Of a DNA stretch of 64,000 bases, positions 1-64,000 are shown piece by piece. The notes below the pieces were generated by a model. That model was given only the letters and a program-made list of their open reading frames with translations. It did no database searches and was not told where the DNA came from. Source of the stretch: Margaritispora aquatica (lineage: Eukaryota; Ascomycota; Leotiomycetes; Helotiales; Discinellaceae); assembly GCA_007644065.1 (NCBI GenBank), contig VJWN01000029.1:310001-374000 (forward strand). The letters run 5' to 3'. Every line of letters begins with the position of its first letter. The stretch's first letter is position 1. Both the position numbers and the translations under genes were made by a program.

Positions 1-945
1 TGCTATACGTCCATGAGACTGCGAGTGGTACGAGCCATGCCAAAGCGAGAGCTGGAAGGAGCCTCATCACGGGGTATGGAGAAAGGGTACCACGTTCATC
101 TTGAGAATCTGGCAGGGTGTTGGGTTTTAAGGTTATGCGAATCCCGGATCGTCGTTGACTCCACCTTGCTGTGCCGCTTTGCTACATCCTCGTATTCAGT
201 TCATCCGGATAACCTAGCTCTTATCTCCTTGGGTTCTTATAAACCATTTTTGACTCTGATCATGTCGCGACTTGCTTGCATAGAACAATCTTGTAGCTTC
301 CCAGCCCTGTAATTGAGAGAGACCATGAATTTTCAAGATACAACCACTTGCATCGTTTCTAAGTTCGTGCCTCGCGACATATGCAAGCCAGGAGAATTTC
401 CCTTACTGACGTGCTTACATACTAGCTCCGGAAGCTTGTATCTGGATAAGACGACGGCGCTTTAGATGGCTTATATTTGATTCTTTTCGTTATAGTCTCG
501 TGCGTGACGAAACTAGATATAATAACGTTCAAGAATATAACCCGTGTTCGTGTAGCCAAGAAATAGAGTGACAAAATTCCAAGTAGTAACCACATCTGGA
601 ATGGCATAAAGCTTCTAAGCTCTCCACTTTATAATTTCAAGAACATAACATAGTGCGCCTAGCAGTTTGAAGTTGCTGCACTTTGGTTCGTAAGATCGGA
701 TGATCTGAATTGCCAAAGTTAGGATGATGACATACTGTGAACTTGTGCGAACTTTTGTAGAAGCATTCTATAGTTTCTCCAGGGTCCGATTCTCCGGCAA
801 GTGATGGAACTGGACCACTCAGGAACTGATAGTTTTAGTGGATAGTTTCACAACACCTTTCTTGAATGATATCACTTCATCAATCTCTCTCTGGCGCTGG
901 AGCCTGAACTTCGAGGGAGCAAAAACTGGCAGATGTTGCCACATA
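1..945. other. Intergenic, no gene seen
   Basis: Open frames here are short and mostly overlap each other on both strands. None shows a domain, a splice-extended frame or a convincing start. The left half could be the end of a gene outside the window, but nothing in the sequence shows that. Confidence 0.5.
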
Positions 946-1957
946 TCAACCCATCTCAAAATGAGGAGTTGATCCCTCCATCTCCGCAATATATGCACTG
1001 CCGGCTCCCTGAGTGTTCAGCAAGTAAGATCTGTAATTCCCATTGCGGTACGGATTCCTAGAATTCAAGAATATCGCCTCGGCGGCAGCAGTTGGGCTAA
1101 TGATACGAGCAATATCTTCAGGTGGAGGAGAAATTCGATAGTAGTCTTCTGGCAGCGCATCGCTTGGAAAGTCACTAGGAAAAGCATAAACTTGTGATGG
1201 CATGGACGGAGGACTGAATAGCTGCACTTTGATATTCTCTGGCGTTAGAGATGGAGTTGGTGGCGAGTGTAGAGGAACAAATAATGGTTGCACTTTTGAA
1301 GATCCTGAAATCAGTGAAGGTGTTGTACCTCTCAGCATTGGGTCTTGATGCTGAGCTCCAGACATGTAGACAGGCATATTTTCGTCTTCGTCGCGGACTT
1401 GAGTCGCTGGTTGTTTTCCTCTTTTAACGGCTGACATTCTACCATTTATATTCATAGCAGGAGGTGATTTTCGAGCGAGCTGCTTTGCTAGCACAATCTG
1501 TCTTGTGATTTCGGCATCTTCAACGGCTTGGTTTTGCTTGTCTTCGAGGCTTTTTTTCCGGTTTGCTGCCTCCACCAATTTAAGCTCTGTACCCTCTTAA
1601 GCTTGAGTCGAATGAGACGGCGTCTGTAAAGCATTACATACCTCTGATTTTCTTCTTAGTTGCTAAGCTAGCAAATGCACCTTTGATAGATTGAAAGCGA
1701 TGATCCAGCTTGGATGCCTTCCTATGATCAGGGGAGAACGGCATAGCATCCACTGCGCGAGCAGCATTGATCCCAATTTCACTTGCTATGAGGCTGTCAT
1801 GATGTGAAGTTGGGACGAAAAGTGCAGAATGGACAGCCTATTGACCTCGAAACCCTGACCGAATATCACTTTGCAGCTGAAGCTTCGCATGAAGCCTTGT
1901 TTCATCAACAATGAGTTCATTTGCTGGTGTTCTCGATTGTGGCGATATAGATAACAT
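946..1957 (-). CDS. Hypothetical protein, about 296 aa, three exons
   Basis: I do not recognise this protein. My model is complement(join(946..1586,1642..1793,1860..1957)). The 55-nt intron at 1587-1641 has a GTATGT donor and a GTACAG acceptor and joins a Lys/Arg-rich helix to the downstream helix in frame. The 66-nt intron at 1794-1859 has a weaker GTCAGG donor but removes an in-frame TAG at 1838-1840. Without that intron the gene would be broken. The N-terminal 130 residues look helical and charged, with a coiled-coil flavour around the KKSLEDKQNQAVEDAE motif. The C-terminal half is rich in Pro, Ser and Tyr, probably disordered, with no signal peptide or membrane segment. The start at 1957 is the first ATG of the joined frame; a further upstream exon is possible. 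Confidence 0.5.
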
Positions 1958-2221
1958 AGATGCTGCTTGTCATTGGTTATAAGCCTTAAACCAACTGGAT
2001 TGGCAACGCCACCTGTTTCCTGCTCTGTGGACCGCTGACCAGAAATAGGCGGCCTTCGATTACGCCCGCATTGTGGTGTGGCAGACTTGCATGCCACTGA
2101 CACAGCCCTGTATCCTGTCATTATTAGCAAGAAGTTCTCTTAAACATGATTTATCTATGATGGGATCACATCAACAGCCCTAACTGTAATCGCACTTGCT
2201 AAACAGTTCACCAAACCTGAG

Positions 2222-3810
2222 TTGTGTACGATGGACCCTCCTATAGGATTGAAAGATCCAGCAGCTTTAGATCCTATTGACGAAAAGGCTTTGACGAGAC
2301 CAATTCCAGATGATATCACCCCCGAATCTATTCATCCACATAAGAGAAAGTCATTTCCTGTGCAGCCTTCTTATAGTGGAGCAACAGTGACAAACGTTAT
2401 CAGAGATTCTGATGCCCAAGGAGAAGATATATTCCCACCAAAGAAGACGGTAACCTTCAGAAGGACTCCAACATGGAAGAGTTACTTGACCGAAAGTCCT
2501 CATACGTTTGAACGTGATGAGCTGAAGCAGGATCCCAAGGAAAAGAAAGGCAAGGAGGAAGACTATGATCACCTCAAGCCTTGGAACAAATATCCACTGG
2601 GATACCCAAGATTTTCCGCATTTATGGCAAGCGATGAGGACAAATCAACTACTATATTCCGGCGTTTCCAAAGGTTGTCTGCCAGAAATCTGCTGTATCT
2701 TGAGAGCGAATTGGCAGATTTGGAGCATGAACAGGATGAAATGGACGAGGAGAGTAAATGGGATCCTGATCTGAGTCGGAGCATGAGAAGCTGGAATTTG
2801 CTTTGTATCCAAGCGACACCACGAGAACTCTTGGATGGTGAAAGTGAGGAAGAGTATGACCGATTCTTATATCTGCGGGATGCGGCTGCTCAGAGATTGC
2901 ATTTGGCCTGGAGGATCCGGGAAGTATTGAAGACATATCGTGAGTAACACGCACTATTCATTGAACTCCCCACTGACGTTTTAATAAGATGAGTCTCTGA
3001 AAAGGGAAAGTGAAGTACTGGCTTTTGATGGACCAGATCGCCGACCTCTCAAAGGAACGAGAAAAATCTTTGGAACCGGATTAAAAGCCGCCATGCTCCA
3101 TGGGGAGATGAAAAGCCATCTTGACAATGAAAATGAGCAGGACCTTTGTGTGCTGTCTCCACATGTAGAGCAAGATAGACTAACGAGACTCCTTGAAGGA
3201 CGTCTCTCATACTTCTTTCGGGTATGTTAGTTATGCTATTGCATATTGAGAGGGGCTGACAAGTGCCTAGACGAGAACAGATGATGGCCTTTCGAATTTC
3301 GTTTCCCACAAGCGAGTTTCAATCGCTGTCTCAATCATCAGCGGAATGCTAGCAATTTTGTTCTTACTTGGTGCAGTCTTGGGTTTGTACTGGGTGACCA
3401 ACCCAAATGCCAAGCTGGGCATGCTAAGTGGTCTTACGGTTGGTTTTGCTGGATCTCTTGCCCTCTTTACCAATGCCCGAAGACAGGATGTGTTTGCCTC
3501 AACTGCGGCGTATGCAGCAGTCTTGGTGGTATTTATCAGTGGGAATCTTGGGTCGGATGGTGGCGTTTCGTCGAGCGCAACAACACCAACAAGCGGTGTC
3601 TTCACTAGCACAATAACGCAGTTTGCAACAGTAACTGCTAGCACAATAACGCAGTTTGCGACAGTAACTGCTCCAGCCACGGCTACCGCAGCAGGCAATT
3701 CAGCAGCTGGTGGTCTCTCAACAAATCAGAAGATTGGGATCGGAATAGGTGTGCCAGTTGCTGTTGCGTCTATGGCAGTCTGCTTCTATCAACTACGAAA
3801 GAGAGCTTAA
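2222..3810 (+). CDS. DUF6594-domain membrane protein with extra stalk and fourth membrane segment
   Basis: The model is join(2222..2939,2989..3221,3271..3810), giving 496 aa; a second ATG at 2231 is equally possible. The introns are 49 and 49 nt. The first has a GTGAGT donor, the second a GTATGT donor with a CCTAG acceptor. The DUF6594 signature is clear from family knowledge: GYPRFSAFMAS, then a helical FRRFQRLSARNLLYLE segment and an acidic L-E-D-E-Q helix. At the C-terminus there are three closely spaced hydrophobic segments, starting after SHKRVSIAVSIISG and ending in VVFISGNLG. Most family members, as I remember them, stop about there. This one adds a Ser/Thr/Ala stalk with an exact 11-residue duplication (STITQFATVTA) and a fourth segment, IGIGIGVPVAVASMAVCFYQ, ending in basic residues. 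That tail resembles fungal wall-sensor transmembrane segments. The family function is unknown. Confidence 0.85.
3603..3671 (+). repeat. 33-bp tandem duplication inside the DUF6594 gene
   Basis: Two copies of a 33-bp unit beginning TAGCACAATAACGCAGTTTG lie head to tail and differ by one A/G change. Each encodes 11 residues (STITQFATVTA), so the duplication lengthens the Ser/Thr stalk without changing frame. Confidence 0.9.
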
Positions 3811-5919
3811 ACGTAGCAATGAAAGGTGGCCGAGTCAGATCTAGGCTACATCCCAAGATCTCTGCATGATGAACGCACTAAGGATTTATGAAGCGCAGTT
3901 TGATAATCTCATACTCATTTTCATCACAACTCTGTCAGCTTCACCCAGTAATATAGACAAGTCTTCTTCCCAGAACAAATACAACTATGTAGATTGTTCC
4001 TTGACACTGTCCGCATCAGAGAATTCCGAGGGCGGACTTATAGCCAGAGGTATGCTGATTAGCAGAGTTGAGGCCCAACAAAACTTTTACGTATATATGC
4101 TCCGGCTGACGGCAAAGGAGTACGAATGTTAGGTTTTCCTTGAGCCTCGACGTACCACAAGTCTGAGCGGAGCAGCAAGGGAGATGGAAGATTTTGCGGG
4201 GCCGTCGATCCGGAAGTGGAGTGCATGGAAAAATTGATACTGTATGACCAAAATAGATTTCATAACCCAAGTGAGCATCTGAGGCTGTGACAACTTCGTC
4301 TATTTGATGAAAGCTGATATAATATCACTCCCTCGTGAAGCAACTTCATAGAATCAGCCTGCCGTGCCTCGAGATATCATCCTCCATGCATAGTTGTCAC
4401 GTCCTTGTTGGTAAAAATGCGAGGCCGTGTTTCGTGAATGCCAAGATGATCGGAACAAGGCCAAGATTTGTTTCCATCAGATATGGTTGACTTGCGTTGT
4501 TCTCAAAGTTCAAGTTCGAAGATAGACCTTCCCAGATCTCTCTCTTCCAGACTTGTTGCTCTTGATAGCTACCTTTCGTCAACACTCGACTGCCAGCCAT
4601 TTGAAATGAGGAAATTCTTATGCTGCGAGGCTGTGACCGGTAGTGCCGGAATTGTTGCTGTATCATACTGTCATTGTTTGTGATTTCACACCAACACAGG
4701 CATGAAGTGACGACTCATCAACAACTGTGCCCCGAATCCTCACAGCAACATCCTCTCTCATTCGGGAACTCATTAGGAAACACAGTCAGGCTGACTCGAG
4801 CGAAGGTGCGCATAACGCAGTGCACAATGCTCTTTCTAGGCAGTATCGCTACGCCGTTAATTTCCGTGTGACACAGAACGACGATTCGAATGTTGGAGAG
4901 TTCTGATGGCAGAGCAGAGAGATGCAAATCATCGTCGAATGGCATCCTAGGGCACAGGCACAATGGGGAGCTGGCCAATTGATGTGCTGAAATGGTACTG
5001 TATCGATTTTTTAGCTGAAACATCGGCTCAGCCTCATTTCCAGTACCAATGCCAGTGCCAATCCCAATGCACGATGCCAGCCAGCTCACTCACAGAATGC
5101 AGCTGGATGGACCTGCACATGGAATTGGCCCCCATATCCGACTTTTCTTCTTGCGCCATATTTCACTCTATTCGCACATTATCACCAGAGGTCTCGATCT
5201 TCCTCTGACCTGTTGTTCTCTCTGTCGCAGATAAACATCTCCAAGCAAGATTCTAGGCAATTAATTCCACTGCTGGCTTTGCGTTACTTTCTCAACCCCG
5301 CTATCATCAAACATCTCCGAAAAGACACAGCAGGGCGGGGTCTCGACAACAACGAAAATCATTGCGCTGCTGTGATCTTTGAACATCCAGCCATTTTCGA
5401 AACCTGTTCCGGTCCGCAGATTGTATATAAAGACTGCATATAACATTAGAGGTAAGATTTGCGAAGTGAGGGGGGAAGAAAGAGAAATGCTTGCGTTGCT
5501 TGACCTGCAAATAGCCTTTCGTCTTCTTGTCTGCTCCACTTCCGCGTCATGAGCGAACAAAAATTAACATCCTCGCAGTTTTACTGCAGCCACAAACCTT
5601 GTATTTGTTCATAAACCTCGGATTCTATACGTGTAGCATAGCACGTTACTCGTTGCTGCAGAGAGGAGTGGATGTGAGTGTGGATGTTGATGTTGATGTG
5701 GACGAGGAATACTGGTGCTTGAGAAATTCGTCGTAAAATGTCTTCTGGTAAGTCTTTCTCAGGAGGGATGTCACTCGACATCGATCCTTCTGTTTCGATC
5801 TTCCTCTATGTTTGTGTTTCCTGTTCCATCATATTCAAACTTTCATTTTGGGCATCTCCAACTCCAAGAGAACCACCACTCGACTTGCGGAAGTCCAGAA
5901 GCAAGACACTAGCAGAGCA
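3811..5919. other. Intergenic; probable promoter and 5' leader of the 5920 gene
   Basis: No gene is supportable between 3811 and about 5400. A TATA-like TATATAAAG lies at 5424-5432. It is followed by pyrimidine-rich leader sequence, a GATGTT-type microsatellite at about 5670-5705, and an upstream ORF at 5738-5923. These suit a long leader for the gene starting at 5920. A GTAAGT at about 5748 could be a leader-intron donor. Confidence 0.45.
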
Positions 5920-5923
5920 ATGA
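5738..5923 (+). other. Upstream ORF whose stop overlaps the main start codon
   Basis: A 61-codon frame starts at an ATG in good context (AAAATGTC) and ends in TGA that shares bases with the ATG of the main gene (ATGA at 5920-5923). It could attenuate translation or permit reinitiation. A GTAAGT just inside it (about 5748) means it may instead be removed as a leader intron. Its translation includes one hydrophobic stretch, not a recognised domain. Confidence 0.35.
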
Positions 5924-8922
5924 TTACCCCCAAAGAAGTCGTGGGCCGTTTCTCCTCAAGACTCAACAGACTCTCTGCCTCTCTTCCTCGCTTGAGCACC
6001 AATTCTAAACATCCAAAAGACAGTCCTCCCCCCCAGCCAGACCAGTCGGTCCCACGAACATACGAAAATCCCTCATCCTTCGATAGACCACCTGCGAGAG
6101 CTCCTCCGCCAGCACCTCAACGTTCACAGACATCGGAATATAGTCCGTCAACATCTCGGGATGTTCAGACTCCAACTAGCCCCACAGAGCATATACCTTA
6201 TGCGACGCCAACTTTGACGGAGGTGAATAGGAGTTCTTTCAATGGCAATCGATCGCGGGCACATTCACTTGCGCCGCCTATTGCCCCTGCGCCAGTGGAT
6301 TTCAACACCAATGCTTTCAATGGAAATCGGTCTCGAACAAATTCACTGGTACCTCCTCATGCCTCTGGCTCAGTGGAAACCACAATCACGGCAGGAAAGA
6401 TTGCCGTAACTTCTCCTAGAGGTAGTCGACCGGATTCCTATCATTCTGAGGGTCTTGAAGGAGAGACGACAACAAGAGGTAGGAGAAAGAGCTGGTTGCC
6501 AACCATATCTCGACAAGAGAAATCAAAGTCGCGGCAAGTATCCCAGGAGTTTGGAGTAAATAGCTTTGGAGCTTGGGTGAACGCAGGAGAAGCCAAAATT
6601 ATATATAATAGCAATTTGCTGCATCAAGGCGAACGGGTAAGAATATCAAACACTTGATTCAGGGCTGTCTTGACACGAGAACAGATACCAGAACTTTGGA
6701 ACGAAGGACCAGAAGCAGATACATTTGTATACCTATTCCCACGCGAATCTGGACGAGGTCCGCAGATGAAGGTCTATTCATCTGCACTTTCAGCTTCACA
6801 ACCTATAACACAACTTATGTTTGGGGATATATATTCTGGAAGAGCGAGGGGAAGAAGTTTCGATGGACGAGGAAGCTTGACAATAGAAGATGCAACACGA
6901 AATTTGGCAGTTCGAGCTCCAATAACGCCCCCATATACACCAAGAACAAACACGACGGAAAACCAATCGACCTCCGATGGCTCTAATGAATCAATACGTT
7001 CTTTTGCAGAAGGCTCCAAAGAAATACACTTGTACTTTCCGACGGGAGTGTCGCATACTGGGCCACATTTCAGTATCGAGGAGATCCAGCGACTTATTGA
7101 TGCGCGAAATTTGTTCGCGTTCCTGAATGGTCAACCTCTTGTCGCAACCTCAATATGCCCTACAAATTTTCGAGTCTTGCTCTCCATCGCTTTCCAGCTT
7201 AAACGTTTTAATTTCACCAATATTGATGGCTCCACATTTGGCGAAGCTGTCATTGCCAGCACGAATTTCCTCGTGGACGATCAAAAGATTGCGGATGTTC
7301 GTGGCAGCCTGGAAAAAAATCTTGAAGCACTGATTCTTGGCGAGCATTTGCGGTCAGTAGACCTGTACAACGAGGCATTTGCGCATGCGGTTGGAAAGTA
7401 TGCAAGCCTTGAAAGTATGAAGTCTCCGTTGTGGAATGAAATAAGCGCAACCACTCTCAACAAACTACAGCGATCGGACATTGAGTTGAAAGGCAAGATC
7501 AATTCGGCCGAACTTAGCTTGGTCAACTTCGAATTTCCTTCATTGTTTGCAGGAATCGCAGCTTCGATCTCCAGTGACGAAGCTCGACTCGTGCGATTTG
7601 GCAAATGGAAATCTCATTTCATGTATATGAGAAGGCAAACCCTGAGTTTCTACAAGCAGCAACACGGCTCATGGCCCCCTAAAGCCAACCCAAAGAAGAA
7701 CAATTTCGTGCAAGGAGGACTCAATAGGTTGGTGCTGAAAGGCCTGTACCACGACTTCTGTTGTGTCTATGATTACCTGGCCAACAGGACTTCACTTACG
7801 CCACGAGGCATGAATGAAGCTGAGGATACAGCAACTAATGATGTCGATCCTGTTCACGCTGCCATGCGCAAGCTTCTAGCCGAGTTTGATCGATGTTCTC
7901 CTCCTGTCTTACCACCAATCCCATACGATGTTCCACTTGTACCAGATGTATCAACGGTAGAACCCAATCTTCAAAAGATGGGACCAAAAGAGCTCTCAAA
8001 ATTGATGTCCCGCAAGATGAAAGATCACGAAATTGCTGTACTCCTAGCCAAATCCTCTGGTCATTCTGACGGCAGCAACTCCTTCTTGCAAATGTACAGG
8101 GAGTTCGAGACCAAGGAAGCAAAGGGCATGAACATCTCAGAGCTAAGCGAGATGCGTTACGGGCACTGGATTTTCATATATGCCGTCCTTCAATCACTTC
8201 CACTTCTTGTAATGGATGCTCCTGATCTCAAATTCACGGAAGGAGTGGAAAATTTTCTGTGTCAGCTTCCACTTGGTGGACTACCTTGGATTAATGATGT
8301 TGGAATTAAGATGAGTTGGTATGGCGTTGAAGGTGGAGCTGTGGTATCTTTACCATCAGATGTCGTGAACTACGGCCACGAGGCCACTTATCGCCGATCT
8401 CATTGCTGGGTCATGGGCACTAAGTGGTTGAATGGGGAGATTGAAAACGAACGTGGCTCATCTGGAGCGCAAGGAGAATTATCGCCGCTAGTTCCACCAC
8501 CAGGGTTTGCGGGAGGTGAATTGGGCCTACGACCAAGTGTGCGACAACGACAGCGAGATAGCTACAGCTCAAATGCTGGACTTGCTCCTCATGGAGATCG
8601 TAGTGTCAGTAGGCATAGCAGGAAGTCACAACGAAATAGTATTGCTCTTGGTCTGGAGCGTCTTCCAATTCCAGCAGGGGAGGGACCACATTTTGGGGCG
8701 ATGCCTGGATACATTGGAAGTCAGTCTGGGACTCCTGGAGCCGGCACAGCGAAATCTTCGAGTACAGCGACAAGTACAATAAGCCATAGCACTGCGCAAA
8801 GCAATCGAGCTTCGAGTCACGGAAGACTAGATTCACCTAGTGCCAGTGTGAAGGGTAGCACCTTTGACGATATCTTGGGTGGGATGCCCGACACCGGTAA
8901 GAAGAGCAGGAGATGGATCTAA
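5920..8922 (+). CDS. Large fungal protein with a DUF8004-like domain
   Basis: The model is join(5920..6636,6685..8922), giving 984 aa. The 48-nt intron has a GTAAGA donor, an ACAG acceptor and a CTTGAC branch, and both sides are in phase 0. Residues 1-230 are a disordered Pro/Ser/Arg region with two near copies of FNGNRSR. Next comes LWNEGPEADTFVYLFPRESG, the start of a long conserved domain. That domain includes LFAFLNGQPLVAT, FTNIDGSTFGEA, LVRFGKWKSHFMYMRRQ and WPPKANPKKNNF with GGLNRLVLKGLYHDF. I recall this block as DUF8004, common in ascomycetes and of unknown function. The C-terminal 200 residues are again low complexity (Ser/Gly/Arg), ending in DTGKKSRRWI. No signal peptide or membrane segment is seen. 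The ATG at 5920 was chosen over upstream in-frame codons because conservation-like composition starts there. It is probably cytoplasmic, perhaps signalling-related, but that is a guess. Confidence 0.85.
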
Positions 8923-10592
8923 GTCATGAGAGACTGAATGTCAAGTTTAAACGTACAAAGTGGCTGGAAATGGGTGGAGATTTTTATCATGTTTATTTGC
9001 GCATAGCGAGGGGTGTCTTTTGCACATATTTTGACTTTTTGGGACGATATCACGGCTAGAAGACAGCATATACTGCGAGCGAGTGATCAAGATCATGACT
9101 GCATTTTGTTTTAAATGGCGTCAGATAAAAGAGAGCATTTTTGGTGGAATTTGGAGGTGTTGGCTGATATTGCTTTTGAGCAGATGATTAGAAATGTCAT
9201 TTGGGGGGGATTGGAGGGTGCGCAAAACATATTTGATAATTTCGAGATATTCTGCTTCGTATTCTTCAACCTCAGCTTGAATTATTCGCCATCTTGTGTT
9301 CCCTGACCAATTGAATGATAATGCAGTTTTGAGCTTCTCTTGCCTTCCCGCTCTGTTTGGTGTTCCCATATCTGGCACCATCCCTCTTTCTATTGCGGTG
9401 AGTGATTGGGACATTCGGATTTGGAATTTGAAAGAGGGAACAGTGTACCGTTCTCCAAGTGGACTTGATCCAAACTTGAATAGACTAGAGTTGATTAGAA
9501 TGACTCGATTTGAACGAGTCAGCGAGTGAGCGTAGGAGCATTTATATGTGAGTCCGTTAAGACTATATCAAGGTTGGTGGTGAGTGGTACGAGTGGTGAG
9601 CGGGCGAATCAGCGGATGCCTTGTGATAGCAATAGGATACAATAAGCGAGAGTGGGGTAGAAGGAGGAGTTTCCCTGACGTGGCAAACAAGGACAATTTA
9701 TTTGCTACATCCTCATCGAAAAAGTAAGTCGGGGCTACCAATTGTGAAGGCGGATTCAATGTTGTACTGGAAGGCGTTTGAGGGGATTGGAGGGTTATGG
9801 GAGTGGCTTGGTTGGTTTAGATTGCGTTTTAGAGTGTCTGAGTTGCGATGTGCAACGTTTTCTGAGGACGGGCTCGGGATTCAGGTTTGAGATAGGTGGG
9901 ATGGGATGGGATTGCTTGAGTTTGTGGGTTCTTGGGTTCGATGTGGTCAGCTGAGTGGGCTGACATTAATGGGTTTGCATGCGAGACGACGGATGTGTTG
10001 GGTACGGTGTGTAGAGTTTATGTTATCATTGGAAGTTTTGTTATGGGCTGACATATGTTTCGCAACAGTTATTTGGTTGGAAGCTCATTGAATTGTGGTA
10101 CATTCTCGTACATCTCGCGGGCACGAATCGGCCAGAGTACCAGATTTCTGCTATGCTTATCAAACTCTCGTCTAACAAACCTCTAAAGGAATACCAAGCG
10201 TTCCATATCCACATCTCGTCTAGAACATATCATGGCAATCCAAACAAGCACGCCAATTCACCATTGTGGTTTCCAATGCAGTTATCTTGTGCACTCGTCA
10301 GTAATTATTCAAAATTGTCTAAATGCCAGCACATGAATTCAGAGGGGAAAGAAAAAAGAGAGCATGGAGGCAGTGAAACGTACTCATATCAGTCGTGGCG
10401 TCACGATCTGGCTGGCCCCCTCCTGGGGAACACTTGCAGGTTAGAAGACTTCCATTTGATTTGCAATTATGGCAACTTGCTCCGAGGCCCCCGCTGTTTC
10501 GTGATAAAAAGTGTTAGTGTCACTATTCTCATATATTTTCCATCGAATTTCTGCTGTTAAGCGAGAAAAGCCACTAAGGCAGAGGGGTGTGC
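8923..10592. other. Intergenic, no gene seen
   Basis: The stretch is G/T-rich on the plus strand with many short frames but none with domain-like composition. The right end is the likely 3' untranslated region of the minus-strand secreted-protein gene ending at 10593. Confidence 0.45.
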
Positions 10593-10913
10593 TTACTCTG
10601 GTGTGCACTGATAGGAACGGCATTAGCATAGACTTTCCACAATATAGGCGATATAGAGAGATGAGGCAGGGAGAAAGAGACATACAACGAGATTCCCGCC
10701 ATAGTTCGCATAGCAGTGGTTTAGATCCAGTTTTGTGTCGTGCAGTACCTGGGCATCGTCCAGGCAAAGTCCGCACAGCATACCGACAGTGCAGCCGACT
10801 TTCGCTGCGCAGCTGTAGATATAGTCGTGATCATTGCGGGAGGTCACAAAGGTGAGGAAGAGAGATATGATAAGCAGCTTGGAACCGTGAAACGAGGATG
10901 GAGTAATGAGCAT
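10593..10913 (-). CDS. Small secreted cysteine-rich protein (effector-like candidate)
   Basis: The model is complement(join(10593..10607,10686..10913)), giving 80 aa. The 78-nt intron is textbook: GTATGT donor, TGCTAAT branch about 15 nt before a TATCAG acceptor, phase 0. The terminal exon is only 15 nt and adds the final cysteine (CTPE then stop). Residues 1-25 read as a signal peptide with hydrophobic core LLIISLFLTFV, cleavage probably just after. The mature part of about 55 residues holds six cysteines (SCAAKVGC, MLCGLC, NHC, VC) and ends soon after the last. Upstream there is a TATA box and a pyrimidine-rich 150-nt leader. Small size, secretion signal and dense cysteines match fungal secreted effector or apoplastic proteins as a class. 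I do not recognise a named family. It sits alone in gene-poor DNA. Confidence 0.7.
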
Positions 10914-13468
10914 GATTGCTTTAAGATGAGGAGATGATGAGCAGATGATGAACTGGAGTGTGATATGGGATGTTTGATGCGAAGTGGGTTAGAATTGTGT
11001 GTTTAATCGACGCTCAGTGCTCATGGTTCCAAGTGGAAAGAAAGTGGATTTTGATTGCGTCTTTATATAAGGGAGATTACCAGCTGTTGCAACATGGACT
11101 TTTCCAACTCCGTGCCTCATCTTTCAATAGCTCATCTTTGTCCTTTCGAACTTGATGTGCATAATTTCCAACATGCCTAGAAAAGCGTGTGTCTATCTCC
11201 AAATTAGAAGTTGGTTGTGGTAGCTGTTGGTGCTTATAGTGCAGGTCTCTATGAGATGATGTGATCTGGAAGGGTCAATATATTCCATTATTTTTTCTGT
11301 ACCTCTAGTATTCCTTGATCATATTCAACAAACATAGCTATCTTTGCATTGATGAGGTTAGTCGGCCACTTGAAGTAAGCTCTCGCAAATAGTTCTTTAC
11401 CAGTAGAGCTTTATTTAATTTTGTGATTTGTAGGTATACAATATTAGAACTTAAGGATGTTTTAATCTATGTTAATCATCCTGATTCATTAAGACTTGAG
11501 AATTCTGTATTGACGCCCATAAACACGCCTCTATTTTGGAAGACGGTAGCACGATCGCCAACCAACTCAAACGTCGGAGGTGTGGCCTCTTGACAATCGG
11601 GGATGCAACGATCAATCAAGCGGGTTGCAAAATTGATGCTATTCACAGATCCAAAACAAGAAGTGCCGATAAATGCCAGATCTTCTTTGGTATTGCAGAC
11701 GAGGTGCAATGTTGATTGTGTTGGTATTGTTTTGTGTGAATCGCGGTTGGAAAATTTGACCAATTACCAAGTTTATGGATTGTTGGTTGGTACTAATCAC
11801 GCACATCTCTACAGCCCTCATAAATCATCGTGGACTACAACAAGACCTCATCTAAAAGGTATTGAGAATATAAATATCAAGTGGACAGATATCCTAAACA
11901 GATAGTGGCACAGTCGTTGGTTGTTATTCAGTCAGCCCTAACAAGCGGATGGGTGCTGGATCTCACGTCGGGCGCCACAGTTCTTCTGTCTATATTTTTC
12001 TCAATCTAGTTATTTTTCATTCAGGGCTCTCTGTTCTTCCCATTCGAGATTGCTGTTATCTAAATATTCCATGATTTTATGTCCATGTTGGTTTCGTTGG
12101 TGGTGTTGATCTGACCGCGATTGAGTTAAGCGAGGTTGAACTTAGACTTGGCAAAGAACAAGGAGATGGATTGATAGTTGATTCCAAGCTCAGTCGTATT
12201 GAGCCAAATGTGTTAGAGCATATCCCGAATGAATTTTCGCGCGTACTGCTATCAAATAGCTGGCAATGGTACGACCTTGAACGCGAAAGCACAAAACTCA
12301 CTCTTCACACTCCATATTCACCTTCCCTCCGACGCTTCATCACTCACTTCAGCCTACTTTATCTGCTTGCCATCTTAGGATCCCTCCACGAACCGTACCT
12401 AACTGTGTAGTGATCAGAGTATTCCTGTGGTCTAATCCGACTCGGGTCATCACGAGTACTTCTTGGTCTCCTGCTGTGCAATTGAGTACTCGAAATGTAA
12501 GAGGTATCTTGCTGATAGGCCGGATAGTACCAATTGCTCTGTGTGGAGTATGGACTGAGAGTTTATGAATATGTTTGAGCAGCTAGTAGATTGTAAATCG
12601 TCATACGTGAGCGTCCGCCCGATAAAAAAATCATGTAACTTTTGCTCTAGGTATTTTTTAAGGCTAGTATTGGTTCTTCTCCTCTCACTTGACGAATCCC
12701 GGTATCTTCCTTCGCCGAAAACCTCGTGCTTATCATCCTGCGTGAAGCGAAGATGTTTTGCGACTCGTTAGCTTTTGATGAACCATGTGATGAAATTCTA
12801 TATGGTGGCCTAGAAACCCCTTGCCCTCGTCCTTCCATGCCTCAGATCTCCAAATATAATCATATGATCTGTGACAGTTTCTGCACCAGTCCGGGTCCAT
12901 TTTGAAAACGTAATTATAATCTGTAAGTTGAGCCTTATGTGATTGTCATACAGTCGTTGGTCCCATATTATGAATTGTCGGTCATTGTGGTATCATTACA
13001 CAATCACTTGGTAGATCTCTTGGAATTCTGCAACTATGAAGACTCGCGATCCCCCGGGATTCATGCATTATTTGGCCCGCATAAGTTTCACGTCGTCCGA
13101 GACCGGCTGTCGGGGGTATGATATTGGCGTTGTGTATTTGACAGAATATTATATTAGGCTAGATGCTTGTGCTTGTGCTTGTGCACAGTATAAATTCGTC
13201 GGGAGTATCTGAGGATTGAGGGTTGCATACGAGGAAATCCAAATGATTAATAGAAAATAAAATAGTACCATGTTATAAAAAGTCGAGCTCTTTGCCTCTA
13301 GAAACATAGGAGAGCATCCATGCATCCACGGTGATCTACAATTAAGCGTAGATTCCGATTCATGCATTTAAAGCACATCCACGATTTTTGGAAGAGCTTC
13401 TCGACATTCAAATGCATATGAATATTGCTATTCCAAATCGATAGTTGTCTTAGACTCCAAAATTTCGC
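10914..13468. other. Promoter of the secreted protein, then gene-poor intergenic DNA
   Basis: Beyond the TATA box the stretch is moderately AT-rich. A 95-aa minus frame at 11476-11763 has four cysteines but no signal peptide and no convincing upstream exon, so it is not called. Nothing else is supportable. Confidence 0.45.
11061..11072 (-). promoter_or_regulatory. TATA box of the small secreted protein gene
   Basis: On the minus strand the sequence reads CCCTTATATAAAG, about 150 nt before the ATG at 10913. It is followed by a C/A/T-rich leader with CATC repeats leading into the start context CAATCATG. This spacing and leader composition are typical of strongly expressed fungal genes. Confidence 0.65.
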
Positions 13469-13927
13469 TTAAAAGCTCTCCTCAATAACTTCCTTCAACC
13501 ACTCCATTTCCTCATCCCACTCCGCCTCTTCCTCCCCAAATGCCATAAAAGCCTTCTCAATATCCCGATCACTCCACCTCGTCCCGATTCCAATTCCCAT
13601 TTCAATTCCGACCTCCATTCCCGCTTCCTTCCCGTCACACAACCACAACCCTCCCTCCCGCTCAAGCAAAGCCCTAGCAGCATAGAACCTCTTCACCTCC
13701 GGGATCCAACCATGACACTGCGCAAATATCTTCACGTAAGGTTTCCACCTTACTTGAGGTGGGAGTAAGGGCGGCCAAGAGAGTGCGATGTCTTGTGTCC
13801 GGGCGAGACAGAGATCGGTTAGCGTGTGTAGCTCTTGGGTGGTGAAAGCGCGTTTTGAGGGCGGGTTGATACGGTTTAGAAGAATGTGGAGGGGTTCGTT
13901 GTTCTGGGTTAGTATTGTGAGAGTCAT
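13469..13927 (-). CDS. Hypothetical protein, 152 aa
   Basis: An intact intronless frame encodes a soluble protein without signal peptide or membrane segment. Its N-terminal two thirds have natural protein composition (for example LTDLCLARTQDIALSWPPLL and RWKPYVKIFAQCHGWIPEV). These are followed by an acidic, Trp-rich helical tail (EEAEWDEEMEWLKEVIEESF). A stretch of alternating Gly, Met, Glu and Ile between them comes from a near-repetitive GGAATTGGAATT-like DNA segment. No function is recognised. An overlapping minus frame from 14063 is poorer in composition and is treated as a shadow. Confidence 0.55.
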   Translation of the reverse strand: MTLTILTQNNEPLHILLNRINPPSKRAFTTQELHTLTDLCLARTQDIALSWPPLLPPQVRWKPYVKIFAQCHGWIPEVKRFYAARALLEREGGLWLCDGKEAGMEVGIEMGIGIGTRWSDRDIEKAFMAFGEEEAEWDEEMEWLKEVIEESF

Positions 13928-14350
13928 TTTTATGGTTTTGGTGGTTAAGGTTGTAGGATTCCGGGTTGATGTGGTCTTCGGGAGGATACTGGTCGTGTCG
14001 CGGTATGTCGGTAGTATATGAGGGTAAAGGCTGTTGAGCTGGGATATTTTTATACTTTGACATGGAATCTTTCCCTCATCAGGGGAAGTTATGACTCTGC
14101 TCCATACACGATTAAGAAAATGTCGGTAACTTTTAAAATTTCATTCATACCTGTGAGTGATTATAGAGTGCGACTGTTGTATCTGATTCAAGTGTTGGTG
14201 CTATATTTACAGTGAATAATTAAGCGAGCTACTGGAATCACAACTCAATTATCTTCATTTCACCAAGTAACAACCGAGTAAGAAGATGAAGCTGCCTCTT
14301 CGGTCAATGACGCAGCGCTTATCTAATGAAAAATATCTCCACTGCACTGC
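13928..14350. other. Short intergenic spacer
   Basis: It holds the promoter of the 152-aa gene and the 3' end of the OPT transporter transcript. No gene is seen. Confidence 0.5.
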
Positions 14351-17076
14351 CTAGGGAAAAGTCCCCTTCTCGGGTCCAAAGTACCCCCTCGCAGGCAACG
14401 GCAACAATCCCTTTCCATGCCCATCCACCCCCGCACCACTGACTGTATTTCCCCACCACGTCAACGATCGTGGCGTATACCCGATCGCAAAGAACATTAT
14501 CAGCGCAGAAATGGCAACTCCAGCTGTCAAAGCAGCTGAGAGCACATAGTTGTACTTCTCCCACCATGCCAAGCGGTGTCTCGGAAGCCAGTACATGAAG
14601 ATGAAACTCAAGATCATGCCAGGTGTCTTATACGACAAATTAGATGGTGCCCAATGCTGGATTCCTTGAATTACGAGAATTGGGTTGAGCCAAAGTAAGG
14701 ATGCAATTACGGGGAAGATCCAAGAGTTGAGAAAGGCGAACGTGCGTGGTGCGAGTCTGGTCCTGAGTTTCTCTCGAATTGGAGGTAGGTATTTGGGTCC
14801 ATATCCTTGGCCAACGAGGAAGATAAATGAGATGCCTACGCCGATCAGGAAACACCATTTAAGAATCGGGTACATGGAGTTGAACATCCTGTCTGAGCCA
14901 AGTAAGCCCCACATCAGCGACGACGAGTACAGTGGATATCCATCATTTGCACATGTGAATCTCGATGGTTGATCTGCTTCACACAGCCCAGGCACATGTG
15001 TAAGCACGAAATCTTGTGTACCGACCGCTACGAAGCAAGTGATGATGATGGTACCAATCTGCGAACGAAACACAGCACGTGGTGCAATCTTGCAATAATG
15101 TGCCATCTTCTGGTCCTGCACGTAGTTGTCTCCATATCCAGCCAGAGCCCATGAGCCGAGAGCCTGGGAGTAGAGGAATGCATTTGGATTGTTGGGGAGC
15201 ACGAAGCCGGTGATGACTTCCAGGAGAGCACCGAGGCCGAGATTAGTACCCGTTGTCGCGGAGAGGAAGGAGAGCGGAACAGCGAAGACCATGTTGATTC
15301 CTATAAGGAGGAAAGTGAGCCAGACGGGAGTGTTGAGTGGGAAGATCTCGAGGAAGATGATGGAGAGGATGAGGGCGCCGGTGAGGATGATTAGGAACCA
15401 CCAATCCGGGACTTCCTTGTATTTGGCCTACATATATCAGTCATAGCTCTATGTTACGAGAGATGAAACTTACCATCATACGACTGTGAACATCCATCGC
15501 TCCCTCATAATTGCCCTTGTTGTACCTGAGGCCCTTGTAGAAATCAACGAAAGCTGCTGACATTGTTGACCACTGATTGCCCATGATGTAGAGGAAGTAG
15601 ACTGGATAGAAGACAAAATTGGCACCTGTTGTCAAGAGATATCCAGCAGAGTAAAATGGCATGGAATATTCTTGATATTTTGCTTGATCTAGCAGATTGT
15701 CTGTGACGACGTTTTGGACGACATAAGTGGTGGCATCGTTTGCAAATGCTGACGATGAGTTGATGGGTAGGTATGCTGTGTTGTACATGTTGGTATAATA
15801 GATGCCGATGATGATCAAAGCACCGAAGATACTGCCGATGTACATTGTGAAGGTTGCGAAGAATGGTTGAGCCAGAGCAGCATAGGATGAAGTTGCGACA
15901 TTCCAATCAAATGTAGTCAATGGATTGAAGAGACCAAGGCCCATTGACGATCCAGTGATGAGCGCCAAAGTGAAATTTCCAGGGGCAATCCATGTCATCC
16001 AATTGAAGGTTGACAGAGCTGTGAAGAGATAGCCAGGGAGCCAGTAGTAGAAGAACATTGAGCCCATTACAATGTAGAAGAACTTGTAGCGGGTAATAGT
16101 CCATCCATATACATTCTCCTTCTCCTCCTTGGTGGTAAGAGCTCGATTCATAGCAATGGTTGGTAAGACAGTTGGCCAGAGTGCTTTCACGGGATAAACA
16201 CTGAAGCGTCTGAGGTATCCGGCAAAGCCCATACCCATGAGCTGAACGAACAGCGTCAACATGAGTTGGTAGCCAAATGTGACGAAAGTCTGGCCATAGA
16301 ACAGGGGTGACTTCTGTACAAGAATCATAGTGTAACTATTGGTGGTGTAGATGGCAATGTTGTATGTGATCGTAGCAAACATTTGCTCTTTGAAGTTCCA
16401 TGGACCTGGGTTGAGAGAGTGTCGGACACCACGAAAAGTGAATCCCACATCTGGTAAAACAAATTCAAGGAATTTGGCGCATGGGTACAGTAAGATTTGT
16501 ATGACAGAACCACTCAAGCCTATTCCGTGTTAGGAATGCGCCAATTCATAAGATCATGCACTATGACTTACTGATTCCAGGAAATCGACTGTTGAAAAAG
16601 GTTGACATGAAAGTTCCGATCACAGCCCATCCGATGCCCAAGAAATATGCTCTGAAAGTCTCAATTGGAACATCCTCATCGTCAAGAGGAGAAGCAACAG
16701 CACGAACTCCAGGATAAGGAGAAGAATATCTCATCATGGTAGCATCGATCCTTAAGTCTCTGTCATAAAAGTCACCATATGCCTTCGGTCCTTCCAATAA
16801 CTTGATCATTCGGGCTCTCATATCGGTGGGGAAATTCCAGTCATCTGCATGGAATTTGACAGCCTCTTCAACAATCTCAATGGCCTCGTCCTCGGTCATG
16901 TTGTTTATGATTCCGAGGATGTATTCTCCATGACCAAGAGGTGCTACTTCTTCGAGCATCTGATGTGGGATCTGATCTCCAATCTGGCCTTCCTGGACAC
17001 GAGCTGGCCTCTTCTCAGGATCGGGATGAGGGTTGGGTTGGACATCTTCGCTGATGTACTCTACCGTGCCAGACAT
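14351..17076 (-). CDS. OPT-family oligopeptide transporter
   Basis: The model is complement(join(14351..15427,15475..16519,16572..17076)), with junctions good to one base, giving 875 aa. The introns are about 52 and 47 nt with GTAAGT and GTAAGT-like donors. The family is clear: NFKEQMFATITYN, SYTMILVQKSPLFYG, GMGFAGYLRRF, GYGDNYVQDQKMAHYCKIAPR, and GYGPKYLPPIREKLRTR before the last membrane segments, with many hydrophobic helices throughout. Members (the ISP4/OPT group) are proton-coupled importers of tetra- and pentapeptides at the plasma membrane. The cytoplasmic N-terminus is acidic, with MTEDEAIEIVEEAVKFHADDWNFP, a conserved block of fungal OPTs. The ATG at 17076 was chosen because the frame upstream of it (to 17139) has no family-like composition; that longer start cannot be excluded. 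Length is normal and the gene looks intact. Confidence 0.93.
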
Positions 17077-19376
17077 GACTGCGAGGGCCGAGAACCTGAA
17101 GATGGTAGAGAGTGAGTAGTTGGAATTGACGAGGTTCAATGGGGCTTGATCAGTTTTATAGCCTCAGCATACCCGGAAGCTATCCCGAGATTGAACAAGC
17201 TTTGCCATGCTTCGCATGCGTAACAAGCCTTTTATTGTCGTTCCATATCCTTGGGACGTATATGAGCCGCTTCAGGGACGCAACCATGGTGGCAATATCA
17301 CCACTGTCGAATCATTGATATAGATTGGACACGCGATTGGCCAAGTTTCTGATTGAGTGAGGAGAATTGAATCAATTGCGGGGAAATCTATAGGTGGTAT
17401 GGATGGAACTTACTCTCTAGAGTATGATCATACTGATTAGAGATACGACCTTCTCCACCTGAATTGTAGATGCACACACCAATCCCACCTTCGAACGCTC
17501 ATACTAAGCGAGCCATCCCTTCTCGGAACTGTTCAGCCGATCACATATAACTGATGCTCGTATGATGGGGCAACGTCGCAAATGGACGCGAACACTTATC
17601 AAGAATGGGGAAAACCATTGGTGAAGTTCGTCGATACCTGTAAATCCATATCTGGGCACATATATCTGATTTGAGAAAAGACTTCTGTTCATGTTGTAAG
17701 CGAGGTGTGAATTGTGATCAATACAGGAGTGGCACAATGGCACATGATTTCAAAATACCACTTGAGCTTGAGAAATACCTCCATGAAAGTAAGCACAAAA
17801 CAGTCAAGGCAGACTAGAAATTTGTGGGGTATTGGGAGACTACCTGTAATTCGAGTAACGTTACCTTGGCGCTTGTTTACTAACATCCACGTGAACTCTG
17901 ATCCTCCAGATGGCATCCAGAAGCGAATCAAATAAGCGTTAGAGATCTCGCTTTTAAAGAGCCGCATCTAGAGTAGACAAAAGAAACTCATTTGAAATTG
18001 TGCGGAGGAAAATTAGTGAGCAAAGCCACTACCATTGTAGTTCACGTGAGGATCACATGAGACAGATTGAGATTGATTTTTCAATATGAGATTGGTTATG
18101 GAAAAAGGAGAAGACTGCTTGACAGTAATTTGAACGCTTATTGGCTTTTGACAGTAGAAGTTGAAAGGTCTGATGGAGTCTCGTGCATTGGGTGGTAGGA
18201 TTACGCCTACTGAGAGTAGCCATGAGAGTTTCCAGCGTGATAGATGAAAAGGTCTGATGCGCTTGGGATAGTGTATAAAAGGAGATAAAAAGAACTTAGC
18301 AGTACTTTGAGGAGGTCCACAGAGGAAAATTCAGCAAGATCTTGAGCTAGCTGTGATGTAATACAAGTATATGTTTACAAGACCGTGACAAGATTCGTTC
18401 TGGTGATAGTGAAGGAATCATCTAAATAAAGGATGAAAAAAAGCATACCCTTCATTCCCTATGGTCGACTCTATGCAAATGAGATATAGGTTGAATATCA
18501 CTTTCGCACTCAAGTCGTGATGTTTAAACTAACATCTCTTGAAGCTCCATGCACGTTGACGCCATAAAATACGCTATAGAAAGCCGAGCTTCAGCCCGAG
18601 AGAAAGCCTGAAATTTCTTCCACTTCCACTATAATAACCCCTTCTTTAGCACCATACGAGCTGCAATATAGCTTGCCAACAAGTGTTTTTCTCTCCATTC
18701 CTACTTGCATCATTGGCACAGCCCACAACTAAAGAAGTCTAGAAGTAGTTACGAGCTACATCTATTTTGGGATTTCACCATTGCAAGTTTGCCACCCAGC
18801 GGCCCCCAAGGCATCTCTTACTTCGGTGAGAATGAGTTGAAGCTCTAGGCAGCAAAGACTCAAGACACGATGATTCACGACGATTGTCTCCTCGTGAATG
18901 CACATGATTGTCTTTCCGCAGAGCCTCATTTTCCACACCGATTAACGATACTTTTGATGTGTTGAGGTCGAGAAGGCAGCTGTCAATGGGAACCAAGCCG
19001 GTGTCAAATTCAAGGTTTGCATGCTGGGGTAAGGCTGTTGTTGGCGGAGAAATGCTAGGGTAAGGCTTCCACGAGGGGGCTTGGCTGGTCAGGTTGTGAT
19101 GACTGGATGAGAGTACGTGAAAGAGTAAGGGGGTATGTCATTGAAGTTGGCATGATAGGAGGGATGTCATACCGGTTGAGTTGATCTAGATGGTGTGCAT
19201 AAATATGGTGTGACCCCTTCGTTCGTTGGGTTGGTTGGAGTTACCCATCAATTTACGCCTCTTCAGCTGTCAAACTTATCGTGTGCAAGTACAAATCAAG
19301 CACCAAGTCGTCTCTCTACAATCACATCTTCGATCCAATTCAAACAGCCAGTAAAACAATCACCAAAACCGCAAAC
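17077..19376. other. Intergenic between divergent OPT and His-rich genes
   Basis: About 2.3 kb of divergent promoter space. Only short, non-protein-like frames are present. Near 18600-18720 a pyrimidine-rich patch resembles a transcribed leader, but no coding exon follows that I can support. Confidence 0.45.
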
Positions 19377-19664
19377 ATGTGTCTCTTCTCCACTCCCAAG
19401 AAACACCACCGTCACTCATACGTCGAGGAAGTCTATGTAGCACCTCGCCCTGTATCCAGACACTCTCATCACTCTCACCATCACGGTCACAGTCATGGCC
19501 ATGGACATAGCAATCGTGCTTCGTACACCTCTGTCACAGTATCGAGACCTGTCAGTCGGGGTGCTGTGTATGTTGAGCAACCAAGGATGAGCCAGACCAG
19601 TTATCGTCGGAGTGGACCAATTATCGTTGATGAGAGGAGGACATCGCGATCTTCTTATCGTTGA
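19377..19664 (+). CDS. Small His/Ser/Arg-rich protein, 95 aa
   Basis: The ATG at 19377 has an excellent context (GCAAACATG). The protein begins MCLFSTPKKHHRHSYVEEVY, then has a His-dense block (HSHHSHHHGHSHGHGHS), then a Ser/Arg/Tyr tail with PVSRHS and PVSRGAVYVEQ segments. It has no signal peptide and no membrane segment. Such His-rich proteins can bind zinc, nickel or copper, and the Cys-2 next to a leucine could be a lipidation or metal site, but both are inference. Small Helotiales proteins of this kind are usually annotated as hypothetical. An in-frame upstream ATG at 19281 would add only leader-like residues. Confidence 0.7.
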   Translation: MCLFSTPKKHHRHSYVEEVYVAPRPVSRHSHHSHHHGHSHGHGHSNRASYTSVTVSRPVSRGAVYVEQPRMSQTSYRRSGPIIVDERRTSRSSYR

Positions 19665-20620
19665 GATTTGAAGATGGCAGGAGGATGAGAGAAGGATGAG
19701 AGGGAGCAGCATTGGATGGAGAGGAAGGGGAGGAGGGGTAGCGAATGAGGCTATGAAGGAGGATGATGATGATGAGATGAATCACTATCGAAGGAGGAGG
19801 CTGTAAGTGAGGAGGACAATTGAAGGATGAGGAGAACTAATGCTCTGGTGAACACGATGGATATCATATCAAATGATGGAGTTTTGGTGTAATTTAATCA
19901 TTCAGCGGATACCAGTCAGTTTTTGTATCACAGCATAAGAGATGTGGGTTTTCAGACACTCATCAATATACTGTTCTCATAAAACGTGAAACAATTATCT
20001 CCTCCCATTTTTTCTTATCCAAACTCTCCAAACTCTTCGAGCGATCACATGTAAAGTGAGAAGGTGAGAAGGTGAGAAGACAGGATGGAACTCAATGCCA
20101 TCACATGACGTATGAATATCTCCTTAATGTGGGAGACTTCAGCTCCAGACATCATGGGAGTATATTGTTCAAAAAAGAAACAAGGTCGTGCATCTTATAC
20201 AAGCAAATAACTTGAAATGTTAATGTCTGCCATGTAAGTGCCGAATCTAGGTCAGGTGGGATATACTTCCCATTGTAACCGAGACATCCAAACCTGAGAC
20301 CCTGGATTCGGGACCCTACGTCATTGTACCTCCTCCCCGCATACACCACTGGGTACAAGATCACCAAGATACAAATATCCAGAACACTGCAATATTTGCA
20401 ATATAAATTAATAATACGCACGCTCAGATCTTTTACAATCAGATCAAACATACAAATTAAATCAACCAAATCAACTCACCAGGTTCGTTCAATCCTTGCC
20501 TCAGATCATCCGATGACCATGTCGTCCATGCTTTCCGGGGAAACACTTACTGAGTTGAATATAAGGAAGGAGCTGACCATATCAGAATCACAGATCGAGA
20601 ACAAATAAAATACTTTTACA
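19665..20620. other. Intergenic with simple repeats
   Basis: Just after the His-rich gene is a purine-rich tract dominated by GAGGA and GATGATGATGATGA units (19670-19850). A short GAAGGTGAGAAGGTGAGAAG tandem lies near 20060-20080. The right part is the promoter and leader of the eisosome gene. Confidence 0.55.
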
Positions 20621-21847
20621 ATGTAAGCCAACTTCTTTATCTCTATTGCCCACCATGAACAACTTTTCTCTGCGACGAAGACAATCCCAGAGATCCTCCA
20701 AATCCTCGGAGACCAGTGGTTTTAGACAATTGTTTGGGATGTTCCCTTGATTGCATGCAAATACTAATCTGTATCTTGCAGGAATCGAGCACTTTCAATC
20801 CGTTCTAACAAGAATAATACATCCTCCTCTACTGGGGGTACACGGAAAGGCTTCAGTCTTGCCTCCCTCCGTGGTTCGACACAACCAGAGCTCTCCAAGA
20901 AACTATACAAGCTCATCAAATCCGAGAACCACCTCATCCAATCCTACGAAGCAGCAGGAAAGGAGCGTCTCTCAATTGCAAGTCAATTGTCTGACTGGGG
21001 CGAGGCTACAAATGACGATGCTATTAGCGATGTTTCTGACAAGATTGGGGTTCTGCTGTCAGAATTGGCAGAGCAGGAGGAGCTCTACGCACACAATTTG
21101 GATGATAGCAGAGCAGTTTTGAAGGCAATCCGAAATACCGAGAAGAGTGTTCAGCCAAGCAGAGACCATAAGTCAAAGATCATGGATGAGATTGCCAAGC
21201 TGAAGGCTAAGGAGCCAGAGTCTGCCAAGTTGGTTACTTTGGAGCAGGAGCTTGTACGAGCAGAGGCAGAGAACTTAGTTGCTGAGGCACAGTTAACCAA
21301 TGTGGTATGTTTTGTGGTCAGTTGAACTGGGCAAGCTAACATGACATAGACAAGACAGAAGTTGAAGGAAGCATATGCTGCCGAGTTTGCCGCAACTATT
21401 GAACGTGCAGAGAAGCAAATCATCCTCGCCCGCCATGGTCGTAGACTCCTCAACCTCCTCGATGACACTCCAGTTGTTCCAGGTGACACCCGCGCTTCAT
21501 ATGAAGGTACCAACCAAGCTCGTCAGATCCTCAATGATGCAGAAGATGATCTCAGGGATTGGCAACCCGAACTCGAAGATGTTCCATCTAGTGCTCAGCT
21601 TGGCGGAGATTTGATGCCCCGTCAGGCACAGCGCAATAAGCATGTTGAGGAGAGTATCATGGGAGATGATTCGGCATTTACCCATGAGCAGCATACTGGG
21701 AATGCAGACGCGACGAGAATCAGCAGTGCTACTGGAACGAGTGTTGCTACTGGTCCAACGTATGCTCAGAGCAGTGTTATTGGTCACGATGAATATGCTC
21801 CAAGCGAGGTTGGAACGTCTCAACCTCAGCATGTTGCTGCTGTATAG
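20621..21847 (+). CDS. Eisosome core BAR-domain protein, Pil1/Lsp1 family
   Basis: The model is join(20621..20622,20782..21304,21350..21847), giving 340 aa. Pil1/Lsp1 proteins form the curved lattice under plasma-membrane furrows (eisosomes) and bind PI(4,5)P2. Family hallmarks are abundant: QPELSKKLYKLIKSENHLI, SVQPSRDHKSKIMDEIAKLK, LEQELVRAEAENLVAEAQL, then RHGRRLLNLLDDTPVVPGD, with an acidic disordered tail. The N-terminus MNRALSIRS fits the family only if the start codon is assembled from AT (20621-20622) and G (20782) across a 159-nt intron. That intron has a GTAAGC donor, a TACTAAT branch and a TTGCAG acceptor. The second intron is 45 nt (GTATGT, GCTAAC, ATAG). An alternative first exon from the ATG at 20654 would need a GTTTGG donor and adds a 26-residue basic, Ser-rich N-terminus. 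I prefer the split-ATG model. Confidence 0.9.
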
Positions 21848-22578
21848 ATGATACCCTGTTCTGTTTAAAGCACGAGACTGTACGATGGGTTTTGAATGTT
21901 TGATGATTGTGATGCCTTTCTTTGTTGCATGCTTTGGGAGGGACATGCAGGCCTGAGTTTGCTTGTATTATGTATATTATGATTAAAAGAAGAACATTTG
22001 AAAGTCTCTATATGATTTGGGTTACTAGATGCCTGATTCTGATACTGTTCATGTTCGGTGCTGCTATTGTCATTGTCATTGTTTGCTCAACCCTCTCCTT
22101 GATTAGGCGAGTTTTGGTTTGCATTAACAAAGCTAAGTTGAGGGAACGGAGTCGCAAACTAGAATTGATTTTTCATATTGAGACAGTTTACATTGAATAT
22201 GAAAGACAGAATGATACTTATAAAGTTTCGTTATAGCCATAGCAAGATCAGGCAAAGACGTTTCAAGCATTGATCATTGGTTTGTCCCATCGCTTAAGCA
22301 AGAGTCGACAGTTGCCATTCTCATTGTAGTGAGTTCATTGTTAGTCTTAGAGGGTGTTTGATCTTTAGATTCATTAAATGAGCTGTAAAGGGCATTGGCA
22401 GTGGATAAAATAGTATATATTGAATTTGATAGTACTGAAAAAATATATATGTGATGAACCTAATGCTAGAAACATTTGAGCTGGATCCGAAGTTCGAATC
22501 AAAAGAACTCTTAAATCATTACAAAATCTTTCAGATCTGCAAGCTCGATTTACAAGATAGATCTCATCAAACACCAAG
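21848..22578. other. Intergenic; eisosome 3' UTR and next promoter
   Basis: A 104-codon frame at 21922-22236 lies directly downstream of the eisosome stop. It has a hydrophobic patch but is most likely untranslated 3' sequence. Nothing else is supported. Confidence 0.45.
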
Positions 22579-23425
22579 ATGACTTCTCCTACCACCAACG
22601 ACGATGAGATACCTACGAAAGATTCCTTCACAACATCAGCACACCAATCAAAGCTAGAAACCTCTGACAAGGCAAATGAGAAGCCCACTGGATCAGCCAA
22701 CGAACTTACATCAACTGTGATCTCGACACAAAGCTCCTTAACTCGAAGCCGGAAGATATCCCTCAGTGCTCTGCCTCATGACTCACCTCCAAGCCCACCC
22801 GCTAGCGCCACGAAGCTACATGGGCGCCATGCTTTCAACCAATCTATCACTGCCTCTCTTCTAGCAAGCTCGGATATAACCTCAACCCTTACACCTAAGC
22901 AGCAAGTATCACCCAATAACTCTATCTTAAGTCCACCTAGTAGCGGCGTGAAGCGAGTCCGCGAAGACAACCCTTCGACTACTTTAAACGACGATGACGA
23001 AACACCAGTTAAACGAGCTCGTCTCTCTGTGGGCAATGAGGAGACTGCTGCTATTATTGGCTCACTTGCTTCACCTGAAGGAGTAAATGAAGGAGCAGAA
23101 GAAGTGAAAGAAGAACCGGGCACTGGTTTCATCGATTTCGGGGAAAACTTTTGTAGTCACTACCACGCTACAATTTTGAAACGTGATGCAAAGCGTGAGC
23201 TAAGCGTAAGTTTCCTCTATTACCCTTAATCCCTAAACCTTTTGTTCTCTACAATTTTCACCTCGATTTAGTCAGAACTTGGAAGTGATAGTTGACAATT
23301 TGGGTTACTAGGGTATATCTGACATACCTAATAATTCCCGAGCTAATCTGTTCTCTGCTCTTATCAAGTCCTCCAAAGGAATCCAGTTAGAGTTTAGAGG
23401 GAATAGCCAGGACAAGAACATTTGA
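22579..23425 (+). CDS. Hypothetical protein, 246 aa (intact member of a tandem pair)
   Basis: The model is join(22579..23205,23312..23425). The 106-nt intron has a GTAAGT donor and a TTACTAG acceptor, phase 0. The protein is mostly disordered, rich in Ser/Thr/Pro and basic clusters (GVKRVREDNP, TPVKRARLS), which suggests a nuclear protein. It has an acidic segment before a short ordered motif, GFIDFGENFCSHYHATILKR, and the second exon continues with NSRANLFSALIKSSKGIQLE. The same motif and the same intron position recur about 850 bp downstream in a broken copy. I do not recognise the family. No signal peptide. Confidence 0.6.
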
Positions 23426-23667
23426 AGTCTTGCGGGGACCTTTTCGGTAACGATAGTCTTATACGAGCGATTTTCCCATGAGAGACTTGTATAAGGTGGA
23501 TAGACATGAATTAACATCCTCTTAGCCTAAACTCATTGTGAAATCCTGACAATGGCAATTAATTTGAAAGTAGAGCTAAGCATCGTGAGCAAGATATATA
23601 GATGAGCCTTAGAGTTCTTTCCAAAAACCAAAGAAAAACAGAAATAAATCCAGATTTGAAAGCCAAG

Positions 23668-24267
23668 ATGACTTCTTCGCCTACAAACGATAAGCCCTCA
23701 TCGCCACCACCAAGCAACATACCGACATTCACTTTAATCTTGATTAGAAGCTTGACAGATCCAAGCGCAATGATGTCGACCAGTGCTCAGACCAAAGATC
23801 TGTTCCCAAGCCCAGCAGCTAGCTCTCCATAGCTAAAGCAACTTCTCGGTCATGCCGGTATCAGCGCTACCTATCTTACTGCGAGATTTCATCTATTAGT
23901 ATCATTAGTGCGACCAACTCCATTTCGATACATCAGAAGATGAAGATTCGGACAATGAGGAGCCTGGGACCAGTTCAATCGATTTTAGTGAAGACTTTCG
24001 AAACAGATACCATGCTGCCTTCTTGGCCAGAGATGTGAAGAGGATCTTGAATGTAAGTTTCTGCCTGACTCCCTAGCCCTTGTCGTTCAATCTTTGTCCT
24101 TCGCTTGACATACGAGAAGTGGTAGCTCGCTAATTCTATTCCTAGGCAGGAGTATCTAGTACATCTAATAGAATAGCTGTAGGGCAAACCTGATGTCTGC
24201 TTTCCTTAAGGCATTCAAGGGGACACCATTGGATTTGGGACAGGATGAGCAGAACAAAAACACTTGA
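23668..24267 (+). pseudogene. Decayed tandem copy of the 22579 gene
   Basis: The copy starts with the same MTS-P-TND pattern in the same context (CCAAGATGACTTCT). It meets a stop after about 55 codons (23830-23832), where the intact gene continues with Pro/Ser/Ala-rich sequence. It regains homology at 23960-24052 with EEPGTSSIDFSEDF and YHAAFLARDVKRILN, followed by a GTAAGT at the same intron position. The second-exon equivalent (24146-24267) aligns at the DNA level but carries frameshifts and a stop. It ends with the same AACA-TTGA-type terminus. Two or more breaks and no rescuing splice path make this a pseudogene. Confidence 0.7.
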
Positions 24268-24925
24268 GTGCTTCAGTGGAAGTATAACTTGCAATGTTCT
24301 GACATGGGTGGTTTCGTTGATATTCTTAGGTGCAGCCAGGCCCGTAGACTGGTGCATCAGATATGTAACTTATAAGCATTGCTCAGGTAGTAGAATCATA
24401 GATCCTCTATATCCTTTAAGTCTCAACTTAGGTTCTCGCCTTGAAGTCAGAAGTCCGTTTCTTACCGATCGGCCAAGAAATTAAGCGAGCTTCTAGCAGA
24501 GGCCCCTTGACTAAGGTATGCCTCACTTGCGTATTTCTTGTTGCTTGACTGTCCTACTGTCATAATACTTCTGCCTTGATTAGGGCGCAATTGCGGTATG
24601 AAAGTGCTACTGGAGCCGCTGACTTAATCTGCAAATGCCTGGACCAAGCCGTCCTCGTACTCCTTGCACTTACTCGTCATCAGACACCAGTTCGTCTGCT
24701 CAATCCATGCCCGATCGAAGATACAACTTGATGACAGATGGATGCAATTGGTGAGTTTTCAATCAGCATTGTCATGAATGTTTGCCATCATCAAACAGAT
24801 AACTAAATGGTTGAGCATGAGAGGCATAAGTACAGCAAAACTTAACGTTACCAAAAACAGATATCAGACATTACCTCCCACACCGTCCTTCTCTGTCCCA
24901 AAGTATCATCTCCCTTGTTCACCAT
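24268..24925. other. Intergenic, no firm gene
   Basis: A possible coding fragment begins with an ATG near 24635 (MPGPSRPRTPCTYSSSDTSS) and reaches a GTGAGT donor near 24752. It has no recognisable continuation and runs into the tyrosinase 3' end, so it is not called. Confidence 0.4.
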
Positions 24926-26384
24926 TTACAACCCGTACATATTGATAACCGTACTCAACACATTCCCGAAGCTTGCTCCTGCTCCCGTCTCCTTATACCC
25001 ATATCCGAAAGTCCCAGTATCCCTTACATCGGCAGCAGTCCAGAAGTTTGCATTATCCTTGCGAAACGGTGTCAACGGAGTATTGACATCCTGAATACTT
25101 CCATTCCGCATTGTAAAAGAATTATAATAAGCCTTTTGCGGCGCCACATAAGTCCCAGGATGCATAATTTGCCACATTGCCCACACCCGGTCAACCATTG
25201 TGTGGTGCAGCCAGAACAAAGGGTCAAAAGCAGAGTACTGAATATATGTCATGTGGCCATAGCCACCTGTAATACCATGGATCAGATCGTGTAAGGTTTC
25301 GATGGAGTCATATTGAGCGGTGTTATGTTGATTCGGGAAATCAAACCAACCTTCATTGCTGAAGTGAGCAAAGTCAGCGGACGAACGGAACAGTCTATAG
25401 AGACGAGACCGGATACTGGTAAGATTTTGCGACAGTTGTGAGACGATGAAGTTATTCTGGGAAATGGCTGATGCGGCGGGAGCTGAAGGGTAGCGGACAG
25501 TTTGGGGATATTGGTTGAACTTGATCACGTCAGCGCCCTGTGATCCTACATTTCGAAGCTTCTTACATTTTGATCCGGAAACTCGCTTGAATCAAGAGGG
25601 TGGAAATGATAACTGCTCAAGGGATTCCATATGTTCTGTATTCCAGATGGTCCATCAATGTTGATGCTCGGTGTGGTAAATATTGATGGGAAGACGCTCT
25701 GTCCAACTGTTGGAATAATTGCCCAGTCCCAGTACGGCATCCTGAAATTCACTGCTGCCGCTACATATTTGTTCCTGACAGCTCCTGCTGGATACTGTGA
25801 TGCGATATATTGGATGGCCTTGTACAATATTTGCTGTACTTGCATCAGCAATGCGCAGATCTCGAGACAAACACCATACCTCGTAGAGTGCGAGATAAGG
25901 TCTATGCCATGGGAGGAAGAGGATTGAGACATGTTCACAGTATCCGCTTTGCTCAGCTCCTGAAACTGGTTGCACATTATCAAAAGGCTTAAAGGGTCGG
26001 CCGTGAATACCTGCTAGTAATCAGCTCTGAAGTCAGGGCTGGTGAAGCGAAGATACCAGCTATCTGGTACCAACTCTCAACGTTTAATTGGTCTTTGTTT
26101 CTTTGCATGTAATCCAAGCCCAAGATATATAGTGTCCACGTTGTCGCATCTTTCTGCATCTCCCGAATCTCAATTCGCAATGGCCAGGACCCAGAAGGGC
26201 CCTTCCCAGTCTTCACACCAGTAGTGATGAGTGGACTGGACAATTGCCGTCCCAATACGGCTGCAGAGCGTTCGCCATAGACATAACCAGAGAGAGGTAC
26301 GTCGCTAGGTTCTGGTGGGAGTGCGAAAGCTACTTGGGAAAAAATTGAACAAGTTGCTAGCAGATGCGTGACGAAAAGTCTCAT
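24926..26384 (-). CDS. Secreted tyrosinase (polyphenol oxidase), short form
   Basis: The model is complement(join(24926..25519,25567..25833,25880..26010,26057..26384)), giving 439 aa. The three introns are 46, 46 and 47 nt. Tyrosinases are type-3 copper enzymes that hydroxylate monophenols and oxidise o-diphenols to quinones. The start at 26384 gives a clean signal peptide (MRLFVTHLLATCSIFSQVAF, cut near ALPPEP). CuA ligands are H112 (IHGRPF), H136 (GYCEH) and H145 (FLPWHRPY). C134-x-H136 matches the Cys-His thioether of Neurospora-type tyrosinases. CuB has H319 and H323 (LHDLIHG) and the FDPLFWLHHTMVDR motif near 347. The Y-x-Y turn (FGYGYKET) follows. The protein stops right after VLSTVINMYGL, so the usual C-terminal shielding domain of about 150-200 residues is absent. 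The signal peptide and missing shield domain suggest an extracellular enzyme of the short-tyrosinase or catechol-oxidase type. Confidence 0.92.
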
Positions 26385-26925
26385 TGTGTATTTCCGCCCG
26401 CAGATGAGCCAAATGACACAGAAATACGGTGTGATGTGAGACAACGAGTAATCCGCCGAAATGGCTTGTGGGTGATCTCAGACAATTATTCGAGACAGTG
26501 TTTGAGATCTCATGATGTCAGATAGACTTGTCAACTGATCGCGACTGCCAAAATGCAGGAACCCTCGATCAATAATATAACATAAAGGAAGTCACTTGTC
26601 GGGAATACGGATTAAAAAAAAATTGTAGCATCGTGTACCACAATCAAATGAAAATTCAAATGAGCTGAACATGACCCAATGGGCAAAATCTAGTCGACCT
26701 AAAATCTTCCTGATTGTGTTCACTTGTGATAGAGGACAAAACGCTCGCTGCATATCGATTGTTTATGCAACAATCGATTGAAGACATGTATCAGCATGAT
26801 AAAAGACCGGAAAACACTTGCGAAATGACATCTCGAAATATCCTTATTGCTTTTCTCCCACAAGACCTCTCCATCCGGAACTCCTACAAATGCCGCATAA
26901 ACGCCTCAATCATCCCCAACGTCTA
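26385..26925. other. Intergenic between tyrosinase and RPA135
   Basis: Upstream region of the tyrosinase gene and 3' flank of RPA135. No gene is seen. Frames reading into RPA135 from the plus strand are shadows. Confidence 0.5.
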
Positions 26926-29900
26926 TCATGGTCCAACATTATACTTGAGCTTAATTCCCATAGCAGCAAGCTCAACATCAAGATACTTCAACACACCTGG
27001 TACAGCAACAATTGTTGTGTTGGCACCACCCACCCACCTCGTCCCCTCTCCATCTTCCCATACCTCTCCGTCGCCACTCCAATTCTCAGCTCGATGTGCA
27101 CACTTCCTGCACCGCACAACTCCAGTGCCTTTCTTCCTTGGTGCAAATGCCGACACAGTGGGTTGTGTAGAGAGAAAGGTGCCGCATTCCTTGCATATCC
27201 ATGATCTCGTGTAATCTGAGCAGTTGAGAAGACGATCTTGAAGTAAGAAGGCAGTACCGTGAGCAAGAAGAGAATCACGTTCCATTTCTCCAACACGAAT
27301 ACCACCACCCTTCTTTCTACCTTTGATAGGCTGACCTGTGAGTTGAGTAATTGGACCTGTGGTTCTGACTTGGAACTTATCATTCACCATGTGACGCAAA
27401 CGCTGGTAGTAAACCACACCGATATAAATATCTGCGTGAAGCTCCTCACCAGTGATTCCAGAATACATTGGCTCGTTTCCGTGGTAATTGTATCCGGCTT
27501 TCATAAGTTGATGTCCAAAGTAGTCTCCGGCTGTGTTCTCCTCATCAAATCGGAATGGTGTACTATCTTGTGCAAGCCCATGAAGAGCGCCAGCTTTACC
27601 TGCTAGTGACTCAACAAACATACCAATGGTCATACGAGACGGGAAAGCGTGAGGGTTGATGATTGTATCTGGCTGAATGCCAGACTCTGTGAAAGGCATA
27701 TCCACTGCGGGCCACTTTTGAGAGCAAACACCCTTCTGTCCATGGCGCGAGGAAAACTTGTCACCAATGACAGGGGAACGAGGGATACGGAATTTTATGG
27801 AGATGGCCTGAGCAGGTTCATTGCCATACTCATTTCCGATCAACCTCACTTCTTCAACGAAAGACAATTCACTGTCCTTGTGCTTCTCAAAGTGTGTAAT
27901 ACCGTCTCTGTTCACCAAATTTCCGTGAGCATCCGGTGTGACAGTGTGCCACGCACAGATCTTATCTCCTTCACGGAGAAGTCGTCCGATATGAGGCAAT
28001 CCATCTTCGTCAATTTGGGCTTTGATATCTGCCTTGATTTCGGATCCGGGAGCGAAACCGAAGAGTTTCTTGATATTCTTCGACGAGCGGGATCTTCCAC
28101 CTTCTTCGAGATCAATCTTCTTCACCTTGTAGATTGTACCGTGCCCAAAACCACGCTCATGTGACGATTTGTTGATTATCATGGCGTCGTCCATGTCGTA
28201 GCCAGTGTATGAGATGACGGCAACAACGGAGTTCATGCCGTTGGGAAAGTTGTCGAATCCGAAATCGTTGTGAAGTGGAGCTCTCACAATTGGTGTTTGC
28301 CCAGTCTGGAGGCGATATGTTTTGTTATCGGTTCTGTATCGAATAGCTGTACCAGGTGTTCCCATTGATTGCTTACCCATCTGACATTGGTACATGTTAC
28401 GAGGGGACTGGTTGAAATCGGAGAAGGGTGTCATGTTTGCAAGAATCGAAAGGATGTTAGTTGGGTCGAATTCCACATGTGTTGACTCTCCAGAGATGAT
28501 TTCGGGTTCGGTCACAGCGATTGACATGAAAGGCTGCTCCTGTGGTCCAACAAAATCTTCTTTGTCAAGTGGGAGATACTTTACTGGGCGAATCATTCGA
28601 GATGGTGCTGAGGACATGTACACTCCAGGATACTGACCACCATGAGAATTGGGAACATAACAAATCTCGAGTTCTTTTGGGACATTGTGAGTTCCCTCCA
28701 CTTTCCAGTACCGCAGAGTATCAGCGATTGCCTTGGACTGTTTTGGTGAACACCATCCGAGAATTTTACCATCCAACTGCACAACTACGCTTTCTTTTGT
28801 GGAGGAAGAGCCCGTGCTAACAACACCGAGATCCACCACCAATTTTGGCAGAGCTGAGACATCAAGGGATTTGGTGAGGATGATACACTTGTGTGAGAGA
28901 TGGTTGAGGAGACCACAAGGACTTCCATCAGGAGTATGGACAGGGCATAAGAAACCCCAACTTTCTGGAAGCAGTTTTCGGACTGTGGTGGTTTTGAGTT
29001 GAGCGAAGAAACTACCTCTGTGCACCATTCGGAAATGACTGATAAATCGCAAAAAGTTGATCTTTTCAGCTACCACAGTGAAACCAGACACTTGCTGCAA
29101 ATCCAGACCTGTAGGACTGACCAGATTTCCAGTAGACATGAAGTATTCAAGGGCACCACCAACATTTTCGTTTGTTCTTCCACAGATTTTCACTGGGAAC
29201 TCCTTGGCAAATGCATTTGATGCGAAGTTATGTTCGGGACTTTTCCTTAACCAGTCCTTAACCGTTATCCGCAATTGTGTTGACAGCCAGTCCTCTAGCC
29301 GTTCTTTGATGATCATGCCATAGAGGAAACCACCCAGAAGAATCTCTTGATTTTGGACAGCATCAGGATTGTCCACCGCGCAGTCTCCAGCCACCAAAGC
29401 ATACAACTTTCGTGTCATGAACAATAGCATCTTGAACTTGTCGTTATCCTGAGCTTCAGTGACATTGACATTTCCGAGGTGAACTAAGACAACTTTCCGT
29501 AAAAATTCGGTACCACAATCGTAATTTGACATGGTGTCAGGTACTCCAAGAACGATTCGGAATTTCTCGCCTAGGTATGCCCTGGTTTTGCTCTTTGTGT
29601 ATAGTCCATATGCTTTGTATGTTCGCAAGAGTAGCTCCACTCTGTCTGTCAGGAAAGTATTATTAGCACCTTCAGAACCAGCGAGGCCGACGAGTCCTTC
29701 GAATATTTCTCGATCGTTGGTCTCCACCAATGCTTTCATTACCATCATAACTGGGACCAAGAACTCGTTCTTTCGCCACGAGAATCGGAATGTGACATTT
29801 CCATCTTTGAGGTAATGCAGAACATTGGTTTGTGATGTCTGATCTGGTCGTACTGAACGCATGAGCATTCCATATTTCGAGTATGCTGGTCCTCTGCCTT

Positions 29901-30585
29901 CGAAAGATGGACGCTCAATCGCCATGGGAAAATTCCTTCGATTCACCACGAGTAATCGAATCAACTTCTCAATTCCATTGACCACAAAGAACCCTCCCAT
30001 CTCTTCAGCCTCCTCCTTTCGCTCAACCAGTTTTGCGGGCGAATTGTTCTCGAGATGGCAACGATTTGACTAGCTTGGTCAGTGTATTGTCGCTCATGCT
30101 CTAAAAGAACTTACCATTAACATCAACGGAAGCTGCCCAAGATCACGCGTAAACTCCTTTGGGTCGCCATTGTTGATTTGATACTCGAAACGACCATACA
30201 TCTTCCCTCGATAGGTGACATGTCGTTCTCTACATTCTGCGGGAAAGATTTGTCGATTTTGTGTGGAAAATTTATTCGAAGCCGGAAGTATAGACTTCTC
30301 CACCAAGATCTCCTTCACTCTGATCTTCAAACTATTCTTACCGGCGGGTCCATCTCTATCATCTCCATCAAGATATGTTTTTGCGCCAATGTCCAGTAAA
30401 CCTTGAGCAACCAATCCATTTGGGCAGAAGAGCGCATTGAAGGATTCGATGTGAGGGGCAATGGCAGCTTTCAGGGCGGGGTATGCGGTTTTGTCGGTGG
30501 GAGGATTTCGAAAGAGGTTTTCTCGTCGCAGAGTATGGAATTCATGATCCCAATTGGTATCTGTGGCAGTCGCAGAGGGAGCCAT
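26926..30585 (-). CDS. RPA2: DNA-directed RNA polymerase I subunit RPA135 (second largest)
   Basis: The model is complement(join(26926..30069,30115..30585)), giving 1204 aa, essentially the length of yeast Rpa135. The 45-nt intron (GTAAGT donor, AAGCTAG acceptor) interrupts the conserved LGQLPLMLM / SNRCHLENNSP block in phase 0. Pol I transcribes the 35S rRNA precursor in the nucleolus. Hallmarks include GFFVVNGIEKLIR, LLPESWGFLCPVHTPDGSPC, the active-site region SYTGYDMDDAMIINKSS, GDKFSSRHGQKGVCSQ, and the C-terminal anchor PITQLTGQPIKGRKKGGGIRVGEMERD. A C4 zinc site is visible at about C1116/C1119 and C1144/C1147. No breaks are seen. The gene diverges from the Arl8 gene across about 2 kb. 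Confidence 0.97.
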
Positions 30586-32545
30586 GTTGTAATCTGGGTG
30601 GTTTGATGCTGTGTTGTGAAGCTGCGGTAAGGATGTTCGCAGGTTCTTCTGATGTCCACCAACAATTCTGCCTCAGCCTTGAACCTTCACTGTGTCTAAT
30701 CCTTCACATCTATGCCGGCGTGAATAGCTGGGTTTAACAGAATTTGAAGTTGTCAGTGAAGCTGTCGTGATATTGTAGGAACCAAGGTATGTAAAGCGCA
30801 ATGCAATCGAATGCAAACCAAACATTTTTTTCTCGGCTACGATAAGGTAATCGGATAAGACGAGCGAGGCGTGCGAGGCGGCTGTCGTGGAAAATGCTTC
30901 AGATGGGGTTGGCTTACCTTTCTTTACCTTACTGTATTGTATGGCTTCAAGCTTTCAAAGCTGAATGATCGCCCCGCCTTTTTCACTGGACAGCTTGAGA
31001 GCAACTCATCCTGTCGCATTCAACCTGTGAATAAAAACAGCCTGATGAGAGCCTGAAGATTCGAGTGGATGAACCCCCATCCACCATCCCGTGTGTTTTT
31101 TGTGTTTTTGCAAGGGATTTGACAGCTCCCTCGTACGACTGGAGCTACATGAATGCACGAAACCCTATTCAAGTATTCAAGGCAGAAAGTGCAGGTCGTG
31201 CAGGTAGAGAAACGCATCATTTTGTCTGGTTTTTTCTGGTGGTGCTGACTCCCTCCCTTCCCCTACCTTACCTTACTTGGGCGGTGATTGTGATTGTGAT
31301 TGTGATTGTTTGGTTTTTGGTCACTTCCCCTCCATTTTACTCTCCATTTTGCACCTTACCTACCTTACCTACCTTACCTCCCCTCCATACATATACACCT
31401 TTCAAGCTGCGCCCTACCTTTACCCCCGCTCTCAACTTCCATTCGAATTGACTCGCAGACATCACCACCACCACCACCACCACCTACCCCCAGGTCCCCA
31501 GGTCCAGGCTATCTCTAGTTCTCGCGACTCTTTAATTATTATCATTATTGCTTCATTCTCTACCTCACACCTCTGACCTCCGACCTCCCACCTCCCACCT
31601 CTCATACCCTTTACCTCTTCTCCCCGGACTTCAACTTCCATTGTTATACATCTGCACATCTGCACATCTACTCTGCATCTACGTTTTACATCTACGTACA
31701 GTATATCTGCATCTGCCTACCTACCATACCTTACCTACCATCACCACCACCACCACCACCACAACCACCCACCACATCACATCACACACCCCACGTCTTC
31801 ATCAGCTACTTCAACTTCAAATCAGAGACATTGAGACACTTCTTACAAACATCATAAACAGACATTTAACTTCTCAACCTTCTTTGTTCAATCTTATCTT
31901 GGCCCTATTTCTTTTACTTAATCCTTCAACCAAAACCTGCTGACTTCTTGTCTTTGTTGTCTCAAACCTCTATTTGCTTTTCTCACCACAAACAAACGAA
32001 CTTCGACTCCTGCCGACTCTCCTCCCAGAATTCCGACACCCCAGGAAGAGGGGAGCTCGTCAGCTCGTGGCATTTTGGCTGTTGCTACTCCTGCTCCTCC
32101 TGCTGTTGCTTGGATCGTGGGCCGGTGCGTGCTCTGTGTTCTGGTCTTCTTTTCTTCTGGGATCCTCGTCTCTTTCATCTAAATCCACCCAAAATCGACC
32201 GGACGAACTTCCCTTTTGCTCACATCACAAGCGCCTGGTCCGAACTCGATCTTCATCATCGCATACTTAATCTTCACCGTTACGTTGGGATCTTCCACCA
32301 AGATTTTATCACATTGCAGCAACCACCGTTAAGATAGTGATTTACGAAAATAATACTATCTCCATTGAAACTATTGCAATCTGCGAACCAAGTCTTTCCA
32401 TTGCGCATCGATATCCTCAAATCCTACTTCTCGTCCCGCAATATCCCACATAGCCTCGTTCGACATCCAGGCAACGCTACACACCTGCAGATTGACCGGA
32501 ACTCCATACTTTGTATCTGCAATCCTTCTTTGATCAAAAATCAAC
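30586..32545. other. Divergent promoter region rich in microsatellites
   Basis: This 2 kb spacer is strongly pyrimidine-rich on the plus strand over 31240-32320. It includes GTGATT repeats (31283-31312), TACCTTACC repeats (31260-31380 and 31715-31740), CAC/CCA trinucleotide runs (31461-31490, 31738-31770) and ACCTCCC-like runs (31570-31605). Long CT-rich leaders are usual for fungal housekeeping genes, so much of this may be transcribed leader for the Arl8 gene. No coding exon is supportable. Confidence 0.55.
31260..31770 (+). repeat. Cluster of short tandem repeats upstream of Arl8
   Basis: Several short tandem repeats with different units sit within 500 bp: GTGATT, TACCTTACC, CAC, ACCTCCC and CATCTGCA-like units. 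All except the first are C/T/A-rich on the plus strand. Confidence 0.7.
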
Positions 32546-33339
32546 ATGGCAGGTCTTTTCAAGAGAGTGTATGATTGGTTGTTGAGGTTATTCTGGTCAG
32601 TTCTCAAGGTCACTTCCCACATCTTTCCCTGGATGCGCAAGATCCAACAAGATCCGTTAAGCATCACGAAAGGTCTGCAGATGAAGAGCTGACAAGAGAA
32701 ATGTTGCAGGGCGACTGAGATGGATATCACGATGATCGGTTTGCAGAATGCCGGCAAGACTTCTTTGCTGAGAGTTCTGGCGGTAAGACTTCTTCCAAGC
32801 GCAGACTTGCTCTTCATATGCTGATGATCGTGATAAACAGGGCGGAGAATTCACACTCGAGTATGTTCCAATCTTGGCCGCTATATCTTCCTTGCACGCA
32901 CCAGACACTGACGTTATGGCCCCATCGTAGTTCCATCCCAACTGTTGGGTTCAATATGAAGCGTGTACAAAAAGGCCATGTGACCCTCAAGTGTTGGGAT
33001 CTCGGTGGCCAACCACGATTTCGATCCATGTGGGAGAGATACTGCCGAGGTGTAAATGCCATCGTGTTTATCGTCGACTCTGCCGATACAGAGGCTTTGC
33101 CTGTCGCCAAGGATGAGCTGCATCTTCTTCTTGAGAAGCCTGTCCTAGATGGCATTCCCTTGTTGGTTCTTGGTAACAAGTCTGATCTTGATGAGAAGAT
33201 GTCGGTCGATGAGTTGATTGAAGCCTTGGACTTGAAGAGCATCTCGCACCGTGAAGTAAGCTGCTATGGAATATCAGCCAAGGAGGAAACAAACTTGGAT
33301 GCTGTATTGCAATGGCTTGTAGCGAGAGCCAGCAAGTGA
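32546..33339 (+). CDS. ARL8: Arl8-type small GTPase (ADP-ribosylation factor-like 8)
   Basis: The model is join(32546..32595,32710..32782,32841..32860,32931..33339), giving 183 aa with introns of 114, 58 and 70 nt. The third exon is only 20 nt. The N-terminal amphipathic helix [17 protein letters not shown] ends in the Trp typical of Arl8 and lacks the myristoylated Gly-2 of classical Arfs. Nucleotide motifs are all present: G1 GLQNAGKTS (about 27-35), switch I with T52 in SIPTVGFN, G3 [14 protein letters not shown]4 NKSD, and G5 SAK. In animals Arl8 positions lysosomes through kinesin adaptors. In filamentous fungi a vacuole/late-endosome or vesicle-transport role is expected by homology. 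The gene looks intact. Confidence 0.95.
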
Positions 33340-36300
33340 GCGGAGGATATGATGCTTTGCCTTTGTGGGATAAGAAAACATAACGACGAAACGACAGGAT
33401 GGAAAGATAAAACCCCCATTTGAGGTCTGCAAAGACCAAACCTTGTTATATCCCTCCTGCGCAAAGCAATCTCCTCTCGATATTTGTCACTATTCGAACT
33501 CGGGCCACTTGGTCCATCTTCTTGTTCGAAACGGATTTCTTTAATTCCAGCGTTGCAGCGTAACGACACGACTTTTTCTCATGCGACATGATGCGACGAA
33601 TTTTGATGAGCCATGTCTGCATGCTTTGGTGGTTTGAGGCTGTTCGAAGTTTGAATCTGCTTGCTTTCCAATTCAAGGTAGCCCGGGAAGATTTGAGCTA
33701 GATGAGTAGCCATTTGAATGCGACGGATTTCCTTGGTGGTTGTTTGTCCTCGAGGGACATTTGAGGAGAGGCATAGCCTGGTGCATATTGGTTGGAATGC
33801 AGCGTAGACGGATTTTTAGTTATGAAGGCATTCGTAATTTCATACCATTCCGATTCATGGCCAAGCGGTTGACTTTGTGAGGAGTTGTATGCATAGCGAC
33901 AATTTGATTGAAGAAGTGAAGAGAGGAGGAATCGCTGAGCTGTCCTACTCCTTCATATGTTCATCCCTCCTCCGACGCACATACCATCGATGCGCTGGCA
34001 ATTTTCTGCATGGATAACCCTGACCTGCCCCAGCTTTGAAGTTTGATTGGATGATGGGTTTCATTGGTCATTTCTTGGAATGTGGGGTAGATATTTAAGC
34101 GAGAGGGATGGAAGTCCATGTTGGATTTGTTATTGACTTGAGGGTGTTGGATTCCATATGATGCTCGGAAAGGATCTATTATTAGTTCTTATACTCTTTA
34201 TAAGGAGGTGTGTGAAGTATCTTTATCTACTGACCTTGGAATGGGTTGCGACGAGTGTGACAAGTTGATTCCTTCAATGAATGTACTTATCTTTAATAAT
34301 AGGAACTAGTCTCTAGTAATCGATTTCAGTTACAAAATGAATCTCAGAACAGTATCAAAATCTCTCATTCATTTTGGAGTTTGGAATCACAAAGCAAAGC
34401 GGATTGGTACGGTTGCGCAGCTGCTGAATACCGCTGCATAGGCACAGATTTCGATATGTCCAACGTGTGATTTCAATGAGCAGATTCGAAGATTTCATCC
34501 TCATGCTCTTCTCTTGAGTTTGTATCTTTGGGAATCATTGTACGAGAGTAGCGTTTGGTCGATTTATAGTCGAGTTTATGGCTGGCTTCTAATGAAATAG
34601 TTTATATGAGCAAAACCTTGCCAAGATAGCTACAGTAGACTCCAAGTGTATGTTGCTCGAGGGCTAGGCGTTGGCAGTATGAGTGATGAGTTGTTATGGT
34701 GCGTCTCGTGGACTGTTTATAGTCTTGTCGTCAATGACTTGTTCTTAGTTGGTCAAAGTTCCTTAATATCCTTCCTCGCCACTTAAAATTGAAGGTCAAA
34801 TTTAAGGACGCTATTTGTTGACGATATCTTTGCATTCCCATTTGTGAATGCAAAAATATTGTAGATCTAGAACATCAATTCAACCAAGGTCACTTACAAG
34901 CATTGCTTATGCCCGTCTATTTGAGTACTTTGAAACTGGTATCGGGGATGAGACTAGCTGGTCACCTCATTGCCTTAGTCATCTGCTTGTTCCGATGACA
35001 TTAATATTAAGATGACATTATATTATACAAAATTGCTGCCAATACATAGTTTTACACTTGAATGGCGGTATCTGAAGGCAGTACTCAGGATGAAGGTAGG
35101 CATTTGGAGTAATTTTATAGCTCAAATTCATCAGAATATACTTAATTTTAAAGTTATGGAGTAAGACTCCAAGAAGCAAGAGAAATGGACATGATCGGAA
35201 TGCTATAGGTAGCGAGATAATGACATATATATCTACAGAGTATGAACCTGGAAGCAAGGTTTAATTTGTGGCAAAAATTCATGCTTTCGTCTGATCTTCT
35301 GATGGTCAGAATTACACCCCACCGCTTGCTCACGTACCTGAATCGATTGCTGAATCAATTGCTCTCAAAGCATTGGTATTTTTCTTACAAAGGGAGTCTA
35401 GCATCTCAATGGTTGCTCTGGCTTATGTTTGTGGTCAGACAATCGCATGTTGGATACGCAATATGTGATAATTTGTAGCATGATTGCTAAAATCGCTTCG
35501 AAGGGTCAAGGAGTGAGATACTTCTTTCAATAAGCGACGGCAAGGAGGTCTAGCGTTTGTGGTATCGGAAGCCATGGTGTTATGGTCAGACATCAAGCAA
35601 GGTGTCTTTTTACCGAATGGATGTCTCTTTGGATGTGGATTACATGCAGCCTTTTTGATGCATTTTAACTAGCTCCTGTCTTCCGATTAGATTGTTGAGC
35701 CTTGGCTAGACTATATAATTCTAGAATGGCCGAAGTGCAAATCGCCGATTGAAATGGTTTTGGAATTTGAAAATGTTGACTGATAAGGTTTGAGATTCAC
35801 TAAACTTCTCAGCAAAGGCTATTTGCTTCATCAATAGGGAAAGAATAGGTCGTGACCAATCAAGATTTACGAATGTTAGAAACTGACATGTTATCATTTC
35901 CTGGGCTTTAATGAGGCTGAAATTGGTTATCTCAGGTGCACCAAGCTAAATGAGAAGCTCCCTTCAATAGGCGGGGTGATGTTTCACACAAAGTCAGTAA
36001 AGATGAGACGAACAGGTGGGTAAGGCTTCATAAAGTCACTACCTGTATTCTACTGTACAGGAATGAAATCGAGATGCATTAGATATTCAGTCACAAAGAT
36101 CCTTATCACCTTTGGCACCTCATGTCAGCCTCCTTGACGACATTCCACAAGTTCGACCTCCATAGCATCAAACAAATATCAACAGCACCTTTATCACGGT
36201 ATCTTTATGCATGCCACGCAATCGTGGTCAATCAGCATCAACGGCTGTGTGATTCTGGGCGATTCCTTTATTGATGTTCGTTAGAAACCAACCAAGCAAA

Positions 36301-36626
36301 AGCAAGTTCCAACCCCCCAAGGGTTTGCTCCGCCACCACAATTTGGATCACCACACCTCGAATTTGAGTTTGTGACGAACCGCAGAACTTCCCTCATAAG
36401 TCATCAAAGCCTTTCTTACTTCCCATCAAAACCTCAATTATCAATCATCAAACCTCTCACTCTATCAATTCGTGCGCAAAGCCGAATCTGCAAATACATC
36501 ATCGTCGCAAGGATTGTCACGTCAGCCGCAATCAGTTGACGCCTCCAACCGGATTACATCAGACCTCCACGCCCTCGGACAAGCTTCATCAATCCATCAG
36601 AGCTTCAACAATCCACATCAGCCATC
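33340..36626. other. Long intergenic stretch, no gene seen
   Basis: About 3.3 kb with only short, composition-poor frames on both strands. From about 36100 the plus strand becomes C/A-rich with CATCA and TCAAC words, which reads as the leader of the gene at 36627. The rest shows no repeat or coding signal I can support. Confidence 0.45.
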
Positions 36627-37160
36627 ATGGCTCCTACAGTCGAGAATACCCTGAGCTCCAGAGATGTTTATTGTGATGGCTATGGGTGTTACAACAACGG
36701 CTGGTCGAATTGGGGACGTTGGGTTGCCTTGGTCTTTATCGTTCTCTTCTTCTTCATGATCGCATTCTGGTTCTCGTAAGTCTATCCTTTCAACACAGGA
36801 GAATCAAAGCTAACAGCTTCATCTAGACGCCGCAGACACCGTCAGAATCGCCAGCCAGCATATGCAACTGGTTGGGTCCAACCGAACCATCAAAACAAAC
36901 CTCCCGGATATGGAGATCCAAACTTCCACCCTCCTCCACCATATCAAGGCACCCAAGCTACAGGCACGACTTTTAACAGTAATGAGGGCTATTATGGAGG
37001 ACATGGTGCACCAGCTGGAAGCTATGAATTGCAGCAACCCAGCTCGAGTTATCAACCACCGAGAGGAACAGGAGGAGATCCAGTCTACGCCCCTCCCGCC
37101 GGACCTCCACCTAACAAAACCATGTGGGGATCAAATTCAAATGATCATGTCATCCGTTAA
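36627..37160 (+). CDS. RCR-type (Congo-red resistance/chitin regulation) single-pass membrane protein
   Basis: The model is join(36627..36775,36827..37160), giving 160 aa. The 51-nt intron has a GTAAGT donor, a GCTAAC branch and a TCTAG acceptor. A short extracellular N-terminus with cysteines (VYCDGYGCYNNGWSNWGRW) leads into one membrane segment (VALVFIVLFFFMIAFWF). Then come an Arg-rich stop-transfer (RRRHRQNRQP), the conserved YATGWV motif and a Pro/Gly/Tyr/Gln-rich cytoplasmic tail with a PPPPY motif. This order is that of the RCR1/RCR2 family (chitin synthesis regulation, resistance to Congo red). In yeast these proteins act at the ER and endosomes and their PPxY motifs recruit the Rsp5 ubiquitin ligase. 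Length is short but typical of filamentous fungi. Confidence 0.85.
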
Positions 37161-38608
37161 GGTGTGAATAGGATATAATCAGCTTCGAAGGAGGAATGGC
37201 CAAGAAGTGGCAAGGATTGACGATACGATATGATACCTGTCTTGTTTCCTTTCTCTACAGTCTGAGCGGCGTTTTGGCGATTGGGCGATATGAATTCGCA
37301 GTGCTTGCAAGGGGAAAGCAGTTACGGAAATGATTTCGTTGTTACTAGAACGGAGAGAAAGACAGCTGTTACGGAATGGTTTTGTCGATGCTGGAATGGG
37401 CAATAAGGTGACAACTAATTACCTAGGAAGTTGATAATAATAAGTCAATGCTTCGTCTCACAAAGTAAATCAAGAATAATATATCTTTGCCAAAGAAATA
37501 TGAGCTTCCTTTCTCGTGTTACGGTACTTCGTATGAATTTGCCACGTCTATACTTGATTTAAGTAAAGAACCTTCAATCTGGTGTTGATACTTCTCGTAA
37601 TGCTCTGGTTGATAGCGAAATGAACGCGCGTTCGATAGTCTTGTCCTGCAAGATCACAGCTATTCCTCTCTACCTTCATCCAATCCAAAAACTTGTAGCA
37701 TCCAAGAGCCTCTTCTTGCTGAGCCACAGCTTGACAGCGAAATACGAGACAATTCGGACTGACGCCACAGTTTTGAAACACTGACATCAGATGGGTTGCG
37801 ATTGGATTGTGAGCGGATCATTCGGATTGGTGGCCGAGATGTGATCTTCAACTCATGTTTGATACACTCTCCGGCGGTGAGATGAGATGCATGAGTCTGG
37901 TCCAACTTGATACCATGGAGTACCTCGATGGAGAATGTTGATAGCAAAGTAGGTATGAAGAACCATTGTGAATGTCTTGCTTTATACTCATTGATCATAT
38001 ATTCATGTCCTAATATTTCATTAAATGTCTTGAAGTTTTTGGTCTTGGAAATTATAGATCCAAGCTCCGCTATCTGGCCTGGCACTAATGTCAGGGGCCA
38101 AGCGTTCCATTCCAGCCCTCGAACCCTCCTCAATTCCACATTCCTCTTCTCAGACCTTCTCCCAACCATTCGCAAGACAACACCAACTCCTTCACGCTCC
38201 TTTGTGTCATTCTTCTTCCTCGCTGCTGCGTCTGCGCGTATAAACATACTTGTTATTCTGCTTTATCCCATCTTATGCCAACCCATCAGCCTCGGCGTCT
38301 ATTTTAGAACCTAGTTGCTACACAGCCCAGTTTCAAGACCGCCGTCAAGTACATCAGTCTCGAAACCTCCCTTTGTCTATCACCCGAACTTCTCGACATC
38401 TAATACCGTCATCGCACAAGGCTAAAATTTGCCCATTTCGACCTCGATTGCCCACGACAGAAAATAAGGGGAACTTCAAGCACAATAACGTTCGCAAAGT
38501 TGTGGATGCTATGGAATAAAGGACTTTGCGACACCGAATCGATTGCCACCAGTATCAATACCAACTTGGGCGCTTTTTTCTCGTGGGGTTCCTAAATACG
38601 CAGACAAA
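37161..38608. other. Intergenic; leader of the 38609 gene
   Basis: A 195-codon minus frame at 37660-38247 is open but has shadow-like composition and no recognisable motif, so it is not called. The C/T-rich stretch from about 38080 to 38608 fits a leader for the membrane-protein gene. Confidence 0.45.
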
Positions 38609-40362
38609 ATGCCTCATATCACAACAGCCATGAAATGGAGCAGGCGGAGGAGCATTATGGATATCGTTGTGGAGAGTCTCCTGAGTAAACGCGATCTTGT
38701 CTCACAGGCGACGGACGTAAAGACTACATTCTCTAGCTGGGATAATTGTATGAAGCAGAGTTATTGCAAGCAAGTATTTCCAACCTTATCCGCCAACTAT
38801 GCTAACAGTATTGTAGGTGGCCCGCCATTGCTATAATCGTTGTTGTTGGCCTGATACTTCTCTCGATTGTAACTTGTATTGTTAGGTGCTGTTGCTGTGG
38901 TATGTCATGTTGCTGTACTTGTTTCAGCTGCTTGAATTGTTGTTGCGGCAGTGCGTGTGATGGAAAGAAGAACAAACCCATGAAGAATCTCGATGAACCT
39001 TACAACAAATCAAACCCTTTTGCAGCTGCACCTCCTCCAGGACAAGGATATCAGGCTCCGGCGCCTATGATGGGAGGTGCACTTGCTGCTCCTCCATCCG
39101 CTCCTCAGTTTGCACAATTTGAGGTCGGAAAGAACGGACTATATGTGGAATCAAAACCTCCAGCTGTGGTCAGTGAGGATGCTCTTCCGCCGATGCCGAG
39201 CTGGGATGGTGCAGCGAAGAAGCACATACCAACAGCAGAGGAGAAGGCGATTGAACTGGGAGACTTGGATCCGGCGACTGGTCAAAAGATGCCGTTGATG
39301 GCTGGTGCAGCAGCAACTGGAATTAGTGCCCCTCCAAGTCCTGGTGGCGAATTCCCACAGAGTCCATATGGTGCAAGGCCTGGTCAAGGTGGAAACAAGG
39401 GTTATATGAACGTACCTGCAGATCAGTATGGTCAACAAAATCGAGGTGGTTTCAATGCTTCTCCTGCGCCTGGTATGGGAGGATATGGACAACAAAATGC
39501 TGGAATGGGAGGGCAAGGTCGATATGGATCTCCTGCTCCAACCATGGGCGGATTTCAAGGAGGCCCGAATAGATATAACTCTCCCGCACCGCAAGGTCAA
39601 GGATTTGGTCCAGGAAGAGGTGGACCTGATAGATATGGATCTCCAGGACCACAAGGAATGAATAGGCCAGCAAGAGGATATGGACCTGCATCACCTCAGG
39701 ATCCGTACTCGCCTCAAGATTCATATGCACCTAATGATGGCTTTAATGCCGCTGGAGGGTATGGGAGACCACCTCCGAATCAGTATCCTAATGATCCGTA
39801 TGCAAATAATGGCCAACAATTTCCACCACCTAATCGGCAATACACAAACGAGTCATCGAGACCTGGTGGTTCTGGACGACAATATAGCAACCGCTCCGAA
39901 GTTCCTAGTGGTCCAGGTTATCCCGTCGATAATTATGAACCTCAAGTAGCACCCCGTGGTCCATCCAGAGGACCAGGAGGCCCACAGAGATTGGCATCGC
40001 CTCCTTTGAACAACAATTCTGGATTTGATTTCGGTGGAGGTTATCAATCGTCAACTACACAACACTATAATGAGCCAGTTGAGCTCGAATCAATACCCTC
40101 GCCATCCCTCCAACAACAAGGTTTCGAAGGACAAAGTCAAAGACCGAACCAGGGACAAGGAGAGAGGAGGAGACCTCCACCACAACAAGAAAGTGGATAT
40201 GGTGGTTTTGGAGAAGCAGTGACTAGTGCTGCTCCAAGCTATGCATCGAGAAGTCCACCAGCAGATCCAAATTATCCAGGATACAAGTCATATCCAGCAC
40301 CACAACAAGGTAGCTCGCGAGGCCAACGGGAACCACAAGGATGGGATCCTGTTCGCCAATGA
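38609..40362 (+). CDS. Cys-cluster, Pro/Gly/Tyr/Gln-rich single-pass membrane protein (fibroin-3-related type)
   Basis: The model is join(38609..38769,38817..40362), giving 568 aa. The intron is a 47-nt GC-AG intron: GCAAGT donor, GCTAAC branch, TTGTAG acceptor. Only this splice yields the family motif SSWDNCMKQSYCKWPAIA. An exoplasmic N-terminus of about 50 residues is followed by one membrane segment (AIIVVVGLILLSIVTCIV). Then comes a dense cysteine cluster (RCCCCGMSCCCTCFSCLNCC), a probable multi-palmitoylation site. The remaining 450 residues are low complexity: many RYGSP, GPGRGGP, PPNQYPND-like units, largely disordered. Proteins of this layout are annotated in Botrytis-like fungi as fibroin-3-related, as I recall; function is unknown. 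A plasma-membrane scaffold or wall-interface role is inference. Confidence 0.85.
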
Positions 40363-40476
40363 GTAATATAAGTCATATTGCAATTTCTTCTTTATGATTC
40401 ATGAGTAGCTTCATTGAGATACCCGAGTGTATATTCTGAATAGTTGTACAAAGATTGAGTGGTTTGAGTTGGATAT

Positions 40477-40683
40477 TTATTTGTTTTGATCACGAGGTGT
40501 GGTAGATCTTGATGGTGTACCTGGCGTACTGTGTTGCGATCTTTGCTGATCTGCATATGCTGGCATTTGATATTGTACAGTTAGATTGTGGGATTGGAGC
40601 ATCTTGATGGCGTTTGTGACCTGGTCTTTACTGGGGGGATTTGTTGGGGATAGAGATATTGATGAAATGAAGAAATCCATCAT
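40477..40683 (-). CDS. Hypothetical small protein, 68 aa
   Basis: A short intronless frame starts at tandem ATGs. It encodes a helix-like core (PSKDQVTNAIKMLQSHNLTV) and a Ser/Thr/Pro-rich tail (TPGTPSRSTTPRDQNK). Upstream on the minus strand are an ATTTATAATG TATA-like word near 40830 and an A-rich leader. It is convergent with the preceding gene, about 115 bp from its stop, so it could also be antisense to that gene's 3' UTR. No function is recognised. Confidence 0.45.
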   Translation of the reverse strand: MMDFFISSISLSPTNPPSKDQVTNAIKMLQSHNLTVQYQMPAYADQQRSQHSTPGTPSRSTTPRDQNK

Positions 40684-40981
40684 TTAATGCGACTTGTTAT
40701 CATTGCGCTTTTGAATGACTTGTGTTTTTCTTTTGAGTGGGACAAGTGCTCTTGGAGAAGGTATTCTCTGAAGCTGAGGGCGTTTTTTGACCTTGTCGCC
40801 TGCGTCTTGATTCGCTTATGCATTATAAATAGCAGAGCCAAGAATGTCTGATTGTGTCATAATCATTTGAACATCGAGAGAGGGCCAAATGGTGACCTCG
40901 ACGAAGACAATTTGATCAGCCCGCCTTACTAGCATTCCACTTTATAGTTGGTGAACATCAACAAAATCTCAAACAGAGAAA

Positions 40982-42235
40982 TCACCCCTTGCGTGCGTAG
41001 ATTTCCAATTTACCAAATCGGTCAGGCTCTGTAGGAAAGTCGTACTTGTTGTATTCTTCAACCATCTTTCGTGTACGATCAGAGTCTTCATCCGTAGTCC
41101 ATGGTCTCAAATATTCAAATTAGTAAAGGCCACAAGCGAAAAGATAGGAGAGGCTCTACTCACGAGCATACCACTTCTTCGCCCTCTACTATCATTGTTT
41201 TGTGTTTAGTTGGCTCCTCTACCGCTTCTTTGACTCGATCCCATATCATGATAGCCGGTCTTGTAATATCAGCAACTATCTGCTTTACGGGGATGTTCGG
41301 ATGGATGCTGAACACTACGGTCGCCTCATCAACGACCGTGAAGGCAAGAGAGCCATAACCTTCTAAGACCTCAAATCCTTCGCTCATAAGTAGCTTTTGA
41401 GCTTGACTCGAATACGCTGGGTCCTGTACAAAGACTTGGAGAGGAGGGACACCTAGACGATCACCCAGTTCGGAGGCGATAGTCAAGGCAGCAACGTGCT
41501 GGGTTATTGATCTGTACGATGGTAGGCCATCATGAGCGAGATTATCAAGCGAGTAATACCCCGGACTTCCTTCCAAACTCCCCAGTCCAAAGCAAATGAC
41601 CTTTGTGATGTTTGTGGGAATGAAAAATTCCTCACTTCGAAGAATGGCAACCAATTGGCTGCAGACTATGCTTTGAGTCCAATTGTGATGGGCGTCGTCC
41701 CATGCGGTCTTGAGGTTGATATCGGTGATGGAAGAGCTCCAGGAACGCATCTGGTTTGTCAATCCAAGTCCGATAGCAGAAGAAGCGAATGTTCTTTTAT
41801 CGTTAGCAGTGAAGCCGGGGTCGATATACTCGGACATTTCCGAAGCCTCGTGAACGACATCCTGGAATATATGGAACATGACAGTCAGTTGAGTGCACTC
41901 CTCATCAGCCCTTGCCAATGGCACGTCCGTGCTGCGTGACATGTCATTCACTTTTATAAGCAAAGTTAGCATGAATACGATTGCTTTTGGAACACCTGCG
42001 CCAAGCAAAGAGCAAGGTTAAATAGGATTCGCTTACTGCTTCGAAGCATAACTGTGGATGGTTTTGGTTCGGTTGCTAATGCTGTTTCGAGATCGCGAAA
42101 CATATCCTTGGTCCACAGCTTGGCCCCTGATGTGTATAAATCTTTGACATACTGAGCTAGGTCTCTGACTTTAATTTCATCGTTATTGTCATTAGATTTA
42201 CTAATTTCAATCTCATTGATAGCGGATTGAGACAT
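40982..42235 (-). CDS. SRR1-domain protein
   Basis: The model is complement(join(40982..41105,41164..41995,42037..42235)), giving 384 aa. The last intron is 58 nt (GTGAGT donor) and adds a conserved-looking C-terminus ending YARKG. For the first intron an alternative acceptor before 41950 removes 45 nt more. It follows a TGCTAAC branch and keeps the frame (369 aa), so the exact exon edge is uncertain. The SRR1-like core is recognisable: TKVICFGLGSLEGSP, QHVAALTIASELGDRLG, PLQVFVQDPAYSS, GFEVLEGYGSLAFTVVDE, and SIHPNIPVKQIVADITRPA. SRR1 proteins act in circadian and light responses in plants and in heme-linked and growth control in yeast and mammals; the molecular activity is unsettled. No signal peptide or membrane segment. 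Confidence 0.85.
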
Positions 42236-44217
42236 TGTTGGCTGACCTGTCGAGTTTTACAACGAGACCGACAAGGTTTGTCTTTATCCAGCTTTTTTAA
42301 ATAAGGCCTAACAAAGTTTGTCTTTGTTGAGTAACAATCTTGGAGGTTTGGTAGGTGACACCGACCCGTGTCATCCTCTGCCGCTTGATAAGCTAGTGAC
42401 GTGTCACTTCCTAAATATAGATGTGTTTTATAACTCCCACCTTTGTTATCGAGAATTTGTACATTACTTACTTGACACTATATATGCTTTAGATAGTTGA
42501 TATCAACAACTCGTGTTGTTATTAAAAGACTTAGTAAGTTAAGCGAACTTGAATAAATGTTGAACGGTTTTCTGTTGATGCCAGCAATGATTCAAGTAGT
42601 ACTATGGTATTGTCTTCTGATGATAGAAGACCTTTCGTATAAAAAGATCTCTAGTAACATGCCAAGCAATAGGATCGTCACACAAGCTATTCGAGCGTAT
42701 CTAGATCAAGAGCAAACCAATGATCGAGTTTTCTCCTTACAAACAGTACCAAGTTGGAACGATATTCAAATCCATGTCTATCGTCGAAATTGTTTCACGG
42801 ACAGGCAAAGCTGTCTCTGAGGCAGACCGCTAAGGAGTTACAAGCCAGGCTCTAGTTGAGACGATGGCCTCACTTCAACACATCGATGGCTGACTAAAGC
42901 TACATAGTGTGGGGATGTCATTGTATGGCTTTATCATTCCAGGAAGATACTTGAGAGAGTGGCTCAGTATCATAGGGCATATTTATTGGTACTGGTGTTA
43001 TATTACCAGCGGTCTTTTGACCTATTTACAAGGCTGTCAATAAAAGTTAGAAGTGATCGTGCAGTCCGGGCTCGCTACCTTGAATAAGGCAGAAACGACC
43101 AGGAAACATTGGAGGTACTAACCTAACTTGTGGAAAGAATTATACGGGAGCAAAGACAGCTACCATAAACAAGATAAAAGTATTGATTCCACCAAATGAG
43201 GTTTCAGTGCTAATATACAAATCGCACCATTATACTTAGTGCTAACTATCACGCCCTAGAAGTAGACTAAACAATCTGTTGGTAGAACTATTAACGACAA
43301 CATTCCATCACTACGTTCTATGTCTAACCAAGAATCGACCTCGATAGACGAGTCTAACGAAAAAGATTCGGATATTGTATATTATAAGAAAGGAGCAGAG
43401 ATTAATACTAAATCGTAATTATTGGAAGCTTGTCGACATATTATCACTTTAATACAAAACGAAGCTATAGATAAAGAGACTATTCTTAGCCTTCGAATAC
43501 CATTAGAAATTTCAGTATCTATTATAAATAAAATAATAAATAAAATAATAAATAAAACAATAAATAAAACAATAAATAAAATAATAAATAAAATAATAAA
43601 TAAAGTAATAATAGTATTAGTTATAATTCTATTTATAGCTTTATTTATAGCTTTATTTATACCTTTATCGATAATGTTATTTATTATAATATTATTTATT
43701 ACGTTATTTATAATTTTAATTATAATCTTATTTCTTATAATACTTATTATAATATTTATAATATATTATAAAAACTATTGTATTCTTAAAAAGACTAAAA
43801 AAATTTAGTACTTCCATTATTAGTACTCGGTTTTTAGTATATACTATAAACTTTCTTTAGAATATAAGTACTGTCTATTTATTGCCAATAATTATCGATC
43901 TCGTAAAAGTCAGGCCTTAGGGCAGCGTTTATAGTAAATTAGTTAGTATGCCTTAAACTTCCATTTCATATCTGCCAAGAAAGATAAATAAAAAGAAGAT
44001 GCAGAGCAATGGACGATTTATTTTTGAGTGATTGTTTGGGTATAGTCCGCAACGCAAAGCTGAACTACCGACAGCATCCCATCGCATGACAACATTAAAG
44101 TCTTTCATTGCCACAAAGTATGGAATAACTAAATATGTTGTTGATAATGCAAAGAAAAAGACTGTATACAAGTGTCTGACTCTCAATATCTCAACCTCGA
44201 GACGGCCATGCTCGCCA
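42236..44217. other. AT-rich gene-free stretch, probable repeat relic
   Basis: The right two thirds are very AT-rich. Around 43321-43430 a fragment reads MSNQESTSIDESNEKDSD and then stops, after which the frame decays into AAT/TAA runs. This resembles a mutated mobile-element relic of the RIP type, but no transposase or reverse-transcriptase motif is legible. Confidence 0.5.
43518..43765. repeat. AT-only low-complexity tract with two complementary halves
   Basis: The left half (about 43518-43607) is built from AATAAAATAATAAAT units. The right half (about 43625-43765) is built from ATTTATAGCTTTATTTAT and TTATTTATTA units. The halves are roughly reverse-complementary, so the strand could fold into a long imperfect hairpin. 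Almost no G or C is present. Confidence 0.75.
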
Positions 44218-45772
44218 CTACTTGCCAATGCGATACATTAAGGTGCCGTGTCCCAATGCATCATAGCCGCCAGAGTTTGGGCCGTAGTCACCACCACCGC
44301 CCTCGATGTTTGCAGTCAAATTTTGGTTGACGAAATCACGATACGCCATCGTCCAAGACGCATTCAAGCACCTGACTTCGGCGTAGTGAGAATACAGGGC
44401 CTCAAACCCAGGTCGGATATTGAAGCGAGATTTCGGGGCGACAACAGGAAGGGTGCCCTCCCAGCTTCGGTATGGGACGTAGGGAACCGTTTCGTTGACA
44501 TTGTATTTCGCAGCATATTCAGCGCTAAGAGCTGATTAGTGCTAAAAAAGCTTGAAAAAGTCGAAGATGTCCTGACTACCGAGAAGAGCAGTTAGGAGGA
44601 AACAAGAATACATACCCATTCAAAATCTGGTTTCCGTATGTAGCATACAAGTCTACACCTTGGTTGTACCCCTGCTGAGCGATGACTCCAAGTAGAGCGA
44701 AGTCAAGCAAGGCGTGCCCCTGATCTCTGCCAGCCTCCTGGCCTTGCATGAGAATCTTGTTCGAACCCTCCTCAGTAAAGTTGGCAATTGAGAAGTACGG
44801 AAGAGCTCCATTGGCAACCGTTTCAGGTGATCCTGCTTTTCCATACTTGAAATAGTTGACGGCGTGGTTGTACATGGTCCTGTTGTCGTTATAAATGCCA
44901 ACCGCCATCAAGCAGGCAATGTTCGCGAAATCCCAATTGGCATAACTGTTTGGTGAGTTAGTTTGAAGGTATTCTTAATTAAGCAGCTTAGCAAATCTGA
45001 AAGGGAATTCTCGACGGTGGTTAGGTAGGTTCACGCACTAAAAGTCTGGCTTTCCATTTTGGGTATCAATGAATACGCTGCTGTGATAGGCAAAAATATT
45101 GAGCATGCTGCCAACGGCCGTTTGGTTTGCTGGGGGGAATCCAGGATAGAGCCGCAAAAGCTCTGCTGCATTGGCGAATTGGTAGCCATACAAGCCCGCA
45201 GCGAGGTATCTGTCTTCGCTGCCCTGAATGTCGGTGAGTGTGACCTGGATAGTATTCAGCGTTAGCTCATGCATATTAGACTCGATCATGATTCCAACAC
45301 GTTTCCCAAGGAGCCAAAGACCACGACAAACAACGTAGGGATTTCATTTACTCACAGCCCAGGCACTCAGTATTTTGGAAGCGGTATCGGCATACGTTGT
45401 GTTATCAGTTATGAGCCAACGGAGGGCCAATTGGTAGGCTGAGGCAGCATCTCGATAGGCAGATCTGTAGGTCTCACTGACTCCAGGCGTCGCTCCACGG
45501 ATCAGAATGGCGTGAGGAGTTGGTTTCAAATTGGCAACTGCATGCTTGCTCTTCTCGAGATGCTGGAAAGCGGTGTACCAGGGCTCATCCTGCTGTTGCA
45601 CGTGTTTCTTGACACGAGCGATGTCTCTGGATGTATGAAGCATGCCTGGATGAACAAAGGGTTTTCCGTGTGAGGTGTGATTCCAAGCATCTGCGATGAG
45701 GTTGCGGCTTGGGAACGCCTGGACGTTCCCAAGCAGACACAGCGTGACAGCGATGCCGGTAGAGAGATACAT
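44218..45772 (-). CDS. Secreted alginate-lyase-superfamily polysaccharide lyase
   Basis: The model is complement(join(44218..44524,44616..44945,45039..45244,45356..45772)), giving 419 aa with introns of 111, 93 and 91 nt. The branch sites ACTAACT and CACTAAT precede the last two acceptors. A signal peptide (MYLSTGIAVTLCLLGNVQA) leads into FVHPGMLHTSRDIARVKKHV and RGATPGVSETYRSAYRDA. These are followed by YYANWDFANIACLMAVGIYN, the signature QGQEAGRDQGHALLDFALL and a final GYDALGHGTLMYR. This order matches the alpha/alpha-barrel alginate_lyase family (PF05426-like). Members cleave uronic-acid-containing polysaccharides by beta-elimination; whether this one takes alginate, glucuronan or a plant polymer cannot be told. 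It lies about 1.4 kb from a GH28-like gene and near a sugar transporter, consistent with one catabolic locus. Confidence 0.85.
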
Positions 45773-47217
45773 GTTGGGTCTGAAACGGATCTTCTTTCCA
45801 ATGAAAAGAGTTGTAGAAAAGTTCCAATTGATCTCTGAGTAAATGGAGTTCCAAGTCCCGACTACTGTGTGGTGTGTAGTCTGGGAGGAAAAGAGCGCAA
45901 GAAGGTGCCTCTATTATATACATCTTGAATAGTACCCTGGGACATAGTAGTAAACTTGCCGACCTTCCAAAGACAACAAACTTATTGCAGGTGAACTTCC
46001 TGAGATGGAAACTCCCATTTCCACATTCTTCCCCCATAATGCTTAAACCCCACACCGTGGGGCCGAAGTAGATGTTGCCCTAGACTACCCTTATCTGCTA
46101 GACTGCTAGCCTTTTCTCGGCCTCCTCGCAATGCCTCGCGTGAACTGCAACTGTACAGTACCTGGGGCCCCGCGTGTTCCCGTTGAAAACTCTTTTTGCC
46201 CCTGTAAGTAAGGTACGAAACGAAGGAAAGGTACAGCACGGAATAATATGACGGGACTAGGGGACTAACTCCATTACTTCCCCCGAAGGCTGGCGTGCAT
46301 GGAATTGCCAATTCAGTATACGTCCACCAAGAATCGAACTGGGGTGGCCTGTGCTCTTTCCGTTCCATAATCCGTGTCCGGAGTCCTGACGATAGCCTGC
46401 AAGCAAGATTAAGTCGGATGTTCTAGTACACCTATTCTGATATCGCAAGGCAGGACTGCGAACTGTCTCGTCGCCACTTTTCCCGCCGATGTCCCGGAGG
46501 CCGCCAGTACAGTACACATGCTTTGGGCCTGGGATGGTATTATATTGGAGTTTGCTTTCTATCATTAAAAGCTTATTTTTTCTTATTTCGCGACTTTCCG
46601 AAGCGAGGATTTTATAGATAGACTAGCTATTTTAATATTATAATTCTATCGCTAAAGAACTCTAGTCTCTTTTATTTATCTCTTTCTCTCTCTCTCTCTA
46701 CAAAGCCGCTACCTTTTGTACAATATAAAATAACTCTTTTCCCTTTGGTAAGCTAATAGTTAAAAGCAACAATATTTGATATAGAATAATATTTTAGACG
46801 AATTATCTGTGTCTTAAAGAGAAGAAGTAACGAAACTACGAACGAGTCGAAACGAGTAAAAGTGTCCTCGAGGCTTTTTCCACGCCCAAATGCTCGCTTG
46901 AATGTGCTTTTCTCAAAATCCTATGAGCCCTTGCATGGTCATAAAGCTAGCATCGTGGCTCAGTAGAAATTTAGCATTTTAGTGGTGGGCTAATGCCCGT
47001 CTGTAACACATGCGGGTTCTCATTCGCAAATTCATTTCCAGTCCTAAAAAGAAATACCAAACAGTGACAGAAGGTCTGACTTTCCACGGATCTAGCATTT
47101 GCAGAGATTTGGAGCAGGAAGGGAGATTGATCAAGTGCTGAGTAACGCCGGTCGTGAAAAGACCTTTGTATGTCGTGAGCTCAGAGGGAAATTGCCTTTT
47201 ATTGCCTGTCAATTTCT
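45773..47217. other. Intergenic with an AT-rich patch
   Basis: A TATA-like TATTATATACATC (about 45912) and the following leader suit the lyase gene. From 46560 to about 46860 the sequence turns AT-rich with a CTCTCTCTCT run near 46680 and looks like a decayed repeat. No gene is supported. Confidence 0.5.
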
Positions 47218-48672
47218 CTAACTAGCCTCTTTCTTCGTTAGCACGAACTTCACGTTCGAAGTATGCTCGTTGATAAACATAGGAACGAAGTCGGCCACCA
47301 TGAACCATCTCGGCTTTGGCCTTCCATCATGAATGTATTCACCGCCAACCTTCAAGTTCTCAAACATAACATTCTCCACCTTGGATGATTCGTTGTACCC
47401 TAGGATTTGCGACGGGTTCACGATCTTCGAGTCTTCCATGCTTAGTTCGATATTTCTCAACGTAATATTACGGATACCTCGACCTGGTGCCGTCGTCCAC
47501 ATAACATTCTGCATCACCCGCAGGTTAAACAACTGACCCTTGGAGATCTTTTCGACTCTCACATCCTCAATGAGAACATTCTCAACCAGATTTGCGTCCC
47601 CAGCATTGATAGAAATGCAGCCTTGATACCACAATTGGTTCTCATGGTGATCCAAGATATCAATGTTGCTGATGTGGATGTCGCTCATGGTCTCTGGCTT
47701 GCTTGGGTTTCCGTGGGTACCTATCATGATGGGGTGGGCGATATCTGGGAGAAGTGTACAGTTTCTGATGACGATATTGCGAGTATCTCCATAGTAATCC
47801 CACCGATGCGAATATATGGCAATCGTATCGTCTGAATTGCGCAAGAAGCAATTTTCCACGAGGACGTCTGAGGAACAGAAGAAATCAACTCCATCACCGT
47901 TGCCATGGGAAGAAAAGGATCGGTAATTGTTGATATGAACACCCTTCGCTTCACCGGTGGTGAGACTAAACCCAGTTGCCCCCAGCGAAGTCACCCGATC
48001 AACAACGATGTTTTTCGTCCTTTCCATTAAAATCGCGCCGCCATTAGGGCCCTTGTAGATAAAGCCATGACCACGGACTGCTGAATTGGAAACATCAGTG
48101 AAGCACAGTCTAGCAGTAAGAAAAGCCCCTCCAGCGAGGTACACCGTCGTGTCCGAAGGTATCTGCAAGTTTCCGTCGACTACCTTCGAGTACGCTGTTC
48201 CACTGTTCACACCTGGTCCAAAGTACCAGATTTTGTCGGTGTCTCCTGTTGGCGCGTTGAGGTCTATCTCGTTGGTTAATAAGTGCAAGGCTTGCCATTT
48301 GTCACCGTTTATTTCGAGCATGACATCCAGTGGCCGGTCAAGAGTAAATGTGACGGTGTTGTTTGTATCATCTATGCAACTCTTGATCCCAAGTGATGCC
48401 GGTCGAATGGCTGCTGTGTTGACCTTGCTTGCGTATTGGGCTTTGATTTCGACAGTACCGTGTATGTCGAACGAAGACACAGAGATTGGGTATTTGTTGA
48501 ATACATTGCAGGTAGTGTTCACATCAGCCACATCGACGGCATATGTTGGAATAGCTACCCATGTATGTGTGAGACTGGTAGGATCGACTGAGCGAGCGTG
48601 GACGGTGAAGACTTCATTGGTGTCAATCCCCTCTGGCGCGGGGTATGACTTGACTTGAGATGACTGGGACAT
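47218..48672 (-). CDS. GH28-like right-handed beta-helix glycosidase, no signal peptide
   Basis: The gene is intronless, 484 aa. An N-terminal beta-sandwich-like region (to about residue 150, including WYFGPGVNSG and DTTVYLAGGAFLTARL) precedes a beta-helix. The helix carries glycoside hydrolase 28 landmarks: RGHGFIYKG, then NGDGVDFFCSSDVLVENCF (in place of NTDGID). Next are RNSDDTIAI (catalytic Asp pair) and HPIMIGTHGN (in place of GHG), followed by INAGDANLVENVLIEDVRVE. The layout matches the bacterial and fungal GH28 subgroup with an N-terminal accessory domain, so a polygalacturonase or related exo-acting activity is likely. It begins MSQSSQVKSYPAPEG with no secretion signal, so it may act on imported oligosaccharides in the cytosol. 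It is transcribed divergently from an MFS sugar transporter, which supports that idea. Confidence 0.8.
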   Translation of the reverse strand: MSQSSQVKSYPAPEGIDTNEVFTVHARSVDPTSLTHTWVAIPTYAVDVADVNTTCNVFNKYPISVSSFDIHGTVEIKAQYASKVNTAAIRPASLGIKSCIDDTNNTVTFTLDRPLDVMLEINGDKWQALHLLTNEIDLNAPTGDTDKIWYFGPGVNSGTAYSKVVDGNLQIPSDTTVYLAGGAFLTARLCFTDVSNSAVRGHGFIYKGPNGGAILMERTKNIVVDRVTSLGATGFSLTTGEAKGVHINNYRSFSSHGNGDGVDFFCSSDVLVENCFLRNSDDTIAIYSHRWDYYGDTRNIVIRNCTLLPDIAHPIMIGTHGNPSKPETMSDIHISNIDILDHHENQLWYQGCISINAGDANLVENVLIEDVRVEKISKGQLFNLRVMQNVMWTTAPGRGIRNITLRNIELSMEDSKIVNPSQILGYNESSKVENVMFENLKVGGEYIHDGRPKPRWFMVADFVPMFINEHTSNVKFVLTKKEAS

Positions 48673-48938
48673 TGTTTCTGATAGTCCGTTAGAATTTTTG
48701 TGGCTAGTCTCAAAAGATGATGAGAAAGATGATGTTTTAAATGTGTGTTTACGAATGATGGAAGTCCCCGACTCCCCCGAGGTTCAGTCATCCTCGATCC
48801 TAAACGGCATGTTTCGGGGTCCTGATTTCACGCACCGTTCATTTCTGGACGCTCAATGTTGTGACAAGATAGAACAGCCGCCGCGAAATGGTCGTTGGCG
48901 TGTGATTTCCCCACCTTCTGCCTTCTCAAGAGTAGGCG

Positions 48939-48986
48939 TCCGGGGGGAGGGGGCGGGGGCGGGCGAACTCCCGGCCCGTTGCCGGG
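48939..48986. promoter_or_regulatory. G-rich tract with CreA-like words and CCCGG-N7-CCGGG palindrome
   Basis: CGTCCGGGGGGAGGGGGCGG at about 48938-48957 contains SYGGRG matches (CCGGGG), the carbon-repressor CreA consensus. It is followed by CCCGG CCCGTTG CCGGG at 48970-48986, a CGG/CCG inverted repeat of the sort bound by Zn2Cys6 regulators. The tract is far more GC-rich than its surroundings. Binding is inferred from consensus only. Confidence 0.45.
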
Positions 48987-49288
48987 CGGTGATTGGAGAA
49001 AGAGGGTGGTGATTCTAGAGAATGTCAGGGATTAATAATATTGAAGCCGGGAATTGCAGATCACAGATGAAAACCATTGTGTTGGATTGGGGTTGTGTGG
49101 ATCCGAGAAGTGAGGACAAATGTAGGTTGAAGTGAAGTGCTGTGCTTGCACATGGCAAGCCCCAGCTATCTCTACCTCGCTTAATTTCCGTTTACACCCT
49201 GGACCTCACTCTCTCCACAATCACAATGGGGACCCCGCAAACGACAACAGCGTTTCTTCCCCGGACACACGCTGTCGACACAACAAGA

Positions 49289-49308
49289 GTATACATATAT
49301 ATATATAG
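49289..49308 (+). promoter_or_regulatory. TATA run upstream of the MFS gene
   Basis: GTATACATATATATATATAG lies about 150 bp before the ATG at 49456, followed by a C/T-rich leader. It is the only strong TATA candidate in this promoter. Confidence 0.5.
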
Positions 49309-49455
49309 AGCTGGCAGGTATCTGCAGACCAAGTCCATATCTCGCTCTCATCAGCACTTTCCCATATTTGTAATAAGTGTTTCCATCATCATATCATTCC
49401 TTCCTTCACACAAAACTCCGACTGAACACCCATCGCTCACCAGTCGTCCGCAATA

Positions 49456-51141
49456 ATGGAGGAACCGAAAAGTGCTCTCGGCCATGCACAGGGAGTTTCC
49501 GTTGATAATGTCGAGCGCGTCGACAGCATTATACACGGGAAGAATAGCCTTGATGAACTGGCTGATGTGGATGTGACACTTCCCAGTGAGGATGGCCCTT
49601 GGTGGCCTTTCCTTCGCAGCCGATGGCCTATGATCCTGCGTATGGCCCCGATGTACATTGCTGTCATCAACTTTGGCTTTGACCTCTCCGTTACCAACAC
49701 CACTCTCGGTATGCCCTCTTTCCGCAAGTACTTTGGCTATGAGTCTTCTCCTGGCACTTACAAGATCTTGGCCGCCTATCAGTCAGCTTGGGCTGGCGCC
49801 ACCTCCGCTGGTCAGATTCTGATGGACATTCCCGCTGGTTTCCTTGCCGATCGCTATGGACGCAAATTTACTCTCACTCTCTCAGTCATTGTCATCATCA
49901 TCGCCTCTACGATCCAAGTCACTGCCAGGCACATCGCTATGGTCATCGTTGGCAAGGCCGTCTTCGGCATGGGCACCGGCCTTTTCATGTCTTTCATGAC
50001 CTCCTACACAGCTGAGCTTGCATCTCCCCGCCTACGTGGTATTTCCTGCATGGCTGTTAATTTCTGCATCCAGGTAGGTAACTGGGTTGGCTCGGGCGCG
50101 GCCCTTGGTCTTCGCACACGTTACCCTAATGTTAATGACGATCGATCTTTCCGCTACATCTTCGCCTTCCAGTATCTCTTCGCTGGTATCTACTTGATTT
50201 TCTTCTACTGGCTTCCCGAGTCGCCCGTCTTCTATTTGTATCGGGGACAGTACGACAAGGCTGAGAAGGTTATCCGCCAGCTCTACGGACCTGACTACGA
50301 CCACAAACGCCACCTCACCTTCCTCATCAAGACCTCCGCTGTCGAAGAGCGCCTTCGTAGCTCAGGTCACTCCATCGGCTACCGAGAACTTTTCAAGGGG
50401 AGGAACGTCGTCAGAATGTTCATTTCCGCCTGCATCATCTGGCCTATCCTAATGGGTACGGGTTTCTGGCCTGCCTATCAGACATACTACTTCGAGCTCG
50501 CTGGTGCCTCCAACCCCCAGGCAATGAACTACGGCTGCACTTCTGTCGCCATTGGCACCAGTATCATTGCTTACTTTCTCATCGATAGAGTCGGTCGTCG
50601 CAAGCTCTGGATTATCGGTGCTGCTGGCATGACTGTTGCCAACCTCATCGGCGCCTTTATGTGGATCCCTTTCAACAACGGCAACCGCGCCATGGCCGGT
50701 CGTGTCGCTACAGCTATGGTCTTTATCTGGAACGGGTTCTATGACATTGGCCCCGCAAACATGGGCTACGCTATCACCTCGGAAGTTCCTTCAAGCAGAA
50801 TGCGCATCAAGAACAACGCTTTCGTTCACGTCTTCAGTCATGTCACTGGCTTCGTCGTCAGTTTCGTGGTTCCTTACCTTTACAACAACGATCCCACGTC
50901 TGTCGGCCTTGGTCTTCGCGTAGGTTTCATTTGGGCGGCCTTCGGTGTCATCTTTGTGACCTGGGCTTTCTATTACGTTCCTAATGTCGCTGGCATGAAC
51001 GCCTACGAGATTGACCAGCTATTTGAGAGCCGAGCACCTATTCGCAAGTTCCACCATGCCAAGTTCGATGAGCATGACCTTCTTCTTCGGAGCTCCATTC
51101 CTGGATGGAATCCTTCAGACGACGAAGCTACTTCTACTTAA
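49456..51141 (+). CDS. MFS sugar transporter
   Basis: The gene is intronless, 561 aa, about 12 membrane segments. Sugar-porter signatures are present: GFLADRYGRKFTLTL after TM2-3, ELASPRLRGISCMAVNF, PESPVFYLYRGQYDKAEKVI at the end of the first half, and DRVGRRKLWIIGA in the second half. GFYDIGPANMGYAITSEVPS comes before the last helices. It resembles the fungal maltose/alpha-glucoside or general hexose and disaccharide permeases; the substrate cannot be fixed. The cytoplasmic N- and C-termini are charged, as usual. Codons end in C far more often than in neighbouring genes, and there are no introns, so its history may differ from the flanks. It diverges from the GH28-like gene. Confidence 0.92.
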   Translation: MEEPKSALGHAQGVSVDNVERVDSIIHGKNSLDELADVDVTLPSEDGPWWPFLRSRWPMILRMAPMYIAVINFGFDLSVTNTTLGMPSFRKYFGYESSPGTYKILAAYQSAWAGATSAGQILMDIPAGFLADRYGRKFTLTLSVIVIIIASTIQVTARHIAMVIVGKAVFGMGTGLFMSFMTSYTAELASPRLRGISCMAVNFCIQVGNWVGSGAALGLRTRYPNVNDDRSFRYIFAFQYLFAGIYLIFFYWLPESPVFYLYRGQYDKAEKVIRQLYGPDYDHKRHLTFLIKTSAVEERLRSSGHSIGYRELFKGRNVVRMFISACIIWPILMGTGFWPAYQTYYFELAGASNPQAMNYGCTSVAIGTSIIAYFLIDRVGRRKLWIIGAAGMTVANLIGAFMWIPFNNGNRAMAGRVATAMVFIWNGFYDIGPANMGYAITSEVPSSRMRIKNNAFVHVFSHVTGFVVSFVVPYLYNNDPTSVGLGLRVGFIWAAFGVIFVTWAFYYVPNVAGMNAYEIDQLFESRAPIRKFHHAKFDEHDLLLRSSIPGWNPSDDEATST

Positions 51142-53284
51142 GCGGTCAGATCTCTTGGACCTTGAATCTTCGTGCTCGCAGGTCAATTGATTGGAGGGAG
51201 GGGGCTAGTAAGGTTTGCGGGAGATTGTTAGGGCCATCAACCAATAGTTGGGTGAGTAATACTCTGCTGGATGTCTGTGACCTCACTTCAGCGACTCAAA
51301 TATAAACACTCATTTAATTTTCATTGATTTAAACACTTCGCTCTTCACTGATCTGATCCCACATCTGGCCGTGACTATTTGTATTAGGCTGTTTAACATG
51401 GGCATTCGTGATTTCTTTAGGGAATTGGTTTAGTGCGAAGTAGTATTTGTAAGCCTAAGCAATCCTTGAGTTGCGATGAGACAACCTACTTTGAGTTGTA
51501 GAGTCTGAATTCTCTCTGCTCGTGACCTTGACAATAACCCTGACAGATGAATATCAAATGTCCTTTAATAGTCGTCGAAAACCGAATTTTCTTCTCGGAG
51601 GTAAGCGACCCGTATTTCTATCAATGTCTCTATCCTTTATTATTGGTAGACTTTTTCTTTTCTATAGCTTCTATATAAGTTTGTTTTACAAACATAGATC
51701 CACTGAATATTTTTCAATCCTTGCAATATATCCAAGTTGAATCTATTAATCAATAGGACTATAAGATTAGAAAAGGCAAGATATGACTTCGTTAAGGGAC
51801 GTTAGTCTATATTAGCTTCAAATTTTCTAGTAAATGTACTTGGTGTTGAAATTTTGTCCTGATCGATCTCTTTGGTTTGGAAAGTAGTTATCATATAAAT
51901 ATATAAACTAATTAATAAATTATATTCCGTTATTAATCTATTCTCTATTATAATTAAATCCCTTGAAATGATACTTCTTGCTATCTTTACTAAATAAAAC
52001 CTCTAAAAGACAATATACCTAAATCGTTAACCAAAAGAAAACCTTACGCTTGGTTATCCCAAATACTTGAATCTTGTGGTTCTTTTTAACTTTAGAACAA
52101 CGATATATCACCGATATTAAAAATAAGGACGAGAATAGAAGGATTTAGACTCGTTTAATCTAATCCCTACAGAAGCAGGTTTGTGTACTTGATTCATGTA
52201 TTTGGTTTTTATCTAATATATACAATACAAGAGACCCTGTAGTTAAAAAGATAATTAAGTCCTTAAATTAAATTAGCCTTTATCTTTATACTAATTTTTA
52301 GCTTCTATTAAAACTACAATTATAAATTACTAGAATGTTTTTGATCGAAAGTACTAGCAGGTATAGAATCTCTTTATAAGTAGTAGAAAAGAATTTAAAG
52401 AACAACGCACATTACGGATTGAGCGCATAAGAAAGAACCGACGAAGTCAATTCATCATTATAAACCAGCCACCACCAGCAGCAGCGTATACGTGCTTCCC
52501 TTCTACATTCAAGCAAATACTAATTCGATATAACGGAGGTGGTATTGTCCCACGCCACTCCCGTCAGCATGACGAGTTCGCCGATACTGTCCAAAGATTT
52601 GAAGCCCAAGTTTATAGCCTAATATCCTTATGTATGTCTTAAATACACTTCCGAGACTATTGATACTGACAAGTATCCCTCGCAATTCACAGCATGGTAT
52701 ATGGACTGGAATACAGATCGAGTTGAGAAGGGATTTCTAGAAGAAATACTTAACAAAATAGAAAATTAGTTTTAGACTTTAATAAGAAAGTTTAGAATTC
52801 GAAAATTCCTCTGGAACTTAATCAATGATCTGATATTGTAGAAGAGAATTAGATGGGAAGTATTGAATGAAATATTTAGTTAATAGTTCCAAAGATAACT
52901 ATAAAGCTTGTATTTAATATAAAACTATCTGTCCAAGTCATTATTGTAGTTTATTCTAGAAATAGATGGACAAAACACTGTACTTCTTGTTGATAACTGG
53001 CAAAGATCAATCTAGCGCATTCGCTAAAGCAACGAGGCTACCCACAGTGATTTCTTTGTTTACTTCGCCTTGTGTCACGACATATAACATATCGCAGGAT
53101 TTCCTTGCCGAAATCTCAAATTCGCAACATTCAACACTCGCAGATCAACAATCCCAAACCTTTTCCGCAAGCTCTATTCCACATCACTCTCGCATTTCAA
53201 TATTCAACGGGATACTGACTTGCGGTACCATCGAATTTCCATATCTTCAATACTTTGTATACTCCCAGTCAAGGATATACAAAC
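51142..53284. other. AT-rich intergenic tract with decayed repeat sequence
   Basis: From about 51500 to 52960 the sequence is AT-rich, with TA-dinucleotide richness and no open frame of note. A less decayed patch at 52395-52720 gives short protein-like pieces (for example DTDKYPSQFTAWYMDWNTDR) broken by stops. That is compatible with a RIP-mutated retroelement or gene relic. The last 300 bp is the leader of the repeat-protein gene. Confidence 0.5.
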
Positions 53285-56200
53285 ATGGATCCCCTAGACA
53301 TCTTCAATCGAAATCGCAGGAGGCTCGAAAACTTGGTTGCAGGTGGCACCAATGAGTTGGAAAGACAAGAAAAGGAGCGAAATGCGCAGGAGGAGAGAGA
53401 AGACCGTGCGAAGAGCTTCAAGTTTGGACAGGTTAGCAAGATCTGCATCTCAAGTAAATCAACGTTGTATGGACTAACACTGTGGCAGGATTCGGCAATC
53501 GGAGTTAGGCAAGAACTGAAGGCTATGTTTAAGGAAAAGAATACTGTAACGGAAACCCTCATGGCTACAATCAGTGCTCGCGTCGTGAAGGATCTTGCTG
53601 CAACGCTTTCTGGATTCGCGAAGAAGTCTGACCTCGATGGACTCGTCAAACCTGCCGATTTGGCTGGCTTGGTTCAGGCATCGGATATAGACAAGCTGGC
53701 TAAATCCTCCGAGCTCGCTGGATTTGCGAAGGCTTCAGATCTCAAGGATTTCGTCAAAACCTCTGATATTTCCAAGTTTGCGAAAACCTCGGATCTAGCC
53801 AATCTTGTCAAAACCTCTGAGATATCAAAGTTGGCAAAGACATCGGATCTAAGCAATCTCCTTAAGCTTGGAGATATATCCGAATTGGCCAAAAGTACAG
53901 AGATCGCTGCTATTGCAAAGTCTCTGGAGAGTGTAGCGACAAAGGGTGATCTTCAATCGCTGGCAAAGGCTTCGGATCTGTCAGTACTCGCCAAAAGCTC
54001 TGACCTCGGACCTCTTGCGAAGAGTAGTCAGTTTGCAGGCTTGCTCAAGAGCTCAGAGTTTGGTGCTCTAGCGAAAAGCAGCCAGCTCAAAGATCTAGCT
54101 AAGCACACTGATATAGGTCCTCTTGCAAAATCCAGTCAGTTTAAAGGCTTGTTACTCAGTTCTGAGTTTCTTGCTCTTGCAAAGGGTAGTCAGTTTGCAG
54201 ATTTGCTCGGAAGCACTGAGTTCCTGGCTCTTGCAAAGGAGAGTCAACTTACAGGCCTAGCAAAGAGTTCTGACTTGGATATTCTTGCAAAGAGCAGTGA
54301 ATTAACAGAGCTGGCAAGAAATGACCAATTCACTGGGTTGGCAAAGACCTCTGATTTGTTCGAGTTGTCCAAAAGCTCTGATCTGGAACTGCTTGTGAAA
54401 TCCAGTCAGATCGAAAGTCTGGCCAAGACGTCTGATCTCTCCAATTTAGCCAAAAGCACCGATCTCGAGTCTCTTGTAAAGAGCAGTGAAATCCAAAAGC
54501 TGGCAAAGACTTCAGATTTCTCACAGTTGGCCAAAACCACGGATCTCTCTGGTGGACTTCGTACGCTAGCAAAGACAACCGATTTGGATGGATTGGCAAA
54601 GAGATCAGACCTATCTACTTTAGCCAAGACCACAGATCTTGCTAATGTCGTGAAGTTAGCACAACTGGAACCATTAGCGAAGACCTCGGATCTCATAGAT
54701 ATGGTGAAGGTAGCACATCTAGAGCCATTGGCAAAATGGACGAGCTTCGGTGATTTGGCGAAGTCTTCAGACTTAACCCCACTCGCGAAAACCACTGATC
54801 TTACAGATATGGTAAAGATAGCAAATATAGAGCCATTGGCGAAGGCTACTGCGTTGGAAAATTTGGCAAAGACTTCAGATCTGGCCACTCTTGCTAAGAC
54901 GACGGACCTAGGTGTGATTGCCAAGACGACAGATCTCAACCTGCTGTCCAAAACTACAGATATAGATCAATTGGCCAAGACTTCGGATCTAACTAGTCTA
55001 GCTAAAACTTCAGATTTGGCCACTCTTGCGAAGACGACGGACCTGGGTATAATCGCCAAGACCTCGGATCTAAGTACTCTGTTCAAAACTACAGACATGG
55101 ATCAATTGGCCAAGACTTCGGATCTGAGTACTCTGGCTAAGACTTCAGATCTGAATACACTTGCGAAGACGACAGACCTGGGTGTAATCGCCAAGACTTC
55201 GGATCTAGGTACTCTGGCAAAGACTTCCGATCTAAGCACACTCGCTAAGACAACAGATTTCGGTCTTGTAGCTAAAATTACAGACTTGAATGTGTTGGCG
55301 AAGACTTCAGATCTCAGTCAGTTATCCAAAACTACAGACTTGAATACATTGGCCAAGACAATGGATCTACGTACACTTGTCAAGTCGACAGATCTGAATA
55401 CATTGGCTAAGACTGCAGACTTGAATGTATTGGCCAAGAAGTCAGATCTGGACACGTTGGCTAAAAGCTCTCAGCTGACTCCACTTGCCTCCCTGGATGA
55501 GATCTTGCGGATCGTTAGGAATAAACTCCTCACTGAATCCAAGTTTATGGAGTTGACTAGCGAATTTCCCAAAACAGAGTATTTCGACCATCAGTGGCGA
55601 TCGTTGGCAAGTGCAGTCCAAATCGACAAACTATCCCGCTTGGTCAATGATAAGGCCACTCAGAATTCTAGTCTCATCGACACGCAGTTCATCAACCTGG
55701 CTCGCCGATTTGATGCGCTAGACTTGAGAATCGGGACTACTCTCACCCAGACACAGTTTGAAGCTTTTTATGCTGTCCCTTTCCTGGCCCTCATGGCTTC
55801 TATCGCGAGAAAATTGGATGTGTGTGTTACTGCTGAACATCTCGACGATGCGAGAACCGAGATTCTGGCTCTGCTTGCCGATTTTCCCACCAGGGCAGAA
55901 TGGCTACAAAGCGCACATGGCATTCTTTATAGGATCAGCAGGCTTCCGAACAGGGCTTGGATTCAAAAGTGCTCTTATGACAACATGGAACTTACCAGCA
56001 TCTGGATGAAGGAAGTTGTCCGAGAGAACAAAGAGGTTTCATACAATATCCGCAATGCATTGCGAGACTACATCCACAAGAAGACTCAGACTATGCAGGA
56101 TAAGTTGAACGCCTTTGTTGACGAAGAGGAGTTTGCCAAATTCAGACTTTTCAGAGGATTGAGGAATGATATCGTTGCTGCAGTTGCAACTATGCTAAAT

Positions 56201-57444
56201 TACCAAACCTCACAAGAAACCTCTGGAAATGACCAGAGTAGTATCCATAGCAGCAGCAGTGATAATGATGCAAACCGCCGAGCCGATATCAGAGCTGGAA
56301 AGCGGAGAGAGGTCGATGATCCTATTGAATCTATGCCACCACCTCCTCCTCCTCCTTTGGATAGAACCAGCACAGCATCTCAGTTCCAAGAACAAGAGCA
56401 ACAGGCGGATGACATCTATAGTGTCAGTCCACCCCCGGAATTACGAGATGATGATAGCATAGTACTTGATGATAGCATTCCGGGTACAGATTATTCCGAT
56501 TTTCCATTGTTTAGGGCAAGTTTGCCCATCTTGCAACGACCAACGTTTCTATCTGAAGCATCTCGTAGTGAGCATGCGCGTCCAAGCACATCTGGATCGG
56601 TCACTGCTGCAGCTGCCCCCAAGAAGAAATCCCGCATCGAAACCGTTACTAGTAGTGATGATGATTCTCTACTGTTTGCGAGCTTCAATGAGGAAGACAA
56701 TTTGGCAATCCAACAAGGTCAAGGTCCTCGTTCAACTGTTCTCGGTATTCCACGTGGTTCGCAGGGGCATCCGTCCAATTCCCGTGGCACTCAATCGGCT
56801 ACAATTGCTGGTCATGGAGTCACACAGTCTACGACAGGTGAAACCTCTGGCTCATTGGCTCCTGTTGCCATATCGAGCGATCAGAGAGACTTGGGAGATA
56901 GCGTAGGTGAAGCCTCTGGATCTTCGGCTGCCGCTGGTGTCGTTCCTGGTCTTTCAAGACCCGGTGGCTTGGAAGTTGTAAGTGATTACCTATTTACAAG
57001 AAATATAATTACTAACAGTGACAGGATTCAAAATGGAAGACCATCCCAATCGGAAAGCAACCCGCAAGAGGCCGTGGAAGAATGCCTGCTCTTGATAATT
57101 GCGAACTTCCTGAGGAAATCAAGAGTGCTATTCATTCCAAAGATAAGGAAGTTCGAGGACATCGAAAGAATAACTCGGAAATGAATGTCACTCGGCCGGC
57201 TTTGTGCTGGATGTCTCAATATGCGGCATCAAAGGAGTGGGAAGCTGCTGATGGTGTTGGTCAGCCCAAGCGCACAGGAACTCAAACGTCTACCATGAAG
57301 AAGGCTCGTAGGGAGTGGTGGGAGGGAAAGTGGACTGATACCGAGTCTGACTGCCCTTCTTGTGCATTTAGAAAGAATAATGGCGAGGCTGGAGTCGTGT
57401 GCTTCTATTTCGAAAACATGGAGACGATCAAGGCATTGCTATGA
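53285..57444 (+). CDS. Giant nonapeptide-repeat protein, 1351 aa
   Basis: The model is join(53285..53431,53489..56977,57025..57444). Both introns keep frame. The first is 57 nt (GTTAGC, GACTAAC, GGCAG) and lies within an open frame, so naive translation would include it. The second is 47 nt (GTAAGT, ACTAACAG, GACAG). The start ATG is in ideal context (AAACATGGAT). Residues 1-49 form a charged helix, and 93-715 hold 69 tandem nine-residue repeats. About 716-965 is helical with many Leu/Arg residues. About 970-1210 is disordered, with a seven-Pro run and acidic Ser patches including DDDSIVLDDSIP. The final 139 residues are a compact Trp/Cys module (RPALCWMSQYAASKEWEAAD, WWEGKWTDTESDCPSCAF). I do not recognise the protein. 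A structural or scaffold role is inference. Confidence 0.8.
53618..55486 (+). repeat. 69 tandem 27-bp units encoding A-K-T-[ST]-D-L-x-x-L
   Basis: The tract is 623 codons long. I count 69 units: 67 of exactly nine residues, one of seven (unit 12) and one of thirteen (unit 35), which sums exactly to 623. Lys at position 2, Asp/Glu/Gln at 5, Leu/Ile/Phe at 6 and Leu at 9 are nearly constant. DNA copies differ strongly at synonymous sites (for example AAGACTTCGGATCTG versus AAAACTTCAGATTTG). The repeat is therefore conserved as protein rather than as a young satellite. Confidence 0.95.
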
Positions 57445-58345
57445 GTTGGCCATGTGGAGGGAAACGAGACGAGAGGTGTAATTTACCGAAGTGTAGTGTA
57501 ACGAGTAGCATAGCTAATTTAACAAACAATACCCAATAAGCGTCAAAAGTGTGAGGATTGTGTGGTTATTGGGTATATAAGGTAGAATTCGCCAAGCAAA
57601 CTCCAGGTGTGCACAATCCCAAACATGGCGAGTATTTAAAGGATCTTATTCCTAGATATGCTTTGTCCCAATTGTCGATGTGCTTGAGATCTAAGACCAT
57701 TCTTATACGAATGTGCGTGAGATAGATAGCAGCTTAAGACTTTGACTGATCTTCGTAGACAGGAATGTCATGAGTGCGAAGGGAGTCTTGGAGCCTGTAG
57801 GACTTAGCATCCATTAATTGTGCCACCTTTTGTTGTATGGGGCCTGTACTGAGCCATGTAAGTGTATTTTGGTATTCCATAGTTTCTTTGACACTTGGCT
57901 GGATTGGGATGATTGATTTATATTAAAGGGACTTCAGCAACATCAACGACTAATTAACCCCAAAATAAAGTCAGAATACTAAAATGATGCCTCAGTTTCA
58001 GTCCTATATCACACTCACCTTCGCTTTGATCTCCACCTTCACCTTTACTTTTCAACTCCATCGTCTAATACCTACATGAAGTAAACTCATCTTTACTCTA
58101 TCTGGAATCAATCTTTCTATAAATTCCTATTTACATTTCTCCCTTCAAGTTCAAACTCTTCCAGGTTCAACTATCTTCAACCCAGCGAACTGACAACCAA
58201 GAAGTAACAAAACTCTCAAAATTCCTCACTACCATCTACATAAATTCAATGCCCTGTTCATGAGCAAGTGAGGTTGGAAGAGGATTGCAATGTTGATTGT
58301 AAGGTCCAAGAAACTCGCTTTTGAGCTATATTGACCTCTCAGGAA
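57445..58345. other. Intergenic spacer with leader sequence
   Basis: A C/T-rich leader occupies about 58000-58300. A possible short first exon (ATG TTG ATT at 58290-58298) followed by a 44-nt GTAAGG...CTCAG intron would join in frame to the next gene. No other feature is seen. Confidence 0.5.
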
Positions 58346-59518
58346 ATGAACTCTGCACCAAAGACACCTCCTCAAGGAAGGTCTCGCATACCCACCACCC
58401 CTGCACCGCCGAAAAGGAGAAAACCCCAGAGACGGTCAGCTTCACCCGTCACTCCTGTACCTAGGAAGCGAAGACGGCACCATGAAAACGTAGCAAGAAA
58501 GGAGCAATCTGTATCTAAAGACAATCTCAACCAACTATCATTATCAATGTTCACCATTCCCCTACCACAAATCATTCCTCGTCGTGGAAACACGTTGGCA
58601 ACTCTGGACCTCGTACATACTCTTGGAGATACAACTTTGTTCTGGTATGGACGGCACTCGCTGCATCTTCCAGCCCTTGAAATTGCAAAAATTGAGAGAC
58701 AAAACAAGACAAAGAAGCTCCAAAGTGAAGAGGAAATTGCCATTCACCTCATCCGGGCCGTTGGAGCTGTCTTTCACCTCGTCAACTTTGAGCTCCCACT
58801 TGATCGGGAGCATATCTTTTACAAGTACTGTGCACCTCTATTCAAGTTCGTCACAACTAAGCCACATGTCAACCTCACCTCAAGGATTGCATCTCACCTG
58901 ATTGAACGTTTTACAACATTTGGAGAAGCGAGGTTCTGGCCTGTCGCTGCCAAAGCCGAGGACACGTCTGGAGATTGGCTAACACAAGATCGCATGATGT
59001 TGCTTTTTGGTGTTCCTTATTCGAATTCGGTGGACCTCGAAGCATTATATCGTGATAAAGGGACTGATGGTGGATGGATTCGACAAGTTACTACTCAATA
59101 CTTGGAGACTATGGAAAATCGATTCATAAAGTCAAAGGGTCCCGCCACTGCAAAGGAGATTTTATTAGGCATCAAAGAGAGGGCGAGACAGGCATTGAAG
59201 CCAAATCCTTTGAACGTTGTTTTAAGGGAGGACTTCTCGAGATCTAGGAAGAGATGCCTTTATATCCACAAAATCAGGCACTTGAAGTGGTGCGATGTCG
59301 AGATTGTGAAAGGAATGTGGACGGGTGAGCTGGAGAAGAGTCTGGTCGTTGGGAGCGAAGAGCGTGATATTGTCAATAAGTGCGCAGGTTCTCCTGACTG
59401 TGCCGATGGATGTGCAATGCCTGGTGGATGTGCAGAAGTTTTTGGACCATTCACATACAGGGAATTTAGGCTCACTGAAGCTGGGAGAAGGGAAAAAATT
59501 ATTATCGAGATTGATTGA
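58346..59518 (+). CDS. Unknown nuclear-type protein, 390 aa
   Basis: I do not recognise this protein. Residues 1-60 are basic and Pro-rich with two clusters, PPKRRKPQRRS and PRKRRRHH, which look like a bipartite nuclear-localisation region. The following 280 residues form an ordered globular domain: LATLDLVHTLGDTTLFWYG, AIHLIRAVGAVFHLVNFELP, DWLTQDRMMLLFGVPYSNS and IHKIRHLKWCDVEIVKGMW. The C-terminus has a cysteine-rich patch, KCAGSPDCADGCAMPGGCAE, that could bind a metal. The start at 58346 is the first in-frame ATG in good context; a spliced start at 58290 would add three residues. It follows the giant repeat protein on the same strand by 0.9 kb. Confidence 0.65.
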   Translation: MNSAPKTPPQGRSRIPTTPAPPKRRKPQRRSASPVTPVPRKRRRHHENVARKEQSVSKDNLNQLSLSMFTIPLPQIIPRRGNTLATLDLVHTLGDTTLFWYGRHSLHLPALEIAKIERQNKTKKLQSEEEIAIHLIRAVGAVFHLVNFELPLDREHIFYKYCAPLFKFVTTKPHVNLTSRIASHLIERFTTFGEARFWPVAAKAEDTSGDWLTQDRMMLLFGVPYSNSVDLEALYRDKGTDGGWIRQVTTQYLETMENRFIKSKGPATAKEILLGIKERARQALKPNPLNVVLREDFSRSRKRCLYIHKIRHLKWCDVEIVKGMWTGELEKSLVVGSEERDIVNKCAGSPDCADGCAMPGGCAEVFGPFTYREFRLTEAGRREKIIIEID

Positions 59519-59668
59519 AGGAAGGACTGCAAATCAAAATAGATCCATCATTTAGACATTTTTGTGGGCATGCAATTTGGTTCTTAATACCCAATCAGCA
59601 GCAAAACTCTAACTGTTTGACGTGGAGTGGGTATTGTATGTTTGACAGGCTATTGCAAACATCTCAAC

Positions 59669-61912
59669 TCAGCTCATTGAGATCAAACCGTGGTAAACGA
59701 ACTCTTTCTTCATCGTCTGCCACTTCTCTGTCCTGGCTTCACGAGCTGCCCCCACAAAGTCAATTGTCGAGAGATCAAGTTCCTCACCAGCTCTAGCACA
59801 TTCAGCAGCATGGTGTTGTGCCAAATAACGCTCGACAGCCAAGGCATTCTCGCCACGAACCTCTGCCCACAACTCAGAACCCTTGCCCCTGATACTGGTA
59901 ATAACTTCATCCCGTAATGGGGAGACTTTTGTGAGAACCTCGAACCCTTCGGTGCAAAGCTTTACCTTGCCATTCTCCCGAGTCCAGATGTACTCCTTTG
60001 CATTGCCAGTGCGAATGCATCTAACACTATGCTTGGACGAGATTTCGACGCAAAAAGCAACAGTCTCAAACTCTGCAGTTCGCAGGTACTCTCTGACAGC
60101 GGGGTTCTTCATCAAACTGACAATGTCGAGTGGTTTTGCCTCACGCTGCGAATATTAGCCTTGCACTCAAACAAAAAACCAGGCACTTACCAATGACTCG
60201 GTCAGCTCGTTATATGCATTTGTCCGGATGTTACTTTGCCTGTCGGGCAGATCAGTGCTGATTCTGAAGATGTGTGTTCCCTTCGAAAGAACCCAAGCAA
60301 AGATAACTCGCTCCACTGCATCCCAGTCGAGGAAGATATGGCCACAAAGCGGTTCATAAGACGTAGTGCGCCGGATAAGTTCGTCTAGCAAACCATCCTT
60401 CCTGATGACCTCTGATCGCTGACACAACTCTGCCATCAAAAGGAAATATCCAAGCATGGGTAAGCTTTGAAGCTTATAGTGATCCAGAACGAATACCAGA
60501 AGAGTTCGTAGCAATTGGAGCTCATACTTGGCATTCGTCGACTTGGTCAAGCCTTCAACTGCCAAAGGCAACCAAGGTAGCTGTTCATCCAAGGTAGCTT
60601 GAATTTCCACCTTATCATCTGAATGAATCGAAGCGAGTATGCTGGTGATGTATGCTCCTGGTGATCCATACTTTGGCTTGCCTGGGAAATTGTAGATACA
60701 GTCGCCAAGCACAACTGGACACATGGTCTCTAGATATAAATCTCCCCATTTGCATTCTCCAGGATCGATATACATATCATCGACCTCTGCCGCCAATTGA
60801 TCGATATCTTCGTTCGACATAGGACCTCCTGAGATCGCAAGACTGAGCAGTCTGGTTTTGTTCTTCCTCAGATCAGGTACGTTCTTGTTCAAGCGGACAC
60901 GGATTCTTTCGATGGTTTCTCTGTTGGTCTGTTCATTCCACTCCAATTCCCGGATGCGTTTGAGGGTCGCTTGAGCAGCACCTGTCTCATCTCGACCTGG
61001 CTCAATGTCGGAATCATCATCAGCAGACTCTGGTAAATCATGTGTAATCGACGTGCGCCTCTTGCCAACTGATTTCTTGCTTGGAGGAGGCGGCGGGGAA
61101 GGAAATTTGGCACCGGTTGCTTTCGTCTCAATCCGCTTTTGTGGGGTGACAATCTGCGCAGGGGAAACTGGAGCGATATCCGAGCTAGCAATAAAGCCTC
61201 CTCCGGGCGAAAAAGGCACTGTCAGCTGGGTCACGCCAGTTGCCTTTGCCTTTGCAAATTTCTTTCCAAGTATCTCAATATTTCGGAGTACCTTTTGGAC
61301 GTCCCAGTCTCCAAGAGCATGATCAATGGGCAGGTGTCTCTTGAATGCCGAAACAATCAGTTGAAGATCGACAGTTGAATCAACCTTGGGCACAAAGGAT
61401 CTTCCTTTGCTAGCTGCATCAATTCGTCCAATAACCTCATCGTGACCAAAAACATTGAGTAAAGCATGGATGGCACGAGCAGCCTTCTTTTCTCTCTCCG
61501 CCAGCAGACGTCTGTTCTCCTCGGAAACTATTGTCGTCTGTTCTGCCGCCTCGTTGATGTCGTCGACGGTGTTGCTACGGAAAGCGTCGAACTCCATCAG
61601 TTTCTCTTTGGCGAACTTATTCTCGTTCATAGCAGCTTTCTCGACTCTTTTGATTTCATCCAATTTCAGACGAGAGCTTTGTACAAAAGCCGAAACATCC
61701 TCTGGGTGTAAAGCTCCCAGTTGTGCGGAAAACTTCCTATACTCCTGACTTGCCAGCTCGACTGTCTTCCTAGCGTCATACAAGGCGCCAGTGACCTTGC
61801 TATGCTCCAGCCATTCCATATTTTTGTGAGGGATGCGATATGCACCGGTTGGGCCAGCTTCTGTATCAGAATCTGGCTCGTAGTCTTTAAGCTTTGGTGG
61901 TGTGGATTCCAT
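59669..61912 (-). CDS. Unknown coiled-coil protein, 732 aa
   Basis: The model is complement(join(59669..60145,60191..61912)). The 45-nt intron has GTAAGT, a GGCTAAT branch and a CGCAG acceptor, phase 0. After an acidic N-terminus, residues about 45-150 have coiled-coil character (LKLDEIKRVEKAAMNENKFA, EENRRLLAEREKKAARA). A Pro-rich, basic linker follows (PPPPPSKKSVGKRRTS). Then comes a second short coiled coil (LKRIRELEWNEQTNRETIER) and a helical C-terminal domain with DPGECKWGDLYLETMCPVVL, YNFPGKPKYGSPGAYITSIL and EPLCGHIFLDWDAVERVIFA. No signal peptide or membrane segment. It is convergent with the 390-aa gene (stops about 150 bp apart). No family is recognised. The mix of coiled coil and basic linker suggests a nuclear or cytoskeletal complex component, but that is a guess. 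Confidence 0.7.
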
Positions 61913-64000
61913 TGTTTAGTGTACGATCTGATTGATGTTGCGGGATGTCTTTTTTGGAGTTGACCTGAGGGAAATCCGAATTGTTCAAAGAATTTATGGT
62001 GGAAGAAGGTTATCAAAAGGCTACCAAAAGGCGACAAGGCTTCGTGGGGAGTCGCGAGAAATAAACGAGACTGCAGACGTGGAAATTTGCCGTAGCTTCG
62101 ACGCGTTTCTGCGCCTTTGAAAGCTTTGTCTACAATCTTTATGAATTTAACAGTCAGTAAAATATCTGATAATTATTAGTGCTGAACACAGAGTCTAAAT
62201 GTATGTATCGAGCTGGAAGATAGTAGTTTACATCTTACGTCCGTAAGTGAGTCTGGTAGCCTCTATGACCGCGAATAGATTCATGCTGTAAGATTACAAT
62301 ATTAATAACCTGCCCTTTCTGGTAAGTTGAGGGGCACAAAATGAAGTCCTAATCATCCTCTATTGCGTTAGGGGGATTTACAACCTGTTATGATATCTAG
62401 TTATCTCAATGTAGCACTATCCCTCCCATTTACAAACCAGCAAATTCCCTGAGCGCAAGTCAAGCTCCAACAACTTGACACATTCTCCCATCATCAATAA
62501 ATCGAAATATAGACCACAGCAATCCGTTACAGGTTTGGCAAACCAATAAAAAACGAGGTTCAATAACACGTTGGACACAAAACCGGCTGCATATCCTTGC
62601 CAGGCTGAGGACGTTGCTTCAATATCCACAACAGGGAACAACGACGACATAATCCTACGGATATCATCGCAGCTAGTAAAAGCTGAGCACTACGAGGGGA
62701 TGGAAATACCCTTGGTGCTCAAAACTGCATTGATAAAATCTCTCCCTCTCTTATCATTGGTGGGGTATAAACACTCAAGGTGTATCTAACATGTCCACTA
62801 ACAAAAAAGCGTGCTCTTTCAATGCTTCGGTAAAGATCTCCTAACTTTCGGCTTCTTCGAGCGTTATCTTGATGAATCCAGATGTATCTAGATTGATCTC
62901 GGCTGAAAAATCCCGGATTGTGTCATTTTTAAGTAGACTTCTGGCTCGATCTTTCATAGAAAGAATGGCTGACGAGCCAAGTACTAGTTTTGTCAGAACA
63001 CTCAAGACTTAGAACACTCAGGACAATACGGGTAAACTCACTGGACGCTTGCAGGGTAAAACAAGTTATGATATACCCAGAAGGTACATCGTGGAGCTTC
63101 TTCTTGCAATACCTCTGCTTCTTCATCCAAGAACCCTTTTCAAACGATCTTAGTGGAGTAGCTTACTAATTTCATCCAATTTGATTTGCAGCCTGTTTCT
63201 GAGTTCGTCGAGTCCTAATGTGAAGGGTATATGGATTCGGCACTGGTGAAGAGGACGTGCAACTTAGGCAAGCAGGCATGAAGAGGCTGTCAACATTTGT
63301 CACCGGCTAGCTGGATGGAATTCTGGGATAGATGGGATTTTGAGATAATGCTGTTGGATATTTTAAATCTCACGCACATTCGTATGAGAATGCTCCCTCA
63401 GGCTATCAAGGTCAATGAAGCTCTCGAAACTGCAAGCGCTGGTTCATAGTCAAAATACTCCAATTTCTCCAAGTTCGCATTTAGATTCATGAAATTGTCT
63501 AGTGTGTACAAGCAAGTCAATCTCACGGTCAATATATAAAACTGTGGTGAAGTTGTCCTCTTGCACCTCAGGCTCATGCAAACCTAGTGAAGTTATGGAA
63601 CTCTGACATCTATTCTCAAACTACCGCTCTTCAAGGGGATTTTCATGAATGTACCCTGTTTCATTGCTGTGACATAACGACATGAAGCGAGAAACATGTT
63701 TTATGGCGGGCGTACCATAGAATGTGTCCGCTATGTTCTGAGATCCAGCAAACTGTAGGAAGATTTTTGTAGGCCAATATTGATTCTTAGGGGGGTTCAA
63801 AAGTACTTTGGCAGGTCATTTTCTAAATAAGTGATGTCAACGTCGAGAACTGTTGAAGTGTTGCGCCATCGATGGGACGAGGGTGGTCACGTGATGGTAG
63901 CTCTCCTCATATGTTGTAGCAAGATCATCATATCTAGTAGATCATATAAACTCTTCAACTGTGAAGCATAGCATAGTAGATTACAGATGTAAGTATGGAG
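61913..64000. other. Terminal intergenic stretch, no gene seen
   Basis: Frames at 62417-62650 and 62929-63126 (both minus) are short, lack domains and have no convincing splice partners. A CACGTG E-box-like word occurs near 63889. The promoter of the 732-aa gene must lie in the first few hundred bases. Nothing else is supportable. Confidence 0.45.

Follow-up and report, generated by a model that had tools for sequence, protein, structure and literature searches.

A 68-nonad array of K-T order in a subtelomeric gene of the fungus Margaritispora aquatica

In the alpha/beta coiled coil, a heptad is extended by two residues to a nonad, and a short beta-layer formed by three chains replaces core position d (Hartmann 2016, PMC4786415). 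The nonad rules given in that paper comprise a hydrophobic residue at beta1, a small residue (A/V) at beta2, D/N/T/S at beta3, acting as N-cap, K/R at e and D/E/Q at g. Among the proteins it describes, Tcar0761 is one natural protein with a long run, of 14 consecutive nonads, and beta-layers are described from bacterial, archaeal, viral and phage proteins, as well as from a family of membrane proteins occurring in prokaryotes and in mitochondria (PMC4786415). In DUF1640/CCDC90 proteins, a beta-layer motif is located where the C-terminal stalk starts (PMC4786415). A period of nine is also found in RTX proteins, for which the nonapeptide consensus is given as G-G-x-G-(N/D)-D-x-(L/I/F)-x (PMC7354457).

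The gene and its nonad array

The window, namely, the whole stretch of 64,000 nucleotides that was analysed (contig VJWN01000029.1, positions 310,001 to 374,000), contains on its plus strand a gene at 53285–57444, the three exons of which, modelled by eye from frame and splice signals, encode a protein of 1351 aa. Exon 1 (53285..53431), with ATG at 53285, encodes a charged N-terminal segment, delimited by frame and splice signals and inspected for hydropathy; no signal peptide was seen in it by eye. Intron 1 (53432..53488) is 57 bp long and in frame, with a CTAAC branch-like site 7 bases before CAG; its retention is possible because the donor, GTTAGC, is weak, and an ORF reading through it is also present. 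Exon 2 (53489..56977), taken from the ORF listing and translation, comprises 1163 codons with the entire array and the C-terminal region. It is followed by intron 2 (56978..57024, assigned by eye) and exon 3 (57025..57444), encoding a C-terminal four-cysteine domain (CW...CPxC...CFYF), which is common to a gene on contig C5. No transmembrane stretch was detected in the protein, the highest 19-residue mean being 1.51.

The array occupies positions 53615–55483 of the window, corresponding to 623 residues (protein residues 92–714) in a single open frame. It is represented by 68 in-register nonads of the pattern L-A-K-T/S-S/T-D-L-x-x (11 + 23 + 34), together with insertions of 7 and 4 residues. 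Unit starts were set at the Leu before A-K, whereas in the sequence-only reading of the same DNA the register begins one residue later; the in-frame tract of 623 codons that it had reported is present, but its 69 units are replaced by 68 nonads and two insertions. Automatic segmentation gave 62 array units and two chance units outside the array; in-register reading adds the skipped ones, and the counts given here use all 68. Block 1 (53615..53911), delimited by segmentation and in-register reading, contains 11 nonads and is followed by the insertion IAKSLES (53912..53932), where the surrounding hydrophobics are, by eye, spaced 3-4-3 in a heptad-like manner. The remaining parts, delimited by in-register reading, are block 2 (53933..54553) with 23 nonads, the first unit of which, VATKGDLQS, has the published order A-T-K-x-D; the insertion GLRT (54554..54565), giving a unit spacing of 13 with Leu at a+4; and block 3 (54566..55483), with 34 in-register nonads without interruption. 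Both insertions fit coiled-coil spacing, the first by its 3-4-3 hydrophobics and the second by its Leu at a+4. The minus strand of the array carries an ORF of 181 codons at 54406–54951.

Set against the published nonad rules, the consecutive nine-residue units are hydrophobic at the first Leu position (beta1) and at the second (a) in 68/68 cases each, have A or V directly after the first Leu (beta2) in 60/68 and D/E/Q at the Asp position (g) in 64/68 (D 47, Q 9, E 8). These four rules hold together in 59/68 units if beta2 is widened to A/V/S/G/T. Two other rules fail: at beta3, where D/N/T/S is expected, K is found in 63/68 units, and at e, where K/R is expected, T/S is found in 49/68 and K/R in 4/68. 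Judged from these unit compositions, K and T are swapped relative to the published nonad order. Of the four positions previously described as nearly invariant, that of Asp is really one of D/E/Q. The array is charge-balanced and Ser/Thr-rich (K+R 78, D+E 81), its hydrophobic period is 4.5, half a nonad, and the longest run of units with the strict pattern is 23. The RTX consensus, GGxGxDxUx, is absent from the array according to the unit compositions. Periodicity tests of the flanks gave no heptad support: the N flank was matched by 541/1000 shuffles and its second half by 557/1000, while the C flank was matched by 260/1000 over 240 aa and by 29/1000 over 60 aa, the latter, however, at a period of 2.85.

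When every one of the 68 units is compared with every other, pS comes to 0.77 and pN to 0.39; by position, pN is 0.08 at Lys and about 0.7 at b and c. Within the units, stop codons number 0 in the coding frame, versus 43 and 32 when the alternative frames are read. At the DNA level, the units are on average 0.51 identical to one another; two pairs are at 90% or above, and none are identical. The array is old and under purifying selection as a protein, with saturated synonymous sites, and selection on the protein, earlier proposed from synonymous divergence between units, is supported. Older duplications of blocks are suggested by local DNA periods of 54, 81, 108 and 135 bp. Similarity is 0.433, 0.418 and 0.435 for units at distances of two, three and four, against 0.35 ± 0.02 for shuffled units, and no strict super-period was found among the array units.

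The non-repeat C-terminal region (55484..56215, about 240 aa) contains a few beta-layer-like motifs (FPTRAEW, FVDEEEF) by motif count; in 250 aa there are 3 of them versus 0.48 in shuffles (p 0.012, for a motif chosen after looking). The following tail (56216..56977) is rich in Ser, Ala, Gly, Pro and Asp and, judged by composition and basic motifs, probably disordered, with an NLS-like PKKKSR.

Sequence relatives and chromosomal setting

A Pfam scan of the protein gave no match above the cut-off. The four matches below the cut-off at E<=1 (Ribonucleas_3_3, VIR_N, zf-C2H2_assoc3 and AAA_8) were dismissed; neither a YadA-like C-terminal anchor nor DUF1640 or DUF3782 is among them. Exon 2 matched the PHROGs phrog_30808 (E 1.3e-66) and phrog_19741 (E 2.5e-20), phage protein families without an assigned function, the best stretch being the array start. 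In a database of 5.8 billion proteins, 84 proteins match at E<=0.001 out of 7995 candidates scored, the candidates being restricted to 0.55–1.75 times the query length, so that longer proteins could not turn up. Names were shown for 8/84 relatives; an organism is named in three (P0004, P0008 and P0063), all bacteria, and five names are generic. P0001 has 57% identity across 25% of the queried stretch. The similarity to tracts in bacterial and phage proteins that was suggested earlier is borne out by these profile and sequence matches. None of the papers listed in the literature searches deals with such an array in a fungus.

YadA-type and Peptidase_S74 proteins belong to trimeric families. Among the 84 relatives, precomputed domains place a YadA anchor in two (P0005 and P0034) and Peptidase_S74 in one (P0055), and our own scan of 8/84 relatives confirmed these three above the cut-off. 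The remaining relatives contain proprotein-convertase P, fibrillar-collagen C, fibrinogen C or other domains, or none. Pfam domains placed on the repeats of P0006 (DUF1400 and GP3_package) were taken as chance. Signal-like N-termini were seen by eye in several of the 16 relatives inspected.

The KT motif was found in 80/84 relatives and TK in 29/84, a dominance that is partly selection, as the relatives were fetched with a KT array as query. Among 1275 pairs of neighbouring units in the relatives, a spacing of 12 occurs 246 times, 13 occurs 201 times, 9 occurs 197 times and 10 occurs 119 times; spacing 9 is the most widespread, being present in 64 proteins. In units spaced by 13, a hydrophobic residue is present at a+4 in 56/60 unique segments (22 proteins, several of them closely related). 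With an identical pattern, the longest strict nonad run in the 84 relatives is 10, versus 23 in the fungal array, and 50/84 relatives have at most 3 strict nonads consecutively, including P0005 and P0034 with 3 and P0055 with 2. P0005 and P0034 carry 20–21 KT units each, of which no more than 3 follow one another at spacing 9, beside spacings of 13 among others; the S74 protein P0055 has no KT pair at spacing 9, its spacings being mostly 12. The KT units of the YadA-anchored P0005 and P0034 may represent an unsolved stalk element.

Six phage records matched by tblastn were not accepted as relatives: the matches in Shpa and GF-2 oppose the annotated gene strand, two further records have names, lengths and match positions identical to those of Shpa and GF-2, and the others are Listeria and Actinomyces phages. 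The genes of Shpa and GF-2 that match the array in antisense are annotated as hypothetical or 'collagen-like'. A composite KT string had no tblastn match in phages, although a simple-sequence filter may have hidden some. The plasmid search gave 3 matching records.

None of the 3842 candidates retrieved from the protein database with exon 2 residues 660–950, the non-repeat C-terminal region, passed. As a control, the neighbouring transporter (49456–51138) gave 17 proteins at E<=1e-80, the best 83% identical, and the named ones include Fusarium, Plectosphaerella, Stachybotrys, Clonostachys and Sarocladium; the protein database therefore does contain fungi. Contig C22, to which the window belongs, ends in a (TTAGGG)n telomere (last ~150 bases). 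The gene end lies about 18.5 kb from it, and the right part of the window is subtelomeric. Subtelomeric genes are often fast-evolving, and this position fits the absence of relatives found. Between the gene and the telomere, ORFs are present at 58331–59518 (395 aa) and 60167–61912 (581 aa). On the other side of the gene, AT-rich tandem repeats with periods of 12–51 occupy positions 43524–43771, inside a 2-kb stretch with a GC content of 0.336.

In the genome of the fungus itself (42.36 Mb, 49 contigs), neither a second array nor a second copy of the C-terminal region (next best E 0.43) was found among the best candidates, which were those scored. The second match, on the minus strand of C22, is the array in antisense with 32 stops, and the third, on C36, is a VHS simple repeat; both were rejected. 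A relative of exon 3 was found at G000:C5:599759-600085 on the minus strand (E 7e-8, 26% identity over 111 residues), and both sequences carry CW, CPxC and CFYF. The gene with the array and the C5 gene perhaps form a small unnamed family. Upstream of the C5 domain there is a charged open stretch with VPTKDEI, fitting the beta-layer rules as published in PMC4786415. VPTKDEI in C5 and VATKGDL in the array give no more than a hint that the array may have grown from single beta-layers within the family instead of being acquired.

Structural readings of the array

A search of the PDB with exon 2 gave no match at E<=1. The array profile gave 13 weak matches (E 0.94–9.5), with no known nonad fibre among them, and KT-order searches of the PDB overall gave none or weak ones at E>=0.77 (internalin, laminin and others). 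The positive control, MATKDDIAN, retrieved 5apz at 1.8e-23 and, more weakly, 7o92, 6h9l and 5apx. By profile, the array matches the KT nonads of 12 relatives at 98.8%, these relatives having been found with this array as query; the 12 do not include the three proteins with trimeric domains, which are without a run of four. To 11 stretches of the published type, the match is 83% in the expected register, and 8/150 column-permuted arrays score equally (~p 0.05), which suggests a modest link to the solved alpha/beta form, slightly above permuted controls. Mixing of KT and TK units in register within proteins was considered and rejected by spacing counts: with strict motifs, 1/308 KT/TK pairs no more than 30 residues apart has a distance divisible by nine; with looser motifs, 8/421 mixed neighbours have spacing 9; and 40 loci fetched with MATKDDIAN repeats contain 0 mixed in-register pairs. 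The longest run in these 40 published-type loci is 18, by a slightly looser pattern than that of the 23 units of the array.

Tentatively, and with something less than confidence, the array is read as a trimeric rod built in the manner of the alpha/beta coiled coil, but of a 'KT' subtype whose structure is unsolved, and as a spacer that would set the N-terminal segment apart from the disordered tail and its four-cysteine domain. It is judged the likeliest reading because of the agreement in core spacing and at the D/E/Q position and because KT units occur in YadA-anchored stalks; confidence is lowered because the relatives with trimeric domains have short nonad runs. The unit of published order, the spacing of the insertions, the frequency of K-T order in the relatives, the two profile matches and VPTKDEI in C5 also speak for it, while the two failing rules, the permuted controls, the scarce mixing of the two orders, the models without strands and the PDB searches without a convincing KT match speak against it. 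Three parallel chains would associate. In each nonad, the Leu that follows Asp (position a) would form a core layer, and L-A/V-K (beta1-beta2-beta3) would form a short beta-layer where position d would otherwise be. In the KT subtype, Lys would be shifted from e to beta3, with T/S at e, and the helix cap would, given Lys at beta3, shift to T/S at e or f. At the rise of helix geometry, ~0.13–0.15 nm per residue, 68 units would make a stiff rod of, very roughly, 80–95 nm. The rod would be intracellular, because no transmembrane stretch was found and no signal peptide was seen by eye, and it would separate the N-terminal segment from a trimerised C-terminal part consisting of the disordered tail, the NLS-like motif and the four-cysteine, possibly zinc-binding, domain. 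From PKKKSR and the four-cysteine end, we infer a nuclear scaffold or tether as a possible role.

AlphaFold prediction, recommended together with the sequence-only reading, was run on parts of the array and gave helical models. For about 25 nonads (233 aa), modelled without an alignment (pLDDT 47.8, pTM 0.25), mostly regular seven-residue helices extend over L-x-x-L-A-K-T, with breaks at S/T-D. For eight nonads and 13 other array stretches (pLDDT 49.4, pTM 0.18), the helices are irregular, with breaks at S-D, K-T or A-K. No strands are present, at L-A-K or elsewhere, in either of these single-chain models, both of low confidence. The first model is opposite to the alpha/beta reading, but both appear too uncertain to weigh: their pLDDT is 48–49, and a trimer could not appear in a model of one chain.

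The regular helices of the first model are those expected if KT nonads are a fold of their own, with seven-residue helices (L-x-x-L-A-K-T) ended at S/T-D in a monomeric superhelical solenoid, a reading that we regard as unlikely, though as the most probable rival of the trimeric rod. It agrees with the scarce mixing of K-T and T-K orders and with a KT order lacking a solved relative, and a step of several units could underlie the raised likeness at distances of two to four; however, that signal can also arise from block duplication, as seen in the 54- to 135-bp periods, and the models are of too low confidence to count for much. E and Q are poor N-caps, and one or the other replaces D in 17/68 units. 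The same low confidence, together with charge-balanced, Ser/Thr-rich units, would be expected of a spacer that is largely flexible, or only weakly helical, and lacks a definite fibre structure, under selection on composition and solubility only, but hydrophobic residues in phase at two positions in 68/68 units and a pN of 0.08 at Lys are position-specific, which makes such a spacer distinctly improbable. One unbroken alpha-helix, or a coiled coil of the ordinary kind, in which Leu stripes would lie on opposing faces, as earlier proposed on the grounds that 18 residues equal five turns, would accord with the hydrophobic period of 4.5. Against this proposal stand Pro at the ninth position (c) in 7/68 units, recurrent at c in many units of P0001 as well, 18 occurrences of Gly at b or c and the argument of PMC4786415 that a nonad asks more than helices can absorb; its probability is very low. 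Least probable of all is that the gene is decaying or is an untranslated relic. The subtelomeric position, a C-terminal region without a relative found and a gene model built from sequence could be cited for this, but it is countered by the open frame of exon 2 over 1163 codons, by introns of fungal type, by a pN between units that is lower than pS and by exon 3 cysteines kept in the C5 relative.

If the trimeric rod is true, the 68-unit array would extend nonad fibres to a fungal, apparently intracellular setting. A broader proposal, less probable than the rod itself, is that the fungus built, or took from bacteria or phages, the longest alpha/beta-type nonad fibre in these searches, an intracellular rod with a nuclear-type tail, in which K-T order would be a second solution to nonad geometry. 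Because many of the relatives have KT order and the searches gave no solved structure with it, a structure of a short fragment would inform many uncharacterised proteins.

Comparison with known nine-residue systems

The array appears novel in the unusual length and K-T order of a nonad array in a fungus; the repeat itself is not unique. The earlier idea of a new repeat fold is weakened by the alpha/beta coiled coil, a fibre of known structure with a nine-residue period and a comparable layout; the swapped K and T, the lack of a convincing PDB match and the only modest likeness to the solved form leave it some probability. RTX repeats share the period of nine with the array, but their Gly-rich part is missing from it. 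DUF1640/CCDC90 proteins have one beta-layer motif and no array. They are mitochondrial membrane proteins (MCUR1, yeast Put6/Put7), of which fungal members exist, as described in PMC7519068. The KT relatives P0001–P0084 have a residue order and period in common with the fungal array, but differ in flanking domains. The alpha/beta coiled coil, as described for Tcar0761 (PMC4786415), has T-K order, is bacterial, contains 14 nonads and was shown to be a trimer, whereas the fungal array has K-T order and 68 nonads, with a longest uninterrupted block of 34, and is a putative trimer.
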